A stretch of 64,000 nt of DNA, from assembly GCA_003054665.1 (NCBI GenBank), contig QAYY01000002.1, positions 372,001 to 436,000 on the forward strand, given 5' to 3'. Below are positions 1-64,000 of the stretch, one piece after another. Numbering within the stretch: position 1 is the stretch's first letter; the number at the start of each line of letters is the position of its first letter. The notes below the pieces were generated by a model. It did no database searches, had not been told where the DNA came from, and saw only the letters and a list, made by a program, of their open reading frames with translations. This DNA comes from Opitutaceae bacterium EW11. Its GTDB lineage: Bacteria > Verrucomicrobiota > Verrucomicrobiia > Opitutales > Opitutaceae. The translations under genes and the position numbers were made by a program.

Positions 1-1008
1 TTCGGCCATGGGTTCGATCAGGTCCGACGGGATGTAGCGGTCCACCGGCACCTGCGCGTGGAGGGCGCGGGCGAGCGGGACGTTTTCCATGATCGGAATG
101 CCTTCCTCGCGGGCGACCTCCTTCATCCGGAGGGCTACGTGGTCCTCGCCCTTGGCGAGCACCGTCGGCAGGACGTTGTCCCGCTCGTCGTAGTAAATCG
201 CAACGGCGAGGTGGGTGGGGTTGGTCACGACCACGGTCGCCTTGCGGGTGCGCTGCACGGTGTTGTTCGCGATCAGCTCCTGGTGCAGCTGCCGTCGCTT
301 GCCCTTGATCTGCGGGTCGCCCTCCGACTCCTTGAACTCCCGCTTCACCTCGTCCTTCGACATCTTGAGCTGTTTGATGTACTGGTACTTCTGGACGAAG
401 TAGTCGAAGGCCGCGATTGCGACGTAGGCGATGACGACGTTGATCGCGAGCGCTTTCATGACGGGGCCGATGCTCGCGAGCAGCGCGGCCTTGCCTCCGT
501 ACGGGATGCGGGTGAGCGGGCCGACGGTCGAGCGTATCAGCAGAGCCACGACGATCCCGATGATCGCGACTTTCAGCGCCGACTTGAGGAACTCGATGCC
601 GTTCTTGACGGAGAAGATCTGCTTGGCCTTCTCGAACGGGTTCAGCTTCTTGAGCTCCGGTTTGACCGGCTCGAAGGACAGCAGCGGGCCGACCTGGAGA
701 AAACTGCCGGCGAAGCCCGCGACGAATCCCACGAGCACCACGGGCAGCGAGAGCAGCAGCACTTTCCCCAGCACCCCGTAGGCGACCTCTGGCAGCGCCC
801 GCTCGAACGGCAGGTGATAAAACGCCGCCGGCAGGAGGATCAGCTCCTTCGCTTCGCGGAGGAACCAGTCCCACATGATTCCGATGGTGGCGAACGTAGC
901 CCCCATCAACGCGGCGGTGGTCACGTCCTGGCTTTTCGCGACCTGCCCCTTCTTCCGGGAGTCGCGCAGCCGCTTCGGCGTCGGCTGCTCTGTCTTTTCG
1001 CCCGACAT
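1..1008 (-). CDS. sctU: SctU (YscU/FlhB family) export-switch protein, 3' end cut by the window edge
   Basis: Inner-membrane export-gate protein that switches substrate class from needle subunits to translocators and effectors. The frame is open over 336 codons and leaves the window without a stop, so about 15-20 C-terminal residues are missing compared with YscU (about 354 aa). The N-terminus begins MSGEKTEQPTPKRLRDSRKKG, the charged start typical of the family. Hydrophobic segments follow, then a cytoplasmic domain carrying the autocleavage motif NPTH at residues 263-266 (bases 211-222), the same numbering as in YscU. An in-frame stop two codons upstream of the ATG fixes the start. It is the last gene of the sctE-to-sctU unit, 82 bases after sctT. 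Identification is firm. Confidence 0.96.
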   Translation of the reverse strand, partial: MSGEKTEQPTPKRLRDSRKKGQVAKSQDVTTAALMGATFATIGIMWDWFLREAKELILLPAAFYHLPFERALPEVAYGVLGKVLLLSLPVVLVGFVAGFAGSFLQVGPLLSFEPVKPELKKLNPFEKAKQIFSVKNGIEFLKSALKVAIIGIVVALLIRSTVGPLTRIPYGGKAALLASIGPVMKALAINVVIAYVAIAAFDYFVQKYQYIKQLKMSKDEVKREFKESEGDPQIKGKRRQLHQELIANNTVQRTRKATVVVTNPTHLAVAIYYDERDNVLPTVLAKGEDHVALRMKEVAREEGIPIMENVPLARALHAQVPVDRYIPSDLIEPMAE

Positions 1009-1090
1009 GGATCAGACCGAAGCGCGGGAGAATCGCACCCGGACGCTGCGGCATTCGTGGAAAGTGGCGGCCATCGCGATCCGGAGCGCC

Positions 1091-1885
1091 CTACCGGAAA
1101 AGCGCCTGGAAGAAGACCTGCAGCTTCTCGCGATTGACGAACTGCCCTTCGAGCAGGTGGGTGAGCGTGCTCAGGTAGACGAGCAGGAGCACGGCCGCGA
1201 TGGCGCTCTTCACCGGCATGGCGAGGAAGAAGACGTTGAGCTGCGGGCTGAAGCGGTTGACCAGGCCGAGTCCGAACTCCGCCAGAAACATCGCGAGCAC
1301 GAGGGGCGCGGCGAAGAGCACGATGTAGCCCATGACGCCGTCGACCACTCCGAGCGCGGCCGCGGGGAGGTTGGGATGAAAACTCGGGAAATACTGGAAG
1401 ACCGGCCAGAGCCGGTAGCTCTCGTAGAGAAGGACGAGGAAGGCGTGGAAGCCGCCGCCGGTGAAAAAGAGCACCGCCACGATCTTCGTCAGCAGAAGGC
1501 CGAGCGGCGACGTGGTCGTGTCGGATATCGGATCCATCACCTCCGCCATCGAGCTGCCGCGCTGGTTGTCGATGAAGAAGCCCGTACCCTCCGCGATCCA
1601 GAAGACGAGGCCGCTCACGTAACCGAGGATGATTCCGAGCGAGATTTCCTTCGCGACGATCAGGCCGAAAAAGAGGCCGGACTTGGCCTGCACCTCGGCG
1701 GGTGTGGCGCTGAAGGCGACGATGGGAACCGCGATCAGCGTGAAGCTGATGATCACGACCTGGCGGGCCATGCCCTGGATGAACTGCTGGCTGAAAAACG
1801 GGGAGGTCGTCAGCGCCGCCGTCATCCGGGGCAGCGTGAACGTCAGCATCAGCAGCGTGTCCTGCAGCGGTAGTTGCGCCGGCAT
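1091..1885 (-). CDS. sctT: SctT (YscT/FliR family) export-apparatus membrane protein
   Basis: Integral membrane component of the type III export gate, which assembles with SctR and SctS at the centre of the basal body. The 264-residue product matches YscT in length (about 261 aa). It is hydrophobic throughout, with motifs typical of FliR/SctT such as an RMTAALTTSPFFSQQF segment near residue 20 and GFFIDNQRGSSMAEVMDP around residue 130. It lies 4 bases after sctS in the conserved order R-S-T-U. The start is the first ATG and gives the expected length. No defect is visible. Confidence 0.96.
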   Translation of the reverse strand: MPAQLPLQDTLLMLTFTLPRMTAALTTSPFFSQQFIQGMARQVVIISFTLIAVPIVAFSATPAEVQAKSGLFFGLIVAKEISLGIILGYVSGLVFWIAEGTGFFIDNQRGSSMAEVMDPISDTTTSPLGLLLTKIVAVLFFTGGGFHAFLVLLYESYRLWPVFQYFPSFHPNLPAAALGVVDGVMGYIVLFAAPLVLAMFLAEFGLGLVNRFSPQLNVFFLAMPVKSAIAAVLLLVYLSTLTHLLEGQFVNREKLQVFFQALFR

Positions 1886-1889
1886 GACG

Positions 1890-2171
1890 TCAGCCGTGAT
1901 GGCTCTGGGCCAGCCGCGGAAACGAATCGAAGAGGAATTCGGTGAAACGGAGCAGCTCGGCTCCGACCCAGGGCATGGTGAGGAGCAGCACCGCGGTGAC
2001 GACGATCAGTTTCACCGCGAAGCTGAGGGTCTGCTCCTGCACCTGCGTCAGCGCCTGGAGCAGGCTGACGAGAAGCCCGATCACCGTCGCGGCGATGATC
2101 GGCGGGAGCGAGAGGATCAGGACGAGGCTCAGCGCCTTCGAAGTGAGATCGAGAATGTAGGCCTGGCTCAT
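1890..2171 (-). CDS. sctS: SctS (YscS/FliQ family) export-apparatus membrane protein
   Basis: Small export-gate subunit of 93 residues with two hydrophobic hairpin segments (about 15-40 and 50-75). The FliQ/YscS family is about 88-90 aa. Between the segments is the motif ALTQVQEQTLSF, a hallmark of the family. It sits 6 bases after sctR and 4 bases before sctT, so translational coupling is likely. The protein is expected in the inner membrane as part of the SctRST pore complex. Confidence 0.96.
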   Translation of the reverse strand: MSQAYILDLTSKALSLVLILSLPPIIAATVIGLLVSLLQALTQVQEQTLSFAVKLIVVTAVLLLTMPWVGAELLRFTEFLFDSFPRLAQSHHG

Positions 2172-2177
2172 GGCGCG

Positions 2178-2837
2178 CTAGGAGACGGCGTAGGTGAGGA
2201 CGATGCCGTGGATCAGCCGGGTCCAGCCGTCGACGAGCACGAACAGGAGCAGCTTGAACGGCAGGGAAATCGTCATCGGCGAAACCATCATCATGCCCAT
2301 CGCGAGCAGGATGTTGGATACGATCAGGTCGATCGCGATGAACGGCAGGTAGAGCAGGAAGCCGATCTGGAACGCCGATGTGAGTTCGGTGACGGTGAAC
2401 GCGGGCACCAGGATGAGGAAGGAGTCCTTGTCCACCGTCGCGGCGGCCTCCTTGCTCCAGAGCCGGCGGGTGGTGTCGAGGAAGAACAGCTTCTCGCGCT
2501 CGTTGGTGTGTTTCTGGAGGAAGCCGAGGATGGGATCCTTGGCCGCCACGAGCACGCGCTGGATCGTCGCCGAGTCGAGCTTGCTCAGGTCCTCCTTCTG
2601 CACCCGGTCGAACGTCATCGTCGCGACCGGCGCCATGATGAAGACCGAGAGGATGATCGCCAGGCCGTTGATCACGAGGTTGGGCGGGATCTGCTGCACG
2701 CCGAGGGCGTTGCGGACGAGGCTGAGCACCACCACGAGTTTGACGTACGACGTCATCATCACGGCGAAGAACGGCGCCAGCGAGAGCACCGCCGTCAGGA
2801 CGATGAGCGTCAGCGGATCGGGCAGATGGAAGTTCAT
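2178..2837 (-). CDS. sctR: SctR (YscR/FliP family) export-apparatus membrane protein
   Basis: Core export-gate protein of 219 residues (YscR is about 217 aa). Diagnostic stretches include FFAVMMTSYVKLVVVLSLVRNALGVQQIPPN near residues 23-53 and, toward the C-terminus, IAIDLIVSNILLAMGMMMVSP, both near-universal in FliP/SctR. Four transmembrane segments are evident. Its ATG overlaps the sctQ stop by four bases. It follows the cytoplasmic sctQ and precedes sctS as in Yersinia. It is expected to form the SctR5 ring of the export gate. Confidence 0.97.
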   Translation of the reverse strand: MNFHLPDPLTLIVLTAVLSLAPFFAVMMTSYVKLVVVLSLVRNALGVQQIPPNLVINGLAIILSVFIMAPVATMTFDRVQKEDLSKLDSATIQRVLVAAKDPILGFLQKHTNEREKLFFLDTTRRLWSKEAAATVDKDSFLILVPAFTVTELTSAFQIGFLLYLPFIAIDLIVSNILLAMGMMMVSPMTISLPFKLLLFVLVDGWTRLIHGIVLTYAVS

Positions 2838-3856
2838 GCCAGACTCCAGTGGACGACGCGCACGCCGACCTTGTCGCCGAACTCGACGAGTTCGCCCTGG
2901 CCGATCTCGCGGCCGTTGGCCCGGAGCGTGACGAGCTTCTCGGGCCGCGAGGGCAGTTCGAACGTGTAGCCCGCGCCGATCGTGCGCAGCTGGCCGACGG
3001 TGAGCTCGAGCTGCCCGACGTCGAAGACGACTTGGACGGGCAGTTCATCGACCCGCAACGGGGCGGTTCCGGCGGCAGCGGGCTTGGCTTCGGTGGACGA
3101 GTTCATGGCGGAGATCTTGAAAACGGAGCCGTCCTTCACGGCGCGGGCGACGCGGCGTTCGCCGAGGCAGAGTTCGAACTCGGCGCGCGGCGCGCCCGCT
3201 CGCAGCAACGGCAGAAACAAGAGGTCTCCCGGTGCGACCTCGCCGAGAGCGCTGAGCGAAAACGAAACGCGGGCGAGAGCGACGGAGAGGGCCAGCGGCA
3301 GTGTATCCGCGGGACCGGACGGAAGGGGTTTTGCCCGCGCGGCGAGATCGGCGAGGTGGTTCAGCGCGTCGGTGTCGCCGTGCAGGGTTCCGGCGAGAAA
3401 CGTGTTGTCCTCGCCCCTCGCGATCTCCCAGCCGAGCGCAGCGCCGGACGCGGGCTCGGCGGTCTGCCAGGCCTCGAGCTGCAGCTCCAGACTCTGGCGT
3501 TTCAACGCCGCCAGCGGATCCTGCAGCCAGGCTTCGAGCACGCCGAGAAGCAGCGGTTCCGGCAGCTGTTCGATCTCGATTCCGGCGAATGCCGCGCCGA
3601 GTGACGACGGTTCGGGCAGGCGGGGAAGACCAAGGTCGAAACTGCGATCTCCCAGGCGCACGCGCAGCCACCCGGACGGACTCGGAGCGCCGTCGAGCGG
3701 CGCGAAACGCAACCGGGCCTGCTTGCCCGCCCAGGGGAACGCGAACTCGCGACGGGTGCCGACGAGCGCGTTCATCCGGCTGACTTCGCCTTCGGTCAGC
3801 GAGGCGAAGCGGAGCGGTTCGGGAGATTCCAACGTCGCGGCTTCCGTCTCGTTCAT
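2834..3856 (-). CDS. sctQ: SctQ (YscQ family) cytoplasmic sorting-platform protein
   Basis: C-ring / sorting-platform component, 340 residues (YscQ about 307). The N-terminal two thirds are divergent and rich in Ala, Leu and Glu. Residues about 265-340 form a clear SpoA domain (RVDELPVQVVFDVGQLELTVG... ending in VRVVHWSLA), shared with FliM/FliN. An in-frame ATG at 3106-3104 (residue 251) could give a separate 90-residue SpoA protein, as documented for YscQ-C, but no good Shine-Dalgarno sequence is seen before it. The gene overlaps sctP and sctR by four bases each. Confidence 0.92.
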   Translation of the reverse strand: MNETEAATLESPEPLRFASLTEGEVSRMNALVGTRREFAFPWAGKQARLRFAPLDGAPSPSGWLRVRLGDRSFDLGLPRLPEPSSLGAAFAGIEIEQLPEPLLLGVLEAWLQDPLAALKRQSLELQLEAWQTAEPASGAALGWEIARGEDNTFLAGTLHGDTDALNHLADLAARAKPLPSGPADTLPLALSVALARVSFSLSALGEVAPGDLLFLPLLRAGAPRAEFELCLGERRVARAVKDGSVFKISAMNSSTEAKPAAAGTAPLRVDELPVQVVFDVGQLELTVGQLRTIGAGYTFELPSRPEKLVTLRANGREIGQGELVEFGDKVGVRVVHWSLA

Positions 3857-4791
3857 GCCAGATCCTCCGCGTCGCCGATCGGCTGATACTGTTGACGGGA
3901 ACGTCCGTCCTGCGGCTGTCCGCCGGTCTGGCCGTCCTGCACCCGCAGGGTCACGACCGGCGTTTCGAGTTGCGGCGCGCGCTGGTGGATCGCCTCGCCG
4001 AGCCGGGGCAACGCGTCCTGGAGGCCGGAATCCGCGACGGCGGGCGGGCTGGTGAACTCGACGTGGAGGCGGCCTTCCTCGCGCCAGAGACGAACCTCCG
4101 TGTCGGGCAGCACCGACGGCGCGAGCGCGATGCGCACCTCGCGCCGCCCGTCGTGAAGCGGATCGGAGACGAGCAGCCGGGAAACGGTATCCGCCACGAT
4201 GGCGTCCAGGTTCTGAATACGCGGGGCTGCTTGAACGGCAGGCAGGGCTGCGGAAGGCGCGACCGCGGGCGTGCCCTGTTGGAGAAAGGATTGGAGGACC
4301 GCCGCGCCGAGCGTGACTTCGTCCGCTGCGGGAATTCCGGCGTCGTCCCGACCGTCCCGGATCTCGCTGCGGATCGCGGGAACGTCCTCTCCGGTAGGAA
4401 CGAGCCGCGGAGCGTCGCTCGAAGGCGCCGATTCCGGGGATGCGTTGCGGAGCGAAAGACCACCCTCGCGGTTTTTTCCCGGGACGAGCGGAGCGGCGTT
4501 TCCCGGGCTTTCGCGGCCTTGGAGAAACGCCAAGGTCGCCGCGATCAGCGGATCGTCGGTGTCGAGGGGACCGGGAACGGCGGCCAGGGCGACGGGCGCC
4601 TGCGCCGGCGCGGACGATCGGGACGATCCGGAGTGCGGGGCAGGCGCGACCGGGTTGTCGCCGGAGCGAAGCACGGCGTTTTTCCAGATCTGGATGAGCG
4701 CCGCCATCTGGTCGGCCGTGATGGTGTTGGAGAGAGCGGGATCGCCCGGCAGAGGGGCGGCGGAGGAGGCAGAGGGCTCAGTTACTTTCAT
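3853..4791 (-). CDS. sctP: SctP (YscP/HpaP/FliK-like) needle-length control protein
   Basis: Probable needle-length ruler and substrate-specificity switch, 312 residues. The first ~185 residues are low-complexity and rich in Ala, Pro, Ser and Gly, as is usual for the extended ruler region. Residues about 190-285 resemble the FliK/HpaP C-terminal switch domain, with alternating strands (VRIALAPSVLPDTEVRLW, GRLHVEF) followed by a helix (LQDALPRLGEAIHQR). Position between sctO and sctQ is exactly that of yscP. Sequence conservation of this family is low, so the call rests on the C-terminal pattern and synteny. Its start overlaps the end of sctO by 14 bases. Confidence 0.82.
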   Translation of the reverse strand: MKVTEPSASSAAPLPGDPALSNTITADQMAALIQIWKNAVLRSGDNPVAPAPHSGSSRSSAPAQAPVALAAVPGPLDTDDPLIAATLAFLQGRESPGNAAPLVPGKNREGGLSLRNASPESAPSSDAPRLVPTGEDVPAIRSEIRDGRDDAGIPAADEVTLGAAVLQSFLQQGTPAVAPSAALPAVQAAPRIQNLDAIVADTVSRLLVSDPLHDGRREVRIALAPSVLPDTEVRLWREEGRLHVEFTSPPAVADSGLQDALPRLGEAIHQRAPQLETPVVTLRVQDGQTGGQPQDGRSRQQYQPIGDAEDLA

Positions 4792-5284
4792 ACGCGTCGG
4801 CGGTTGCGGTGCGCGGGCCCCGCGGCCCGCTGAATTCTTCCAGTTCCAGATCCTCCGCGCGTTCCGCTTCGAGGGCGGACTCGCGTTGCCAAAGGGTTCG
4901 ATGCTCCAGGAGCTTTTCGAGTTCGCGCACGGCTTGGGCGTGTTTTGCGCGGCACTCCTCGAGAAAGCTCTCCGCCTTCGCGACTGCGGTTTCGGATTGT
5001 TTCACCCGGTCGACGAATTCGAACTCCCGCTCGCGGAGGAGAAGGATCTCCTGCCGAGTGTCGCTCAGTTCGCCGAGCCGCAGCACGCGGCGCATCAAGC
5101 CGTCGAGCAGGCGCCGTTCCTCTCCGGTTCGCCAGACGGTGTAGTTGGCGAGTTCCTGCTTCGAGCGGGCGAGCGCGGCCTGCGCCTCGGTGAGCAGACG
5201 CCGCGCGCGGGCGACGGCCTCGCTGGCCTGCTCCTCGCGGTGCTGGCGGACGCGGACGAGATCCTGGAGGAGGTAGGGCCTCAT
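4778..5284 (-). CDS. sctO: SctO (YscO family) ATPase stalk / chaperone-escort protein
   Basis: Coiled-coil stalk of the export ATPase, 168 residues (YscO about 154). Nearly the whole protein is charged heptad-like helix, forming a long helical hairpin like FliJ/YscO, with Glu/Arg/Lys-rich segments such as [20 protein letters not shown]. The start [10 protein letters not shown] overlaps the sctN stop as ATGA (5281-5284). The same frame is open upstream of this ATG inside sctN, but that part is a shadow. Synteny (N-O-P-Q) supports the call. Confidence 0.87.
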
Positions 5285-6612
5285 TTGACCAGCTGCTGGA
5301 GAACCTGGAGGGTTTCGGCGAACGAGCTCTTCTCGCGGAGGCCCTGTTTGAGGAAGGCGTTGATCGCATCGACCTTTCGGATCGCCTCGTCGGTGAGGGC
5401 GTCGCTGCCCGGCTTGTATTCGCCGATCCGAACCAGCAGCTCCACCTCCTGGTACTTCGACATCAGATTCCGCAGACGCGACGCGGCGCGCTGGTGGTCC
5501 GGCGCGGCGATCGCGGTCATCAGGCGGCTGACGCTCGCGAGAATATCGATGGCGGGGTAGTGGTTCGCCGCGCCGAGCTTGCGCGAGAGCACGATGTGCC
5601 CGTCGAGAATCGAACGGGTTTCGTCCGCCACCGGTTCGGTCATGTCGTCGCCCTCCACCAGCACGGTGTAGAGCGCGGTGATGGAGCCCTTGTCGGACCG
5701 GCCGGCGCGTTCCATCAGGCGCGGAAGCGTGGCAAAAACCGAGGGCGGAAAACCCCGGCGCGTGGGCGGCTCGCCGGCGGCGAGACCGATCTCGCGCAGC
5801 GCGCGGGCGAAGCGCGTCACGGAATCCATCAGCAGCAGCACTTTTCTCCCCTGATCTCGGAAATATTCCGCCACGGCGGTCGCGACGTACGCGGCCTTGA
5901 GCCGCTCCATCGAGGGGCGGTCGGAGGTGGAGATGACGGTGACGGCGCGCTTCGCGCCGTCTTCGCCGAGGTCGCGTTCGAGGAACTCGCGCACCTCGCG
6001 GCCGCGTTCGCCGATCAGCGCGAGCACGACCACGTCGGCGGAGGTGTTGCGCACGATCTGGCTGAGCAGCGTGCTCTTGCCGCCGCCGGCGGCGGCGAAA
6101 ATGCCCATGCGCTGGCCCTCGCCGCAGGTCAGGAGACCGTCGAGCGCGCGAAGACCGAGACTGATCGGCTCCGTGATCAGGTCGCGGGCCATCGCGTTCG
6201 GCGGATCGGCGTAAACCGGATAATAGCTGGCGATCTCGAGCGGCCCCTTGCCGTCGAGCGGCTGGCCAAGTCCATCGAGCACGCGGCCGAGCAGGCCAGG
6301 CCCGACCGGCACGCGGTGCACTTCCCCGAGCGGGATGACCTCGGTGGACGACGAGGCGCCGGTGAGTTCTCCCAGAGGCGTGAGCAGCGCGAGGTTCTGC
6401 GAGAAGCCGACCACTTCGGCGAGGATCTGCTGGTCTTCCCAGGGATTCCGGAGGGCGCACAGTTCGCCGATCTTCGCGCCGGGCGCGTAGGCTTTGACGA
6501 TGGTGCCGACGATCTGCTGGACGCGGCCGCGAAGGACGAGCGGCTCGGCTTCCTCGACGGCGCGGGAGAGTCCGCCGGCGATCGCGTCGACGTCGAAGGC
6601 GGGCAGGCTCAT
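5281..6612 (-). CDS. sctN: SctN (YscN family) type III secretion ATPase
   Basis: Hexameric cytoplasmic ATPase that strips chaperones and unfolds substrates. It has 443 residues (YscN about 439). Walker A is AAAGGGKS, residues 173-180, and Walker B is VLLLMDS with Asp253. The T3SS/flagellar ATPase signature [19 protein letters not shown] lies at about residues 287-305. The F1-like N-terminal barrel domain (about 20-90) is present. The ATG at 6612 overlaps the sctL stop (ATGA) and the stop overlaps sctO. No key residue is missing. Confidence 0.97.
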
Positions 6613-7214
6613 TTGATCGCCCTCACGAGCGCCTTTTCGATGGCGCGGAGCTGGGTTTCGACCGTCGCGTCGATCACGCCCAGTTCGGTTTCGAGCACAC
6701 AGCCGTCGTCCGCCAGCCGGCTGTCGGGCTGGACGTCCAAAAATTGAATACGGGGAAACGCGCCGAGCAGGCCGGCGACGCGGCCCTGCAGCCACTCGGC
6801 TTGCGCGGGGGAGACGCGGATGCGGACCTGATTCTGGTTTCGGAGCAGCTCGAGCGCCTTGCGCACGATGCGCTCGACCCGTTCGCGCGACTCGAATTCT
6901 CCGACCATGCGGCGGGTCGACTTGATCACCACGTCGATCAGCGCGTCCTCCAGTTTCGAAACGTAGCGCGAGGATTGTTCGAAGGTGGAGACGACGCGCT
7001 CGGCCATCTCGGCCTTGCCCTGTTCGAGACCCTCGCGGTACCCGAGCTCCTTCTGGCGCTCGTATTCCTTGCGCGCCTCCTCGCGGATCCAGGCGGCTTC
7101 GGCCTCGGCGCGGGCGACGATCTCCTGCGCTTCGAGCACGGCGCCGAAGTCGGCTGCCTTGAGGATCGGGCCGTCGGCGACGATCTCGGCTCCCGATTGC
7201 TTCAGGCGAAGCAT
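6609..7214 (-). CDS. sctL: SctL (YscL/FliH family) ATPase regulator
   Basis: Peripheral stator that links the ATPase to the sorting platform, 201 residues (YscL about 223). The N-terminal third is a Glu/Ala/Lys-rich helix ([35 protein letters not shown]), typical of FliH/YscL. The C-terminal half ends with a [25 protein letters not shown] segment, the conserved E/H-type C-terminus of the family. The chosen start, [12 protein letters not shown], overlaps the end of sctK by 13 bases. Longer upstream frames belong to sctK shadows. Confidence 0.93.
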
Positions 7215-7882
7215 TGCAGCTCCTCCCGGTTGAGGATTTCGCGGGCGATCGGCTCGACGAAAGTCCAGGCCTGCGCCTGCGCAACCTGGTTCTCCTCCGG
7301 CAGCGCGGAGATGCGCTCGGGCGGAGTCTTGAGCCGGAAGCGCTGCCAGAAAGCCGGCGCCTCCTCGCGGAAACACGCGGCGAGCACGGACCAGCCCGTC
7401 TGTTCGACGGCGTCGCCCAAGCTGGCTTCGCCGCTGGCGAGCGACTCCAGGCCGGTCGTCCCGGCGCGCAGCCGGCCGTGCCGCATGGCGAAATCGTAGG
7501 CGCGAGCCGACACGCGCTCGGTGACGAGCCGGCGGTCTTCCTTGGTCACGACGCGGGCGAGGCGAGCGGCGAGCAGGCTCGCGCCGGCGAAACGCGCCAG
7601 GTTCTCGAGGGACTGAACGCTGAGGAGAACGAGCCGCCGGCGGGGCTCCTGGAATTCCCAGAAGAGCTCGTTCAGGGCGAAGAAACTGCGGAAATGCCGG
7701 CTGAGCTGGCGGCGTCCGCCGTGCGACTGCTCCAGCAGGGCGATCGCCTCCGGGGCGACCTGCGCCTGCGCGAGCCACGCCGGGGCCGCCCAACGGTGCG
7801 GATAGATGTTCCAGTCGTACATCGCCCGATAAAGATCGGGCTGGGTGTTCACGACGGAGTGTATCCAGCGGGTGGAGTTCAC
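7202..7882 (-). CDS. sctK: SctK (YscK/PscK-like) sorting-platform adaptor
   Basis: Probable sorting-platform protein connecting SctD to SctQ, 226 residues (YscK about 209). The N-terminus has a tryptophan- and proline-rich patch ([16 protein letters not shown]). Near residues 153-175 is a pattern resembling YscK/Psc[26 protein letters not shown]. There is no ATG at the right place. A GTG at 7882-7880 overlaps the sctJ stop as GTGA and keeps the chain intact, so GTG is the likely start. The family is weakly conserved. The identification leans on position between sctJ and sctL. Confidence 0.83.
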
Positions 7883-8649
7883 GCGGCGGCCTCTTTCACG
7901 ACCGTGCGGCGGGCGGTCTGCTTTTGCAGGAGCCAGACGAGGCCCGCGACGAGGATCGCCCCGGCGAGAACGGCGCCGCCGAGAAGCACGGGATCCAGGC
8001 TGGCGGCCGGCGGGGCGAGCTTGGCCGACGCGGACGGCGCGGGCGCGTTCGCGGCGGGGACGAGCACCAGGGAAACGTTGTCGTAGTTGAGCCCCTCGAT
8101 GCTGCGGGTCACGAGACTCTTCAACTGCGGGGTGAGACTCTCGAGGTCGAACCCCGGGCGGTAGCGGATGAAGACGGCGGCCGAGGACGGCGTGACCTTC
8201 TCCGCGAGCGGATCGTTGTCGGGAATGACGATGTGGACCCGCGCGTTCATCACGCCGTCGATCCGCATCAGCGTGTCGGCGATCTCCTGCGAGAGCGCGT
8301 ACATGTAGCGGATGCGTTCCTCCGTCGGCGAACTGACGAGCCCGGACTTCTGGAAGACGTCCCCGATCTTCACGAACTTGTCGCGCGGGTAGCCCTGCGC
8401 CCGAAGAAGCTCCATCGCCCGGGCGAAGTCGGCGGAGGAGACCTTGAGGGCCCACTTCTCGTCTTTCGCCGCGATTTTTTCGCAGGGGATGTTTCGCGGG
8501 AGCAGGATCGCCATCATCTCGTTGGCCTCGAGTTCCGAGAGATCGGAGAAGAGCGGCACCTTTCCGCAGCCGGCGAGCAGGGCCAGCGCGAGAAGCGCGA
8601 AGCAGAAACGCAGGGCACGGAGGAGCGGTCGTTGGGATGGAGGGATCAT
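7879..8649 (-). CDS. sctJ: SctJ (YscJ/PrgK family) inner-membrane ring lipoprotein
   Basis: Lipoprotein that forms the periplasmic face of the inner-membrane ring, 256 residues (YscJ about 244). The signal peptide ends in the lipobox LLAGC with Cys28 as lipidation site. Two ring-building domains follow (about 35-100 and 110-190), including the conserved NEMMAILLPRNIPCEK and GVMNARVHIVIPDNDPL segments shared with FliF. A C-terminal transmembrane helix lies at about 217-241, followed by a short basic tail. A 127-base gap with a hairpin separates it from sctI upstream. Confidence 0.96.
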   Translation of the reverse strand: MIPPSQRPLLRALRFCFALLALALLAGCGKVPLFSDLSELEANEMMAILLPRNIPCEKIAAKDEKWALKVSSADFARAMELLRAQGYPRDKFVKIGDVFQKSGLVSSPTEERIRYMYALSQEIADTLMRIDGVMNARVHIVIPDNDPLAEKVTPSSAAVFIRYRPGFDLESLTPQLKSLVTRSIEGLNYDNVSLVLVPAANAPAPSASAKLAPPAASLDPVLLGGAVLAGAILVAGLVWLLQKQTARRTVVKEAAA

Positions 8650-8732
8650 GACGGGTGGCGTCTTCGGGCCGGAAAAACGTTCGAAAGGGAATGCAGGGCC
8701 CGGGGCTCGTTCGCGGGCATGGCAGGAGCCAG

Positions 8733-8748
8733 GCCCGGCGATCCGGGC
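8733..8748. other. small perfect hairpin in the sctI-sctJ gap
   Basis: Six-base arms GCCCGG and CCGGGC enclose the tetraloop CGAT, in the only sizeable gap (8650-8776) between sctI and sctJ. It has no following T-run, so it is not a classical terminator. It could protect the upstream needle and rod mRNA or attenuate readthrough. That is inference. GC-rich DNA produces such hairpins by chance. Confidence 0.35.
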
Positions 8749-8776
8749 GGTGGAGAGCGGCGACCTGGGTGGGATT

Positions 8777-9208
8777 TCAGCCGCCGCGGCTGAGCTCCTT
8801 GATCGTGTTCGAGCCCGCCTTGGAGGCGTTATCGACGCCCATCACCGACATGGACCACTTCGCCACGTCGATCTGCAGGCCGAGGATGTCGGAGAAATTG
8901 GTCAGACCGGTGGATTCCGTTTTCACCATCTGCTGCAGGCGCGTTTCGATCGTCTGCATCGAGTTCTGGTAGTGGTCGCCGAACCGGAGCATGCCGTGGA
9001 GAATGGTGTCGCCGAACGACGGTTTGGCCGGGCCGGCGGGTGCGATCCCGGCGGCTGCCGCTGCGCCGGGCGGATTGGCGGTTTGCGAGGCGGTGGACTT
9101 GATCAACTCCCGGAGGCGCTCGAGGTCGCTCGGGTTGAACGTGGCCGCGGGTTCGACGGCGCCGGGCGCGGCGGCCGCGATCGGGGCGAGAGGTGCGACG
9201 GGAGTCAT
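8777..9208 (-). CDS. sctI: SctI (YscI/PrgJ family) inner-rod protein
   Basis: Inner rod subunit that anchors the needle, 143 residues (YscI about 115). The first ~60 residues are Ala/Pro/Gly-rich. The C-terminal ~45 residues carry the conserved pattern for YscI/PrgJ (LQIDVAKWSMSVMGVDNASKAGSNTIKEL). Such rod proteins are themselves early secreted substrates. The ATG overlaps the stop of the preceding sctG as ATGA. No yscH (yopR) homologue sits between G and I, unlike Yersinia. Confidence 0.88.
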   Translation of the reverse strand: MTPVAPLAPIAAAAPGAVEPAATFNPSDLERLRELIKSTASQTANPPGAAAAAGIAPAGPAKPSFGDTILHGMLRFGDHYQNSMQTIETRLQQMVKTESTGLTNFSDILGLQIDVAKWSMSVMGVDNASKAGSNTIKELSRGG

Positions 9209-9612
9209 AGGACTTTTGCGAGCTGGGGCTTGAGCTGCTCCGCGGGGAGACGAACGAGATTGGCCGCCATCAGGCGCGCATCGGCGTCGCGGCCCTCGCT
9301 CGATAGCTGGTCGAGGATGCGGCGGCCTTCCTCTTCCTCGCCCGCGAGACGCAGCGCGCAGCCGATATGGGCACGGACCAGTTCGCTGCGAGGAGCGAGC
9401 GCGGCGGCTTCGTTGCGGAGCAGTTCGACCGCGGCTTCCGGCCGCTGCATGACCATCGCGAGCACGGCCATGCCGAGCACAGGCACCTCGCTCTCCGGGC
9501 GGGCGGCCCTTGCGCCGTCGAAGAGCGCGGCGGCCTCGCCGTACAGGCCGTGCCAGACGGACCAGTAGCCGAGGCGCATCAGCAGGCGAACCAACTCAGC
9601 GGGCGTCTCCAT
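9205..9612 (-). CDS. sctG: SctG (YscG-like) TPR needle chaperone
   Basis: Probable cytoplasmic chaperone that, with SctE, holds the needle subunit SctF monomeric. It has 135 residues (YscG about 115), all helical, with TPR-like repeats (GLYGEAAALFDGARAARPES; QRPEAAVELLRNEAAALAP). It lies 17 bases after sctF and overlaps sctI, which is the YscG position. Generic TPR content makes sequence alone insufficient. The E-F-G order supports the assignment. Confidence 0.8.
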   Translation of the reverse strand: METPAELVRLLMRLGYWSVWHGLYGEAAALFDGARAARPESEVPVLGMAVLAMVMQRPEAAVELLRNEAAALAPRSELVRAHIGCALRLAGEEEEGRRILDQLSSEGRDADARLMAANLVRLPAEQLKPQLAKVL

Positions 9613-9629
9613 GCGGGCGATACGAGAGG

Positions 9630-9899
9630 TTAGCGGAGATTGCTGACGGCGTTCTTCGACGGCTCCTGGATCGCCTTGACCAGATTGGAGACGGCGGTGG
9701 CCGCGTTCGTGACCTGGTTGACGCGCATCTGGAGGAGGACGACGGCGCCGGGATCGGAGAAGTCCGTCTGGCTCGAGGCGCTGATGACGTTGTTCGTCTG
9801 CGTGCTCACGGTGGTCGCCATCGTGTGGATGGTGTCCCAGACGCTGGAGTCCGTGCCGAAGAGCGGGGTGAAGTCGATCGTGTTGGTGGAGGAGGCCAT
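9630..9899 (-). CDS. sctF: SctF (YscF/PrgI family) needle subunit
   Basis: Secreted subunit that polymerises into the needle, 89 residues (YscF 87). Two helices are predicted around a central turn. The C-terminal half (DPGAVVLLQMRVNQVTNAAT then SNLVKAIQEPSKNAVSNLR) follows the PrgI/YscF pattern: a P-x-x-LL start, a helix with Asn, and an SxLVKxIxxP segment. The start MASSTNTIDF lies 4 bases after sctE; longer upstream frames are shadows of sctE. Expected to be strongly expressed. Confidence 0.92.
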   Translation of the reverse strand: MASSTNTIDFTPLFGTDSSVWDTIHTMATTVSTQTNNVISASSQTDFSDPGAVVLLQMRVNQVTNAATAVSNLVKAIQEPSKNAVSNLR

Positions 9900-9903
9900 G
9901 GGT

Positions 9904-10131
9904 TTATCGTGGTTGAGAGGAAAGGGCGTAGCGGACGACGTCGCCGGCCTTCTCGATCGCGCTCTCGAGGCGGCGGGCGCGTTCGAAATCGGCCGGAGAA
10001 AGCCCGCGGCGAAGCTGGATCTGGAGGTCGACCATGGCCTGCTCGAGGCGGGCCTGGACGGCGTGGTGAAAGGAGCCGTCACGGCTCGCGGCCAGGGCTT
10101 GATCGAAATCGGGCGTGTCGACGGAAATCAT
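9904..10131 (-). CDS. sctE: SctE-like (YscE position) needle co-chaperone
   Basis: Small all-helical protein of 75 residues (YscE about 66 aa) placed directly before the needle gene, as yscE is. In Yersinia YscE and YscG together bind YscF in the cytoplasm. The sequence (FHHAVQARLEQAMVDLQIQLRRGLSPADFERARRLESAIEKAGDVVRYA) forms two amphipathic helices, consistent with that family, but the conservation is too low for certainty. It is the first gene of the second T3SS unit. A shared upstream motif lies 81 bases before its ATG, inside the end of sctD. Confidence 0.75.
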   Translation of the reverse strand: MISVDTPDFDQALAASRDGSFHHAVQARLEQAMVDLQIQLRRGLSPADFERARRLESAIEKAGDVVRYALSSQPR

Positions 10132-10212
10132 CGGTTCAACGTAGTGGAACGGGCATGACGCTTTCCCGGGCGAGGAGGGCGGTCAACGGGAGTGCTCCGG
10201 GAGGCGGGGTTT

Positions 10213-10230
10213 TTCACCCGTTCGGGGGAG
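10213..10230 (-). promoter_or_regulatory. conserved 18-bp motif upstream of sctE, site 1
   Basis: On the minus strand the site reads CTCCCCCGAACGGGTGAA and ends 81 bases before the sctE ATG. It overlaps the last codons and stop of sctD. The same motif, with the same orientation toward the downstream gene, occurs before sctW and before the hybrid kinase gene. The core CCCG-NN-CGGG is an imperfect dyad, which would suit a dimeric regulator. Function is inferred from position and conservation only. Confidence 0.6.
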
Positions 10231-11524
10231 TGGTTTGCTGGGCCAGGGCCGGAGGAGGCTCGACGGCCGCGGCGGCGGTCGTCTCGGCCGGGAGCGGCGT
10301 GCGAAGGGCGGCCGCGACGTCGTCGCCGACGCCCACGCGGAAGCGGTTGGTCCCGGCTTCGAGGGTGGCTTGGCCGTCGCGCACGCCCGAGAGCCGCCCG
10401 GCGTCGGGCAGCGTCGCGCCGCGGAAATACACGCTGCCGTCGCTGAGACGGAGCCAACCCTGGCCGTCGCCCAACTCCTGCAGGGCGACGACGCTCACGC
10501 CGTCCCAGCGGTGCTGCGGCGCCGGGGCGTTGGCGGGCGCGGGAGCCGGGTGGAGAATGGAATCCGCGGCGGGCGGGGGCACGGTTTCGGAGTCGAAGAC
10601 GATTTCCTCGCGCAGGCTGCGGATCCCGGGGATTTCCGCGAGCAGCTGCTGGCGGACGGGCGTCCAGAGTTCGCGCGAAGCCAGACGACCGCGCACCACG
10701 ACTTCGCCGGGGGCGCCGGCGGAAGCCTCGAGATTCACGGCGCGCGTGTTGAGGAGGGACCGCGCCGTGTCGACGATGCGAGGCATGCTCCAGAGCCGGA
10801 GCGTCACCTCGGGCAGCTGCTCGCGGAACGCGCCGGCGATCTCGCGCTGGGCCGCGTCGGACTCGACGTAGCCAGAAGCCGTGAGCCGTTCGCCCTGCGT
10901 GTCGAACGCGATCGCCCGGCCGTCGGGAAAGCCCTGCAGGAGCTGCTCGGCGCGCTCGCGCTCGCTGAGGTGCGGCGCGGCGGGCGCGTGCGGTCCCCAG
11001 CGAAGCCACAAGACGAGCCAGACGACGAGGAGGACGCCGCCGATCCCCGCGGTCCAGAGTGCGCGGCGCCGGACTTCGGGAGAGGGCGGTTTGCGCGCCA
11101 GCTTGCCGGCGGAGGATTCGCCGACGGCGCCGGCCGCGGCGGATGGCTCCGGCTGAGCGGCGGGCGCGGGCGGCTCTTTCTCCAGCTCGGGCGCGTCGGC
11201 GGGCGAAAGCAGCGGCCAGCGTGCATTCGCGGCGCCGATCACGAGGTGGGTGGTTCCGGCGGTGACGAAGCCGAAGGGCGGCACGGCCGCGGCGGACGGA
11301 ACGCGTTTGCCGTTGCAGAAAACGCGGCCGTCGAGCGGCTCGACGCTCACGCCGTCGGCCTGGACAACCAGCGCGAAATGCTGCGGCGCGACCAGCACGT
11401 CGTGGAGGACCAGGTCGCATTCGGGCTGTGAGCCCACCACTGTCCGGCCGGGGCGCAACGCGACCTCCGCGCCCTGATGCGGGCCGGAGACGATCTTGAG
11501 TATCCAATCACTGGAGTCGGGCAT
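10214..11524 (-). CDS. sctD: SctD (YscD/PrgH family) inner-membrane ring protein
   Basis: Bitopic ring protein linking cytoplasmic platform and periplasmic rings, 436 residues (YscD about 419). A cytoplasmic FHA-like domain spans about 1-100 (GPHQGAEVALRPGRTVVGSQPECDLVL). An Ala/Pro-rich linker and a single transmembrane helix (about 156-174, ALWTAGIGGVLLVVWLVLWL) follow. Periplasmic BON-like ring modules occupy about 190-370. The Pro-rich C-terminal tail is long. The start MPDSSDWILK lies 10 bases after sctC. It is the last gene of the sctW-to-sctD unit. Confidence 0.93.
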   Translation of the reverse strand: MPDSSDWILKIVSGPHQGAEVALRPGRTVVGSQPECDLVLHDVLVAPQHFALVVQADGVSVEPLDGRVFCNGKRVPSAAAVPPFGFVTAGTTHLVIGAANARWPLLSPADAPELEKEPPAPAAQPEPSAAAGAVGESSAGKLARKPPSPEVRRRALWTAGIGGVLLVVWLVLWLRWGPHAPAAPHLSERERAEQLLQGFPDGRAIAFDTQGERLTASGYVESDAAQREIAGAFREQLPEVTLRLWSMPRIVDTARSLLNTRAVNLEASAGAPGEVVVRGRLASRELWTPVRQQLLAEIPGIRSLREEIVFDSETVPPPAADSILHPAPAPANAPAPQHRWDGVSVVALQELGDGQGWLRLSDGSVYFRGATLPDAGRLSGVRDGQATLEAGTNRFRVGVGDDVAAALRTPLPAETTAAAAVEPPPALAQQTTPPNG

Positions 11525-11534
11525 GGCGGAAGGG

Positions 11535-13412
11535 TCAGGGCTTGGCCGTGATCGCCGCGGCCACGGGGAGGCCCCGGCCGGCCAGATCGTGGGCGGTTTG
11601 GGTGACGGTCTCCGGCTGGATGACCTGCGGCGGAAGCGGGCTCTTGGCCGGCTCGACGGCCGGGCGGTTGAGCCGCGCCTCCTTCTGCACATCGACGAGG
11701 CGCGGCGTGATGAAATAGAAACGCTGGGCGCGCGAATGGGAGTTCTGCGTGCGTTTGAAAAGCCGGCCGAGAACCGGGATGTTTCCGAGGCCGGGAACCT
11801 GGCGCGTGTTGTTTTCCTGGCGTTCGACGAAGTAGCCGCCGATGAGGAGCGTCTTGTCCGCCGGAACGACGGCCTGCGTGTTGATCGCGCTCTGCGTGGT
11901 GGAAGGCACGCCGTCGACCGTGCGCGTGCTGAAGGAGCCGTCCTGGACGCCGACGATGAGCCGGAACGTCACCTGGTCGCCGTCGCGAACGACCGTCGGC
12001 GTGACGCGCAGCTGCACGCCGGCGTGGACGTCGAAGAGATCGGCGTTTTCGCGGCCCGCGACGCGGATGTACACCGTCTCCTGCTGCTGGAGATTGGCCT
12101 CGATGTTTTCGAGCGTGATGACGGAGGGGCTCGTCACGAGTTGGGCGTCGCCTTTTTCCTCGAGGGCGCGGATGCGGGTCAGGAGCTGGTAACCGCCGAC
12201 GGGAACGAGCACGGAGGTCAACGCGCCGGGACCGCGGACGAGGTCCGGGCCATCGGTGAACGCGGGAGTCTGCCCGGTGTTCGAACCGTCGGCCGTGTTG
12301 TAGGCCCGGTCCGCCTCGAAGCCGCCTCGCACCTTCGTGCTGCCATGGCCGTCGCCGAGGGTGAGGAATTCGACGCCGAGCGACTTGCCGTTGTCGGCGT
12401 CGATGTCGACGACCGCGGCGGAGATTTCGATCACCGGACTCGAGACGTCGAGCTGCTCGATCAGGGACTGGTAGAGGGGCATGCGGGCCGCGATGTCGCG
12501 CACGACCACGGCGTTGAGCCGAGGGTCCGCCTGGATCAGCGGACGTTTGTCGTCGGGCTCGGTGGGGGAATCGTTTCCGCCCGCACCGGGAGCGCGTTTT
12601 TCCTCGGGCTCGGTTTCGCGCCCAATGGCGGCGAGACCCAAGCCGCGCAACCCGGTGAGCTGCCGGCGGCGTTCCTGCAGCGCGACGCCGGTGGAGAGTT
12701 CGCCGGACTGCGAGCCCATGAGATTCTGGAGGGCGCGGGCGACACCCGGCACGGTGGACTGCGACGTGCCGCCCTGGACGACGATATCGCTCGCCGAGGC
12801 GAACTTCAGCCGGAAGACCCGCACTTCGACGCGATTGTCCCGGGCTCGGGCGGCCTCTTCGTCCTGAGCCGCCTTGGCGTCGGCGGCGGCGCGCCGGTCT
12901 TTCTCCTGAAGGTCGAGCGTGCGCAGCAGCGGTTCGGCGATTTCGAGGAAGCGGGGTCCGCCGGAGAGCGTGATCACGCCGCCGGTGCCGCGCAGCGAGA
13001 TGCCGCGGCCCGCGGGTCCGGAGTCGAAGCCCAGCGCCTGGAAGGCGGAGACGGCCTGGGTCGGGGAAATAGCCTCGACGTTGACGACGCGCGTCTGGAG
13101 TTCGGACGCGGCGTCGACGTGGAGACGGGAGCCGTCCCAGAACCAGACGAGCTCGCTCGCCTCGCAGAGCGCGTCGAGAAAGGCCCGCGGGCGCAGTCCC
13201 TGGAACTCGCCCGAGACGCTGGACGTGGCGCGATCGGTCAATTGGAGCGGGATGCCCTGATCGGCGGCGAACGACTTCAGCAGCTGCCCGGCGGGCTGCC
13301 GATCGGCCCGGAGCGAAACGGAGTCGTGCCGCCAGGGAATCTCGTTCTGGGCGGCGAACCCGGCGACGGCCGAGGCGAGAAAGGCGAGGGCGGTGCGTAG
13401 TGGCAGGTTCAT
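11535..13412 (-). CDS. sctC: SctC (YscC family) outer-membrane secretin
   Basis: Outer-membrane channel of the injectisome, 625 residues (YscC about 607). Residues 1-22 form a signal peptide (MNLPLRTALAFLASAVAGFA). N0 and N1 ring domains follow (about 25-200). The secretin core runs from about 330 to 600 and includes VTSPSVITLENIEANLQQQETVYIRVAGREN and the terminal GNIPVLGRLFKRTQNSHSRAQRFYFITPRLV. An insertion rich in charged residues (about 250-300) sits before the core. The chosen ATG overlaps the chaperone gene upstream; the longer frame is a shadow. Confidence 0.97.
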   Translation of the reverse strand: MNLPLRTALAFLASAVAGFAAQNEIPWRHDSVSLRADRQPAGQLLKSFAADQGIPLQLTDRATSSVSGEFQGLRPRAFLDALCEASELVWFWDGSRLHVDAASELQTRVVNVEAISPTQAVSAFQALGFDSGPAGRGISLRGTGGVITLSGGPRFLEIAEPLLRTLDLQEKDRRAAADAKAAQDEEAARARDNRVEVRVFRLKFASASDIVVQGGTSQSTVPGVARALQNLMGSQSGELSTGVALQERRRQLTGLRGLGLAAIGRETEPEEKRAPGAGGNDSPTEPDDKRPLIQADPRLNAVVVRDIAARMPLYQSLIEQLDVSSPVIEISAAVVDIDADNGKSLGVEFLTLGDGHGSTKVRGGFEADRAYNTADGSNTGQTPAFTDGPDLVRGPGALTSVLVPVGGYQLLTRIRALEEKGDAQLVTSPSVITLENIEANLQQQETVYIRVAGRENADLFDVHAGVQLRVTPTVVRDGDQVTFRLIVGVQDGSFSTRTVDGVPSTTQSAINTQAVVPADKTLLIGGYFVERQENNTRQVPGLGNIPVLGRLFKRTQNSHSRAQRFYFITPRLVDVQKEARLNRPAVEPAKSPLPPQVIQPETVTQTAHDLAGRGLPVAAAITAKP

Positions 13413-13852
13413 GACGCGCCTTCCTGGCCGAAGGTCGGAGCGACGGAGAGGATCTTGCTCCGCCAGAATTCGAGTTCGTTGAGCATTTCCTCCGCGCCCT
13501 GGAGCACGGCGGCGGTGAGGCGCTCGTCGAGCGGCCACGTGCGCCAGAGGAGAAGCAGGTTTTCCTCCTCGTCGAAACTGAGGATCTCGGGCCGCGGCTG
13601 GCCCTTCAGGCGGCCGATGTTCCAGGTGAGCACCTGGCGGAGCACTTCCTGCTGCGTCTCCCAGGCTCCGGCGGCGTTGCGGCCCAGATTGCCGATCACG
13701 CCTTCGAGCACGACTTCGGTTTTCCCCCAGGGACCGAGGCGCAGCACGAGTTCCTCCACGCGCACTTCGTAGCGGCCGCGCGCGTCGGCTTCCGGTGGCT
13801 CCAGCCCGAGCTCTTCGCAGAGGGCGGTGAGGGCGAGTTTCAATTCGTTCAT
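13409..13852 (-). CDS. CesT/SycE-class T3SS chaperone (YscB position)
   Basis: Likely class I secretion chaperone, 147 residues, acidic, with alternating helix and strand pattern: an N-terminal helix (NELKLALTALCEELGLEPPE), then strands (YEVRVEELVLRLGPW) and a C-terminal helix (LTAAVLQGAEEMLNELEFWR). In Yersinia, YscB occupies the slot before YscC and pairs with SycN to escort YopN. The same pairing with the sycN-like gene at 16688-17068 is a reasonable inference. Sequence similarity across this family is low. It is tightly packed between sctV and sctC. Confidence 0.75.
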   Translation of the reverse strand: MNELKLALTALCEELGLEPPEADARGRYEVRVEELVLRLGPWGKTEVVLEGVIGNLGRNAAGAWETQQEVLRQVLTWNIGRLKGQPRPEILSFDEEENLLLLWRTWPLDERLTAAVLQGAEEMLNELEFWRSKILSVAPTFGQEGAS

Positions 13853-13855
13853 GGG

Positions 13856-15946
13856 TTACATTGAGATCCGGCCCAGCGGCTGGATGGTGATCTCCTCCGT
13901 CAGCTCCTGGTGCGAAAGCACCGGCAGGTCGTAGAACTCCTGTTCCACCAGCTTCCGCGTGTAGCGGCGCACGTCCATCGACGTGAGCAGGACGGGTCGC
14001 TGGGCGTTCTCCCAAAGGTTTCCGACCTCCCGGCGCACCGACTGGAGCATCTTCTTCACGCTCGCCGGATCGAGGGCGAGGTAGGAGCCGGCGGAGGTCT
14101 GGCGGATGGCCTTGCGAATCTTCTCCTCCACGTCGGGCTCCAACAGATACGCGGCGAGCAGGTTCTGTCCGCGGCTGAACTTGTAGCTGATGTAGCGCCG
14201 AAGCCCCGAGCGCACGTATTCGGTGAGCAATACGGCCTCCTTCTCCTTCTGGCCCCACTCGATGAGCGACTGGAGGATGCTGCGCAGGTTGCGGATCGAG
14301 ACGTCCTCCTGCACAAGGCGCTGGAGAACTTCGGTGATCTTCTGCACCGGCAGCACGCGCTGCACTTCGCGCACGACCTCGGGGAACTGCGCCTCCATCT
14401 GTTCGAGCAGGTATTTCGTCTCCTGCAGGCCGATGAAGTCGCCGGCGTAGCGCTTGAGGATGACGGACAAATGGTAGGTGAGCACCGGCGTGGGCTTGAG
14501 GAACGGCACGCGCGCCTGCGTCAGCGCGCCGATGTGCTCGTCGGCCACCCAGAGCGGGCGCAGTCCCTGGAGGAACGGTTTGTCCTCCACGAACGGCACC
14601 CCGAGCATCTTGAGCGATTCCGGCTTTTCGCGGGCAAGCACGTGCCCGCCGCGGAAGAGTCCCTCCGCCAGCGGCACCTCGTGGAGGAGGATGCGGTAGC
14701 TGCCGGCCTCGAGCGCGTCGTTGAAGCGCAGGTGAATGCCGGGAAACGGCACGCCGAGGTCGTGGTAAAGCGCCTGGCGGACGCGGATCAGCTCGTCGTT
14801 CATCGCTGCGGCGTCGACCGCGCTTTCGCTCGCGGCGGAGACGTCGAGCAGCAGCGGCACGGTGATCGAGAATTCCTCCGTGGACTCCCGTCGTTTCACC
14901 GCGGCTTTCTGGCCGGCCGGAGCCATGGCGGGAAGGTCGCGGCTGTCCCGCTGGGTCGCGGCCTTGGTCTTGCGGTAGAGCGCAAATCCGGCGCTGAGAG
15001 CGACCAGCCCGAGGGCGAGGAACGGGATCGTGGGAAAGCCCGGGACGAGTCCGAACGCGATCATGAAACCGCCGGCGATGAAAAGACCCTTCGGCTGCGA
15101 GAGGAGCTGCCGTCCGACGTCGCCGCCGAGCGTCGAGCCTTCCTCGGAGCCGACGCGGGTGACGATCATGCCGGCGGTGATCGAGATGAGCAGGGCGGGA
15201 ATCTGGGAGACGAGACCGTCGCCGATGGTGAGGATGGAGTAGGTCGAGAGCGCCTTCGGGACCTCCATGTCTTTCTGGAGGACGCCGATGGCGACGCCGG
15301 CGAGGATGTTGATCGCCGTGATGATGAGGCCGGCGATGGCGTCTCCTTTGACGAACTTCATCGCGCCGTCCATCGCGCCGTGGAGCTGGCTCTCTTTTTC
15401 CAGATCGGAGCGCCGGCGTTTCGCCTCGGCCTGGTCGATCGTCCCGGCCCGCAGGTCCGCGTCGACGCTCATCTGTTTGCCGGGCATCGCGTCGAGCGTG
15501 AAGCGCGCCGCGACCTCCGCCACGCGCTCGGCGCCCTTCGTGATGACGACGAACTGGACGATGGTGATGATGAGGAACACCACCACGCCGACGGCGAAGT
15601 TTCCTCCCACGACGAAGTTTCCGAAGGTGTAGATGATGTCGCCGGCGTGGGCCTCGAGCAGGATCAGCCGCGTGGTGGTGATGTTGAGACCGAGCCGGAA
15701 GAGCGTCGTGACGAGCAGCAGCGAGGGAAACGTGGAGAACGCCAGCACGTTCGGCACGTACATCGACAGGATCAGCAGCAGCACCGAGATGGAGAGATTC
15801 GCCGCCAGTAGCAGGTCCAGCAGCAGCGGCGGGATCGGCAGGATCATCAGCGAGAGGATCAGCACGACCATGACGGCGAGGAGCACGTCGGAGTACCGGC
15901 TCATGCCGAGCAGGCGGTTCTGCAGGGTGAGGACTTGGGCTTTCAT
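13856..15946 (-). CDS. sctV: SctV (YscV/LcrD/FlhA family) major export-gate protein
   Basis: Export-gate protein of 696 residues (LcrD about 704). The N-terminal half has about eight transmembrane segments (20-330). It contains the conserved cytoplasmic FHIPEP-type loop region, with FVVITKGAERVAEVAARFTLDAMPGKQMSVDADLRAG at about 120-160. The C-terminal cytoplasmic domain (350-696) forms the nonameric ring that receives chaperone-substrate complexes. Its ATG overlaps the stop of sctY as ATGA. No truncation is seen. Confidence 0.97.
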   Translation of the reverse strand: MKAQVLTLQNRLLGMSRYSDVLLAVMVVLILSLMILPIPPLLLDLLLAANLSISVLLLILSMYVPNVLAFSTFPSLLLVTTLFRLGLNITTTRLILLEAHAGDIIYTFGNFVVGGNFAVGVVVFLIITIVQFVVITKGAERVAEVAARFTLDAMPGKQMSVDADLRAGTIDQAEAKRRRSDLEKESQLHGAMDGAMKFVKGDAIAGLIITAINILAGVAIGVLQKDMEVPKALSTYSILTIGDGLVSQIPALLISITAGMIVTRVGSEEGSTLGGDVGRQLLSQPKGLFIAGGFMIAFGLVPGFPTIPFLALGLVALSAGFALYRKTKAATQRDSRDLPAMAPAGQKAAVKRRESTEEFSITVPLLLDVSAASESAVDAAAMNDELIRVRQALYHDLGVPFPGIHLRFNDALEAGSYRILLHEVPLAEGLFRGGHVLAREKPESLKMLGVPFVEDKPFLQGLRPLWVADEHIGALTQARVPFLKPTPVLTYHLSVILKRYAGDFIGLQETKYLLEQMEAQFPEVVREVQRVLPVQKITEVLQRLVQEDVSIRNLRSILQSLIEWGQKEKEAVLLTEYVRSGLRRYISYKFSRGQNLLAAYLLEPDVEEKIRKAIRQTSAGSYLALDPASVKKMLQSVRREVGNLWENAQRPVLLTSMDVRRYTRKLVEQEFYDLPVLSHQELTEEITIQPLGRISM

Positions 15947-16296
15947 TCGCTGGTTGCTTTCTGGGCCAGGACTTTGAGCAGCACTTCCCGCGCGCCGGGT
16001 TCGTCGCCCGACAGCCAGAGGGCCCGGGCGTAGATCAGGCCCATCGCGGTGCGCACGTGGGAGGGCGCGAGCGTGTAGGCGTGGGCGGCGAGTTTTGCCG
16101 CGCTTTCGACGCGGCCCGAGGAGAGTTCCGCGACGGCGAGGCAGCGCTCCACCTCCCCGTCGTCGGGGAGCGCGCGGTGAAGGGGACGCAGCAGCACCGC
16201 GGCCTCGCCCGGCCGCGACTGTTCGAGGTGCAGGTACGCCAGCACGACGAGGGCGTCGCGTTCCTGGACGGTAAAAAGGGGAAGGTCGGCGATCAT
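15943..16296 (-). CDS. sctY: SctY (YscY family) TPR chaperone of SctX
   Basis: TPR-type chaperone of 117 residues (YscY 114). The helical repeats (QERDALVVLAYLHLEQSRPGEAAVLLRPLHRALPDDGEVERCLAVAEL...) match the YscY pattern. YscY binds YscX and the export gate protein YscV, and here the order X-Y-V is retained with four-base overlaps on both sides. YscX/YscY are found in Ysc-type systems and not in flagella or SPI-type systems, so the pair helps to classify this apparatus. Confidence 0.88.
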   Translation of the reverse strand: MIADLPLFTVQERDALVVLAYLHLEQSRPGEAAVLLRPLHRALPDDGEVERCLAVAELSSGRVESAAKLAAHAYTLAPSHVRTAMGLIYARALWLSGDEPGAREVLLKVLAQKATSE

Positions 16297-16691
16297 CCCT
16301 TGATCAGCGCGTAACGCAGCGCTTCGCCGAGTTCGTGTTCGCTGCTGCGGGCCGCCAGCACAGCGAGCGCCGCCTTGAGCTCGGCCGCTTGTTCGGGGGC
16401 CGCCGTCTGGCGCTGCAGTTCGCGCAGCCGTGCGGAGATTTCTTCGCGCAGCAGGTGGAAACGCGACGGCCCGAGCACCGCGCGGTCGAACACCTTCGGG
16501 CGCACCGCCTCGAGGATGAGAGATTCGAACGTCTCCGCCCGCAGAATGGCGCGCAGGTGGGCGTCGACCGCGACGTCGATGGGCTGCAGGCGCGAGTCGT
16601 CGGGCAGCTTGGACGTTTCGCTTTCGCCGGTGAGGAAGATGCTGCTCAACCCCAGACGCGGCTGGAACGCTTCGGGCAGGGCCTTTTTCAC
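16293..16691 (-). CDS. sctX: SctX (YscX family) secreted Ysc-type component
   Basis: Secreted component of Ysc-type injectisomes that works with SctY and SctV, 132 residues (YscX 122). Family features are the N-terminal LPDDSRLQPIDVAVDAHLRAILR stretch followed by LEAVRPKVFDRAVLGPSRFHLLREEISARLRELQ, which aligns with the corresponding YscX segments. The C-terminal helix ends in a short basic tail. Overlaps of four bases with sycN and sctY imply co-translation. Recognition is by motif spacing as well as synteny. Confidence 0.87.
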   Translation of the reverse strand: MKKALPEAFQPRLGLSSIFLTGESETSKLPDDSRLQPIDVAVDAHLRAILRAETFESLILEAVRPKVFDRAVLGPSRFHLLREEISARLRELQRQTAAPEQAAELKAALAVLAARSSEHELGEALRYALIKG

Positions 16692-17068
16692 AGCGAGGCC
16701 TCCAGGACCTGGTGCTGACGGTCGAGCTGCCGGATCGCGTCGTGGAGTTTCGGCAGGGTGAATTCCTCCCTCGGCAGCACGACGGCGAGCACGACGTGGC
16801 CCTGCTGCATGCCGAGGTGAAAACGCTGCGCGTGCCGGCTCCGGTGGTGGACGAAGGAGAGCAGGCGCCGTCCGTCGACCTCCCAGCCGTTCGGAAGCGC
16901 GCGGCTCAGGCTGACGACGACGGCGTCCTGGTACTCGCCCGCGACGTCGATCCCGAGCGTGCCGATCGACTGCAGTCCGAGCGCGACGCAGCCGTTCTGG
17001 CGAAACTGGAGGTGCTGCATGCCCATGGAGCGGCCGAATTCCGCCAGGGTTTCGGTGATCGTGTTCAT
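16688..17068 (-). CDS. sycN: SycN-like chaperone of the gatekeeper
   Basis: Class I chaperone of 126 residues (SycN 123). In Yersinia SycN pairs with YscB to bind YopN. The product has the SycN layout: an N-terminal helix (ITETLAEFGRSMGM), strands through the middle, and a C-terminal segment VLPREEFTLPKLHDAIRQLDRQHQVL that resembles the SycN end. The start MNTITETL gives a four-base overlap with the tyeA stop; an upstream ATG in the same frame lies inside tyeA and is rejected. The expected partner is the chaperone at 13409-13852. Confidence 0.85.
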   Translation of the reverse strand: MNTITETLAEFGRSMGMQHLQFRQNGCVALGLQSIGTLGIDVAGEYQDAVVVSLSRALPNGWEVDGRRLLSFVHHRSRHAQRFHLGMQQGHVVLAVVLPREEFTLPKLHDAIRQLDRQHQVLEASL

Positions 17069-17364
17069 GGGACTTCCTCCAGTGAGATTTCCTGGTCGAG
17101 GGCGGTCTGGAGCGCCTCGAGCATCTTTTCCCGCGCCTCCGGGGTGGCGAAGAGCTTGAGCGGGATGAGGCGGACCCGCTCCTTCAGCTGGGTGAGAAAG
17201 AAGATCCGGGCATCCACCGCGTGAATACCGGCGTCGGTCGCCAGTTTTCCGAAACGGTCGGGATCGGTCCACCGCTGGCTGGCCATCTGCAGGATCTCGC
17301 GCAGCAGGTCGTGCGCGGTGAAGGTGCTCGGAGCCGGGCTGGATCTGGAAGCGGGCGTGTTCAC
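17065..17364 (-). CDS. tyeA: TyeA-like gatekeeper co-factor
   Basis: Small helical protein of 99 residues (TyeA 92) that binds the C-terminus of the gatekeeper and regulates effector release. The core (LLREILQMASQRWTDPDRFGKLATDAGI ... FFLTQLKERVRLIPLKLFATPEAREKMLEALQTALD) follows the TyeA pattern, including the RLxPLxxF segment. It is encoded separately from sctW, as in Yersinia, and not fused as in SPI-type gatekeepers. It lies one base after the sctW stop. Confidence 0.89.
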   Translation of the reverse strand: MNTPASRSSPAPSTFTAHDLLREILQMASQRWTDPDRFGKLATDAGIHAVDARIFFLTQLKERVRLIPLKLFATPEAREKMLEALQTALDQEISLEEVP

Positions 17365-17365
17365 G

Positions 17366-18238
17366 TCAACGGGCGAATTGCCGGCGGGTTTGGTCGAGCA
17401 CGTCGCTCAGCGCGCGGTGGAGGTTGCCCAGCGCCTGGACGTGGTAGATGTCGTCGACCACGGCCTTGAGCTGCGTCGGCTCGAGCGAGGAGCCGAGGCC
17501 CTTGCCGTCGAGATCGCTGCCCGCGGCGCGGAGGAGGAACTCGAGCGACTGCGAAAACTGGCTCGGGCCGTAGCGATCCATGATCGCGCCGTAGATCGCG
17601 GCGACCGAGTGGCCGCCGAGGATGGCGAAGCGGTAAAAGTCGCGCAGCTTGTCGGCCCCCTCGAGGCCCTGGCGGGCGTAGGCCATCACCTCCGCGGCGA
17701 TGTTGAGGCCGGAGCGGATCGCCGGGCCGGCGTCCTTCATCAGCTGCGCCTTCACGCTCTGGACCTTGGCCAGCAGGGCCTCCTGGCCCTTTTCACGGGA
17801 GAGCGACTCCTCGGCGAAGGAGAGCGCGGCGTATTGATCGGAGGCGTCCTGGAAATGTTCGCCGAGGAGCTGGCGGATGTCGGCTTCGCTCGCGCCGCTT
17901 CCCATCTTCTTCAGCGCGTCGAGGAATTCGTGGAATTTCCGCGCCGACTGCGTCTCCGCCGTCATGTTGACGTAGAGGTCGGCGAGATCGGTCGCGCTGG
18001 CGCGGAGCGCTTCCTTGGAGCCGGCTTTTCGCTCCGAGAGTTTTTTCTCCACCTTCTCGCTCACGGACGAGCCGACTTCCTCGGCGGAGTCGGCCACCAT
18101 CGAGTCGATGTCGAGCTCCTCGACTTTCTGGCCGTCGAACACGCCTTCCTGCCGCGACGCCTCGGCGAGGGTGTCGTCGAAACCTTCCTTGGTGGAAAAC
18201 GCCTGAACTTCGGCGCGCAGGTTGGATTCGATCGGCAT
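17366..18238 (-). CDS. sctW: SctW (YopN family) gatekeeper
   Basis: Gatekeeper that blocks premature effector export until host contact, 290 residues (YopN 293). It is almost entirely helical. The N-terminal secretion and chaperone-binding region contains a Glu/Lys-rich helix (SSVSEKVEKKLSERKAGSKEALR), and the helical YopN repeats follow (FHEFLDALKKMGSGASEADIRQLL; ALSFAEESLS; GPAIRSGLNIAAEVMAYA). It is the first gene of its unit; the shared motif lies 56 bases upstream. A partner TyeA gene follows directly. Confidence 0.92.
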   Translation of the reverse strand: MPIESNLRAEVQAFSTKEGFDDTLAEASRQEGVFDGQKVEELDIDSMVADSAEEVGSSVSEKVEKKLSERKAGSKEALRASATDLADLYVNMTAETQSARKFHEFLDALKKMGSGASEADIRQLLGEHFQDASDQYAALSFAEESLSREKGQEALLAKVQSVKAQLMKDAGPAIRSGLNIAAEVMAYARQGLEGADKLRDFYRFAILGGHSVAAIYGAIMDRYGPSQFSQSLEFLLRAAGSDLDGKGLGSSLEPTQLKAVVDDIYHVQALGNLHRALSDVLDQTRRQFAR

Positions 18239-18294
18239 GACGGGGTGCTGGTGTGGTCGGGGCCGCGGGGGCGGACAATCGCGATCCCGGGTTA

Positions 18295-18312
18295 TTCACC
18301 TATTCGGGGGAG
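18295..18312 (-). promoter_or_regulatory. conserved 18-bp motif upstream of sctW, site 2
   Basis: On the minus strand the site reads CTCCCCCGAATAGGTGAA, ending 56 bases before the sctW ATG. It differs from the sctE site at two of 18 positions, and the similarity runs a few bases further (both continue with WAACCC). It lies in a 231-base non-coding gap between the luxR gene and sctW, the likely promoter region of the first T3SS unit. Promoter elements could not be assigned with confidence. Confidence 0.65.
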
Positions 18313-18324
18313 ACTCGGCGGACT

Positions 18325-18351
18325 GGAGGCGGCGGGAGGGGAAACGCCTCC
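18325..18351. other. inverted repeat between luxR-type gene and sctW
   Basis: Arms GGAGGCG and CGCCTCC (7 of 7) are separated by 13 bases. It follows the stop of the LuxR-type gene by about 120 bases and precedes the sctW motif, so it could end luxR transcription, but no T-run follows. Confidence 0.3.
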
Positions 18352-18469
18352 GGCGGACGGAAACGGAAATCGTTCGGAAAGGCCGCGCGGAGGCGGTTTG
18401 CCCCGCCACGCCGGCGACGATCGAAGCTCCGGTCCGCGGACGCCCCGAAGCGGCGTATCGGAAGAGCGG

Positions 18470-19213
18470 TTACGCCACGGCCGGGGCGACCTCCGGCAGG
18501 CCGCGCGAGGCGCCGGCGCCGTCGCTCAGATTGCGGAGCCAGATCATCGCGGCCTCCGTCTTTGAGCGGACGTTCAGCTTCCGGTAGACGTTCTTGGCGT
18601 GGGAGTGAACGGTGTCGGGGCTGAGCTTCATGCTCGACGCGATCTGGCGGTAGCGCAGTCCGCGGCTGAGCAGGTCGAGCACCTCTGCCTCGCGGGAACT
18701 CAAGTCGGCGAGGAGGCCGGTCGGGGCGGCCGGAGCGGAAAAGGACGAAACCAGCGCCCGGGCGACGCTGGGGGCGAGGGGAGCTCCGCCGCCCGTGACC
18801 TCGTAGAGCGCCTGATGGATGAGCGAGACCGGCGTGCTGCGGAGGAGGTAACCCATCGCGCCGGCGCGGAAAGCAGCCTGCACGTCGGGCACGGCGTCGC
18901 TGTCGGACACCGCGATCACCTGCGTTGCCAGACGGAGATTGCGCACGGTCTCGATCAGCTGCCATTGCGGCGTGTCGGGCAGGGCGTTGCTGGCGAAGAG
19001 CACCCGCGGGGGACGATCCGAAAGCGCCTGCGCGGCGGTTCGGGCGTTGGGGCATTTGTCGAAAATCACCACGCCGGGGAAACGGGCGAGAGCCTGGCTG
19101 AGCGAGTCGCGGAAGGCGCTGTTGCCGTCCGCGATGCTGACGGTGATCAGGGCGTGGCGGGTGGCGGGGGCGCCGGTCCGCGAGGTCGAAGAGGAGGGGC
19201 TAATAGTGAGCAT
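18470..19213 (-). CDS. LuxR/NarL-type regulator with a degenerate receiver domain
   Basis: Transcription regulator of 247 residues. The receiver-like domain (about 21-138) has the normal alpha/beta length. It has lost the acidic pocket (a lone Asp29) and the phospho-acceptor: the position expected at 74-76 reads A-S-N instead of a Asp before the LP turn. Arg also replaces the usual Lys near residue 125. The HTH (about 181-235, LSSREAEVLDLLSRG...TVHSHAKNVYRKLNV) is intact. It lies directly upstream of the T3SS on the same strand and is divergent from the kinase gene, so it is a candidate T3SS regulator. It may be phosphorylation-independent. The start is an ATG at the end of a run of in-frame codons; shorter starts are possible. 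Confidence 0.85.
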   Translation of the reverse strand: MLTISPSSSTSRTGAPATRHALITVSIADGNSAFRDSLSQALARFPGVVIFDKCPNARTAAQALSDRPPRVLFASNALPDTPQWQLIETVRNLRLATQVIAVSDSDAVPDVQAAFRAGAMGYLLRSTPVSLIHQALYEVTGGGAPLAPSVARALVSSFSAPAAPTGLLADLSSREAEVLDLLSRGLRYRQIASSMKLSPDTVHSHAKNVYRKLNVRSKTEAAMIWLRNLSDGAGASRGLPEVAPAVA

Positions 19214-19236
19214 AAGAGGCCGTGACGTCGGCGATA

Positions 19237-19254
19237 GTGCCCCAAACGGGTGAA
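19237..19254 (+). promoter_or_regulatory. conserved 18-bp motif in the luxR/kinase divergent region, site 3
   Basis: The plus strand reads GTGCCCCAAACGGGTGAA, ending 76 bases before the kinase ATG and beginning 23 bases upstream of the LuxR-type ATG on the other strand. It matches the two T3SS sites at 13-15 of 18 positions. Placement between the two genes could allow activation of the kinase gene and autoregulation of the LuxR-type gene. Confidence 0.55.
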
Positions 19255-19330
19255 CGGCGGTATGGCGCAACTGCGGTAGATTTGCGTCCGAAGGTTGCCG
19301 AGTCGTTGGTCGCCGGTAGCTTGCGCGCCA

Positions 19331-22300
19331 ATGCGATTCTGCCGGTCGCCCCGCCGCCTCCTTCTTCTCCTGCTGGTTTCCAGCGTGGCGGCCCGGCTGT
19401 GTCTCGCCGACCTTGCGCCGCGGGATCCTGAGTTGGGGCATCCGCCGATCCGCAACTGGACGATCCGCGACTACGGAGCGTTTCCGCAAAACTGGTCGGC
19501 GCGGCGCGATCGCGAGGGGCGTCTGTATTTTGGAAACCGAGACGGCGTGTTGACCTATGACGGACGCTCCTGGCGCGTGCTGCCCGTGCCGGGGCTCTTC
19601 GTGCGGGGAATCGATTTCGACGCCGACGGTCGCCTCTTTGTCGGCGGCGTGGACCAGCTCGGGTATCTCGAGCGCAACCGGCTCGGCGAGTGGGGAACGT
19701 TTGTCTCGCTGCTCGACCGTCTGCCGGCCGAAGAACGAAGCTTCGGCGACATTTGGGACGTCCACGTCACCCGGGACGGCGTGTTTTTCGCCACGGACAA
19801 ACGGCTTTTCCGGTGGCGGGATGGTCAGTTCAAAATCTGGCGCTTCGACGGCGATTGGAACCTGGCGGCCTTCACCGCGGGGGATCGCGTTTACCTTCAC
19901 CGACGCGAAGAACCGCTCCGGACGGTTTCGGGCGACGCTCTCGCCGTCGTGTCGAATCTGCCCGAGATCAAGGCGGCCCGGCTCTGCGCGGTGCTGGAAT
20001 GGGACGCCGGCAGCCTGCTCCTCGCCTGGCCGCGCGAGGGCATCTCGATCCTGCGCGACGGCAGACTCACGCCCTGGTCGCCGCAGTGGCAGGCCTGGTT
20101 CCGGAGCCACGGCGTATCCGGAGTCTCGCGACTGGACGACCGCCGGATTGCCGTGCGGACGGCCCAGGACGGCGTGGCGCTGTTCGATGCGGACGGACGG
20201 TTTCTCCAACTCGTCGACACCGCCGCAGGACTCTTCAACCCGATCGTGCGCGACGTGCTCCGCGATGCCGAGGGCGGACTCTGGTTCGCGATGAACCACG
20301 GCGTTGCCTGGGTCGACGCCCTCGCAGGTTTCACTCTCTTCGACATGCAGAACGGCCTCGGACGGAGCACCGTTCTGTCGGTCGCGCGGCACGAGGGCGT
20401 CTTGTATGCGGGCTCGGCGGAAGGGCTGTTCCGCCTGCGCCCCGCGGCGGGAGACGCGATGGCGCGTTTCGAGCGTGTGGCAGCTGTGCAGGGACCGGTG
20501 AACGCGTTGCTCTCCACCAAGTCGGGGCTCCTCGTCGGCATGCGCAACGGTCTGGTGTTCCTGCGCGGAGAGGGCGCGACCCCCGAGCGGATCTCCGACG
20601 GACAGTGCCTGCGGCTCATCCCCGACCGCGACGATCCCGCCCTCGTCTGGGCCGGCGGCGCGAGCACCGTGTACCCACTGCGCCATGACGGAGGACGGTG
20701 GGTTCTCGGAGCGCCCCTGCCGGGTCCGCGCGCCGAGATGCGCACGCTGGCGAGACTGTCCGACGGCGCGTTGTGGGCCTCGACGCCCAACCGGGGGCTG
20801 GTCCGCTGGGCCACGCCGACGGCGGAGAAGGTCGCGGACCCGGAAGTGAATTTCGAGGCGGCGGGGCTTCCGGAAAAACACGGCTGGATGCGGATCGTCG
20901 AATGGCAGGGAGCGCTCTGCGTCTCCACCAACCAGGGGCTTTTCCGCTGGGAACCGCGCTCAGGGAGATTTGCGCCCCTGCCTGTCGCGCGGAGCGCACC
21001 CGGAGAAGGCTCCTACAATCTCTACGGCGGGGACCCGGATTATCTGTGGTCCTTCTGGGGCAAAAACCGGGGTGTCGCTCACCTCGTCCGCATCAAACCG
21101 GACGGGACCTCCCAGGCTCTGCCGGGACAGATCGTTCAGGCGTTGGGCGACGTCGAGGTGCTTTGGACGGAGCGGCACGAGGGGCGCGAGATTCTCTGGG
21201 CGGGCGGGACCTTCGGCCTGGCGCGCGTCGACCTCGCGGAAGCCTTCCAGGTCCGGAGCGATTTCGCAGCGCTTTTCGGCGAAGTCCGCCGGCAGCAGGA
21301 GCCGGTCTGGGGAGACGGCGCCCTGGTCTGGCCGCACGGCCGCGCGGATCTCACGGTGCAATTCGGCGCCACGACCTACCGCAGCGGCGCGAATCTGCAG
21401 TTCCAGAACTGGCTCGAGGGCTACGACCGCGATTGGTCGGACTGGAGCGCGACCGACGCGCGCAGCTTCACCAATCTCGCCGCGGGCCGCTACACCTTGC
21501 ACCTGAGGGCGCGCGATGCCGACGGACGCGGCGGCCGCGAGGCGGCCTTCTCCTTCGTCGTGATGCCGCCGTGGTGGAAGACGCCGTGGGCCTACGTGGG
21601 ATATGCGATTGCCGGCATGCTGCTCGTCCGGGGCGCGATCGGCTGGCGGGTGCGGGCGAGCGAACGCGAACGCGAGCGTCTGCAGCGTCTCGTGGCGGAG
21701 CGCACGGTGCAGCTCGCCGAGAGTCAGCAAAGCCTCCTCCAGGCGAAGGAGGCCGCGGAGGCGGCAAACCGCGCGAAGAGCGCCTTCCTCGCGAACATGA
21801 GCCACGAACTGCGCACGCCGCTGAACAGCGTCTTGGGTTATGCGCAGATCCTCCGGCGCTCTCCCGACGTGGCCCCCGGCGCGCGTCGCGCGCTGGATAC
21901 GATTCAACGGAGCGGCGACCACCTGCTGCACCTGATCAACGAGGTGCTCGACCTGGCGAAGGTGGAGGCCGGGCGGATCGAGCTTCACGAGGCGACGTTC
22001 TCGCTCGCCGAGTTCGCCGAGTCGGTCACGGAGCTGTTCGCCGTCCGTGCGGCGGAAAAGTCGCTCGGTTTCTCCGGGCCGGACGCGTCGGGGCTTCCCC
22101 TGGCCGTGCTTGGCGACGAACCGCGGCTGCGCCAAGTGCTGCTCAATCTTCTGGGCAACGCCTTCAAGTTCACCGAGCGCGGCGAGGTCCGCTGGTTGGT
22201 GCGCGCCGGCGAGAGCGGCGTGTGGCGATTCGAAGTGGCGGACACCGGCGTGGGCATTTCTCCGGAGGAGCAGCGCCGGGTGTTCGAACCGTTTTATCAA

Positions 22301-23170
22301 TCCTCGGAACGTCCCGGACTCGCGCGCCAGGGGACGGGGCTCGGCCTTTCGATCAGCCGGCATCTGGTCGAGCTGATGGGCGGGCGCCTCCGGCTCGAGA
22401 GCGCGCCCGGGCGGGGAACGCGTTTCTGGTTCGAGATTCCTCTTCGCTTCGCCGAGGCGCCGGCGGCGGCGGTCGCCGTCCCGCTCGAGCTGTCGCCGAC
22501 CATCGGATACCGCGGCCGCCCCCGGCGGCTGCTCGTGGTCGACGACGAGCGCACCAATCGCGCCATCCTCGAGGAGATGCTGGCGCCGCTCGGTTTCGAG
22601 ATCGTCGAGGCGGACGGCGCCGCGGCCGCGCGGCGGCTCGTCGCGCAGCAGGCGCCCGACGCCGTGCTGCTGGACCTGCGGATGCCCGGCGACGATGGTT
22701 TCGCGTTGGCGCGCGAGTGGCGCGCCAGCGGCGCTCTCCTGGGCGCAAAAGTCGTGGCGCTCTCCGCGAGCGTGCTTCCCGAGCAGCAGGCCGAGGCGTT
22801 GGGCGCGGGGTGCGACGCTTTTCTGGCCAAACCCTTCCGCGAGGAGCAGCTGCTCCGGTTGCTCGGCTCCCTGCTGGATCTCGAGTGGGTCCGCAGCGGC
22901 GCGCCCGAGAGCGGGGCCGCTCCGGCGGCGGAGGCCGGATCGGGGGATGCCGTGCGCTGGGAGTCCGGCACGCTCCAGCGGCTGCTGCAGCTGGCCGAGC
23001 ACGGCGACGCGCTCAGGCTCGGCGAAGAACTGCGGGTCCTGGCGAACCGCGGCGCGGTCTGGGCGGCGGCGGTGGCTCCGTGGCAGAAGCTGGCCGGCGG
23101 TTACCAGATGGAGGCTCTGAGCCGGGCCATCGCGGCCGCCCTCGGCGGTGCGGGGGCCGTTGGGAAATAG
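19331..23170 (+). CDS. propeller-type hybrid sensor histidine kinase (HTCS-like)
   Basis: Membrane sensor of 1279 residues. A signal peptide (MRFCRSPRRLLLLLLVSSV) leads into a long periplasmic beta-propeller region (about 30-640, two-component 'Reg_prop' repeats such as GGLWFAMNHGVAWVDA and DGALWASTPNRGLVRW). A Y_Y_Y-type Ig domain and a transmembrane helix (about 751-772) follow. The cytoplasmic part has HisKA with phospho-acceptor His825 (ANMSHELRTPLNS), HATPase (NLLGNAFKF around 941), and a receiver with Asp1115 (LLDLRMPGDDG). There is no AraC output domain. Such sensors often detect polysaccharide breakdown products. A cognate response regulator follows at 23292. An upstream in-frame ATG (19295) was rejected in favour of the ATG that starts the signal peptide. 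Confidence 0.92.
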   Translation: MRFCRSPRRLLLLLLVSSVAARLCLADLAPRDPELGHPPIRNWTIRDYGAFPQNWSARRDREGRLYFGNRDGVLTYDGRSWRVLPVPGLFVRGIDFDADGRLFVGGVDQLGYLERNRLGEWGTFVSLLDRLPAEERSFGDIWDVHVTRDGVFFATDKRLFRWRDGQFKIWRFDGDWNLAAFTAGDRVYLHRREEPLRTVSGDALAVVSNLPEIKAARLCAVLEWDAGSLLLAWPREGISILRDGRLTPWSPQWQAWFRSHGVSGVSRLDDRRIAVRTAQDGVALFDADGRFLQLVDTAAGLFNPIVRDVLRDAEGGLWFAMNHGVAWVDALAGFTLFDMQNGLGRSTVLSVARHEGVLYAGSAEGLFRLRPAAGDAMARFERVAAVQGPVNALLSTKSGLLVGMRNGLVFLRGEGATPERISDGQCLRLIPDRDDPALVWAGGASTVYPLRHDGGRWVLGAPLPGPRAEMRTLARLSDGALWASTPNRGLVRWATPTAEKVADPEVNFEAAGLPEKHGWMRIVEWQGALCVSTNQGLFRWEPRSGRFAPLPVARSAPGEGSYNLYGGDPDYLWSFWGKNRGVAHLVRIKPDGTSQALPGQIVQALGDVEVLWTERHEGREILWAGGTFGLARVDLAEAFQVRSDFAALFGEVRRQQEPVWGDGALVWPHGRADLTVQFGATTYRSGANLQFQNWLEGYDRDWSDWSATDARSFTNLAAGRYTLHLRARDADGRGGREAAFSFVVMPPWWKTPWAYVGYAIAGMLLVRGAIGWRVRASERERERLQRLVAERTVQLAESQQSLLQAKEAAEAANRAKSAFLANMSHELRTPLNSVLGYAQILRRSPDVAPGARRALDTIQRSGDHLLHLINEVLDLAKVEAGRIELHEATFSLAEFAESVTELFAVRAAEKSLGFSGPDASGLPLAVLGDEPRLRQVLLNLLGNAFKFTERGEVRWLVRAGESGVWRFEVADTGVGISPEEQRRVFEPFYQSSERPGLARQGTGLGLSISRHLVELMGGRLRLESAPGRGTRFWFEIPLRFAEAPAAAVAVPLELSPTIGYRGRPRRLLVVDDERTNRAILEEMLAPLGFEIVEADGAAAARRLVAQQAPDAVLLDLRMPGDDGFALAREWRASGALLGAKVVALSASVLPEQQAEALGAGCDAFLAKPFREEQLLRLLGSLLDLEWVRSGAPESGAAPAAEAGSGDAVRWESGTLQRLLQLAEHGDALRLGEELRVLANRGAVWAAAVAPWQKLAGGYQMEALSRAIAAALGGAGAVGK

Positions 23171-23291
23171 TGCATCGCGGTCCGGTCGGAGCATGCGGTC
23201 GAGGCCGCGATCGAGAAAATCGCCCCTGAATTTGCGCCGCCCGCTGGACAGCCTCTAGTGAGGTTTCGAAAAACGGACTTCCCCGCCATTC

Positions 23292-24245
23292 ATGACCGTC
23301 CCCGCTTCCGCCCCCCGTCCGCCCACGCTTCTGTTGGTCGACGACGTCCCGGAGAATCTCAGTCTGCTCATCGATACGCTGCGGGGAGCGGGTTACGAGA
23401 TCCGCGTGGCGGAGAGCGGCGAGCGCGCGCTCAAACAGCTGCCCCACGTGAACCCCGATCTCGTGTTGCTCGACGTGATGCTCCCCGGCTTGAGCGGCTT
23501 CGAGACCTGCCGGGCGATGAAAGCGGAAGCCCGCTGGCGCGAGGTGCCCGTGCTGTTCGTCACGGCGGTGCACGAGGTATCGGAGAAGGTCCGCGGCTTC
23601 GAAGCGGGCGGGGTCGACTATCTGACGAAGCCGTTCCACCCGCAGGAGGTGCTGGCCCGCGTGATGGCGCACCTCCAGATCGCGTCGCTGCGCCGGGAAC
23701 TGGAACGGAAGAACGCCCTGCTTTCGGAGGAAAACGCGCTGCGGCTCGAGGCGGAGCGGCAGCTTCACCAATCGCTCGACCGGGCGCTGCTCGTCGCGAA
23801 GCACGACGGCGAAGTGGTCTTCCGCACCCGCCAGGCCTCGCAATTGATCGAACGCCTTTTTCCCGGTTCGCCGGAGGACCGGCTCGCGCCTGCGTTGCTG
23901 GCGTGGGTGCGCAAGGGCGAGCCTCGGCCCGCGGAGGTGCTGCCGCAGGTGCGGGCGCGCCTCTTCGCCGAGCCCGGGGCGGGGGAGAGCTTTGTCCTGT
24001 TTCTCGAAGATCTCGCCTGGCAGCCGAAGGTGGAGCGCCTGCTGGTGCTCGGGCTCACGCCCCGCGAGGCGGAGGTGCTGTTTTGGTTCGTCGAGGGCAA
24101 GGGCGCGCCGGAGATCGCGACCATCCTCGGCGTGTCGCACAACACCGCGCGGAAACACGCGCAGAGCGTGCTCGAAAAACTCGGCGTCGAGAATCGCCTC
24201 GCCGCCGTGCGCATCGCCCAGGAACGGCTCGGTGCGCGGGACTGA
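23292..24245 (+). CDS. response regulator, REC plus LuxR-type HTH
   Basis: Response regulator of 317 residues. The receiver (about 12-130) has the DD pair, phospho-acceptor Asp61 (LLDVMLPGLSG) and the TKP turn near residue 113 (DYLTKPFHP). A coiled linker (about 135-165) leads to a middle region of unknown function, and a LuxR HTH spans about 253-308 (LTPREAEVLFWFVEGKGAPEIATILGVSHNTARKHAQSVLEKL). It lies 121 bases after the hybrid kinase on the same strand and is the likely partner. Unlike the regulator at 18470, its receiver is intact. Confidence 0.9.
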   Translation: MTVPASAPRPPTLLLVDDVPENLSLLIDTLRGAGYEIRVAESGERALKQLPHVNPDLVLLDVMLPGLSGFETCRAMKAEARWREVPVLFVTAVHEVSEKVRGFEAGGVDYLTKPFHPQEVLARVMAHLQIASLRRELERKNALLSEENALRLEAERQLHQSLDRALLVAKHDGEVVFRTRQASQLIERLFPGSPEDRLAPALLAWVRKGEPRPAEVLPQVRARLFAEPGAGESFVLFLEDLAWQPKVERLLVLGLTPREAEVLFWFVEGKGAPEIATILGVSHNTARKHAQSVLEKLGVENRLAAVRIAQERLGARD

Positions 24246-24435
24246 GCGGTGCCGCCCGTACGGGCTCTCCAATTCGCGTTCGGAATAGTGCGATTCCATT
24301 CGTCGGCTGACGGAAGCCGAACGTGTCCCGGGAAGACGGGTGGGTTGCGAAGCCGGAAGAGTTTCTTCGCCGCTTCGCGGGACTTCCTGCGACGTACTTT
24401 GAGCGAAAACAGCACGAGCGCAGGCAACGGCTGAT

Positions 24436-24470
24436 GTCGTCGCAGGGACGCGCCGACCCACCCGCAAGCG
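24436..24470 (-). repeat. dispersed ~35-bp repeat, copy 1
   Basis: On the minus strand the copy begins CGCTTGCGGGTGGGTCGGCG and ends GTCCCTGCGACGAC. The same element occurs at 32427, 46292, 47445 and 60574 with at most a few differences. All copies are intergenic. It carries the internal near-dyad GGCGCGTCC. Confidence 0.85.
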
Positions 24471-24537
24471 TGGTGTCGGGACCGGGAAGGACGTATCCGA
24501 CAGGGACGGACAGCCTGTTCGCTCGGGCGCGATCCGC

Positions 24538-24573
24538 CCGCCTGCGGGTGGCGCGACGCGTCCCTTCTTTGGA
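24538..24573 (+). repeat. diverged copy of the dispersed repeat
   Basis: Begins CGCCTGCGGGTGGCGCGACG, continuing CGTCCC, and then diverges from the family. It faces the copy at 24436-24470 in opposite orientation, about 70 bases away, which would let the pair fold as a stem. Confidence 0.5.
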
Positions 24574-24646
24574 CTGGAGACAAGGGTCTCTGCGGCGAGA
24601 GAGAGACGCGGGCCAGCGAGACAGGCGTGCGCGAATCCGAATGGTT

Positions 24647-26179
24647 CTACCGGCGTGCCGGGTGCGGGGCGGCGGGTCGCGCGGGTTTTTGACCGGGGCC
24701 TCCGGAATCCTTTGCTTCCTCGGGCGCTGCGTGATCGTCGCCCGAGTCCGAACCTTCGGCGGCCTGCGCGGCGGCCGACGTGCCGTCGACGAAACTGCGC
24801 AGCTCGGCCACGCCGTGGTCGAGTGCCTTGGCCTGGGAGTTCAGGGACTCCGCGGCGCTCGCGGATTCCTCGGCTCCGGCGGCGTTGGACTGGGTGACTT
24901 TGTCCATCTGGCTCACGGCGATATTCACTTGGTCGATACCCTGCGTCTGCTCTTTCGAGGCGGTGGCGATTTCCGCCACGAGCGTATCGACCTGCCGGGC
25001 CCGGTTCACGATGTCGGTCAGCGACACCGCGACCTTCGCGCAGATCTCGACGCCGTAGGCGCTTTTCTGGACGGAGGCTTCGATCTTCTCCGCCGTTTCC
25101 CGGGCGGAGTGGGCGCTGCGTTGGGCGAGGCTTCTCACCTCGTCGGCCACGACGGCGAAACCCTGGCCGGCCTGACCGGCCCGGGCGGCTTCCACGGCGG
25201 CGTTGAGCGCGAGGATGTTCGTTTGGAAAGCGATCTCGTCGATCGTCTGGATGATCTTCGAGATGTCATCGGAGGAGGACTTGATCGCGTCCATCGCGCG
25301 TTTCATCTCCTCCATGTCGACCGCGCCGGTGTCGGCGGCGGCGCGGGTTTGCGCGGCGAGTTCCTTCGCCTGGTTTGCGCTTTCCGCGTTGTGGCGCGTG
25401 AGGCCGGAGATCTCCTCCAGCGAGGCGCTCGTCTCCTCGATCGAGGCCGCCTGTTCGCTGGCTCCCTGGGCGAGCGTGTGGCTCGCGGAGGAAATCTCCG
25501 AGGCGGCGGAGGCGACGTGGGTGGACGCCTCGCCGAGGCTCTGGGCCAGCGAGCGAAGCTGCCGGGTGCTCGAGCGGCGGAAGCGCCAGCCGTAGGTGGC
25601 GAGTCCGAGGATGAGTGCGCCGCAGATTCCGCCCGCCCAAACCAGGAGCCGGGCGATGCGGGCCTGACCGGCCGCGGCCTCGGATTGCACGCGCAACTCC
25701 ACCTCGGCGCTGTAGGCGCCGATGGACTGGAGCAGCGCGGCGAAGCGTTCCGGTGCCGCGGTGATCATCAGTTCGAACGCGGCGACGTTTTCGCCGCGGA
25801 GGAATTGATCGAGGATCTGCTGATCCGTTTCCGTGAGGGCCGCCATCCTTGTCGCCACGACGGGCGGAAGATCGGCGTTGGCCTTGATGAGTTTTTGGGC
25901 GGTGGAGCGCTTCTGGTTGAACCGTTCCACCGCTTTTTCGATTTCGTCCGGGTCTTTCAGTCTCAGACAGTCCTGGATCGACGCCTGGGTTTCGACGAGC
26001 CGCTCCAGGAGCTGATACGTGGTGTTTTTGGCCGCGAGAAGTTGTGTCGTCCTCTCCCTATTCTCCGCCTGGACTGTTCGCAGCGTCGCGTACATGCCGC
26101 ACCCGATCACCACCGAGATGGCGACCGAGGCGACCATGAACGCCGTCAGTCTGAACGTGAGCGTGGAGGTCTTGATCAT
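24647..26179 (-). CDS. methyl-accepting chemotaxis protein without a recognisable HAMP
   Basis: Transmembrane chemoreceptor of 510 residues. TM1 is at about 10-31 and TM2 at about 178-199, with a helical periplasmic sensor between them (about 32-177). The cytoplasmic signalling domain contains the hairpin tip [42 protein letters not shown] near residue 320-360, so it can couple to CheA/CheW. No canonical HAMP follows TM2; a short basic linker leads straight into the methylation helices. The C-terminus is Pro/Ala-rich and lacks a CheR-binding pentapeptide. It lies 31 bases after the PDC-sensor gene, so it probably forms an operon with it and the porin. Confidence 0.93.
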
Positions 26180-26210
26180 GGACGCGGCAGCTTCGGGTGG
26201 GGGCGCGGTT

Positions 26211-26759
26211 CTAGATCTTGCCCATGCTGAGTCCCACGACGAGCGAGCCGATCGGCTTGCCGTCCTTCAGGACCGGGACGGAAACCTGCAGCTGCTGCAG
26301 GCCGGTGGATTCGTCGATCGCGACGGCGCCCTGCCACGGTTTTCCGAGCATCGGATCTTCGTGTTTCGGCATGCCGGCGTGCGACCAGTTTGAAGGCTTG
26401 GCGAGGAAGGCGACCTTGAGGCCCTTGGCGTCGGAGACAAACGCCTCCGTGGACCAGTCGGCCTTCTTCGCCTTCAGGGCGACTCCGGCTTCGTTTTTCG
26501 TGAAGCTGCGGACAAACGGATCGAGCAGGCTCAGGGCTTTCCATTTTTCCTGGGTCATGTCGGCCTGGTCGGTGGGTAGCTGGGCGTTGTGAGCCGCGAC
26601 GGCGGCGACGATCGCGGGATCGGCGGCCCACGTCTTGATTTCGGCGATCTTGGCGTTGACCTTGGCCTGCACGGCGGGATCGAGATCGGCGGCGTGGGCG
26701 GAGAAGGCGGCGGCAGCGAACGCGAGGAGAAATCCTCGCAGAAACAGGGAGCTTTTCAT
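26211..26759 (-). CDS. secreted single PDC/Cache-type sensor protein
   Basis: Exported protein of 182 residues with a clear signal peptide (residues 1-23, ending SAHA) and no transmembrane anchor or output domain. The mature part is a PDC/Cache-like fold: an N-terminal helix ([25 protein letters not shown]), then strands carrying KGLKVAFL and [25 protein letters not shown], the last being the typical PDC closing strand pair. It sits between porin and chemoreceptor genes with 31-base gaps, so it may be a periplasmic ligand sensor for the receptor. This is inference. Confidence 0.75.
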
Positions 26760-26790
26760 GGGAGGAGCGGAATAGAGATTTCGGGACGGA

Positions 26791-27957
26791 TCAGAAGATC
26801 ACCTGGAGCCGCGCGAGCAGGCGCTCCTGGTTGCTCTTCGAGTTGGGCGGATCGCCGATGAGGTAATTGAGCGAGAGTTTCAGGTCGTCGCCCTTGATGA
26901 AGTAGTTCACGCCCAGGACAACCATGTCGGTGCGATCGTTGTTCGCGATGTCGCTGGGATCGTACGTCTCGTAACGCGCCAGCGCCTGCCAGCGGTTGGG
27001 CACGAGGAAATACGAGCCCATGACCGACCAGCCGCGGGCGTCGTAGTCCGCGCCCGTGTCGCGATTGAACTGGGTCTGGAGCAGCTCCGCGTCGAGTTCG
27101 GCTCCGGCGAACGACACCTGTGCGTCGATGCCCTCGCCGCGCCGGCGGCCGGTGAACGACCCGGTGTCGCGCGTCGTGAAGGCGTTCGCACCCACGGAGA
27201 CCTTCACCTCCTTGTTGTCGAAAACGACGCCGGAGACTCGGCCGATGTAGGCGAACTGCTCGTTGTCGTTGTAGGCGTTGTTGGCGGCGAGGCCGTTGGT
27301 GATTGCGGCGGCGTAGCTGAGCTTCTTGTCGAAGAAATCGCCGGCCACCATCGCGCCGGTCTGCCGGCCCATCGTGAGCGAGTCGCTCGCCAGCGAACGC
27401 TCGATCGAGATGGTCTTCGTCTCGCTGATCAACTGCTCGTAGCCGTAGGGCGTCTTGAACTGGCCGACGGTGAGGTTGGCCGCGGGATTCGCTTTCCAGG
27501 TGACGTACACGTCGGTCGCCTGCACGCGGTAGCTGGCGTTGGAGGCGAGCGAGTTGTTTCCGACGTCGGCCTGCAGCATGAAGTCGACGTTTTCCTTGAA
27601 CGAGCCCTTCACGCCGAGGCGGACCTTGCGGAGGAAAAAGCGATCGTTCTCGGGAAACCGGCTGTCGGCCGGTTCGCCCATTTCGGCGTTGATGTGGAAG
27701 TATCCGCCGAGGGCAAACTTGGTTTCCTTGCCCTGCGGCACGACGTTGACGGCGGGAGGTTTGCTTTTTGCGTCCGTTGCCGGGAGCTGCTGACGCAGCA
27801 CCTGGTTTTCCTTGCGGAGCGATTCGACCTGATTCTCGAGGGCCTTCACGCGTTCAGCGAGGGCGTCGAGTTCGGGGGATTCTGCGAGCGCGATGGGCGC
27901 GAGTACCGAGATAGCGGATACCAAAAGAAATCCGCGCACGGGCAAAGCACGGTTCAT
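26791..27957 (-). CDS. phosphate-selective porin O/P-type outer-membrane protein
   Basis: Outer-membrane porin of 388 residues. A signal peptide (MNRALPVRGFLLVSAISVLAPIALA) is followed by a heptad coiled coil (about 30-60, LDALAERVKALENQVESLRKENQVLRQQL), typical of trimeric porins of this family. A beta-barrel with alternating strands follows, ending in the aromatic C-terminus LARLQVIF. The substrate is unknown; the family includes phosphate/pyrophosphate-selective OprP and OprO but also general anion porins. The internal ATG at 27957 was chosen because it begins the signal peptide; the much longer open frame upstream is antisense to the GH3 gene. Confidence 0.85.
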   Translation of the reverse strand: MNRALPVRGFLLVSAISVLAPIALAESPELDALAERVKALENQVESLRKENQVLRQQLPATDAKSKPPAVNVVPQGKETKFALGGYFHINAEMGEPADSRFPENDRFFLRKVRLGVKGSFKENVDFMLQADVGNNSLASNASYRVQATDVYVTWKANPAANLTVGQFKTPYGYEQLISETKTISIERSLASDSLTMGRQTGAMVAGDFFDKKLSYAAAITNGLAANNAYNDNEQFAYIGRVSGVVFDNKEVKVSVGANAFTTRDTGSFTGRRRGEGIDAQVSFAGAELDAELLQTQFNRDTGADYDARGWSVMGSYFLVPNRWQALARYETYDPSDIANNDRTDMVVLGVNYFIKGDDLKLSLNYLIGDPPNSKSNQERLLARLQVIF

Positions 27958-28329
27958 GGCGGGTGTAGTTGCCGGATCGGCACACTCGGGGCCGGCCGGC
28001 GGGGTTTTCGTTCGTTCGAAGACTGGCTTCTGAAAACAATCGGCTGAAAACATGAATACTGTACTGCCGCCCGCTTTATTTGGCGATTTTCTTCCTAAGA
28101 ATTTTTCCGCCTGGGATTTGCACCTGCCGCTTTGAGGCGACTCCGTGGAAGCGTTCGGGGGTAAACGCCGTCGGCTGCGTTTGAGGCCGGCTCGAGATTC
28201 CGCGGGATTCTCCGGCGCACGGATGCGAGAGGCGCGGCGTTTTTTCCAACGCGCCCTAACGAGCGAAACGACTCCGGGGCAATCGGGTTTGCGCCGTTGG
28301 AGCGGCGGAGCCCAAGGTGGTGGGATCGC
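27958..28329. promoter_or_regulatory. divergent intergenic region (porin / GH3)
   Basis: 372 bases between the divergent porin and GH3 genes. A markedly AT-richer core (about 28020-28120, with TGAAAACATGAATACTG and GCGATTTTCTTCCTAAG) contrasts with the flanking GC-rich DNA and probably contains promoters for both directions. Individual -35/-10 boxes could not be assigned with confidence. No small gene was seen. Confidence 0.55.
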
Positions 28330-30588
28330 ATGAAGCACTCCCTCGGTTTTTTTCGCCTGCTGGCCGCCACCGCTGCAGCCGTCGTTTACCTCTCCAACTC
28401 CCCCTGGCTTCACGCTGACGAGCGTCGTCCGGCCTACTTCGACGCGTCGCTTCCCATCGAGGAGCGGATCGACGATCTGCTCCCGCGCCTGAGCTTGGAG
28501 GAGAAGATCGGGCTGGTGCACGCGAACGGGAAATTCCGGGCCGGCGGCGTCGAGCGCCTGGGCGTGCCGTACCTCTGGACGGCCGACGGGCCGCAGGGCG
28601 TGCGCGAGGAGGTGAAGGTCGATTCGTGGGAGCCCGCGGGATGGACGTCCGACTACGCCACGGCGATGCCGGCCGGGATCGGGCTGGCGGCGACCTGGGA
28701 CACGAACCTCGCCGAAGCCTATGGCCGGGTGATCGGAGAGGAAGCGCGGGCGAGAAACAAACACGTGATGCTCGGGCCGGCGGTGAACATCGTGCGCACT
28801 CCGATCTGCGGCCGAAACTACGACTACTTCGGAGAAGACCCGTGGCTGGCGGCGCGCCTGGCGGTGGCCTACGTGAAGGGCATGCAGGCCGAGCAGACGA
28901 TCGCCTGCATCAAACACTTCGCGGCAAACAATCAGGAGCGGTTCCGGGGAACGATCGACGTCGACGTGGACGAGCGGGCCCTGAGGGAAATCTATCTCCC
29001 CGCCTTCGAATACGCGGTGCGGGAGGGCGGCGCGCTCTCGATCATGGGCGCGTACAACAAGCTTCGCGGCGAATACTGCTGCCACAACGGTTACCTCCTG
29101 AACGACGTGCTCAAGGGCGAGTGGGGCTTCCGCGGCGCGGTGATTTCCGACTGGGGCGGCACGCACGACACGCGGGAGGCGGCGCTCAAGGGGCTCGATC
29201 TCGAGATGGGCACGCGGAAGCCGTACGAGGAGTATTACCTCGCCCGGCCGTTCCAGGAACTGCTGCAGAACGGCGAGGTGCCGATGTCGGTGCTGGACGA
29301 CAAGGTGCGGCGCAACCTGCGGATGCTTTTCGCCAGCGGGGCCTTCGACGGGCGCCGTCCTGGATCCATCAATACGCCGGAGCATCGCGAGACCGCCCGG
29401 CGCGTCGCGGCGGAGGGCATCGTCCTCCTGAAAAACGAAGGCGGACTTCTCCCGCTCGACCCGGCCAAGGTGGGCACGATCGCGGTGATCGGAGAAAACG
29501 CCGTGCGCCGGTTCGCCGCGGGAGGAAACGCCGCGGGCGTGAAGGCGTTCCGCGAGATGACCTCGCTCGAGGGTATCACGGCGCGAGCCGGAGCGCAGGC
29601 GAACGTCCTCTATTCGCGCGGTTATGCCCAGCGGGAGCAGTTCCGCGGCGGGCCGCGCGACGTCGCCGGCGTGCAGGGCGGGGGGCTCCGCGAAGTTTCG
29701 GACGAGGAAGCCAGGGCTCTCGCCGATCGCGCCGTGCAGGCCGCGAAAGAAGCCGACGTCGTGATTTTTATCGGCGGGCTGACGCATCGGCCCGGTGCGG
29801 ATGACGAAGGCGTGGATCGAGCCGACCTAAAACTCCCCGAGCCTCAGGACGAATTGATCATGAGAATCGTCGCCGCGAACCCGAGAACCGCCGTGGTGCT
29901 CATCGCCGGGTCTCCGGTGACGATGGAGCCCTGGCTCTCGGAGGTCCCCGCGGTCCTGGATGCATGGTATGGAGGCTCCGAGGCGGGCAGCGCCCTCGCG
30001 TCGGTCCTGTTCGGCGACGTTAACCCGTCCGGAAAACTTCCCTGCACCTTTCCGAAGTCGCTGGCCGATTCACCGGCGCACCGCGGCGGAGCGCGCACCT
30101 ACCCGGGAGAAAACGGCGTGGTACATTACGACGAGGGGGTGCTCGTCGGCTACCGGTGGTTCGACACGAAGAAGATCGAGCCGCTGTTCCCATTCGGCTT
30201 CGGCCTCAGCTACACGACCTTCTCGTACGCAAACCTGCGCCTCGCTCCCGCAGCCGACTCGGCCGGCCGGGTGATCGTCGAATGCGACGTGACCAACACG
30301 GGATCCCGCGCCGGCTCCGAGGTCGTCCAGTGTTATGTGCGCGACGGTCATGCGCCGGTGCTCCGCCCCGAGAAGGAGCTGAAGGCGTTCGCCAAGGTGC
30401 AGCTCGCGCCAGGCGAAACCAAGACGGTGAGCCTCGAACTTGGGCCACGCGCGTTCGCCTACTATGCGCCCGACCGGCACCGCTGGGTCGCGGAACGCGG
30501 CACGTTCCAGATTCTCGTGGGCGCGGATTCCCGCGACCTCCGGCTTGCCGGCGACTATACGCTCCCGGCGACCGTCATCGCGGAGTGA
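28330..30588 (+). CDS. secreted GH3 beta-glucosidase-type glycosidase
   Basis: Exported family 3 glycoside hydrolase of 752 residues. The signal-like N-terminus (MKHSLGFFRLLAATAAAVVYLSNSPW) is followed by the GH3 N-terminal barrel, with catalytic nucleophile Asp274 in AVISDWGGTHD, and the C-terminal alpha/beta sandwich (ETARRVAAEGIVLLKNEGGLLPL). A fibronectin III-like domain (about 640-735) ends in the conserved PDRHRWVAERGTFQILVGADSRDL. It likely releases glucose or xylose from oligosaccharides; the exact specificity cannot be read. The ATG at 28330 begins the signal peptide. Confidence 0.93.
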   Translation: MKHSLGFFRLLAATAAAVVYLSNSPWLHADERRPAYFDASLPIEERIDDLLPRLSLEEKIGLVHANGKFRAGGVERLGVPYLWTADGPQGVREEVKVDSWEPAGWTSDYATAMPAGIGLAATWDTNLAEAYGRVIGEEARARNKHVMLGPAVNIVRTPICGRNYDYFGEDPWLAARLAVAYVKGMQAEQTIACIKHFAANNQERFRGTIDVDVDERALREIYLPAFEYAVREGGALSIMGAYNKLRGEYCCHNGYLLNDVLKGEWGFRGAVISDWGGTHDTREAALKGLDLEMGTRKPYEEYYLARPFQELLQNGEVPMSVLDDKVRRNLRMLFASGAFDGRRPGSINTPEHRETARRVAAEGIVLLKNEGGLLPLDPAKVGTIAVIGENAVRRFAAGGNAAGVKAFREMTSLEGITARAGAQANVLYSRGYAQREQFRGGPRDVAGVQGGGLREVSDEEARALADRAVQAAKEADVVIFIGGLTHRPGADDEGVDRADLKLPEPQDELIMRIVAANPRTAVVLIAGSPVTMEPWLSEVPAVLDAWYGGSEAGSALASVLFGDVNPSGKLPCTFPKSLADSPAHRGGARTYPGENGVVHYDEGVLVGYRWFDTKKIEPLFPFGFGLSYTTFSYANLRLAPAADSAGRVIVECDVTNTGSRAGSEVVQCYVRDGHAPVLRPEKELKAFAKVQLAPGETKTVSLELGPRAFAYYAPDRHRWVAERGTFQILVGADSRDLRLAGDYTLPATVIAE

Positions 30589-30729
30589 TTCCCCGCACGG
30601 CCAGCTGCGGCGCACCGAGGCGCGCCGCACTCCCGTGATCGTCCCTGTGTATTCGGCGTCCCGCGACGCGGCCTGCGGCTGCGGCGGGAACGCGAAGGGC
30701 TGGGCCCGGCTCACCCGCTGTTGCCCAGT

Positions 30730-30751
30730 GGGACGCACCGAGCTGCGTCCC
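30730..30751. other. perfect hairpin between GH3 and mmcQ-like genes
   Basis: Arms GGGACGCA and TGCGTCCC (8 of 8) flank a six-base loop CCGAGC in the 200-base gap after the GH3 gene. It may act as a terminator or processing site for GH3, but only a short CTCTT follows. Confidence 0.4.
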
Positions 30752-30788
30752 TCTTGCCCGGCTGCCGGACCTGGGTTTGTTTGCGTCC

Positions 30789-31160
30789 ATGCAACTGCCC
30801 GCACTTCGCGACTGCGCGCTTTCGTTTCCGCAGACGACCTGGGTCAAACAATGGGGCGAGTGCCTCGTCTACAAAGTCGCCGGCAAGGTCTTCATGATCG
30901 TCAGCCTGGACGGGCAGACGATCGACGGCATCAGCCTGAAGTGCACGCCGGAGGAGTTCGACGAGATCACGGAGATCGACGGCATTACCCAGGCGCCCTA
31001 TTGCGCGAAACGCCTCTGGTTCCGTGTCGGCGATCTTTCGGCGCTATCGGACTCCGAACTGAAACGCCGGATACGCCGCAGCTATGATCTCGTCGTGGAG
31101 AAACTGCCCAAGAAGGTCCAGGCGCCGCTGAAACAGGCGCTCCTGGAACAGTCCAAGTAG
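30789..31160 (+). CDS. MmcQ/YjbR family protein
   Basis: Small cytoplasmic protein of 123 residues with the CyaY-like MmcQ/YjbR fold: LRDCALSFPQTTWVKQWGECLVYKVAGKVFMIVSLDG near the N-terminus and LKCTPEEFDEITEIDGITQAPYCAKRLWFRV in the middle. The family's molecular role is not settled. A strong terminator follows 20 bases after the stop. Codon 1 was placed at the internal ATG, which gives the usual length of about 120. Confidence 0.9.
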   Translation: MQLPALRDCALSFPQTTWVKQWGECLVYKVAGKVFMIVSLDGQTIDGISLKCTPEEFDEITEIDGITQAPYCAKRLWFRVGDLSALSDSELKRRIRRSYDLVVEKLPKKVQAPLKQALLEQSK

Positions 31161-31179
31161 CGCGGAAGATTCCTCCGGA

Positions 31180-31208
31180 GGGTCAGGCCCGGGGCCCGAC
31201 CCTTTTTT
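31180..31208 (+). terminator. rho-independent terminator after mmcQ-like gene
   Basis: GGGTC and GACCC arms with an internal GGCC/GGCC stem are followed by TTTTTT, 20 bases after the stop of the mmcQ-like gene. This is a textbook intrinsic terminator on the plus strand. Here it also separates that gene from the convergent YchJ-like gene. Confidence 0.85.
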
Positions 31209-31297
31209 CGGAGGCCCACCGCATCACCGCCCGAACGCGCGAAGTCCTTCGTCGCGGCGACGGCCCGGGAACAACGGAGGTGAGCGGCGACGTCGGC

Positions 31298-31786
31298 TCA
31301 GGCCGCGCCGCAGCACTTCTTGTATTTCTTGCCGCTGCCGCAGGGACACGGGTCGTTGCGCCCGACCTTCGGCTTCTCGTAGCGGACCGTTTCGCCCTTC
31401 GGCGCCACTTGTCCGGCATAAACCCATTTGCCCTCCTCGCGGGAGAAGAGCGCGGTCTCGAGGTGCTCGTGCTCCTGGCCGCCGGAGCGAAACCGGGCGG
31501 AAAACTCCACGAGGCCTTCCTGGTCGTCCGCTCCGCCTTTCTCCGTGCGGAGGATTTTCAGGCCGAGCCACTCCGAGTCCTTCGACCAGCGCTGGGCCTG
31601 CTCGGGCGAGTAGTCCTTGCGCTGCTCCGCCGAGAGGGATTTTCCGAGGTGCTCGAAACCGCCCTTCACGTAGGCGGAATAACGCGAACGCATCAGCGCT
31701 TCCGCCGTGGGGGCCGGAGCGCCGGCGATGATCGGTTCGCAGCAGGTTTCGAAGGAACGGCCGGAGCCGCAGGGACAATCACTCAT
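31298..31786 (-). CDS. ychJ: YchJ family protein with two SEC-C zinc motifs
   Basis: Cytoplasmic protein of 162 residues (YchJ about 152). A SEC-C-type cysteine motif opens the protein ([13 protein letters not shown], residues 4-16) and another closes it ([15 protein letters not shown]). A cystatin-like NTF2-type region between them carries [18 protein letters not shown]. The molecular role of the family is unclear. The start MSDCPCGSG was chosen over an upstream in-frame ATG because it gives the family N-terminus. Confidence 0.93.
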
Positions 31787-31840
31787 GCCAGACGTTATCG
31801 AATGCGCCGCCCCGTCCGGCAAGAACACAAGCGCCGATCT

Positions 31841-32341
31841 CTACAGCGGTTTTTCAAGAAACACATCGGCCCGGTTGAACGGTGACGGCGTGCTCGGCGT
31901 GTAGGGCGTGAACCCGAGCTGTTCATAGAGGTTGAGGGCCGGCTTCAGTCGGCTGTTGGTCTCGATCAGGATGCGCCGGCCGCCTTTCGCTCGGGCATGG
32001 TCGATTACCGTTTCGCAGAGCCGGCGGGCGATGCCGCGGCCCTGAAATTCGGGGGCGACGGCGAGTTTGGCCAGTTCCCACTCCGCAGGGCCGAGGGATT
32101 GCGCCGCGCAGGTCCCGACGATCTGGCCGTCCGCCTTGGCAAAGAAGACTTCGCCGCCCGGCTCGATCAGCGCCGCGCGAGGATTGCGGAAGAGCGCTTC
32201 ATCCGTCGGCTCGACCTGGAAATACGCCTCGATCCAGGTGCGGTTGAGACGCTCAAACGCCGGCGCGAGGTCGTCGGAATAGGAAAGAATCTCGAGAGAC
32301 TGCACAGGTTGACACGAAGGTGCCGGACTGTGCCGCGTCAA
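31841..32341 (-). CDS. GNAT family N-acetyltransferase
   Basis: Acetyltransferase of 166 residues. The acetyl-CoA loop VAPEFQGRGIARRLCETVIDHARAKG (motif A, Q/RxxGxG/A) is present near residue 92-118, with a C-terminal LNLYEQLGFTPY. The substrate cannot be inferred. It lies 54 bases from the ychJ-like gene on the same strand. Confidence 0.9.
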   Translation of the reverse strand: MTRHSPAPSCQPVQSLEILSYSDDLAPAFERLNRTWIEAYFQVEPTDEALFRNPRAALIEPGGEVFFAKADGQIVGTCAAQSLGPAEWELAKLAVAPEFQGRGIARRLCETVIDHARAKGGRRILIETNSRLKPALNLYEQLGFTPYTPSTPSPFNRADVFLEKPL

Positions 32342-32559
32342 CGGTCCCGTTTGCCTTCAGCGGGGCACGTTCCTGAGTCTGCCGGCCGCCGACCAAAACG
32401 TTTTTTTGCCCCTTGTTCGGGAAGCGCGCTTGCGGGTGGGTCGGCGCGTCCCTGCGACGACATGGCCATCGCCTGCACTTAACCCATTTCCCCGTCGACG
32501 TCTCCTCCGGTTCTGGAGTTCAGCGGCATCGCGTCCGGACGTCGCCCGTCTCTCCTGCG
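32342..32559. other. intergenic region with dispersed repeat
   Basis: 218 bases between the GNAT gene and the epimerase gene, both minus strand. It contains one complete copy of the dispersed repeat (32427-32461) and no convincing gene. Confidence 0.7.
32427..32461 (+). repeat. dispersed ~35-bp repeat, copy 2
   Basis: Starts CGCTTGCGGGTGGGTCGGCG and ends GTCCCTGCGACGAC, apparently identical to copy 1 but on the opposite strand. Confidence 0.85.
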
Positions 32560-33543
32560 TCAGTCGACCGGATACGGTCCGTCGGCGAACACTTGGGCGT
32601 GGTAGCCCTTGGAACCGACGGCGCGGGCCAGCGCGCTGCGGGAATCGCCGTCCGCTTCCAGCCGGGCGAGGATGCTGCGGAAATCGTGGCGCGGCTCCCA
32701 GCCGAGTTCGCGCCGGGCTCGCTCGTTGACGTACACCCGATCGATCTCGGAAAACATCTTCCAGCCGCGACGGGCGTATTCGGCTTCGTATTCCGGCGCG
32801 TGCCGGCGCACGACCGCGGGCGCGTCGCGGCGCAGTTCGGCGAGGTCGTCGCGGGTGAACGGCGAGGTGGCGCTCACGATGTATTTGGCGAAGCCGATCG
32901 CAGGCGCGCGTTCCGCGGCCAGCAACTCGGCGCTCACGACGTCCTCGATGTCCACGCGGCGGTAGAGGTATTCGTTCACCTTGGCGTTTTCGTCCGGATA
33001 CGACTCCCGCGTCTGGCGGTTGTCGTCTTCCTCCGGGAAAAATCGCGAGGTGCGGAGCACGATGCAGGGAAGCCGATGTTTGCGGTGCACGATCTGGCAG
33101 AGATCCTCCGCCGCGCTTTTGGTCGCGCCGTAGATGTTTTTCGGCACCGGAGGCACGTCCTCCGTGACCCACGCCGCCGGCGCGCCGGGAGGCGGCACCA
33201 GGGCGGAACCGAAGGCGCTGGTCGTGCTCGTGAAGACGAACGAGCGGACGCCGAACTCCACCGCCGCTTCGAGCAGCGCGAGAGTGCCGCTGATGTTGGT
33301 ATCCACGAATTCCTGGCGACGGTGGGTGGCGACGTGCGGTTTGTGCAGCGTCGCCGCGTGAAAGACCGTTTCGACCCCGCGCATGCAGCCGTCGACCAGC
33401 TCGCGATTCGCGACCGACCCGACGACGGAGGTGTACGGGGAGGGGAGGATGTCGATGCCGACGACCTCCTTGCCCTGCTCGCGCAGCGTCCGCACGAGCG
33501 CTTCACCCAGATGCCCCGAACTCCCTGTGACCAATACTTTCAT
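32560..33543 (-). CDS. NAD-dependent epimerase/dehydratase (extended SDR)
   Basis: Nucleotide-sugar epimerase/dehydratase-type enzyme of 327 residues. The Rossmann dinucleotide motif GSSGHLGEAL opens the protein. The catalytic YGATK (Tyr-x3-Lys, about residue 139) and an upstream Ser/Thr patch (TSTTSAFG) are present. C-terminal sequence (RRELGWEPRHDFRSIL) is typical of extended SDRs that act on UDP- or dTDP-sugars. Substrate is uncertain. It is divergent from the CHAT gene, sharing a 184-base region with it. Confidence 0.9.
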   Translation of the reverse strand: MKVLVTGSSGHLGEALVRTLREQGKEVVGIDILPSPYTSVVGSVANRELVDGCMRGVETVFHAATLHKPHVATHRRQEFVDTNISGTLALLEAAVEFGVRSFVFTSTTSAFGSALVPPPGAPAAWVTEDVPPVPKNIYGATKSAAEDLCQIVHRKHRLPCIVLRTSRFFPEEDDNRQTRESYPDENAKVNEYLYRRVDIEDVVSAELLAAERAPAIGFAKYIVSATSPFTRDDLAELRRDAPAVVRRHAPEYEAEYARRGWKMFSEIDRVYVNERARRELGWEPRHDFRSILARLEADGDSRSALARAVGSKGYHAQVFADGPYPVD

Positions 33544-33616
33544 CCCCTCAGCGATTCACGAGCGCCGACCGCCGAGCAAGCCGAAGTTTTTCCCCCGCCA
33601 GCGGCGACGGAATGCA

Positions 33617-33641
33617 GAGTTGCGCCCGATGTGCGCAACTC
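33617..33641. promoter_or_regulatory. perfect inverted repeat in the epimerase/CHAT divergent region
   Basis: Arms GAGTTGCGC and GCGCAACTC (9 of 9) are separated by seven bases. The repeat lies 86 bases upstream of the CHAT ATG and 74 bases upstream of the epimerase ATG. It is suited to be an operator for a dimeric regulator or a hairpin. No regulator gene is encoded in the cassette. Confidence 0.5.
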
Positions 33642-33727
33642 GTCCCTGGCACCCTTGACCCACCCCTGTCGAAGGCGCAGTTTCCGAGGCCGGAGCGGTG
33701 GGCTCAGGTTCAAGCGAAAGGGTCCGA

Positions 33728-36550
33728 ATGAACTTCGATTTTTGGCAGCGCTGGGGACTCGATCTCGACGACGTATCGTTCGCCAATGCGTGGATTGCCG
33801 TCGGTCTGGCCGACGGATTGGAGAAGGAACGTTCGGTCGACGCGCTCGGCCGCAATGTCTGGTCCGCTTCTTCCGCGACGTGGCGGTTCCCCTCCGCGCG
33901 CATACCGATTCACGGTATGCCGGCGGACTGGGCGCAGGCGTGGAAACGGCTTCCGGCGGGGATGCGTTTGCGGGTGAAAAACCCGTCGCCGGACGAGCCG
34001 CTGCGTCCGTGGTACCGGATGTTGGGCGAAGCGAATCCGGCGCCGGCCGCCGTTTCGCTCGCGATCGAAGCGCCGCGCGCGCAGCTGCAGCTGAACTGGC
34101 CGCTGCGGGTCGGCTGCCTGGCGGGCGGCTCGTGCGACGCGCTCGAAACGATCGAGCGCCAGGAACTCGGGCTCCTGCACGAGGTGACGCAGACCGTGCG
34201 GATCGACCGCGACCATGCCCGCTGCGACTTTCTCATCTATTCCGGACCGGTCCGTTCGCTCCTGCAGGAACTGCTTGGACTCTCCTGGAGCGTGAAGGCC
34301 AACGTGCTCGTGCTTTCGGGGGGAGACGAGGCGTCGTGGGGCGAGATGCAGAACCTGCTTGCGGCGGCCCTCAGCCAGACCCGCGCGAGCGGTTTTGTCC
34401 TCCTCCCCGCGAGGCTGGGCACGACGCGCGTCGCCGAGCTTTTCGGCGCGCTCGCCCGTGAACTCTCCCACGGGAAGCCGATGGACGCGGCGCTCTCTTC
34501 CTGTATTCGCGGCTCGGATGCCGCAGATACGGTGGCGGGTTTCACCGACGAACTCGCGGCTTTCGACGTCCGCCGGATCGTGATCCGGTTTCAGGCTCGG
34601 CTCTCCTCGCTTCCGCGCGGCACCGCGATCGATCTCTCGCACGTCGGGCCGGCCCAGGAATGGCTGGCCCGCGGATTGGAGGCGCGGGGGCTTCGCGGAG
34701 GAACACCGAAGAAGTCGCTCGCCGCGCCCGACGCCGATCGCCGCATACCCTCCGAAACCGTCGCGCTGCGCCCCGACGAACTGCTTTCTTCCGAGGAGAG
34801 CCAGGGCGGGGCGACACTCGCGCAGCTGGGACGCGCGCTTCCGGCCGCCCAGCCGCCGGCGCCGGCCGCGGCCGCCCGGACGGCGCGGTTCCTCCAGCAG
34901 CACTCCTTCGTGCAGCAGGGCGGAGTGATCTTTCCCGCCGCGGAAGGTTTCATCGCCGGCACGCACGCCCTGGTGCGGGTGCGCATCGGGCGGCCCGAGG
35001 AAGGGTGGAACACCAACGCCGGCGCGCCGATCGACGACAAGCTTCCCCCGACCGAGGAGGGCTGGACGCTGACGATATGGCTTTCCGAACCGAGACACAT
35101 CCCCACGCCGCTGAAGCGGAAAGTCGAACTGCCGCTCGACGGAAACAGCACGGAGTGCGAATTCCAGTTCAAGCCGAAGACTCTCGCTCAGTTCGAAGGC
35201 CAACTCACCGTGCTGCACCGCGGTCGCGTGATCCAGACGGCATCTCTCCGCGCCGCGGTCCTGAAGCCCGGCACGCACGGAGAAGTTTCCGGAGCGCCGC
35301 ATTTCGAGTCGGAAACGATCGTGCGGCATGGCTTGGGGAATCTGGACGGCCGCAGCGAATACGACCTGTCGTTCGTCGCCAGCCACGACAGCCGGGGCCG
35401 GCCCTATCTCACCGCCGTTTCGGCGAATGCCGCGTGGATGAAGGACCTTTCGCGCATTCCCGCCCTGGCTTCGGAGATCAACCGGACGCTGAGCGACGTC
35501 GCGCTCTCGGTGGAAAAGTACAAGGAGGGGCTCGACGGCAAGGAGGGGGAAAAACTGTTCGTGCAACTCGCCCAGCACGGCGGGGTGTTGAAGGCCTTTC
35601 TCCACGAGGCGCTCGACGATCCGGCGAACAATCCGGCCGCGGCCGCCGCGGAATACGTGCAGGTCGTGAGCACGCGCGCCGACACCGTGGTGCCGCTGGA
35701 ATTCGTCTACGACTACACCGTGCCCGAGGACGGGGCTAAGGTCTGCCGCCGCTGGCGCGACGCCCTCGAGGGGAAATGCCCGAAGAACTGCAAGCTCGCC
35801 TCCCAGCACCGCGTCTGCCCCCTCGGCTTCTGGGGATTGAGCAAGGTGATCGAACGCCACGCCGTCCGCCCGGGCCTGGAAAAGGACGGCAACGTGCTTT
35901 TCCTCCAGTCCGAGACGCGCGCCAACCGCGACACGCTTTATCTCGGAGGCGTCTCCGTCCTCGGCGGCAGCCAGCGCATCCCCACGGCGAGTATCAACGG
36001 ACTGAAGACGCTGATCGCCGAGCACTGCGGCGCCGAGCCGAAGGTCGCGAAGGGCTGGGACGACTGGGAGAAGATCGTGAAAAGCGTGCATCCCAGCCTG
36101 CTCGTCGCGCTGGTGCACACCGACGGATCGAAGACGAACGTGACGGTGGAAATCGACGGGAACCGGATGAAGACGGTCACGTTGCGCGACACCCACGTGT
36201 TTCCTCCGCCCCGAGAGGACGGACGCCAGGCGCCGCTCGTCGCCCTGATCGGCTGCGACACGACCGGGACGGCCGACGACTACGGGAATCACGTGCTGTT
36301 TTTCCGCGATCACGGCGCAGGCATCGTGATCGGCACGATCGCCACCGTCTTCGGGGAGCACGCCTGCAGCGTGGCGGGCAAACTCGTCGAAGGCATGCTC
36401 CCGAAAGGCGAGGCGAAGCCGGCGAGGCTCGGCGAGTTGATTCGCGCCGTCCGGCGAAACTCGCTGCGCGACGGTCTTCTCATGCCGCTGTGCCTCGTGG
36501 CCTACGGCGACGCCGACTGGATCGTTTCCTCCCAACCCACACCCCCATGA
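33728..36550 (+). CDS. large CHAT-domain (caspase-like) protein
   Basis: Protein of 940 residues. The C-terminal region (about 780-930) has the CHAT (caspase HetF-associated with Tprs) cysteine-protease layout: His797 in LLVALVHTDGS, Cys843 in VALIGCDTTGTADDYGN, then a helix, a strand (GIVIGTIATVFGEHACSVAGKLVEG) and a closing helix. Residues about 190-260 (LVLSGGDEASWGEMQNLLAAAL...GFVLLPARLG...ELSHGKPMDAALSSC) resemble the second half of a CHAT fold without the Cys, so the N-terminal part may be a second, inactive module. A beta-rich region lies at about 390-480. No TPRs were recognised. The ATG at 33728 has an AAAGGG upstream; the stop overlaps the MBL gene (ATGA). Target unknown. Confidence 0.78.
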   Translation: MNFDFWQRWGLDLDDVSFANAWIAVGLADGLEKERSVDALGRNVWSASSATWRFPSARIPIHGMPADWAQAWKRLPAGMRLRVKNPSPDEPLRPWYRMLGEANPAPAAVSLAIEAPRAQLQLNWPLRVGCLAGGSCDALETIERQELGLLHEVTQTVRIDRDHARCDFLIYSGPVRSLLQELLGLSWSVKANVLVLSGGDEASWGEMQNLLAAALSQTRASGFVLLPARLGTTRVAELFGALARELSHGKPMDAALSSCIRGSDAADTVAGFTDELAAFDVRRIVIRFQARLSSLPRGTAIDLSHVGPAQEWLARGLEARGLRGGTPKKSLAAPDADRRIPSETVALRPDELLSSEESQGGATLAQLGRALPAAQPPAPAAAARTARFLQQHSFVQQGGVIFPAAEGFIAGTHALVRVRIGRPEEGWNTNAGAPIDDKLPPTEEGWTLTIWLSEPRHIPTPLKRKVELPLDGNSTECEFQFKPKTLAQFEGQLTVLHRGRVIQTASLRAAVLKPGTHGEVSGAPHFESETIVRHGLGNLDGRSEYDLSFVASHDSRGRPYLTAVSANAAWMKDLSRIPALASEINRTLSDVALSVEKYKEGLDGKEGEKLFVQLAQHGGVLKAFLHEALDDPANNPAAAAAEYVQVVSTRADTVVPLEFVYDYTVPEDGAKVCRRWRDALEGKCPKNCKLASQHRVCPLGFWGLSKVIERHAVRPGLEKDGNVLFLQSETRANRDTLYLGGVSVLGGSQRIPTASINGLKTLIAEHCGAEPKVAKGWDDWEKIVKSVHPSLLVALVHTDGSKTNVTVEIDGNRMKTVTLRDTHVFPPPREDGRQAPLVALIGCDTTGTADDYGNHVLFFRDHGAGIVIGTIATVFGEHACSVAGKLVEGMLPKGEAKPARLGELIRAVRRNSLRDGLLMPLCLVAYGDADWIVSSQPTPP

Positions 36551-37653
36551 CCATGCCCTTCTTCAGGATCGAGATGATGCCGGCGGAGCGCGGCGACGCC
36601 CTGCTGGTGGAATACGGCGAGAACACGACGCGGCGCCTGATGATCGACGGCGGTCCGATCGAAGCCTTCCCTGCGATCGAGAAACGCCTGTCTCTGCTCC
36701 CGCTCGGGGACCAGTCGGTGGAATTGCTGGTGGTGACCCATGTCGACACCGATCACATCGAGGGGATCATCCGACTGCTCGCGCCTCCGGTGCAGCGCTG
36801 GCCGATTCGGGTCGAGCAGATCTGGTTCAACGGCTGGCGCCACATCGAGGAAGTCCGCGTGCTCGGCGGCCGGGAGGGCGAATTCATGAGCGCCCTCATT
36901 CATCGTCGACTCGACGACTGCTGGAACACCTTGTTCGACCGGAATGCGGTTCGCTGCGGCGCGGTGCCGGACGACAGCGTCACCCTCGAAGGCGGGATGA
37001 AATTCACGATGCTCTCGCCCGACGCACCGGCGCTGGCTGCCCTCGCGAAGGACTGGCGGGCGAAACTGAAGGACGGAAGCTGGAAGATGGAACCGGGCGA
37101 TCTCGACGCGGCTTGGGAGCACCTGGTCGAGGAATCGAAGTTTCATCCCGGGTCGGAGCTGACGCTGGGGCCCGAGGATCTCACCGCGCAGCTGCTGAAA
37201 CAGTTGAAGGGAATCGACAGTTCGGCGGCGAACGGAAGCAGCATCGCCTTCGTCGCGGAGTACGCCGGCAAGAGCTGCGCCTTTCTCGGCGACGCGCACA
37301 TGGACGTGGTCTGCGCTTCCCTGAAGCGGCTCGGCTGCACCAAGACCAAGCCGCTGAAACTGGATGCGGTGAAGGTCGCTCACCACGGCAGCAAGCACAA
37401 CCTCACGCAGGAGTTTCTGAGGCTCGTCGACGCGAAGAACTGGTTGTTCAGCTCGAACGGCAAGCGGTTCGACCATCCGAATCCGGAGTCGGTCGAAGCG
37501 GTGATCGAAGGTTCGATCCGCCCGCCCACGCTGTGGTTCAACTACCGCACCCCCTTCACGGAACGATGGGAGGCCGGATCGAAGGCGGCCGGCGCGCGCT
37601 ACAAGACGCGGTATCCGGCGAAGGGCAAGGAAGGCATCGTCGTCAAACTGTAG
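36547..37653 (+). CDS. ComEC-type metallo-beta-lactamase-fold hydrolase
   Basis: MBL-fold protein of 368 residues without signal peptide or membrane segments. The metal motif THVDTDHIEG (His65, Asp67, Asp69, His70) and the later VAHHGSKHN are typical of the ComEC/Rec2 metallo-beta-lactamase domain, which is associated with nuclease activity on DNA. The fold is free-standing here. It begins in ATGA overlap with the CHAT gene stop, so the two proteins are very likely co-translated and work together. Substrate is inferred as nucleic acid or nucleotide but not shown. Confidence 0.82.
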   Translation: MTMPFFRIEMMPAERGDALLVEYGENTTRRLMIDGGPIEAFPAIEKRLSLLPLGDQSVELLVVTHVDTDHIEGIIRLLAPPVQRWPIRVEQIWFNGWRHIEEVRVLGGREGEFMSALIHRRLDDCWNTLFDRNAVRCGAVPDDSVTLEGGMKFTMLSPDAPALAALAKDWRAKLKDGSWKMEPGDLDAAWEHLVEESKFHPGSELTLGPEDLTAQLLKQLKGIDSSAANGSSIAFVAEYAGKSCAFLGDAHMDVVCASLKRLGCTKTKPLKLDAVKVAHHGSKHNLTQEFLRLVDAKNWLFSSNGKRFDHPNPESVEAVIEGSIRPPTLWFNYRTPFTERWEAGSKAAGARYKTRYPAKGKEGIVVKL

Positions 37654-37720
37654 AACCGCCCGAGCCGGCGCCGCTTTCGGATTTACGGGCGGCCACCGGT
37701 CTCGCGAGAGTGGATACGTC

Positions 37721-38818
37721 ATGAAACGAATCATCCTGTGCGCGGACGGGACGTGGAACGAACCCGAGCAGGTCGACCCCGAGACGGGGCGCCGGCGCCC
37801 GACCAACGTGCTGAAAGTCGCGCGGGCCGTGCTGCCCGAGGCGGCGGATCACACCGAGCAGGTGGTGTATTACCACGTCGGCATCGGCAGCGAGAGCCAC
37901 GGCCTCGACCGCTGGACGGACGGCGCGTTCGGCAACGGCATGGAGCGGAACGTGCGCTCGCTGTACCGCTTTGTCGTCTTCAACTATTGCGAGGGCGACG
38001 AGCTTTACCTTTTCGGCTTTTCCCGGGGCGCGTTCACCGTGCGCACGCTGGCCGGCTTCATGAACGCCGTGGGGCTCCTGGAGAAGGAGGACGAGTTTTT
38101 CACCCCCGATCTCTACCGCCTCTACTCCTCCAGCGCGGCGAAGGACTCGCCGGCCTGGGAGCGCGCTTTCCGCCGCGTGCACAACCGGCGGCCTTGTCCG
38201 CCGCTCCGCTTCATCGGAGTCTGGGACACCGTGGGAGCGCTCGGCGCGCCGGGTCTTCTCGGCCAGCTGCTGAATCGCAACAAATACAAGTACCACGACA
38301 TCGGGCTGAACCCGAACATCGCGAACGCCTTCCATGCGCTCGCGATCGACGAGCAGAGGAAACCTTTCGCCCCGAGCCTGTTTGTGAGACCCGCGGGCTG
38401 GGCGGGAAATCTGGAGCAGGCCTGGTTTCCCGGATACCACTGCAACGTCGGAGGGAGCTCCGATCCCGACGGTGTCGCCAACGAGGCACTACACTGGATC
38501 GTCGAGAAGGCGGAGAAGCTCGGCCTGGAGTTCGATCGGTCCTACCTCGGTCACTACGTTCCCTGCTTCAATTCCGAGATTCACGACTCGATGAGCTTCG
38601 TCTATCGGCTGATGCGTCCCTACGTGCGGGAGATCGGCGGACACCCCGCCGACGGCGAGGAGGTTCATCAGGCGGCCCTCGATCGCATGAATCTCCCGGA
38701 ATGCGCGTACGCTCCCGCCAACCTGATCGGCCGCGCTCCGCTGCCGGTGGTGAACACGACGCGGTTTCCCCGCGGGCGGCCCTGCGCTCCGCTGCCGAAG
38801 CGGCGCCGGAAGCCGTAG
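37721..38818 (+). CDS. DUF2235 alpha/beta hydrolase (Tle1-type)
   Basis: Alpha/beta hydrolase of 365 residues with the DUF2235 start (KRIILCADGTWNEP) and conserved blocks GNGMERNVRSLYRF and LFGFSRGAFTVRTLAG. The likely triad is Ser101 (GFSRG), Asp169 (GVWDTVG) and His240 (WFPGYHCNVGG). This family includes Tle1 phospholipases of type VI secretion, but no T6SS gene is seen nearby. It has no signal peptide. It follows the MBL gene by 67 bases in the same direction and is tentatively the third member of the cassette. The basic C-terminus is PKRRRKP. Confidence 0.8.
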   Translation: MKRIILCADGTWNEPEQVDPETGRRRPTNVLKVARAVLPEAADHTEQVVYYHVGIGSESHGLDRWTDGAFGNGMERNVRSLYRFVVFNYCEGDELYLFGFSRGAFTVRTLAGFMNAVGLLEKEDEFFTPDLYRLYSSSAAKDSPAWERAFRRVHNRRPCPPLRFIGVWDTVGALGAPGLLGQLLNRNKYKYHDIGLNPNIANAFHALAIDEQRKPFAPSLFVRPAGWAGNLEQAWFPGYHCNVGGSSDPDGVANEALHWIVEKAEKLGLEFDRSYLGHYVPCFNSEIHDSMSFVYRLMRPYVREIGGHPADGEEVHQAALDRMNLPECAYAPANLIGRAPLPVVNTTRFPRGRPCAPLPKRRRKP

Positions 38819-38923
38819 GTATGCGGCGGCCGTCCAGGGAAGTTCGCCGCCGGCGAGGATTCGCGGGAGATGGCGGCGCGCGCGGGCTTGCCGTTTGGCC
38901 CGGCGGCTTCAGCTCTTGAGTCG

Positions 38924-39391
38924 ATGAACCTCTCCTGTGCCATTCGCCCGGCGAGCGACGGCGACCTCGCCTCGCTGTTGCCTCTGTTCAGGGACTACCA
39001 ACACCACTACGGCCAGCTGACGTCGGCGGGCGAGGAGCAGACACGGGCGTTTCTGGGCGACCTGATCGCGGATCCCCGGAGTGGCTTTGTCCTCCTCGCG
39101 GTGCGGGAAGGCTCGATCGTCGGTTTTGCCGCCGTGTATATCACCGTCTCGGGGCTGATCGCGCAACGGATCGCTCACCTGGGCGACTTGTACGTCGCGC
39201 CGAAGGAACGGCGTTCCGGCGTGGCCACCGCGCTTTTCGACGCGGTATCGCAGGAGGCGCGCAGCCGCGGGATCCGTCTGGTGCGCTGGCTCTCGCTGTC
39301 CTCCAATACCGATTTGAACCGTTGGTACAGCCGACTCGTGAAACCGGCGGGGACGTTCGAATTGTTCCTGCGCCCGACCGGCGCTCCCTGA
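38924..39391 (+). CDS. GNAT family N-acetyltransferase
   Basis: Acetyltransferase of 155 residues with motif A (VAPKERRSGVATALFDAVSQEARSRG, R-x-x-G-V-A) and a C-terminal beta-bulge region. The start MNLSCAIRPAS was chosen over an upstream in-frame ATG because it gives the usual GNAT N-terminus. The gap before it is 105 bases. It has no obvious functional link to the CHAT cassette. Substrate unknown. Confidence 0.87.
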   Translation: MNLSCAIRPASDGDLASLLPLFRDYQHHYGQLTSAGEEQTRAFLGDLIADPRSGFVLLAVREGSIVGFAAVYITVSGLIAQRIAHLGDLYVAPKERRSGVATALFDAVSQEARSRGIRLVRWLSLSSNTDLNRWYSRLVKPAGTFELFLRPTGAP

Positions 39392-39398
39392 ATTCCCT

Positions 39399-39418
39399 CC
39401 GCGTTTTCCGGAACGCGG
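39399..39418. other. perfect hairpin after the GNAT gene
   Basis: Arms CCGCGTT and AACGCGG (7 of 7) with a TTCCGG loop lie just after the acetyltransferase stop. There is no T-run after the stem, so a terminator role is uncertain. Confidence 0.4.
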
Positions 39419-39437
39419 CGCGCGCAGCGCATCTTCC

Positions 39438-39878
39438 ATGAAGAACACTCCCCAGAATCCCTGGCTTCTCGCCGCCGGCACCGGCAGCGCCCTGGTGGCG
39501 CTCCTTCACGCGGCGATCATCGCGGTGGGACCCGCGGCGTACCGCTATTTCGGCGCGGGCAATCTCGCGCCCCTCGCCGAGCAGGGCTCCTGGACGCCGG
39601 CGCTGGTCACCGCGGGATTGGTCTGCATCTTCGGGCTGTGGGCGTTGTATGCATTTTCTGGAGCGGGCTGGGTGAGGCGTTTGCCCTGGCTCAAGCCGGT
39701 TCTCTTTGTCGTCGGGGCGATCTACGCGCTGCGCGGGCTCGTCCTCTTCGCGGATCTGTATTTCGTTGTCCGAGGCGTGCATCCGGAGCCGCGCATGACG
39801 TTCTTTTCGCTGGTTTCGCTTCTCCTCGGGAGCGCATATCTCGCCGGCGCGGCGGGGGTGGACCGTTCAAAAGTCTGA
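39438..39878 (+). CDS. small integral membrane protein, about four TM segments
   Basis: Hydrophobic protein of 146 residues with four predicted membrane segments (about 10-33, 55-75, 83-105, 121-140). The N-terminus is MKNTPQNPWLLAAGTGSALVALLHAAI. I do not recognise the family with certainty. It lies 46 bases after the GNAT gene on the same strand. Confidence 0.75.
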   Translation: MKNTPQNPWLLAAGTGSALVALLHAAIIAVGPAAYRYFGAGNLAPLAEQGSWTPALVTAGLVCIFGLWALYAFSGAGWVRRLPWLKPVLFVVGAIYALRGLVLFADLYFVVRGVHPEPRMTFFSLVSLLLGSAYLAGAAGVDRSKV

Positions 39879-39980
39879 GTGCTTGCATACATTTTCGAGC
39901 ACGTCACCAAATTGTGGTTACGTCGTGCGAAGCAATCGCCTTGAAAATCGCGGTGAGGTGAGGCATCGACGCGGTGCTCC

Positions 39981-41141
39981 ATGGCACCGCTCGCAAATCC
40001 CGAGGAGGACGCACTTGTGCAATGGTACCGGGAAGAAGTTCTGGTGCACGAGGCGGCGCTCCGCGTTTATCTGAAGAAAGCCTTTCCCTCCGTTCCCGAG
40101 GTGGAGGACGTCGTGCAGGAAGCGTTGGGGCGCGTGCTGCAGGCGAAGCGCGAGGGCGACGTTCCAGCGCCGAGGGCTTTCCTCTTCGCCACGGCGCGCA
40201 ACGTGGCGGTCGACTGCCTGCACCGGCGGAACATCGCCGCGATCGGCGGTTTGGATACGCGGGGTCTGGCCGTGCTGGCCGAAGCGCGGAGCGCCCGGGA
40301 CGTCGACGCAGACGGACCTGGCCGGGAGGTCCTGATCGAGGCGATGCAGGCGCTTCCCGAGCAGAGCCGCCGGGTGCTGACGCTGCGAAAAATCTACGGG
40401 CTTTCGCAGCGTGAAGCGGCGGCGAAGCTCGGGATTTCCGAAGAAAACGTCGAAGCGCAGGTGGCCGACGGCGTGCGTCGCTGTGCCGGGTTTCTGCTCC
40501 GGAAAGGCTCGTTCGGGGCGACGCCAGCCCAGTCGAGGGATCCGATGGGCGCCTCCGCACGCGGTGGGCGCTCCGGTTCCGAGTTGGATACGGCGGCTGC
40601 GCAGTGGCTGGCGCGGCGCGACCGCGGGCTTTCGTTTTCCGAGGCGGCCGATTTTGCGGCTTGGACCAGCGCCTCGCCGGCGCACGAGGCCGCGCTTCTC
40701 CGCATCGAGCGGACCTGGGGCGCGCTGGATGCCTTGTCGGCGTTGCGGCCGCAGCTTCCGCTGGAGGCGGACCCGGAATTCCTCCGCCCGGCGCCCCAAC
40801 GTCGCTTGGCCGGTTGGTCGGCGCGGAGATGGTCGGCGGTTGCGGCCGCGTTGCTTCTCGCCCTGGCCCTGGGCGGCTGGTGGTGGGATGCGCGCCGGGT
40901 GTCGGGGACGGACCGGCGGATCGAATTTGTGGAGGCGCCGCTGGCGCAGGTCGTGAAGGAATTCAACCGCCACCACGTTCGCCAGCTCGCGCTGGCCGAC
41001 GAAGCGACGGCCCAGGTCCGCGTCGGTGGGATTTTCATCCTCGACGACGAGGAAGCGTTTCTCCGCCAGCTCGGCGAGAACTACGGCGTGGTCGCCGATC
41101 GCCACGATCCCGCCGCCACCGTCCTCCGCAAGCGGCCCTGA
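39981..41141 (+). CDS. fusion of ECF sigma factor and FecR-like anti-sigma factor
   Basis: Single open frame of 386 residues. The first part is an ECF sigma factor: region 2 at about 25-85 (VEDVVQEALGRVLQAK ... RAFLFATARNVAVDCLHRR) and region 4 at about 115-170 (LPEQSRRVLTLRKIYGLSQREAAAKLGISEENVEAQV). A linker of about 30 residues leads to a FecR-type N-terminal DUF4880 (about 203-245, AAQWLARRDRGLSFSEAADFAAW). A transmembrane helix (about 284-302) and a FecR C-terminal STN/DUF4974-like domain (about 313-382) complete it. The central FecR beta domain is missing. Normally these are two genes, so this is a rare arrangement. No TonB receptor gene is adjacent. Confidence 0.85.
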   Translation: MAPLANPEEDALVQWYREEVLVHEAALRVYLKKAFPSVPEVEDVVQEALGRVLQAKREGDVPAPRAFLFATARNVAVDCLHRRNIAAIGGLDTRGLAVLAEARSARDVDADGPGREVLIEAMQALPEQSRRVLTLRKIYGLSQREAAAKLGISEENVEAQVADGVRRCAGFLLRKGSFGATPAQSRDPMGASARGGRSGSELDTAAAQWLARRDRGLSFSEAADFAAWTSASPAHEAALLRIERTWGALDALSALRPQLPLEADPEFLRPAPQRRLAGWSARRWSAVAAALLLALALGGWWWDARRVSGTDRRIEFVEAPLAQVVKEFNRHHVRQLALADEATAQVRVGGIFILDDEEAFLRQLGENYGVVADRHDPAATVLRKRP

Positions 41142-41168
41142 ACGGGCGGAGACGAAGGCAATCGGCGG

Positions 41169-44100
41169 TTACGCTTTGGAACCCCCGAGGACGAGTTCGA
41201 CGGCCGCCGGTTGCGGCGACACGGCGGTCCGGCGGCGGCCGTGGAGCAGGACATACACCGCCGGAATGATGTAGAGGGTGAGGAGGCTTCCGACGATCAG
41301 ACCGCCAATGACGCCGACGCCCATCGAGACGCGGCTCTCGGCGCCGGCGCCCAGCGCAAGCGCGACGGGAAGAATGCCGAGGATGGTCGCCAGCGTTGTC
41401 ATGAGGATCGGGCGGAGGCGGGCAGACGCGGCCTCGCGGACGGCCAGGAGCGGGTCGCCGCCGGCCGCGTGCTTTCGCTGGTTCGCGAACTCCACGATCA
41501 GGATGCCGTTTTTGGTGATCAGTCCGATCAGCATGATCAGCCCGATCTGCGAAAAGATATTCAGCGTCTGGTGACAGAACCAGAGCGCGAAGAGCGCCCC
41601 CGCCAGAGCGAGCGGAACGGTGAGCATGATCACGAATGGATCGCGGAAGCTCTCGAACTGCGCCGCCAGCACGAGGTAGATGAAGAGCATCGCGAGCACA
41701 AAAACGTAGCCGAGCGACTGGGAACTATCGACGAAGTCGCGCGCCGCGCCGGTCAGCGCCGTGGAGAAACGGTCGTCCAGCAGCCTGGCGGCGATTTGCT
41801 GCATGAGATCGATTCCCTCACCCATCGTGCGACCGCCGGCGAGCGTGGCGCTCACGGTGGCGGAAATGGTGCGATTGTATCGGTACAACTCGGGCGGGGA
41901 GCTGCTTTCCACCGCCTCGACGAGATTGTCGAGACGGACCAACTCGCCGGTCGAGGCGCGGATCGAGAGGCGGTCGAGATCGCCCGGGCGGCTGCGGAAA
42001 TCGCGCGTCAGCTGGCCGATGATCTCGTACTGCTTCCCGTTCAGGATGAAGTAGCCGAAGCGCTGTCCGCTGAGCGCCGCCTGGAGCGTTCGCGCAATGT
42101 CGTCGGCGCTGATGCCGAGCGCCTGGGCGCGGTCGCGGTTGATGTTCAGCCGCAGCTCCGGCTTGTTGAATTTCAGATCGCTGTCCACGAAGGAGAACTC
42201 GGGGCGCTTCCGCACCTCCTCCAGAAACTGCGGCAGTTTCTCCTGCAGCGATGCGAGCGTGTCGGTCTGAATGACGAACTGCACCGCTCCGCCGCCGCCG
42301 GCGCGGCGTTCGCCGATGCTCGGCTCCTGGGTGATGTTCACTCGGGCGCCGCCGAGCGAGCGCACGGCCCGCTGGATGTCCGCCGCGATCTCCTGCTGCG
42401 AACGGGAACGCCGGTCCTTGTCGGTGAGGAAAACGCGGACGAAACCGCTGTTGACCGCGCCCTGGACGCCCGGCGCACCGCCGGAGCCCGGCACCTGCGT
42501 CATCATCACCCTCGTTTCCGGGATTCGTTCGGCGGCAAGCTTCGCCACGTCGTCCATGAAGGTCGCCATGTATTCAAAACTCACGCCTTCCTGGCTGGTC
42601 GCGCGCAGCCAGATCCGCCCGCGATCCTCGAGGGGCGCGAGTTCCTTGGGCAGCGCGCCGAGCAGAAGATAGATCGAGCCGCTGGCCGCCGCGAGGACCG
42701 CGAGCGAGATCCACCGGTGGGCGAGGATGCGGCGCAGGCTGTTCGCGTACGCGCCCTCCAGCCAGACGAAAAACGGCTCCGTCTTGCGGAAAAACCACCC
42801 GTGCCCGCCGTGCGCCTTGAGAATCCGCGTGCTCAGCATCGGCGTGAGGGTGAGCGCGACAATCGCCGAGATGAGGACGGCTCCGGCGACCGTGACGCCG
42901 AACTCCCGGAAGAGTTTTCCGGAGAGTCCGCCCATGAAGAGCAGGGGAAGGAAAACGACCGCGAGCGTGATCGTGGTGGCGACGATCGCGACGAAGATCT
43001 CCTTCGTCCCCGTGATGCCTGCCTCGACCGGAGGCATCCCGTTCTCGATCTTCGCGTAGATGTTTTCCAGAACCACGATGGCGTCGTCCACCACGAGGCC
43101 GATGGCGAGCACGATGCCGAGAAGGGAGAGGATGTTGATCGAGAACCCCGCCAGCTCCATGAGGAAAAACGCCCCGACAATCGAGACGGGGATCGCGAGG
43201 ACGGGGATGAGGGTCGTGCGCCACTCGCGGAAAAAGCAGAACACGACGAGCAGGACGAGGCCGAAGGCGATCAGGACGGTCTCCTCCACCTCGCGGATGG
43301 AGCGGCGAACGTATTCGGTGTTGTCGTACGCGATATCGAGCTTCACGTCCGGCGGAAGCTCCTTGCGGATCCGTTCGAGGCGCGAACGGAGCTCGTCGAC
43401 GATCTGGATCTGGTTCGCGCCGGGCTGCTGCCGAAAGTAGAGCCCGGCGATCGGTACGTTGCCGGATTTGAGCATCGCGCGCTCGTTCTGCGCGCCCAGT
43501 TCGGCGTAACCGACGTCGCGAAACCGCACAATCCGGTCGTCCTGCCGCTTGATCACGAGATCGTTGAATTCGGCCGGCGTGTTCAGCCGGGAAAGGGTCT
43601 TCACCGAAAGCTCGATGGATTCCCCTTCGACGCGGCCGGAGGGGAGTTCGATATTCTCGCGATTCAGGGCCTGGCGAACGTCCAGCGGCCCGACGCCGTA
43701 GGCCGCGAGTTTTTCCGGATCGAGCCAGAGCCGCATCGAGTAGCGTTTCTCGGCGGGTTGATCGACGGAGGCGATGCCCTCGACCGTCTGGAGTCGCTCC
43801 TTCATCTTGTCCGCGATGGCGCAGAGCTCGAGCGGCGCTCGATCCGCGCTGCTGAGCATGAGCCCGAAGATCGGGCTGGAATCGGCATTGGCCTTGTTGA
43901 TGACCGGCGGATTCACGTCGGCCGGAAGATTGCGAATCGCTCGGGAGATTTGGTCCCGCACGTCGCTCGCAGCGGTGTTGAGGTCCGTCTCGAGCGTGAA
44001 CTCCACCACGATGGAGCTCGAACCCTCGCGACTGGTGGAGTTGAGCGTGCGGATGCCGGCGACGGAGTTGATCGCCTCCTCCAGCGGCTGCGTGATCTGC

Positions 44101-44285
44101 GCCTCGATCACCTCGGCGGCGGCGCCCGGATAGCTGGTGGTCACCGTGATCGTCGGCGGATCGACCGCCGGGTATTCGCGCACCGGCAGGCGAAAATAGC
44201 TGATCAGCCCGAAGATCGTGATGAAGAGCGACAGCACGACGGTCAGCACTGGCCTGCGGATGAAAACCTCGGCCAGGTTTTTCAT
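41169..44285 (-). CDS. RND multidrug efflux transporter (AcrB/MexB-type)
   Basis: Inner-membrane proton-driven pump of 1038 residues with the usual twelve transmembrane segments. It starts MKNLAEVFIRRPVLTVVLSLF. Characteristic blocks are GLVVDDAIVVLENI (helix 4 Asp pair), the PVSIVGAFFLMELAGFSINILSLLG region and GGLIVGSLLTLYIIPAVYVLL near the end. It is encoded with the upstream adaptor in four-base overlap. An outer-membrane TolC-type gene is not seen in this window. Substrate unknown, likely small hydrophobic compounds. Confidence 0.95.
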   Translation of the reverse strand: MKNLAEVFIRRPVLTVVLSLFITIFGLISYFRLPVREYPAVDPPTITVTTSYPGAAAEVIEAQITQPLEEAINSVAGIRTLNSTSREGSSSIVVEFTLETDLNTAASDVRDQISRAIRNLPADVNPPVINKANADSSPIFGLMLSSADRAPLELCAIADKMKERLQTVEGIASVDQPAEKRYSMRLWLDPEKLAAYGVGPLDVRQALNRENIELPSGRVEGESIELSVKTLSRLNTPAEFNDLVIKRQDDRIVRFRDVGYAELGAQNERAMLKSGNVPIAGLYFRQQPGANQIQIVDELRSRLERIRKELPPDVKLDIAYDNTEYVRRSIREVEETVLIAFGLVLLVVFCFFREWRTTLIPVLAIPVSIVGAFFLMELAGFSINILSLLGIVLAIGLVVDDAIVVLENIYAKIENGMPPVEAGITGTKEIFVAIVATTITLAVVFLPLLFMGGLSGKLFREFGVTVAGAVLISAIVALTLTPMLSTRILKAHGGHGWFFRKTEPFFVWLEGAYANSLRRILAHRWISLAVLAAASGSIYLLLGALPKELAPLEDRGRIWLRATSQEGVSFEYMATFMDDVAKLAAERIPETRVMMTQVPGSGGAPGVQGAVNSGFVRVFLTDKDRRSRSQQEIAADIQRAVRSLGGARVNITQEPSIGERRAGGGGAVQFVIQTDTLASLQEKLPQFLEEVRKRPEFSFVDSDLKFNKPELRLNINRDRAQALGISADDIARTLQAALSGQRFGYFILNGKQYEIIGQLTRDFRSRPGDLDRLSIRASTGELVRLDNLVEAVESSSPPELYRYNRTISATVSATLAGGRTMGEGIDLMQQIAARLLDDRFSTALTGAARDFVDSSQSLGYVFVLAMLFIYLVLAAQFESFRDPFVIMLTVPLALAGALFALWFCHQTLNIFSQIGLIMLIGLITKNGILIVEFANQRKHAAGGDPLLAVREAASARLRPILMTTLATILGILPVALALGAGAESRVSMGVGVIGGLIVGSLLTLYIIPAVYVLLHGRRRTAVSPQPAAVELVLGGSKA

Positions 44286-45445
44286 ATCGCGGGATTCTTC
44301 CTGTCGGGCTTGGCCCCCTCGCTTCCGGCGCGGATGGCGGCGGGCTTCGCGTTCTCGACGGTCACCTGGATCGGCAGGCCGGGCCGAAGCTGCTGGAGCG
44401 CGGACGTGATCACCTGTTCGCCGAGCGAGAGCCCGGAGAGAATGTGGATGGCCGATTCCGTTCGCGTGCCGATTTCCACGGCGCGGCGCGCGACTTTCCC
44501 GTCAGCCACGACGAAGACGTTTTTCTCGTTCAACCCGGAGACCACCGCGACGGAGGGGACCAGGATGGCGTTGTCGATCGTGGAGAGCGGGCACTCGACG
44601 CTGGCGAAGGCGCCGGGCACCAACGTGGCGCCGGGATTCGGGCAGAGAGCGCGAAGCAGGATCGTGCGGGTCGCGACGTCGACCCGCGGCTCGATCGCGT
44701 AGACCTCGCCCTGGTACCGGGTCGTGCCTCCGGCGACGGAAAACGTGATCCGCGTTCCGACGCTGATGCGGCCCGCGTAGCGCTCCGGCACGCTGAAATC
44801 GATCTTGAGGTTTTTGATCGCCTGCAGGGAAGCGATCCGGGTCGGCGCGTTCGATGTGGCGGTGATGAACGTGCCTTCGCTGATGAAGCGGAGCCCTATC
44901 ACGCCGTCGAACGGCGCGCGGATTTCCGTCTTGGCGATCTGCGCCTCGATCAGATCGATCTCCGCCTGCTGGACGTTGAAGTCGTTCAGCACGGCGTCGA
45001 AATCCTGCTGCGGCACTCCGCCCGTCTTCAACAGCGGCGCGAGACGGTCGCGCTTCAACTCGACGATCTGCTTTCGGTAGACGGCGCGCGCCAGCGAGGC
45101 CTGGAGTTCCGAGTCGTTGATCTTGAGCAGCAGGTCGCCCTTCTTCACCGCGTTACCCTCGCGGAAATTGATCGAGACGACCTTGCCGGAAACCTCCACC
45201 TGCAGATCGACCGCCTCTTCGGCCCGGATTGTACCCGTGGCGGAAATACGTTCGGCGAAGACCTGCGGCTGGATCGTGATCGCGCTGACCTGGAGGGGCG
45301 GGAGCGAGCCGGCGGGCTTTCCCGCGGACGCGACATTCTCGCGTTTTTTCCCCGGGGCGAGGCGGGGGGCGGTTCTCGACCATGCGATGGCGCCGAGCGC
45401 GACGGCGAGCACGGTCACCCAAACGACCTTGGAGCGCGGGCTCAT
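44282..45445 (-). CDS. RND efflux periplasmic adaptor (membrane fusion protein)
   Basis: Periplasmic adaptor of 387 residues with a signal/anchor at the N-terminus (VVWVTVLAVALGAIAW), a lipoyl-type half motif (GTIRAEEAVDLQVEVSGKVVSINFREGNAVKKGDLLLKIND), a coiled-coil hairpin, and the second lipoyl half (TEIRAPFDGVIGLRFISEGTFITATSNAPTRIASLQAI). Both match AcrA-type HlyD-family adaptors. It joins the pump downstream to an outer-membrane channel encoded elsewhere. It overlaps the pump gene by four bases. Confidence 0.94.
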   Translation of the reverse strand: MSPRSKVVWVTVLAVALGAIAWSRTAPRLAPGKKRENVASAGKPAGSLPPLQVSAITIQPQVFAERISATGTIRAEEAVDLQVEVSGKVVSINFREGNAVKKGDLLLKINDSELQASLARAVYRKQIVELKRDRLAPLLKTGGVPQQDFDAVLNDFNVQQAEIDLIEAQIAKTEIRAPFDGVIGLRFISEGTFITATSNAPTRIASLQAIKNLKIDFSVPERYAGRISVGTRITFSVAGGTTRYQGEVYAIEPRVDVATRTILLRALCPNPGATLVPGAFASVECPLSTIDNAILVPSVAVVSGLNEKNVFVVADGKVARRAVEIGTRTESAIHILSGLSLGEQVITSALQQLRPGLPIQVTVENAKPAAIRAGSEGAKPDRKNPAI

Positions 45446-45473
45446 GCGGCTTCGGCGTCTCCGGGGGGGGAGC

Positions 45474-46112
45474 TCAGCGGACCGACGCCAGCGAACCGGG
45501 CTCGGCGGCGGAAAAGACCGTTTGATACCGCGCGATCTGGTCCTGGATCGCCGCCAGCTCGCTCTCCGTCGGACGCGATGCGTCGGCGCAGGGCGGAAGA
45601 TTCCCGAAGCGGAGAAGGCAGTCGGCGAGCAGCTGGCGCGCCTCGGCTTCGGAGAGCGAACCGGCCTCGATGAACACGTTCTCCGGGTCGACCGGAGCCT
45701 GGCCGTTCGGAGCGACTTTTACGACGGGGACGCCCATCAGGCTGGTGCGCCGCAGAGCTTGTTCGGCTTCCGGCAGGACGCGGCCATTCCGGTTCCCAAC
45801 CGTGACGACGCCGGCGAGAGCGTGTTGGCGAAGCAGGGACGCTACCGTGAGAAGCACCTCGAATTCGCGGGCACCGTCACGGACGGGGTCGGCTGGCGAC
45901 CACGGCGTCGAGCGCAGCACGGCAATGGCCGGCAGCGCCTCGGATCGAAGCCGCCCGGAAGCGTCGCGCACCGCCACACGGACCGCACGAGTTGAGACTC
46001 CCTGCAGTCGCAGCCCGGAAACACTCGAGGGGAGTTCGCTCGCGGCGCGGGTGGCGCCAGCGGCTGCGAGGAGAATGAGAAAGCTGGCGAGACCGCGGTG
46101 GAATTTTCTCAC
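45474..46112 (-). CDS. exported protein resembling an asparaginase C-terminal domain
   Basis: Protein of 212 residues with an N-terminal signal peptide (MRKFHRGLASFLILLAAAGATRAA). The mature sequence looks like the C-terminal domain of type II L-asparaginases: LAGVVTVGNRNGRVLPEAEQALRRTSLMGVPVVKVA is the usual GNG...ALxxAxxxGVPVV run, followed by EAGSLSEAEARQLLADCLLRFG. The catalytic N-terminal domain is absent, so enzyme activity is not expected. It lies 28 bases upstream of the adaptor gene. A fragment or a substrate-binding relic are possible. The call is tentative. Confidence 0.55.
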   Translation of the reverse strand: MRKFHRGLASFLILLAAAGATRAASELPSSVSGLRLQGVSTRAVRVAVRDASGRLRSEALPAIAVLRSTPWSPADPVRDGAREFEVLLTVASLLRQHALAGVVTVGNRNGRVLPEAEQALRRTSLMGVPVVKVAPNGQAPVDPENVFIEAGSLSEAEARQLLADCLLRFGNLPPCADASRPTESELAAIQDQIARYQTVFSAAEPGSLASVR

Positions 46113-46291
46113 GCCCGGGGTCGAGCAGTCTCCGTGCCCGCAGAGCTTGGATGAAAACGAGTCAACTGCGCCCGTCGCGAGGTGGAGGGAAATTCACCTG
46201 TCGCGAGACTCTCCGTTTTTTGCGCAGCGGACGAGTAGGACATGGACCCGCCGGAGATGAGCAGACGCCCGTTCGCAGGCGGCGGTTTTTT

Positions 46292-46326
46292 GGCGTCGCA
46301 GGGACGCGCCGCCCCACCCGCAAGCG
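46292..46326 (-). repeat. dispersed ~35-bp repeat, copy 3
   Basis: Minus-strand copy of the family: begins CGCTTGCGGGTGGGGCGGCG and ends GTCCCTGCGACGCC. It differs from copies 1 and 2 by two bases. Confidence 0.85.
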
Positions 46327-46407
46327 GGATTCTCCAACGGAAATGAGCTGATAGCAGGAAGGGGTCTCGCGAGGCTTTCCGTGTGACAGGATGCCGGGCG
46401 CAGACTC

Positions 46408-46440
46408 AAAAAAAAGAGCCGGTCCCGTGGGATCGGCTCC
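46408..46440 (-). terminator. rho-independent terminator after the exported hypothetical gene
   Basis: On the minus strand, the arms GAGCCG and CGGCTC with an inner TCCC/GGGA pair are followed by a run of T's (46408-46415). It lies just past the stop at 46465. It is a well-formed intrinsic terminator. Confidence 0.88.
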
Positions 46441-46464
46441 GAGAAGCAGCGCGATTGTTTTTGC

Positions 46465-47187
46465 TCAGCTCGTGGGCTGTTTGTTGGCCAGGGCCGCTTC
46501 GTCGAGGGCGGCGCGCAGGAGCTCGCGGACGGCGTTGGGCTGGCGCTCGAGTTCGGCGCGGCAGATTTCGAGCACGCGGGGATGCTGCGAGGCGTTCAGC
46601 GCGAGCGAGACGCGGGCGGATTCGGCGATGCCAGGTGTCTTCGAGCCCACCGCCGTCAGTATCTGCTGGATGTGCCGTGCGTCGCCGGTGGCGAGGAAGG
46701 CGCCCCAGTGGAGATTCATCGATGCCGGCGAAAGCACGGGGGAATCGGCGAGGAGCGTCCGATTAGCGGATACAACCTCTTCGAGGCGCTTCGCGTCGAT
46801 TCCGGGAGCTTGGCGCAGGTACGCCTCGGCACGGGGCGAACCGGCGACCCAGGCGGCGGCGGCGAGGAGCCGGCGATGGGCGGAGGGAAGCCCGCGGAAG
46901 TCGCTGAACCACGCGTCGAGCTTGTCCGGATTCCGGGCGAACACGGCGGCGAAGAAGCCGATGGACTGCGCCGGTTGGCCCTCCTGCTCGAAGAAGCCCA
47001 TCCGGCTGAGAACGTACACGCGTTTCACCAGCAGCTCCGGCTGCGGTTGCGCGTAGTAGTTGTCCATCCAGGAGAGGGTTCGGTATTCGGAGTCGCTCTC
47101 GATCGCGACGAGTGGAGGAAGCGCGTGGCTGCTTTGGGCGGCCGCGACGAAGAGCGCGGCACAGACGAGGAAGGGAGTGGGTTTCAT
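46465..47187 (-). CDS. exported hypothetical protein
   Basis: Protein of 240 residues with a signal peptide (MKPTPFLVCAALFVAAAQSSHA). The mature part is alpha-helical and rich in Ala, Leu and Arg, with repeating helix pairs (SAHRRLLAAAAWVAGSPRAEAYLRQAPG; ESARVSLALNASQHPRVLEICRAELERQP). TPR- or HEAT-like folding is possible. No catalytic motif is seen. Codon 1 was placed at the ATG that begins the signal peptide. A terminator follows, so it is probably transcribed alone. Confidence 0.78.
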   Translation of the reverse strand: MKPTPFLVCAALFVAAAQSSHALPPLVAIESDSEYRTLSWMDNYYAQPQPELLVKRVYVLSRMGFFEQEGQPAQSIGFFAAVFARNPDKLDAWFSDFRGLPSAHRRLLAAAAWVAGSPRAEAYLRQAPGIDAKRLEEVVSANRTLLADSPVLSPASMNLHWGAFLATGDARHIQQILTAVGSKTPGIAESARVSLALNASQHPRVLEICRAELERQPNAVRELLRAALDEAALANKQPTS

Positions 47188-47361
47188 GAAGAACACAGGT
47201 TGGGTTCCGCGGGGTCGCAAGGGGGGTCGACGTGGCGGAACGACTAGAACGATGGAGCCGCGCCCTCACCTGTAAAGGCCCGCACCGTTGAGTAATTTTC
47301 CATCGATGCATTCCATTCATGGATACGCGAAATTCCGCTACAGGCTGGGCGTTTTTGAGCA

Positions 47362-47480
47362 GCCGCCCGGTTGCGACGCGTGCCGGAAGCAGGAACGAGT
47401 CCCGCGAGTCACACGCGATAGCCATCGCTCGCCTTCGAGAAGTCCGCCTGCGGGGTGGGGCGGCGCGTCCCTGCGACGCC
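47362..47480 (+). repeat. ~119-bp repeat, copy A (contains dispersed repeat copy 4)
   Basis: Nearly identical to 60491-60608 over the whole length. It contains GACGCGTGCCGGAAGCAGG, CGCGAGTCACACGCGATAGC, and the common 35-bp block at 47445-47480. The two copies differ by about six bases and a one-base gap. It is non-coding, and translations of it are not conserved. Confidence 0.88.
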
Positions 47481-47570
47481 ATCAGCGCTCTGCCTGCGCT
47501 CTGCTTCCGCTCGCCTGAGACGACCTTCTCGTTCAGCCCGCGTTAAAACTAGATCGGCAACATTCCGAGT

Positions 47571-47639
47571 TGTGGGCGGGGCGCCCGCGCCCCGCACCTG
47601 CGACGTGGCACCCCGCCGGGTGGGGGCACCCGGCCCACA
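47571..47639. repeat. GC-rich structured element
   Basis: Outer arms TGTGGGC and GCCCACA bracket 69 bases that also contain GCGGGGC/GCCCCGC and GGGTG/CACCC-type inner arms. It should fold into a branched structure. It resembles short palindromic interspersed elements of bacteria; only one copy is seen here. Confidence 0.45.
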
Positions 47640-47766
47640 TCAAACCGTCAAACTCGACGATGCCCCTGACGAGACGTCGCGGTGTTGACGGTCGCTCTGC
47701 AGGCGACGTGCGGGCGAGTCGGGCCTCGCCCGTTCAAAGCGGCGTCAGGCTGCCGCACTCGCGAGG

Positions 47767-47844
47767 TCACTGGCTGCGATCGCCGGCATCGTCCCAAAAG
47801 ACGAATACGATCAAGCAGACTATAACGATGACCGGGATCACCAT
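47767..47844 (-). CDS. possible 25-residue hydrophobic peptide
   Basis: An ATG-started frame encodes a peptide with a single hydrophobic stretch (VIPVIVIVCLIVFVFW) and a charged tail (DDAGDRSQ). It lies 45 bases after the stop of the membrane-protein gene at 47890. There is no clear Shine-Dalgarno sequence. It could be a small membrane protein or chance coding. Confidence 0.3.
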   Translation of the reverse strand: MVIPVIVIVCLIVFVFWDDAGDRSQ

Positions 47845-47889
47845 GTTGATAGGGCCCGCGTCTTGATCTCCGGCGTGTGGGGTATCCAG

Positions 47890-48369
47890 TCAGGTGGTTT
47901 GGGTTCGCGAGCGGATGGTCGCCGCCACGCCCAGCGCGGCGAAAAGCGCCAGCACGACGAGTTGTGTGGCTTTGAAGGGCAGTTCGGTCTGCGTCGGTGC
48001 GAGTGCTCTCAATGCCGGCGTTTTCATGAACGCCTGCACGACGCCGACGAACACGTTGAGATAGAGCGCCAGCACGGCGCCGATGACGTAGACCTTCCGC
48101 CAGGCGCCGTGGAGGCGGCGCGGGTAACGTGCGTAGATGGCGAGGGCGAGGATCAGGAGCGATACCCCGCCGACAATCTGCGATGGCATCAGATGCTTCG
48201 TCGGAAAGAAGAACCCCGTCACACTCGTCAGCACGGTCGAGCCGAGGAAAAACGCGGTCCAGCGATCACGGCTCTCGCCGATCAGAAGCCCGCGGAGAAC
48301 CACCAGACCGGCGGCGATACCGACCAGGCTGACGATCACGTGAACGACGGTAAGGAAGGTGAGAAACAT
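47890..48369 (-). CDS. small membrane protein, about four to five TM segments
   Basis: Hydrophobic protein of 159 residues with segments near 5-28, 35-60, 70-88, 97-120 and 135-153 (starts MFLTFLTVVHVIVSLVGIAAGLVVL). The family is unknown to me. The shorter ATG start, 20 bases after the preceding hydrolase stop, was preferred over the longer frame. It ends the minus-strand cluster. Confidence 0.75.
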   Translation of the reverse strand: MFLTFLTVVHVIVSLVGIAAGLVVLRGLLIGESRDRWTAFFLGSTVLTSVTGFFFPTKHLMPSQIVGGVSLLILALAIYARYPRRLHGAWRKVYVIGAVLALYLNVFVGVVQAFMKTPALRALAPTQTELPFKATQLVVLALFAALGVAATIRSRTQTT

Positions 48370-48389
48370 CGGTGTGGCGGTTGAGATTC

Positions 48390-49211
48390 TCAGCTTCGGA
48401 AGAAAGCCAGCAGGTCGGCGTTCACCTGATCCTTGTGCGTACTGCACAAACCGTGAGGCGCCCCGGGATAGACTCTGAGCGTCGCCTGCGGCACGAGCTT
48501 GGCGGACAGCAGCGCGGAATCCGCGATCGGCACGATCTGATCGTCGTCGCCGTGGAGGATCAGGGTCGGCACCGTGATCTTCTTGAGGTCCTCGGTCAGG
48601 TCCGTTTCGGAAAACGCCTTGATGCAAAAATACGCCGCTGGGAACCCCGCCATCATTCCCTGCAGCCAGAACGATTCCCGCAGGCCGTCCGATACCTTGG
48701 CGCCAGGACGGTTGAAGCCGTAGAACGACATCGTGAGGTCTTTGAAGAACTGCGAGCGGTCGGCGAGGACGGCAGTGCGAATTCCATCAAACGCGGCGAG
48801 CGGAGTTCCTCCCGGGTTCGCCGCAGTCTGCAGCATCAACGGCGGTATGGCGCCAATCAATACCGCCTTGGCCACACGTTTGTCGCCGTGCCGGCCGATG
48901 TAGCGAACGACCTCGCCTCCGCCGGTCGAATGTCCGACGTGGATTACGTTCTCGAGATGGAGGTGCTCGATCAATGCGGCGAGGTCATCGGCATAAGTGT
49001 CCATGTCGTTGCCGTCCCATGGCTGACTCGAACGGCCATGGCCTCGACGGTCGTGTGCGATACAGCGAAATCCGCGCGCGGTGAGATAAAACATCTGATC
49101 TTCGAAGGCATCTGCGCTGAGCGGCCACCCATGGCTGAAGACCACGGGCTGCCCTGAGCCCCAGTCTTTGTAGTAGATCCGGGTGTCGTCTTTGGTGGTG
49201 AAAGTATTCAT
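48390..49211 (-). CDS. alpha/beta hydrolase, non-heme chloroperoxidase-like
   Basis: Hydrolase of 273 residues. The oxyanion HGWPL block lies near residue 27-31, and the nucleophile elbow [17 protein letters not shown] contains Ser95. A C-terminal Asp ([10 protein letters not shown]) and His (PGAPHGL) complete the triad. The combination matches the non-heme haloperoxidase/esterase group. The physiological substrate is unknown. An upstream in-frame ATG adds nine residues with no family match, so the shorter start is used. Confidence 0.9.
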
Positions 49212-49259
49212 AGGGTTTCGGTGACTGAGGGTTTGCAACCTGGCCTTTGAAACGCCGGC

Positions 49260-50663
49260 TCAATGCGATCCTGAGCGAGGATCCATCGCCGGGTCGGAAT
49301 AGACGGTGCCCGAGGGCCCAGCGCCGGTGATCTCCAAAACGACCGCCTCGTTGCGCGTCTCGGCGAAGTGCGCGCGGTGGGGAGGCTCCGTGTAGATGCT
49401 GCCCGGCGGGAGCGGTTTGAGACCGGCCGAATCGAATTTCTCTCCGTATCCAAAATACCACGTGCCGGAGAGCACCGACGCCACGCGGTCGTCCGGATGA
49501 TCATGGGCCGCGATCTTCGTGTGTGCGGGGATCCGCAGGATAATCGTATAGAGGCCGGTCTGGTCGGGATCGCCCTTGAGGGTGACGGTCTGGATCCCGG
49601 CGACCGCGGACGTTCCGGTTCCTGGAGTGCCGTTGCCCAAGAACTTCAGCTCATCCGGCGTGAGGCGCCGGTCGGACGCAGCCGACTCCTGCTCGCGCAG
49701 GAATCCGCTGACGAGCGCCACGGTAAACGCGGGGTTCTCGTCCATCACCCAATGCCCGGAATCCGGTATGATCGCCTCGCGTACATCGGTCGCGGCAGCG
49801 CGCATCACGGTCGCCATCATCGGGCCGAACGATTTCTCTCCGCCCGCAGCGAGGACCGGCATCGTCAATTTGGTTCGGACGAAAATTCGATTGTCCTCCG
49901 CGTCCTGCTTGAAGGCGTGAAACTGCGCGAAGCCCGAACGCATTCCGCCTGGGAGCGCGTAGAGCGCCGCATAATGGGCGCGGGTCGCTTCTTCGATCCG
50001 TTCCGGATGCGCCGCGAATTCGTTCCAGAAACGATCGAGATAGATGCGTTCCCGCCCTTGCACGAGGCGCTCCGCGTCAGGACCGCCAAAATTGAAGTGC
50101 CACAGGAGCGGCGTCTTGAGGATCTCCTCCCACGGCCCGATTCCGGGAACGGGTGCGTCCATCAACACGAGGCGGTCGACTTTTCCCGGATAGCTCGCGG
50201 CGTAGGCATACGCGACCATGTTGCCGATGTCGTGCGCCACCACCGCGGCGTGATCGATGCCCAAGGCCTCGACCACCGCGCGAATGTCCGCGGCCTGCGT
50301 CTTCTTTTCGTATCCACCGGCGGGATGGGATGACTTTCCCATCCCACGCAGATCGGGCACGATCACGGTGTGTGTCTTCGCCAGCTCCGCTGCCAGCGGC
50401 ACCCACATGTCACCCGTGTCGCCGTAGCCGTGAAGCAAGACCGCTGCCGGCCCAGCTCCCCCAGACCGCACGAAGATCTTCGTGCCGTCCGAGGTGGTCA
50501 CCATCCGTTCCTTGAACGTGGAAGGGAACGTAAGCTCCGTCGCCTTGGCGCTCGGTACGGCGATCGTGGCGAGAATCGTGGAGGCCAGGACGAATAGACT
50601 GCGCAACGGCCAGAGGCGCCGGCCGGAAAACCAATCGGTTGGAACGAGGGAATAGGTTGTCAT
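49260..50663 (-). CDS. exported alpha/beta hydrolase fused to a cupin domain
   Basis: Two-domain protein of 467 residues. A signal-type N-terminus (residues about 18-40) is followed by an epoxide-hydrolase/dehalogenase-like alpha/beta hydrolase (50-330): HGYGDTG oxyanion block, DLRGMGKSS, acid nucleophile Asp145 in VVAHDIGNMVAYAYA, and a C-terminal His (PDSGHWVMDENP). Residues about 375-455 form a cupin (HDHPDDRVASVLSGTWYFGYGEKF ... PHRAHFAETRNEAVVLEITG). Fusion of these two folds in one polypeptide is unusual. Upstream in the cluster is an alginate-export-type porin. Substrate unknown. Confidence 0.85.
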   Translation of the reverse strand: MTTYSLVPTDWFSGRRLWPLRSLFVLASTILATIAVPSAKATELTFPSTFKERMVTTSDGTKIFVRSGGAGPAAVLLHGYGDTGDMWVPLAAELAKTHTVIVPDLRGMGKSSHPAGGYEKKTQAADIRAVVEALGIDHAAVVAHDIGNMVAYAYAASYPGKVDRLVLMDAPVPGIGPWEEILKTPLLWHFNFGGPDAERLVQGRERIYLDRFWNEFAAHPERIEEATRAHYAALYALPGGMRSGFAQFHAFKQDAEDNRIFVRTKLTMPVLAAGGEKSFGPMMATVMRAAATDVREAIIPDSGHWVMDENPAFTVALVSGFLREQESAASDRRLTPDELKFLGNGTPGTGTSAVAGIQTVTLKGDPDQTGLYTIILRIPAHTKIAAHDHPDDRVASVLSGTWYFGYGEKFDSAGLKPLPPGSIYTEPPHRAHFAETRNEAVVLEITGAGPSGTVYSDPAMDPRSGSH

Positions 50664-50699
50664 GTTTTTTTGGCTTTCGGTTTGTGGCTGGATGTCTCG

Positions 50700-52109
50700 C
50701 TAGAATTGATACGTCACCGACGTCGTCCCGAAATCGACGTCCCGCGCAGGTCCGGTTTGGCGGAGAAAGCTCCCGGCGTGGAAATGCGCGTAGGCCAACG
50801 CCAGGCTCCAATGTCGGTCGGGCCGCCACTGCATCGAAACCGCAGGCTGGGTGCCGACATAACGCGCGGAGCTCAAACGTCCGGATCGGACAAGATTCAC
50901 GGAAGGGCCGTAAACTCCGTCACGCACGCTCTCGCGCCAGAAGAAGTCGCAGTCCGCGGAAACGGTCACGCCTTTGGCCACCTTCACCTCGATGCCAGGG
51001 TGAAGGTCGATGAAGTTGTCCGGGCCGATCAACGAACTCTCGTTGAAATAGGAGCCCCGCGGAAACAGAGGGTTGAAGGTCTGCAGATCCGCCCGGTTCG
51101 GATCGCGATCTCCGCTCGCGATGTCCGCCTTCAAACTGACCCGAGGACGTCCTCGAGCGCGGCCGAAGGTGTAGCCCGTATCAGAGGCGATCGTCCATGC
51201 GCGGATTTTTCCACGCCCAAACGTGCCGTCCTGATAGATGAACTCGAAGTTGTAGTCCCAACCGGAATGGCTGCCCCAGAGCCGTGCACCCAGCGAACGG
51301 CGCTCCTCGCGCGCAGAGCCTTGATCAAAGCGGGCGACGGCGCGCACCAGATCGAGGTAGTAAAGATCAATATGTCCGCCGGGCAGAGAGGGCAATGCGG
51401 TCACCGCATAGACTCCCCATAGCTTCTGGTTCGAGTCAGAGCCATCGTCGAAAGTCCCGACTTTCGTTTGCACCGGCTCAACGGCCAGCAGATCGAATCG
51501 CCACGCACTCGTCTGAAACGTTCCACGGGCGCCATCGAATGCCTGCTGAATGTTGGGACCTTCCCGAAACGAAATGACTCGGGATGAGCCGAAAGCCAGT
51601 TCCTGGCGACCGACCCTCAACGTAAACGAACTTCGTTCTCCGAGCGACCACTTCGTATCCAGGAAGGCTTGGTTCAAATCGAGCCTGTCCTCATCGGTCG
51701 GACGCGGACCGCCGACGCGGCCGGTCTCGATGCCGCTCTTGAGTTGTGCGAAGACCCGGAACGACAAGTTGAGAACGGCGTCGACGTGCAGCATGTACCG
51801 CTGGAGGAAAAAACCATTTCCGTCCTGCGGCCCCTGCCCCCATTGGGCATTCCGGTAGAATTCGTAGCGCTGACGCGCTTCTCCGCCGAAGCTGAGGAAC
51901 GCTTCCGGATCGAAAGGAAGGGCGATGAACTTGATCGGGTCGAGAGCGTCGCCGACGACGTTGGCGCTCCGGAGATACCGATAGTCCTCATCGTAGCGCA
52001 GCGCCTTGAATGCCGGCGGTGTGACCGTGCCCTGGCCGTCCAAGTCGACGCCGAGCTGGAAGGCTAACAATCCGGCGCCGGCAAAGCGGCGTAGAGCGGT
52101 CTTCTTCAT
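50700..52109 (-). CDS. alginate-export-type outer-membrane beta-barrel protein
   Basis: Outer-membrane protein of 469 residues. A signal-like N-terminus (MKKTALRRFAGAGLLAFQLG) is followed by the N-terminal motif of the alginate export family (RYDEDYRYLRSANVVGDALDPIKFIAL) and a barrel of alternating strands ending in the aromatic C-terminus SVTYQF. Blocks WSLGERSSFTLRVGRQELAFGSSRVISFREGPN are typical. Substrate may be an organic acid or polyanion; it is not assignable. Its ATG overlaps the stop of the doxX-like gene. Confidence 0.87.
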   Translation of the reverse strand: MKKTALRRFAGAGLLAFQLGVDLDGQGTVTPPAFKALRYDEDYRYLRSANVVGDALDPIKFIALPFDPEAFLSFGGEARQRYEFYRNAQWGQGPQDGNGFFLQRYMLHVDAVLNLSFRVFAQLKSGIETGRVGGPRPTDEDRLDLNQAFLDTKWSLGERSSFTLRVGRQELAFGSSRVISFREGPNIQQAFDGARGTFQTSAWRFDLLAVEPVQTKVGTFDDGSDSNQKLWGVYAVTALPSLPGGHIDLYYLDLVRAVARFDQGSAREERRSLGARLWGSHSGWDYNFEFIYQDGTFGRGKIRAWTIASDTGYTFGRARGRPRVSLKADIASGDRDPNRADLQTFNPLFPRGSYFNESSLIGPDNFIDLHPGIEVKVAKGVTVSADCDFFWRESVRDGVYGPSVNLVRSGRLSSARYVGTQPAVSMQWRPDRHWSLALAYAHFHAGSFLRQTGPARDVDFGTTSVTYQF

Positions 52110-52579
52110 TTCGATGCAGGTCGCCCGAACCATTTTGCGTCGAGCGAGAAACGTCCCGCCCCCGTCACCGCGAAATTCGCGACGACGAGCGTGTAGAGAA
52201 TCGCCAGCTGTGGGTCGCGCTCCGCCAGGAGGTTCTGCAGGATCGCCCCCGCCAGCGCGCCGGTCAGAAGCACGGCGTTGATTCGCGTGAAAAGCCCGGC
52301 AATCAGAAACAACGAACAGATGAACTGCACGCCCGTCGCCAGGAATGCCGCCGCGATCGGTGCGGGCGCGTGCATTTCCGCCACTTCCTCCGCCAGCTTC
52401 CACGGTGTATCACGAACTAGATACGCGATCCCGCCGAGCAGTTTGTGCCAGCCATGGATGTAGAAGATCATTGCGCCCGCGCCCGTGCGGAGCAGCAGCA
52501 GTCCCCCGGCAACGGCCGCGGCTGTCTCGCTCAGCTCGGGCAAGGGGAGGAGGAGACGCTTGAGTGCGGTACGGTTCAT
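52106..52579 (-). CDS. DoxX family membrane protein
   Basis: Integral membrane protein of 157 residues with four transmembrane segments (about 20-40, 60-78, 85-105, 115-140), and the DoxX-type blocks LRTGAGAMIFYIHGWHKL and LFTRINAVLLTGALAGAIL. The start gives the family length. The stop overlaps the next gene as ATGA. DoxX-type proteins are found with oxidoreductase or efflux operons, but no function can be assigned. Confidence 0.87.
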   Translation of the reverse strand: MNRTALKRLLLPLPELSETAAAVAGGLLLLRTGAGAMIFYIHGWHKLLGGIAYLVRDTPWKLAEEVAEMHAPAPIAAAFLATGVQFICSLFLIAGLFTRINAVLLTGALAGAILQNLLAERDPQLAILYTLVVANFAVTGAGRFSLDAKWFGRPASK

Positions 52580-52593
52580 GTGGAAGCACTCGC

Positions 52594-54522
52594 TCAGAAT
52601 GCGAAACAATCGCAGCCCACACCGAAGAACCCGTTCGGATTCCCACCCAGGGCGCGATCCGCCGGAGCGACGGCCTGGCCGAACAATCGACCCAGCACAG
52701 CAGTCGCGTTGAACGCGTGGGCCGGACATCGGCAGCCTGCGGGATGCGGACGGTGAACTGGGCAATCGCAGCCAGCCGCATGCGCCGCCAGACCAACGCG
52801 GCGTTCATAGTAATTGGGGGCTCCATAGCCGCCGAAGAATCTCGCGGGCGACCAGTCAGGCATCGCCGGAAGCGGTGGTGGCGCGAGCGCTTGAAAATCT
52901 GCGCTGCCGTAGACGACCCTTCCTCCAAGCACAGTAAGAACCGATTCCAGGCGTTTGATGCGTTCCTCAGGGATCGAGAAAAAGTCCTCCGACAGCACAG
53001 CCAGGTCGGCCAGAAATCCCGGGGCGATCGTTCCCTTCCGGTCGCTTTCGCTCGAAAACCACGCGCTGCCGACGGTGTAGAGGCGCAGCGCCTCCATCCG
53101 ACTCACGCGATTCTCCTCGGCATAGAGCTCGAAGCCGCCGACCGTGCGGCCGGTCACCAGCCAATAAATCGAGTTCCAGGGATTGTAGTTCGCGACGCGG
53201 GTGGCATCGGTGCCGGCGCCGACGGGCAAACCCGCGCGCAGCATGTTCGCGATCGGCGGCGTCTGGGCGGCCGCGGCCCGACCGTATCGAGCAACAAAAT
53301 ACTCTCCCTGGAATGCCATGCGATGCTGCACGGCGATGCCGCCGCCAAGGGCCCGCACGCGCTCGATGTTGCGCTCGCTGATGGTCTCGGCGTGATCGAG
53401 AAACCAATGGAGCCCCTTGAGGGGGAAGGTGCGATCCACCGCCTCGAAGACATTCAGGAAGCGCGTGATCGACTCATCGTAGGTCGCATGAATGCGGAAG
53501 GGCCAGCGATTCGAGGCGAGCAGCGCGACAACATCCTCGAGATCGCCTTCCAGGCGCGCCGGCAGATTGGGTCGCGGCTCGAGGAAGTCTTCGAAATCGG
53601 CCGCGCTGAACACGAGCATTTCACCCGCACCGTTGAGGCGGAGGAAGTCGTCGCCCTCGCCTGGTTTCGCCATCTGGACCCAGCGGGCGAAATCCTCCTT
53701 CTCCTTCTGCGGTTTCTGCGTGAAGAGATTGTAGGCGATGCGGAGCGTCAGCTCGCCGCGCCGGTGGAGTTCGTTGATGACCGCGTAATCCTCCGGGAAA
53801 CTCTGGTACCCGCCGCCGGCGTCGATGACGCTCGTTAGCCCCAGGCGGTTGAGCTCACGCATGAACTGGCGCGAGGAGTTGTACTGATATTCGAGCGGAA
53901 GCTTCGGACCTTTCGCGAGCGTCGCGTAAAGAATCGCGGCGTTGGGCCGCGCGATCAGCAGTCCGGTCGGATTGCCATTCCTGTCGCGCTGAATTTCACC
54001 GCCCGGAGGATTCGGTGTGTCGCGATCATAGCCCACCGCCCGGAGCGCGGCGCGATTCAGCATAGCCTGGCAATAGAGGTGGAGGACGAACACCGGCGTG
54101 TCCGGCGCGGCGGTATTGATTTCCTCGAGGGTCGGCAGGCGTTTTTCGGCGAATTGAAACTCGCTCCAGCCTCCGACCACGCGAACCCATTGTGGAGCAG
54201 GCGTGCGTGCGGCCTGTTCGCGCAACATGCGTAGCGCGTCTGCGAGCGACGGCACGCCATCCCAACGCAGCTCGAGGTTAAAGTTCAGCCCGCCGCGGAT
54301 CACGTGCAGATGGGAGTCGTTGAGTCCCGGGATTACCGTGCGCCCGCCCAGATCGACGACTTTCGTGTCGGTGTCTGCCAGCGCGAGAATCTCGCGGTCT
54401 GAACCGACGGCGATGAACCGTCCATCGCGGATCGCCACCGCCTCGGCGAAAGAGCGGCGTTCATCCTGTGTTGCGATGCGGCCGTGGTGAAGGATGAGGC
54501 AAGGGGCAAGGTCTGCGTTCAT
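52594..54522 (-). CDS. YtcJ-like amidohydrolase with a Cys-rich tail
   Basis: Amidohydrolase-family-3 enzyme of 642 residues. The first metal pair is HLH in NDSHLHVIRGG (residues about 75-77). A middle TIM-barrel His/Asp set follows (HATYDESITR; FLDHAETIS; GAGTDATR). The C-terminal ~60 residues form an unusual tail with CDC at 585-587, CRC at 597-599 and CDC at 637-639, interspersed with His. The body belongs to the YtcJ group (predicted metal-dependent TIM-barrel hydrolases). The start MNADLAPC overlaps the ABM gene stop. Substrate unknown. Confidence 0.88.
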   Translation of the reverse strand: MNADLAPCLILHHGRIATQDERRSFAEAVAIRDGRFIAVGSDREILALADTDTKVVDLGGRTVIPGLNDSHLHVIRGGLNFNLELRWDGVPSLADALRMLREQAARTPAPQWVRVVGGWSEFQFAEKRLPTLEEINTAAPDTPVFVLHLYCQAMLNRAALRAVGYDRDTPNPPGGEIQRDRNGNPTGLLIARPNAAILYATLAKGPKLPLEYQYNSSRQFMRELNRLGLTSVIDAGGGYQSFPEDYAVINELHRRGELTLRIAYNLFTQKPQKEKEDFARWVQMAKPGEGDDFLRLNGAGEMLVFSAADFEDFLEPRPNLPARLEGDLEDVVALLASNRWPFRIHATYDESITRFLNVFEAVDRTFPLKGLHWFLDHAETISERNIERVRALGGGIAVQHRMAFQGEYFVARYGRAAAAQTPPIANMLRAGLPVGAGTDATRVANYNPWNSIYWLVTGRTVGGFELYAEENRVSRMEALRLYTVGSAWFSSESDRKGTIAPGFLADLAVLSEDFFSIPEERIKRLESVLTVLGGRVVYGSADFQALAPPPLPAMPDWSPARFFGGYGAPNYYERRVGLAAHAAGCDCPVHRPHPAGCRCPAHAFNATAVLGRLFGQAVAPADRALGGNPNGFFGVGCDCFAF

Positions 54523-55070
54523 GGGTGGGGTTCCTCCGTCAGGGCGTGCGCTCTCAACCAGCCCCGGGTGAGCCGCGTGAGCAGCGGCATGATCACCCAC
54601 GTCAGCGTGACCACGATGAGCGCAGTCACCGCGATGTTGATGAGCAAGGGATGCCAGGGCGTGAGCAACCGCGTGAATACGGCAGGCAGCACCGAGGTGA
54701 GCGGATACACGCCGCAGAACGTCAGCGCCGCCATCTTCCACCGAGGCGGGGGCTGACCGGGCCCGCGAAACCACGCTTCGAGCCCGTGAAGCTGGCGATG
54801 GACCGCTTCACCTTCGGTCAGGGCGCGGGCACGTTTGTCCCACGTCTTGAAAAGCGGCGAAGCATAGAAGGCGTCTCGCTCCGTTTCGTTGGCGAAGGTG
54901 CGAAGGATTCCGAACTCCCGTCCGTCCGAGCCCGGCAGGGGTGTCAGCATGTTCGCTCCGCGTACGCCCCCGTGCGCGAACGACGCCTGGAGGAATTCGC
55001 GGAGCGCCTCCTGGAACTCGGCCTCGCGGCCGCGTTGCACCCGCCGGATGATTGCGACGTGGATCGACAT
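54519..55070 (-). CDS. ABM-domain protein with C-terminal transmembrane segments
   Basis: Protein of 183 residues. Residues 1-95 form an antibiotic-biosynthesis-monooxygenase (dimeric ferredoxin-like) domain: VAIIRRVQRGREAEFQEALREFLQAS and FGILRTFANETERDAFYASPLFKTW. Residues about 110-170 contain two transmembrane helices (KMAALTFCGVYPLTSVLPAVF; ININIAVTALIVVTLTWVIMP-like), so the domain would face the cytoplasm on the inner membrane. Substrate is unknown. It overlaps the amidohydrolase gene by four bases. Confidence 0.83.
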   Translation of the reverse strand: MSIHVAIIRRVQRGREAEFQEALREFLQASFAHGGVRGANMLTPLPGSDGREFGILRTFANETERDAFYASPLFKTWDKRARALTEGEAVHRQLHGLEAWFRGPGQPPPRWKMAALTFCGVYPLTSVLPAVFTRLLTPWHPLLINIAVTALIVVTLTWVIMPLLTRLTRGWLRAHALTEEPHP

Positions 55071-55119
55071 GAGCAGGTCTCGAATCGAAAGACTGCCGGG
55101 GACAGTGGGATTGTGCCGG

Positions 55120-55791
55120 TCAAACGCGGGCGGCGACCACCTGCGGTTTCTGCGCGGATTGCGGCGCCTTGTGCACCATCGTGAACGCGTATTCGACGCC
55201 GCTTCCGTAGGCTCCTGCGTGCTGCTTCAGGAGCGCCATCAGCGGCAGGTAGTGCTCCTTGTTCCTCCAATCACGCTGGAATTCCAGCAGAGCCGCGATC
55301 GTCGTGAGGCGCACGGCGCCGGCCTGCTCCATGCGGGCCAGCGCGGCCGCCTGCGCGGCGCAGGACGTCGCACCACAGGAGTCCTCGACGACGTAGATCC
55401 GGTACCCCGCGCCAAGCATCTCGATTGTCGGCCATGTGACGCACACCTCGGTCCAGAGCCCCGCGATGAGGATGTTCTTCCGGCCCGTCGCTTCGATCGC
55501 CTCGCGAAAGGCGGGGTCGTCCCAAGAGTTCATCGAGCTGCGCTCGATCACCGGCTGCCCGGGGAAAACGTCGAGCAGCTGCGGCCAGACGTACCCTGAG
55601 AACGACTCCGTCTCTACCGCGGTGAGCACGGTCGGAACGCCGAACTCCTTCGCGACCTTGGCCAGCAGGACGACATTGTTGATCAGCATGGCGCGGTCCA
55701 TCGAGGCTACGCCGAAGGTCATCTGCGGCTGATGGTCGATGAAAACGACGGCGGCGTCCGCCGGTGTGTAGAGTTGATGATACGAGTTCAT
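55120..55791 (-). CDS. isochorismatase-family (YcaC-like) cysteine hydrolase
   Basis: Cytoplasmic hydrolase of 223 residues with the isochorismatase fold. Asp19 (VFIDHQPQ) and Cys117 (LWTEVCVTW) are the expected catalytic pair, with the conserved block ERSSMNSWDDPAFREAIEATGRKNILIAG between them, as in YcaC. The C-terminal ~35 residues are a basic extension. The enzyme probably cleaves a C-N bond, but the substrate is unclear. It lies 49 bases from the ABM gene and about 100 bases from the MBL gene, all in one direction. Confidence 0.88.
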   Translation of the reverse strand: MNSYHQLYTPADAAVVFIDHQPQMTFGVASMDRAMLINNVVLLAKVAKEFGVPTVLTAVETESFSGYVWPQLLDVFPGQPVIERSSMNSWDDPAFREAIEATGRKNILIAGLWTEVCVTWPTIEMLGAGYRIYVVEDSCGATSCAAQAAALARMEQAGAVRLTTIAALLEFQRDWRNKEHYLPLMALLKQHAGAYGSGVEYAFTMVHKAPQSAQKPQVVAARV

Positions 55792-55891
55792 GATTTTTCT
55801 GCGTCGGCCTCGCGCCGCGTGGGCCGACGAATGGGGGAGCCCGGTTCAGCGGCGGGACTGTGAGAAGAGCGGCCGATCGAGCGCCGCGACC

Positions 55892-56950
55892 TCACGTGCC
55901 TTTCTTCAATTCCTGATAGGTTTTCGGGACGTTGATCTGCGAGTGAACCCACGGGAAAATCTTGTAGCCCGCATAGCGCGTCATGCTCACCGCGAGCCGC
56001 TGGACTGTCTCTGCCTCCGTGAGTCCGTCCGCGATGGCGGCGCTGACCTGCCGCTTCAGTTCCTCGAGATAGCCGATCGGATATTCGATCGCGGCGATGC
56101 CGGTGGGCCGGCCGTGGCCGGGGACGACCACCGCGTCGCGCGGAAGGAGCGCGAGGAGTTTGCGCATCGTCGTCAGCGAAGCGTCCATTTTTCCGTCGAG
56201 CAGCCAGGGCAACGAAGGTCCGTCAGAGATGATCGGATTTCCGGTGAAGATGACTTTCTCCGCCGGAAGCCAGACGAAGAGATCGCCATCGGTTTGGGCG
56301 AAGCCGAGGTGCAGCACCTGCACGCTCTTGTTGCCCAGCTCGAACTGCACCCGGGCTCCGTCCTGCAGGAGAATCTGCGCCCGCTGCGGCCTCAGCTCGT
56401 CCATGCCGGAGTTGCGGCCGAAATATTGCATCATGAAGGCCACGTCCGCGGCGAAATGGGTCTGGATGTAAGCCTGGGTTGCGACGTGCTGGACGATCTG
56501 AACTCCCGCGGGGAAAAACTGATTCCCGTAGGAGTGGTCGCCGTGATAGCTCGTATTCACCAGATACAGGATCGGTTTCGCGGTCTGCGCGCGGATGAGT
56601 GCGAGCATCTGCTCCGCGAGGCGGCGGTTGAGCATGCTCTCGATCACGAGCACGCCGTTATCGCCGATCACGAAGCCGCCAGACGTCGCGACAGGGACTC
56701 CGGCTGCGTTCTTCGCTGCGGCGTCGTCGGGGAAGACGGCGAAAACGGCCGGAGCGACCTCCTTGGAAACGAGAACAACGTGATTGGGCGTCCAGACCAG
56801 TTGAGGATCCTCCGGCGACCTTGTTGCAGCGGTTTCGTTCTCAGCCGGACCGCCTGGCGCCGGGGTCTGTCCTGCAAGCGTCACGGTCACGAGAACCGAA
56901 GCCAGTGCGCCAACCGCGCGGCGACGAAACAAAGCGAGTCGCGAGTTCAT
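55892..56950 (-). CDS. exported MBL-fold protein with altered metal-site residues
   Basis: Protein of 352 residues with an N-terminal signal (MNSRLALFRRRAVGALASVLVTVTLAG). The fold resembles the quinoprotein-relay/SoxH-type MBL hydrolases: NTSYHGDHSYGN, PAEKVIFTGNPI and VVPGHGRP. The usual HxHxDH reads SxHxDH (Ser at the first His), the downstream HTDGD reads QTDGD, and the FTGD Asp is Asn in FTGN. The second metal site is therefore probably weakened or lost. The start ATG at 56950 begins the signal peptide. It is the first gene of the cluster. Confidence 0.85.
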   Translation of the reverse strand: MNSRLALFRRRAVGALASVLVTVTLAGQTPAPGGPAENETAATRSPEDPQLVWTPNHVVLVSKEVAPAVFAVFPDDAAAKNAAGVPVATSGGFVIGDNGVLVIESMLNRRLAEQMLALIRAQTAKPILYLVNTSYHGDHSYGNQFFPAGVQIVQHVATQAYIQTHFAADVAFMMQYFGRNSGMDELRPQRAQILLQDGARVQFELGNKSVQVLHLGFAQTDGDLFVWLPAEKVIFTGNPIISDGPSLPWLLDGKMDASLTTMRKLLALLPRDAVVVPGHGRPTGIAAIEYPIGYLEELKRQVSAAIADGLTEAETVQRLAVSMTRYAGYKIFPWVHSQINVPKTYQELKKGT

Positions 56951-57060
56951 GCCGCGACGTTGGGACTGAACCCGCTCGCGCAAAGCGAACAATGGGCGGT
57001 TTTTTTTCTCCTCCCAAAGAGGGACGCGCCGTTTGACGGCGGGCTTTCCTGCGACCGACG

Positions 57061-57768
57061 CTAGCCGTGCAGCAGACCGGTGCGGTTCGCCACGGCGATC
57101 GCTTCGGTGCGACTCAGGACGTTCAGTTTCCCGAAAAGCGCGCGCACGTGGCTTTTCACCGTGACCTCTGCAATCGACAACGAGGCCGCGACCGCCTTGT
57201 TCGATTTCCCCTCTGACAGGAGGCGAAGCACTTCCAGTTCCCGGGCGGTCAGCGGCACGACGGGCTGCCGGCTCGCGAGCTTGGCCGCGACTTCCGGCGG
57301 CAGGAAATACTTACCCGCGTGGACCTCGCGGATGCAGTGGAACAGGTCTTCCCTCCGCACATCCTTCAACAGGTAGGATTTGGCGCCCGCGTGCAGTGCG
57401 CGATAGATGTCCTCATCGCCGTCGAAGGTAGTGAGAACGATGATACGGGCTTCCGGATTGGCGGCCCTGATCTCCTTGATCGCGCTGACTCCATTGAGCA
57501 GCGGCATCTGCAGGTCCATCAGTGTCACGTCCGGTCGATGTTCGTTCCAGAGCTCGACCGCCTGCCTCCCGGTGGCCGCCTGGGCCACGACATGCAGCCC
57601 GGGTTCCTGGTCGATGATGACGGAAAGACCGTCCCGCACCACGGTATGATCATCGGCAAGTAGTATCCGGATCGCGGCGACTTTATCGGCCGGTTTGCTG
57701 TTTGGCAACGGGGCTGAACTGGACGGTGCCTCCGCGGATTTGTCGTTCGGTTTCTTGGTTCGAGGCAT
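57061..57768 (-). CDS. NarL/FixJ-type response regulator
   Basis: Response regulator of 235 residues with a basic Ser/Pro-rich N-terminal extension (1-30). The receiver has Asp39/Asp40, phospho-acceptor Asp85 (VTLMDLQMPLLNG) and the KD turn (SYLLKD). The LuxR HTH is at about 170-225 (LTARELEVLRLLSEGKSNKAVAASLSIAEVTVKSHVRALFGKLNV). It is translated 8 bases after the kinase gene, with which it forms a two-component system. Likely targets include the cluster downstream. Confidence 0.93.
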   Translation of the reverse strand: MPRTKKPNDKSAEAPSSSAPLPNSKPADKVAAIRILLADDHTVVRDGLSVIIDQEPGLHVVAQAATGRQAVELWNEHRPDVTLMDLQMPLLNGVSAIKEIRAANPEARIIVLTTFDGDEDIYRALHAGAKSYLLKDVRREDLFHCIREVHAGKYFLPPEVAAKLASRQPVVPLTARELEVLRLLSEGKSNKAVAASLSIAEVTVKSHVRALFGKLNVLSRTEAIAVANRTGLLHG

Positions 57769-57776
57769 CGAGGAGA

Positions 57777-60230
57777 TCAGGTTTCGACTCTTTCGTTGTG
57801 CCCCAGCGTGACCAGGATTTGCACTCCTGCGCCGGGCTCGGAACGGACAACGAACTGGCCGCCGATTTGTGTCACGCGTTCCTTCATGCCGATCAGTCCG
57901 AAACCGTCGGTTTCGCTTCCGAGTTCAAACCCTTGGCCGTCGTCCGCCAGACGTAGTTGGATTTCTTCAAAACCAAAAACCAACGTGGCGTGAAAGCTTC
58001 GCGCGTGAGCGTATTTGATGGTGTTCGTGAGCGACTCTTGGGTGACCCGAAGAAGCGTGTCCTCCCACGCGGGGGCCATGGGGCGAGGTTCGCCGTCGAT
58101 TCGGAAGTCCGCACTGAGGTTCGTGCCGCTCGACATTCGCTTGAGCAAGCCGTCCAGCGCCGTGAACAGCGTCCCATCGCAGAGCGAACGCGGGCGGAGG
58201 GCCTGGATGGATCGCCGCGCTTCGCCCAATCCGGATCGCGCCAGATCGCTCGCTTGTTTCATGCGTTCGGCGACCATGGCGAAATCGTTCTGCGCCGCGG
58301 CGCCCGTGGCCGCCTCCAACTGGACGATGACGCCCGTGAACCCTTGCGCGAGCGTGTCGTGGATGTCGCGCGCGAAGCGATTGCGTTCCGCGTTGATGGC
58401 AGACTCGCGGCTCTCGGCGGAGAGGCGGGCCAATTCCATCGCGAGCATCGCCTGATTGGCGAGTGTCTCCGCCAACTCGATTTCCTCGGCCCGGAAAGTC
58501 TGCTTGCGACAAAAACGGAGTCCGATTGCCCCTTCGAGACGTCCGCCAACCGACATCGGAATCAGCAGGACGGTGATGATGCCGAGCGGGAGGAGCCGAT
58601 CGCGCAACGCGAACGGACGCACGGTCCGAATGTCCTCGATGAGGCTCGCCTTGCCCGTGCGAAACACCTCTGGCCACGGCCAGAAATCCTCCATCGGTAA
58701 CTGCAGGTCCATCCCTGCGAAGCGCGGAGCGTCTTTGGTGACGATTCGGTCGTCCTCGAACGCGAACTCAAAGCACACGCTGTCTTTGACGGTATCCCGC
58801 CGCCAGAAACTGCTGCTGTGAGCCCCCCATTGTCGCGTGATCGTGCGCATGATGTGCTCAACCAAGCGCTCGGGGGCCGGCTCGCGGGCCAGGGCTTCCA
58901 ACGAGCCTTTCAGCGCCTCGATCTGTCCGCGTGCGAGTTGCTCCGATGCGCGGAGCGCCTCTTCCGCGCGTCGGCGTTCGGTGACGTCCATCACGATGCC
59001 GAGCATGCGCGTGGGTTTCCCTCCCTGCGTGTTGTACGTGCGGCCGCTCCCGGCGAGCCAGTGGAGACTCCCATCAGGCCAGACGACGCGGAACTCCGAC
59101 TTGAAGTATTCCGAAGTTTCTATCGCCCGGCGCAGTTCGCTCTCCACGCGCGCTCGATCCTCGGAATGCACATGCTGCAAAAATTGTTTGGCACCCCATT
59201 CGGACTCCGGGATGGGATCGACGTACCCAAAACATTGATCGTGGCGAGAGGACCGTCGTGAAGTGTCGCGCACCATGTCCCAATCCCAATCGCCTACGCG
59301 CCCCGACTCCAACGTGAGTTCAAGCGCGGCTTTGGTTCGCTCCATCAGCACCCAATCCGTGACATCCCAATACATCGTGCGGGAGTAACCATTTCCGGTC
59401 GCAGGCCTTGACCACCAGTGAACCCAGACTGGCCTTCCATCGTCCTTGCGCCGCAGCTCCAGGAGCACGGGCCCGGACTCGCCGGCCGGTCCAAGGACGG
59501 ACAGGGAATCACTCATGCGCCTCTTGTTTTCGGCTGTTTCGGCCGCGAGGCCGGACCCGAAGACCGAGCCGACATCTTCCGGACTGATTCCGAGCAGGTT
59601 CCTCGCCGCGCGGTTTGCGCGAATGAACCGCGTATCCAGTCCTTCATGCACATATGGAATCGGCGCCTCTTCGAAAAGGTCTTCGAACTCCGCCTGCAGC
59701 CGGGCGTTCTCCTCTTCGAGATCCTTTCCCACCGTCACATCCAGCACCGTTCCGATCAGGCGATCGATTTTCCCTTCGCGCGACATGAACGCCTGGCCCC
59801 AAGCTTTCACCCACCGGACTGTTCCGTCGCTCGGCTTCACGATGCGATATTCAGCCCGATATCTGCCGCCATTCGCGCCACTGACTGCTTCGGCGACGGC
59901 GCGCTCTATGCGTTCGCGATCGTCGGGGTGAATGCATTTCAGGAATAACTGCTGCGATACCTCGGCGTCGTGCGGCACGCCGAAGATTTCCCTGAAGCGA
60001 GGCGACCACTGTTCCGCCAAGGCGAAGTTTTTTATCTCCCCCTCCCAGAGTCCGATCTGAGCCGCTTCCAACGTGGCGAGCAGGCATTGCCGTTTGTCGG
60101 ACTCCGACGCGCACAGCTGATTCGCCTGGTCCAGGCGTTGCCGGCATTCGGCGAGTTCGCGCCGGCACGTCGCCAGTTCGTCATGCAACGATTCGATCGT
60201 TTCAACCGCGTCGGCGCTTTCAGGATTCAT
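57777..60230 (-). CDS. PAS/GAF sensor histidine kinase (NarX/DesK-type)
   Basis: Cytoplasmic sensor kinase of 817 residues with no transmembrane segment. A coiled coil (about 10-45) leads to three PAS domains (about 50-170, 180-300, 305-425; PAC-type ends HPDDRERIERA and HSEDRARVESEL), a GAF domain (about 440-600), a HisKA_3 dimerisation region with His624 (ERNRFARDIHDTLAQGFTGVIVQLEAA) and a HATPase domain (LADDGQGFELGSETDGFGLIGMKERV). The signal is not deducible. It is co-transcribed with the response regulator. Confidence 0.93.
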   Translation of the reverse strand: MNPESADAVETIESLHDELATCRRELAECRQRLDQANQLCASESDKRQCLLATLEAAQIGLWEGEIKNFALAEQWSPRFREIFGVPHDAEVSQQLFLKCIHPDDRERIERAVAEAVSGANGGRYRAEYRIVKPSDGTVRWVKAWGQAFMSREGKIDRLIGTVLDVTVGKDLEEENARLQAEFEDLFEEAPIPYVHEGLDTRFIRANRAARNLLGISPEDVGSVFGSGLAAETAENKRRMSDSLSVLGPAGESGPVLLELRRKDDGRPVWVHWWSRPATGNGYSRTMYWDVTDWVLMERTKAALELTLESGRVGDWDWDMVRDTSRRSSRHDQCFGYVDPIPESEWGAKQFLQHVHSEDRARVESELRRAIETSEYFKSEFRVVWPDGSLHWLAGSGRTYNTQGGKPTRMLGIVMDVTERRRAEEALRASEQLARGQIEALKGSLEALAREPAPERLVEHIMRTITRQWGAHSSSFWRRDTVKDSVCFEFAFEDDRIVTKDAPRFAGMDLQLPMEDFWPWPEVFRTGKASLIEDIRTVRPFALRDRLLPLGIITVLLIPMSVGGRLEGAIGLRFCRKQTFRAEEIELAETLANQAMLAMELARLSAESRESAINAERNRFARDIHDTLAQGFTGVIVQLEAATGAAAQNDFAMVAERMKQASDLARSGLGEARRSIQALRPRSLCDGTLFTALDGLLKRMSSGTNLSADFRIDGEPRPMAPAWEDTLLRVTQESLTNTIKYAHARSFHATLVFGFEEIQLRLADDGQGFELGSETDGFGLIGMKERVTQIGGQFVVRSEPGAGVQILVTLGHNERVET

Positions 60231-60342
60231 TGCGTTGTTGGATGCGTGCCGGTGCTACGAAGCACACCCCGCAGTCGAATCGAGAAAGAGTATCGCCCCG
60301 CTTGGCGCGACGGGAGGAGATCGGAAATCGAGAAACATCTAC

Positions 60343-60453
60343 GGTAGTCACACTATGCCACAGACACAAAACCGTCCATGGTGATTGCCTCCTTCTTTAG
60401 GCGGAGACGAGGCTCCGCCAAAAGAGGGATGACGTTGCCAGTGTGACTTAACC
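60343..60453. repeat. ~111-bp element with terminal inverted repeats
   Basis: Ends with the arms AGTCACACT and AGTGTGACT (9 of 9), with partial extension outward (GGT- and -ACC). Inside is a stem GGCGGAG/CTCCGCC (60400-60419). The size and symmetry resemble a small non-autonomous mobile element or structured repeat. No target duplication was confirmed. Confidence 0.45.
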
Positions 60454-60490
60454 GACTTCACGAGTATCGCGTTTCCGCTCTCGTAAGTTG

Positions 60491-60608
60491 GCCGCTCGGT
60501 CGCGACGCGTGCCGGAAGCAGGAACGAGTCCCGCGAGTCACACGCGATAGCCGTCGCTCGCCTTCGAGAAGCCCGCTTGCGGGTGGGGCGGCGCGTCCCT
60601 GCGACGCC
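60491..60608 (+). repeat. ~119-bp repeat, copy B (contains dispersed repeat copy 5)
   Basis: 118-base near-copy of 47362-47480, in the same orientation. The common 35-bp block is at 60574-60608 and begins CGCTTGCGGGTGGGGCGGCG. Both full copies are intergenic. Confidence 0.88.
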
Positions 60609-60694
60609 AGAAGGCCGCCGCTTGCGAACGGGTTCGTTCGCCCCACGCGAACGGGCGAGGATCGGTGCGCGGAAGGAACACCCCTTTGCCGAAC

Positions 60695-62275
60695 TCAGTA
60701 CGTCACCGTCTCACCCGGGAGCGGTGGAGTGGAGGGCGGTGTTTTGCGGTTTTTCGTCACGGCTTCGAAGCCGCTGGCGAGCTTGATCAGCGTCGGCTCG
60801 CTCCAGGGGCGCCCGAGAATCTCCAGGCCGACAGGATTGCCGTCGGCCGTGAAACCCATCGGCACGATGAAGGCCGGCAGTCCGGTGAGCGGGCTGGTCT
60901 GATTGGCGGTGTATTGACGTTCCGGATCGGTCCGCGGGCCCAGCTTCAGCGGCTTGCTCAACTTGTGCGGGTAGATGAGCGCATCCAGCTGGTAGCGGTC
61001 CATCAATTCGACCAGGGCCTTCCGGAGCGCGACCTTGCCCTGGAGGGTGGCGCGGTATTCGGGATCGCGGTTCAGATCGACGGGTTTCTCGATCAGCTCC
61101 TTGTCCGCCGGCCGGCCGGGAACGCCGGGGTGATCGAGAAGAAGGGCCCGGGCATCCTTGAACGGATACCCCGGACCCTGCCGCTCCAGGTAATGATCGA
61201 TCGCGGCGATGCGTTCGTAGCGGCTTGGGAAACTGTTGGCCGCGAGAAAACGCGGCAGATCGATGCCCAGCGAGACGGGGTCGACGACTTTGGCGCCGTT
61301 GTTGCCGAAAACCGCGATCGCCTTTTTCGCCATCTCCACGATTTCGGGATCGGCGGCGGGCTCGTTGAAATCCCAGGCTTCCTTGAGCACGCCGACGCGT
61401 GCGCCGCGCAGTCCTTTCGGATCGATGAATGACACGTAGGTTTTCTCCGGCATCTGGCCGAGGCTCTGCGCCGTCCAGAGATCGTTGCTGTCGAAGCCCG
61501 CGATCACATCGAGGACGAGGCAGAGATCGAGCACGCTGCGAGCCATCGGCCCGCCGCGTTCGCCGGTGATGTAACTCCACATCTGGCCGTCGCGGCTGAT
61601 CAGACCCGAGGTGGTGGAGAGGCCGAAGAGATTGCTGTCGCTCGTCGGCGTGCGGATGGAGAAGCCCGTCTCGCTGCCCAGGCCGGCGGCGGCAAAGACC
61701 GCGGCGACGGCGGCGCCGGTGCCGGAGCTGGACCAACCGGAAGTGCGCGTGAGGTCGTATGGATTGTGCGTGTTTCCGCCGAGCGTGCTGGCGGCGACGT
61801 TCTCCGGCTGGGCGTACCAGTCGGACTGGTTGAGCTTGGCCAGGATGATCGCGCCGGCCTCGCGGAGCCGCCGGACGACATAGGCGTCCTTGGTCGGTTT
61901 CACGCCCTTCAACGGGAGATATCCGCCGGTGGTCGGCATGTCGTGCGTGTCGAAGACGTCCTTTACCACGATGGGAATTCCGTGCAACGGGGAGCGCGGT
62001 CCTTTGGTTTTCCGCTCGGCGTCGAGGGTGCGGGCCTCCTCCAACGCGCCTGGGTTGAGGAAGAGGACGGATCTGATTCCGGGGCCCTTCTGATCGTACG
62101 CGTCGATTCGCGCGAGATAGAGCTGGGTCAGTTTCTCCGAAGTCAGCGCGCCCTTGTCCATGGCGGCCTGGAGATCGGCGATGGTGGCGGTGCTCAGCTC
62201 GAGGGAGGCAGACTCGGCGCGCGGGAGCAGGAGGAGACCGAAAGCGAGAAGGAGGGCGAGGCGGAAGCGTTTCAT
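60695..62275 (-). CDS. secreted amidase (amidase signature family), copy 1
   Basis: Exported amidase-signature protein of 526 residues with a signal peptide (MKRFRLALLLAFGLLLLPRAESA). The catalytic Lys region reads GIPIVVKDVFDTHDMPTTGG, the cis-Ser region SGWSSSGTGAAVAAV and the nucleophile region ETGFSIRTP. Family sequence here is GGSIR, so a Phe replaces one Gly beside the catalytic Ser. Overall it is a close paralogue of the downstream gene. It probably hydrolyses an amide in the periplasm, but a different activity or specificity is possible. The start was set at the ATG that begins the signal peptide. Confidence 0.9.
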   Translation of the reverse strand: MKRFRLALLLAFGLLLLPRAESASLELSTATIADLQAAMDKGALTSEKLTQLYLARIDAYDQKGPGIRSVLFLNPGALEEARTLDAERKTKGPRSPLHGIPIVVKDVFDTHDMPTTGGYLPLKGVKPTKDAYVVRRLREAGAIILAKLNQSDWYAQPENVAASTLGGNTHNPYDLTRTSGWSSSGTGAAVAAVFAAAGLGSETGFSIRTPTSDSNLFGLSTTSGLISRDGQMWSYITGERGGPMARSVLDLCLVLDVIAGFDSNDLWTAQSLGQMPEKTYVSFIDPKGLRGARVGVLKEAWDFNEPAADPEIVEMAKKAIAVFGNNGAKVVDPVSLGIDLPRFLAANSFPSRYERIAAIDHYLERQGPGYPFKDARALLLDHPGVPGRPADKELIEKPVDLNRDPEYRATLQGKVALRKALVELMDRYQLDALIYPHKLSKPLKLGPRTDPERQYTANQTSPLTGLPAFIVPMGFTADGNPVGLEILGRPWSEPTLIKLASGFEAVTKNRKTPPSTPPLPGETVTY

Positions 62276-62294
62276 GATTCGGTGTAGGGGAGCG

Positions 62295-63890
62295 TCAATA
62301 CGTGAAGGTTTCGCCGGGAAGGGCCGGAGTGGTCGCGGGCGAGACGCGGTGCGGGAACGCCTGCTCGTAGGCATACGCGTAGGCGAGGAGCCGGGGTTCG
62401 CTGTACGCAGGGCCGAGGAACGAGATCGTCACGGGCAGCTTGTCGGTGGTCAGACCCGCCGGGACGATCACGTCCGGGAACTGGGTGACATTGGCGATAC
62501 TGGTGAGCGTGCCGGAGAAAGGGGCCCGCGGTTTGCTGCGGAACTCGGGATCGATCCGGTCGGGGCGCTTGGCGAATGTCGGATACACGAGCGCGTCGAG
62601 CTGGTGATCCTGGATCAGCCCGAGGACTGCGTCGCGCACCATCGCCATGCCGTGGACTCGGGCCGACTTGTAAACCAGGGAGGTGGAGGGCGGGCCGGCG
62701 TTGTCGACCTTGAACCGGTTGTAGAGCGACGGATGCGGCAGCATTTTTCCGCGCGGCGTGGTGAACGCGTCGGCGCGCTCGATCATCTCCGAGAGGGTTT
62801 TCGGATAGTCGCCCTTCAGCGTGGCGAGATAAATGGCGTACTGCTCTCGGATGTCCGCGCCGCGCACGACGTCCATCACGGCGGTGCGGCCTTCGAGTAC
62901 GACTGCCGGATAGTGCAGCGGGTCGATCACGACGGCGCCGAGGGATTTCAGTTCGGCGACCGCGGCGTCGAAGACGCGGTCGACCTCCGGATCGGAGCCG
63001 TTGAGATCGCGGATGACTCCGATGCGCACGCCCTTCAACGCGTCCTTTCGGAGAAAGCCCGTGTAGTCCTTGAAAAACAGACCTGCGCTCGTGGCGGTAA
63101 GCGGATCGTTGGGATCGATGCCGGTCATGAAACCGAGGGAGAGCGCGACGTCATAGACCGTGCGCCCCATCGGCCCTCCGGTATCGAACGTGAGCACGCG
63201 CGGGATGATACCGGAGCGGGAGAGCAGCCCGTTGGTCGGCTTGATGCCCACGACGCCGTTTGCGGAGCAGGGGCCGCGGATGGAGCCGCCGGTGTCCGTG
63301 CCCAGGCCGAGCGGGGCAAACCACGCCGCGAGTCCCGCACCGGTGCCGCCGGAAGAGCCGGCCGGAACGCGGGTCAGATCGTGGGGGTTGTGAGTTTGTC
63401 CTCCGAGCGAACTGAAGCCGTGGCCACCGGCGGCAAACTCGTCGAGGTTGACCTTGGCGAGCATGATGGCGCCGGCGTCCCGCAACGCCCGGATCATCGG
63501 CGCATCCTGTGCGGGCATGTTTCCGGCGAGCAGGAACGAGCCGCCGGTGTTCGGCATGCCGACGACATCGTAGTTGTCCTTCACCAGGACCGGAATGCCG
63601 TGCAGCGGGGAGCGGCGGCCCTTGGCCTTGAACTCCGCATCGAGCGCGCGGGCCTCCGACAGGGCCTCGGGATTCAACGTGATGACGCTGTTGAGCGAGG
63701 GGCCCTTCTGGTCGTAGGCGTCAATGCGGGCCAAATACAGTTGGACGAGCTTTTCGTACGTGAGGGCGCCGGCGTCGACCGCGTCCTGGATGTCGCGGAT
63801 GCCGGCCGTTTCGAGCTGGAAGGTCTTCGCTCCGACGCGGGGTGCGAGCGCGCTGAGCAGGACGAGGAGGGCAAGGAGAGTCGTTTTCAC
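62295..63890 (-). CDS. secreted amidase (amidase signature family), copy 2
   Basis: Exported amidase-signature protein of 531 residues with a signal peptide (MKTTLLALLVLLSALAPRVGA). The Ser-cisSer-Lys triad region is intact: GIPVLVKDNYDVVGMPNTGG, VPAGSSGGTGAGLAA and GTDTGGSIRGPCSANGVVGIKPT. It ends with the same PALPGETFTY motif as copy 1, indicating tandem duplication. The gap to copy 1 is 19 bases, so an operon is likely. The upstream hairpin at 63935-63960 precedes it. Confidence 0.92.
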   Translation of the reverse strand: MKTTLLALLVLLSALAPRVGAKTFQLETAGIRDIQDAVDAGALTYEKLVQLYLARIDAYDQKGPSLNSVITLNPEALSEARALDAEFKAKGRRSPLHGIPVLVKDNYDVVGMPNTGGSFLLAGNMPAQDAPMIRALRDAGAIMLAKVNLDEFAAGGHGFSSLGGQTHNPHDLTRVPAGSSGGTGAGLAAWFAPLGLGTDTGGSIRGPCSANGVVGIKPTNGLLSRSGIIPRVLTFDTGGPMGRTVYDVALSLGFMTGIDPNDPLTATSAGLFFKDYTGFLRKDALKGVRIGVIRDLNGSDPEVDRVFDAAVAELKSLGAVVIDPLHYPAVVLEGRTAVMDVVRGADIREQYAIYLATLKGDYPKTLSEMIERADAFTTPRGKMLPHPSLYNRFKVDNAGPPSTSLVYKSARVHGMAMVRDAVLGLIQDHQLDALVYPTFAKRPDRIDPEFRSKPRAPFSGTLTSIANVTQFPDVIVPAGLTTDKLPVTISFLGPAYSEPRLLAYAYAYEQAFPHRVSPATTPALPGETFTY

Positions 63891-63934
63891 CGGGGAGAAG
63901 GGGGAATTCTTCGACAGGATGGAGGGTTCAGGGC

Positions 63935-63960
63935 GGCGCGGCGGCCTGCACCGCCGCGCC
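63935..63960. other. perfect hairpin upstream of the amidase pair
   Basis: Arms GGCGCGGCGG and CCGCCGCGCC (10 of 10) with a CCTGCA loop lie 44 bases before the amidase ATG on the minus strand. It may be a terminator of a gene beyond the window or a leader structure. Confidence 0.5.
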
Positions 63961-64000
63961 GCGGTTCGTTTTCGCCGCCAACCAAAACGGCGAAGAAGGA

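Follow-up and report, generated by a model that had tools for sequence, protein, structure and literature searches.

Can a FecI-type ECF sigma factor and a FecR-type regulator work as one polypeptide when the regulator has lost its periplasmic core and no receptor gene lies nearby? One gene of the window (the whole 64-kb stretch of DNA analysed here) raises this question. The answer we favour, with a probability of roughly 0.45, is that fusion of such a pair has produced a receptor-less, membrane-tethered sigma factor that is freed by RseP-type proteolysis. The gene is a single 386-codon ORF at 39981..41141 (+) in the ORF listing of the window, and, as the original prediction stated, sigma, DUF4880, transmembrane and STN parts follow one another in one frame. 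Its features are given below.

39981..40508 (+): ECF sigma-70 domain, residues 1-176 (Pfam, relatives' alignment, model)
40017..40019 (+): alternative start GTG (codon 13) behind GAGGAGGA (40002-40009) (Shine-Dalgarno pairing)
40443..40448 (+): codons 155-156 (E-N) in the region 4.2 helix, where relatives have H in 17/21 and T in 21/21 (A4 column counts)
40509..40589 (+): fusion linker, residues 177-203, in the position of the relatives' sigma stop and short spacer (alignment, pLDDT)
40535..40547 (+): GAGGG (40535-40539) and in-frame ATG 40545 (codon 189), at the relatives' FecR start region (alignment, pairing)
40590..40820 (+): cytosolic anti-sigma domain (ASD, DUF4880), residues 204-280 (PF16220)
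40809..40874 (+): predicted transmembrane helix, residues 277-298 (low-confidence model, hydropathy)
40875..40916 (+): juxtamembrane segment of 14 residues (299-312), in place of the ~150-residue FecR core (CJM) (relatives' spacing)
40917..41138 (+): periplasmic STN domain, residues 313-386 (alignment, AlphaFold model, Foldseek)

The domain assignments rest on several kinds of comparison. Pfam placed Sigma70_r2 at residues 26-83 (E 4.8e-6) and Sigma70_r4_2 at residues 116-168 (E 2.2e-13), and the protein scored above the cut-off of the ECF sigma model TIGR02937 (59.2 bits vs 42.9), while staying below those of two narrow FecI-specific models, NF007232 (42 bits vs 185) and NF041727 (34.9 bits vs 260). 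DUF4880 (PF16220) was matched over residues 205-244 (E 1.3e-5), barely above its cut-off (25.4 bits vs 25), and the ASD retains W209, D214 and W228, each present in 21/21 relatives in alignment A4. Pfam gave no match to the FecR core (PF04773) within the ORF and reported none to the STN/DUF4974 model; the STN part was assigned by alignment to relatives, including A4 and a stretch of ~80 residues with 46-47% identity to genome G006, and by the AlphaFold model. Since sigma+FecR pairs are matched across the whole ORF (E 3.7e-61 and 7.4e-63), a chance origin is excluded. PADLOC returned no match for the fusion protein.

The AlphaFold model, built from 22 sequences, reached a mean pLDDT of 82.7 and a pTM of 0.48. 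Sigma was mostly above 90, with a poor linker at residues 89-111, the ASD lay at 80-97 over residues 201-270, and the STN had block means of 86-95 over residues 311-386; the fusion linker (45-58) and the transmembrane helix (block means 55-63) were of low confidence. Thus, the three domains are predicted confidently, and the linkers so poorly that the predicted packing of the domains carries no weight. The membrane tethering previously proposed agrees with the predicted helix at residues 277-298; the hydropathy peak lies at 283-304. By Foldseek, all three matches under E 0.001 were ECF sigma factors, and the STN part retrieved PupR (6ovk_R, E 0.007), the FecR-like 4m0n (E 0.026, 2.1 A over 76 columns) and the FecA signalling domain 1zzv (E 0.18), each with a probability of 1.00. 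In the PDB, the A4 profile, which includes the relatives' core, reached E-values of 3e-22 or lower with PupR 6ovk and FecR-like 4m0n/4m0h. When the STN was folded by itself, without alignment, the model was poor (pLDDT 49.6).

To describe how the pair is normally built, we used the best 80 of 337 matches to alignment A1, chosen by similarity and corresponding to 78 loci; a scan of the named genomes' contigs with the single protein as query returned zero relatives, and the A1 query found them. Both genes are visible in 76 of the 78 (two show sigma only), and within this best-80-of-337 set a stop splits sigma from FecR in 76/76, the two genes sharing a frame with one stop between them in 26/76 and lying in different frames in 50/76. 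The core length was measurable in 64 of the 76 and not in the other 12; in this set, 64/64 carry 134-189 extra residues between ASD and STN (median 150), which bears out the earlier statement that the FecR core is missing here. A second set, overlapping the first, consisted of 48 of 66 loci after removal of 6 duplicates and 12 loci without a sigma or ASD match, and the window was the sole fused locus of the 48 counted; among the 47 relatives with both matches, 28 had a stop between two genes that share a frame, and in 19 the frames differed. With so many relatives having a single stop between two genes of one frame, loss of that stop suffices to fuse them. In the relatives the sigma gene ends in ...RRCADFLARHGLP-stop, followed by a spacer of a few codons and the FecR start, and in the fusion gene the frame reads through ...RRCAGFLLRKGSFGATPAQSRDPM... 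at the junction, with the ATG of codon 189 at the relatives' FecR start. The former FecR start therefore survives as in-frame ATG 40545.

The neighbourhood differs as well. A large downstream ORF (>450 aa) is present in 59/60 relatives with at least 2.5 kb of flank, and in 10 of these ORFs that were scanned we found STN in 8, Plug in 7 and either in 9; the normal context in the relatives is sigma-FecR-STN transducer. Compared with these Opitutaceae FecI/FecR-type pairs, whose sigma, DUF4880, transmembrane and STN parts are homologous to those of the fusion protein, the fusion no longer has the stop or the core, and lacks the transducer gene. The gene that follows belongs to a convergent RND efflux pump (ACR_tran, E 8.9e-300) with a HlyD-type partner at 41169-45445 (-). 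As the original prediction held, no receptor is near: the 64-kb window contains no TonB barrel and the nearest on the contig lies 29.6 kb from the fusion gene, the genome having 37 barrel matches, 36 of them above the cut-off.

A search of 252 family genomes with the FecR-like part (27 with a match, E 1e-14) did not find a core-less FecR, a search which weak ones could escape. Three gap-bridging matches taken as candidates (G123, G188 and G140, the last identical to L043) are full FecRs. The complete architecture is seen in one genome only, for which the searches gave no close relative, and the fused, core-less form is rare, not unreal.

Proteases that the favoured reading calls upon are encoded in the genome, namely an RseP-type M50 protein with two PDZ stretches at C8:118887 and five S41 matches. 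The ORF adjoining the RseP-type gene we take, by eye, to be dxr-like.

Beyond the domain anatomy, we infer the following course. The FecI-type sigma and the FecR-type regulator would have been joined by loss of the sigma stop where the two genes shared a frame, and the core would have been removed by an in-frame deletion, after or together with loss of the receptor gene. Sigma and DUF4880 would form an intramolecular complex in the cytosol, held by one transmembrane anchor with a small STN outside, and, with neither core nor dedicated transducer, the usual siderophore/TonB input would be gone. The STN would serve as a folded cap that denies RseP, a site-2 protease with two PDZ domains, access to the transmembrane segment; a periplasmic protease would trim this cap, and RseP would then cut and free a soluble sigma with its anti-sigma/pro-sigma domain still attached. 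Output would be low and constitutive, or would follow protease activity (envelope state) rather than a substrate, and a leaky, protease-set sigma with its own DUF4880 domain would be expected. The core-less regulator may also be cut more readily, since no partner would protect it in the way the FoxA signalling domain shields FoxR from proteolysis in the available excerpts of PMC11637429. A stable STN cap is doubtful, given the poor model of the STN alone and the instability of the isolated PupR STN described in the excerpted text of PMC7186176. We also considered a remnant of FoxR-type Gly-Thr self-cleavage, for MAFFT aligned RVSGT of the window with RAVGT; this was rejected because the juxtamembrane segment scored against the core columns no better than its own shuffles, 143, 91, 106 and 107 of 300 shuffles being as good at lengths 5-8.

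The closest precedent is IutY of Pseudomonas putida (group ECF243), the sigma/anti-sigma hybrid of the aerobactin system (PMC5411451, PMC8999054 and PMC9249621, in excerpt), a single chain of comparable length (374 aa) that likewise comprises a sigma domain, one transmembrane segment and a periplasmic part of FecR type. According to the available portion of PMC5411451, IutY is retained at the membrane until Prc and RseP release it, and this direct precedent lends support, by analogy, to the proteolytic release suggested earlier. Its truncated forms are described there as active without signal and RseP-dependent, and as Prc-dependent once the periplasmic part exceeds ~50 residues, compared with ~88 residues in the fusion protein. 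IutY differs in having the whole CJM+STN, where the fusion protein has STN only, and in adjoining the gene of its receptor IutA, where the fusion gene has no adjacent receptor. In the same excerpts its sigma domain spans residues 8-164 and a ~50-residue periplasmic part ends at 236, so IutY appears to lack the space for the cytosolic DUF4880 domain that the fusion protein has; this comparison is drawn from published coordinates. The excerpts of PMC8144685 add that an RseP-made N-terminal fragment of FecR works with FecI as a 'pro-sigma', and that the RseP PDZ tandem has been proposed as a size filter. Groups ECF48, ECF52 and ECF53, as described in part of PMC8999054, resemble the fusion protein in being membrane-tethered ECF sigma factors with proteolytic release expected, but they are actinobacterial and carry a fused zinc-binding anti-sigma with a transmembrane segment, of unrelated fold; the likeness is one of description. 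The view that FecI and FecR are separate proteins thus holds for the relatives in the best 80 of 337 matches (76/76) and not in general, hybrids such as IutY being already known. Fusion by itself is not new; the core-less, receptor-free variant of the IutY/FecI-FecR kind is, and in the titles and abstract openings of the open-access literature searched, no CJM-less sigma/FecR fusion was described.

The strongest rival, and a genuine possibility, is that the gene is a reduced relic of a pair that decayed after receptor loss, losing stop and core, and has no regulated membrane signalling; that its frame is still open would reflect only a recent decay, or a weak residual use of one part, e.g. sigma. 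The sigma end branch is indeed long (1.32 vs a median of 0.28, the longest after L021; 0.76 and 0.32 for L002 and L003, other sigmas of the same genome), part of this length reflecting sampling, as the genus is represented by one genome in the comparison set. Sigma retains 25/33 of the sites conserved in >=90%, the lowest of 45, its lost near-invariant residues including R128Q, C129S and T156N; the STN retains 7/10 such sites (third lowest), and for the ASD, counted at the 80% level, the rank is ninth lowest. The locus is, furthermore, an orphan without a transducer. Against much neutral drift stand the 386 codons free of stops and frameshifts, the retained ASD tryptophans and STN core, and the codon-position G+C, whose contrast is present in sigma (0.78/0.44/0.78) and STN (0.81/0.36/0.85), weaker in the ASD (0.74/0.64/0.83) and abnormal in the linker (0.63/0.74/0.78). 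In a simple mutation model without indels, 0.09-0.18 neutral substitutions per site leave a 5% chance of an open 386-codon frame. From conserved to variable columns, identity to the relatives falls from 28/39 to 5/18 in sigma and from 6/7 to 4/13 in the STN, and in the ASD it is 9/10 in the top class and uneven below (8/18, 9/14, 3/16, 4/11). The open frame and the preferential retention of conserved sites disfavour a long neutral decay; open frame, retained residues and G+C signal would be seen, too, if function had been lost very recently.

Other junction fusions bear on the same alternative. We counted as such a match that begins before residue 170 and passes residue 210 without a stop. Among the matches listed, one search gave the window and G006:C24, two gave the window alone, and a further search, with its own query numbering, gave G006:C24 and G058:C1. 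The first of these (L185, 226547-227176) encodes 210 aa of sigma4-DUF4880-TM and ends after the transmembrane segment, no sigma2 and no periplasmic domain being found in it; in the 252 family genomes, no match listed spans this protein without a stop, except in G058. At G058:C1 (L213, ~681600-683100), sigma2 lies in one frame and sigma4-ASD-TM in another. The ORF after this transmembrane segment, named by eye, is presumably IS630-type transposase-like. The notion that homologues are always split thus stands for 76/76 relatives and 47/48 loci, and fails at these two loci: loss of the sigma stop recurs in the family, but in clearly reduced loci, which raises the odds of the relic. Together with the fast sigma branch and the lost near-invariant residues, these reduced fusions also count against the receptor-less, protease-freed sigma factor, as does the result of the promoter search upstream of the gene (0 promoter-like sites found vs 0.1 expected).

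Further fusion candidates were inspected and set aside. Sigma and FecR are split in different frames at G266, G093, G112 and G108 (borderline) and, among loci with long sigma frames, at L187, L188, L190 and L191, which have a FecR match in the same stretch, and at L192, judged by its STN; L186 and L189 show no FecR-part match in the same stretch.

An improbable addition is that initiation at ATG 40545 yields a second, free ASD-TM-STN protein of 198 residues, sigma and anti-sigma thus being made in some ratio. The site lies at the FecR start region, with GAGGG 5 nt upstream and a pairing energy of -11.0 kcal/mol, between the best 5% (-11.6) and the best 10% (-10.3) of 185 ATGs, but this is an argument from sequence, the Shine-Dalgarno could be a leftover, and sigma can no longer be produced alone, so that the tether would stay. 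For the gene's own start, GTG 40017 pairs better than ATG 39981 (-11.8 vs -7.2 kcal/mol). All pairing energies refer to an assumed anti-Shine-Dalgarno sequence.

The family-specific model A2 detected three STN transducers in the genome, and cross-talk, with the STN docking in trans on one of them, is a very unlikely way for the TonB signal to be kept. Available excerpts report that, in two-hybrid assays, the FoxA signalling domain is bound by the STN of FoxR by itself (256-328) and not by 192-255 (PMC11637429), and residues G350 and F352 of the docking-strand region, each 19/21 in relatives, are retained. However, each of the three transducers lies 501-578 bp from a FecR-core match and, because each adjoins its own full FecR, none is spare; PupR, moreover, is described in part of PMC7186176 as requiring both CJM and STN for receptor contact in vitro. 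The earlier idea that the core contacts the TonB receptor is hence upheld by PupR only in so far as both subdomains are needed, and contradicted by FoxR; the fusion protein shares the C-terminal STN fold of the PupR/FoxR periplasmic region (6ovk; excerpts of the same two papers), lacks the CJM, and has kept the docking subdomain. A weak fourth PF07660 match lies at C2:279930 (E 0.002). The genome has five PF04773 matches, none within the fusion ORF, and two of them (C27:447554-447904 and C45:234702-235031) lie outside the three canonical triplets.

Finally, a sequencing or assembly artefact is scarcely credible: the complete architecture is in no other genome searched and a wrong base at the lost stop is possible, but the only forward-frame stops within 40200-41141 are, by frame, 40333, 40378, 40954 / 40412 / 41139, with none in any forward frame across 40415-40953, so a single indel cannot produce the fusion and the sequencing indel raised earlier as a possible refutation is excluded, the core must have been removed in frame by another, independent event, and the genome is 99.99% complete with 0.32% contamination, on a contig of 589,815 bases.

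Should the membrane-tethered, protease-freed sigma factor be right, a more specific form of it, which we consider rather unlikely, is a minimal receptor-free sigma-plus-pro-sigma gated by the STN, with membrane protease access as input in place of the siderophore receptor, and with H155E and T156N hinting at a new regulon; judged from their place in the region 4.2 helix, these two changes may alter promoter choice. The locus amounts to a natural deletion experiment, in a debated pathway, on whether an STN alone docks a transducer (FoxR yes, PupR no, in the excerpts cited above). It also bears on whether ~88 periplasmic residues are few enough for the RseP size filter, and on whether covalent linkage of sigma to the ASD leaves the molecule active or inhibits it. 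If it functions, the gene would indicate that a receptor-coupled regulator can turn into a one-protein, receptor-free regulator; if a relic, it would document the decay of such loci in a family rich in them.

Some observations were made alongside. One Acidobacteria-labelled contig (L160, VFZP01000271.1) carries an Opitutaceae-like sigma/FecR locus and, by record titles, shares a lake series with a Verrucomicrobia MAG (L155, VHCY01000035.1); it is possibly misbinned. Near the fusion gene, the ORFs 39438-39878, 45477-46112 and 46468-47220 had no Pfam match at E 0.01. At 33698-38815 (+) stands a row of three genes, a possible defence or conflict cassette. One product, of 950 aa, has neither a Pfam nor a PADLOC match and is CHAT-like by eye; another has a metallo-beta-lactamase fold and matches LmuA (E 6.2e-65) and Avs1a in PADLOC, and the remaining one is a Tle1-like phospholipase (PF09994, E 9.9e-77).
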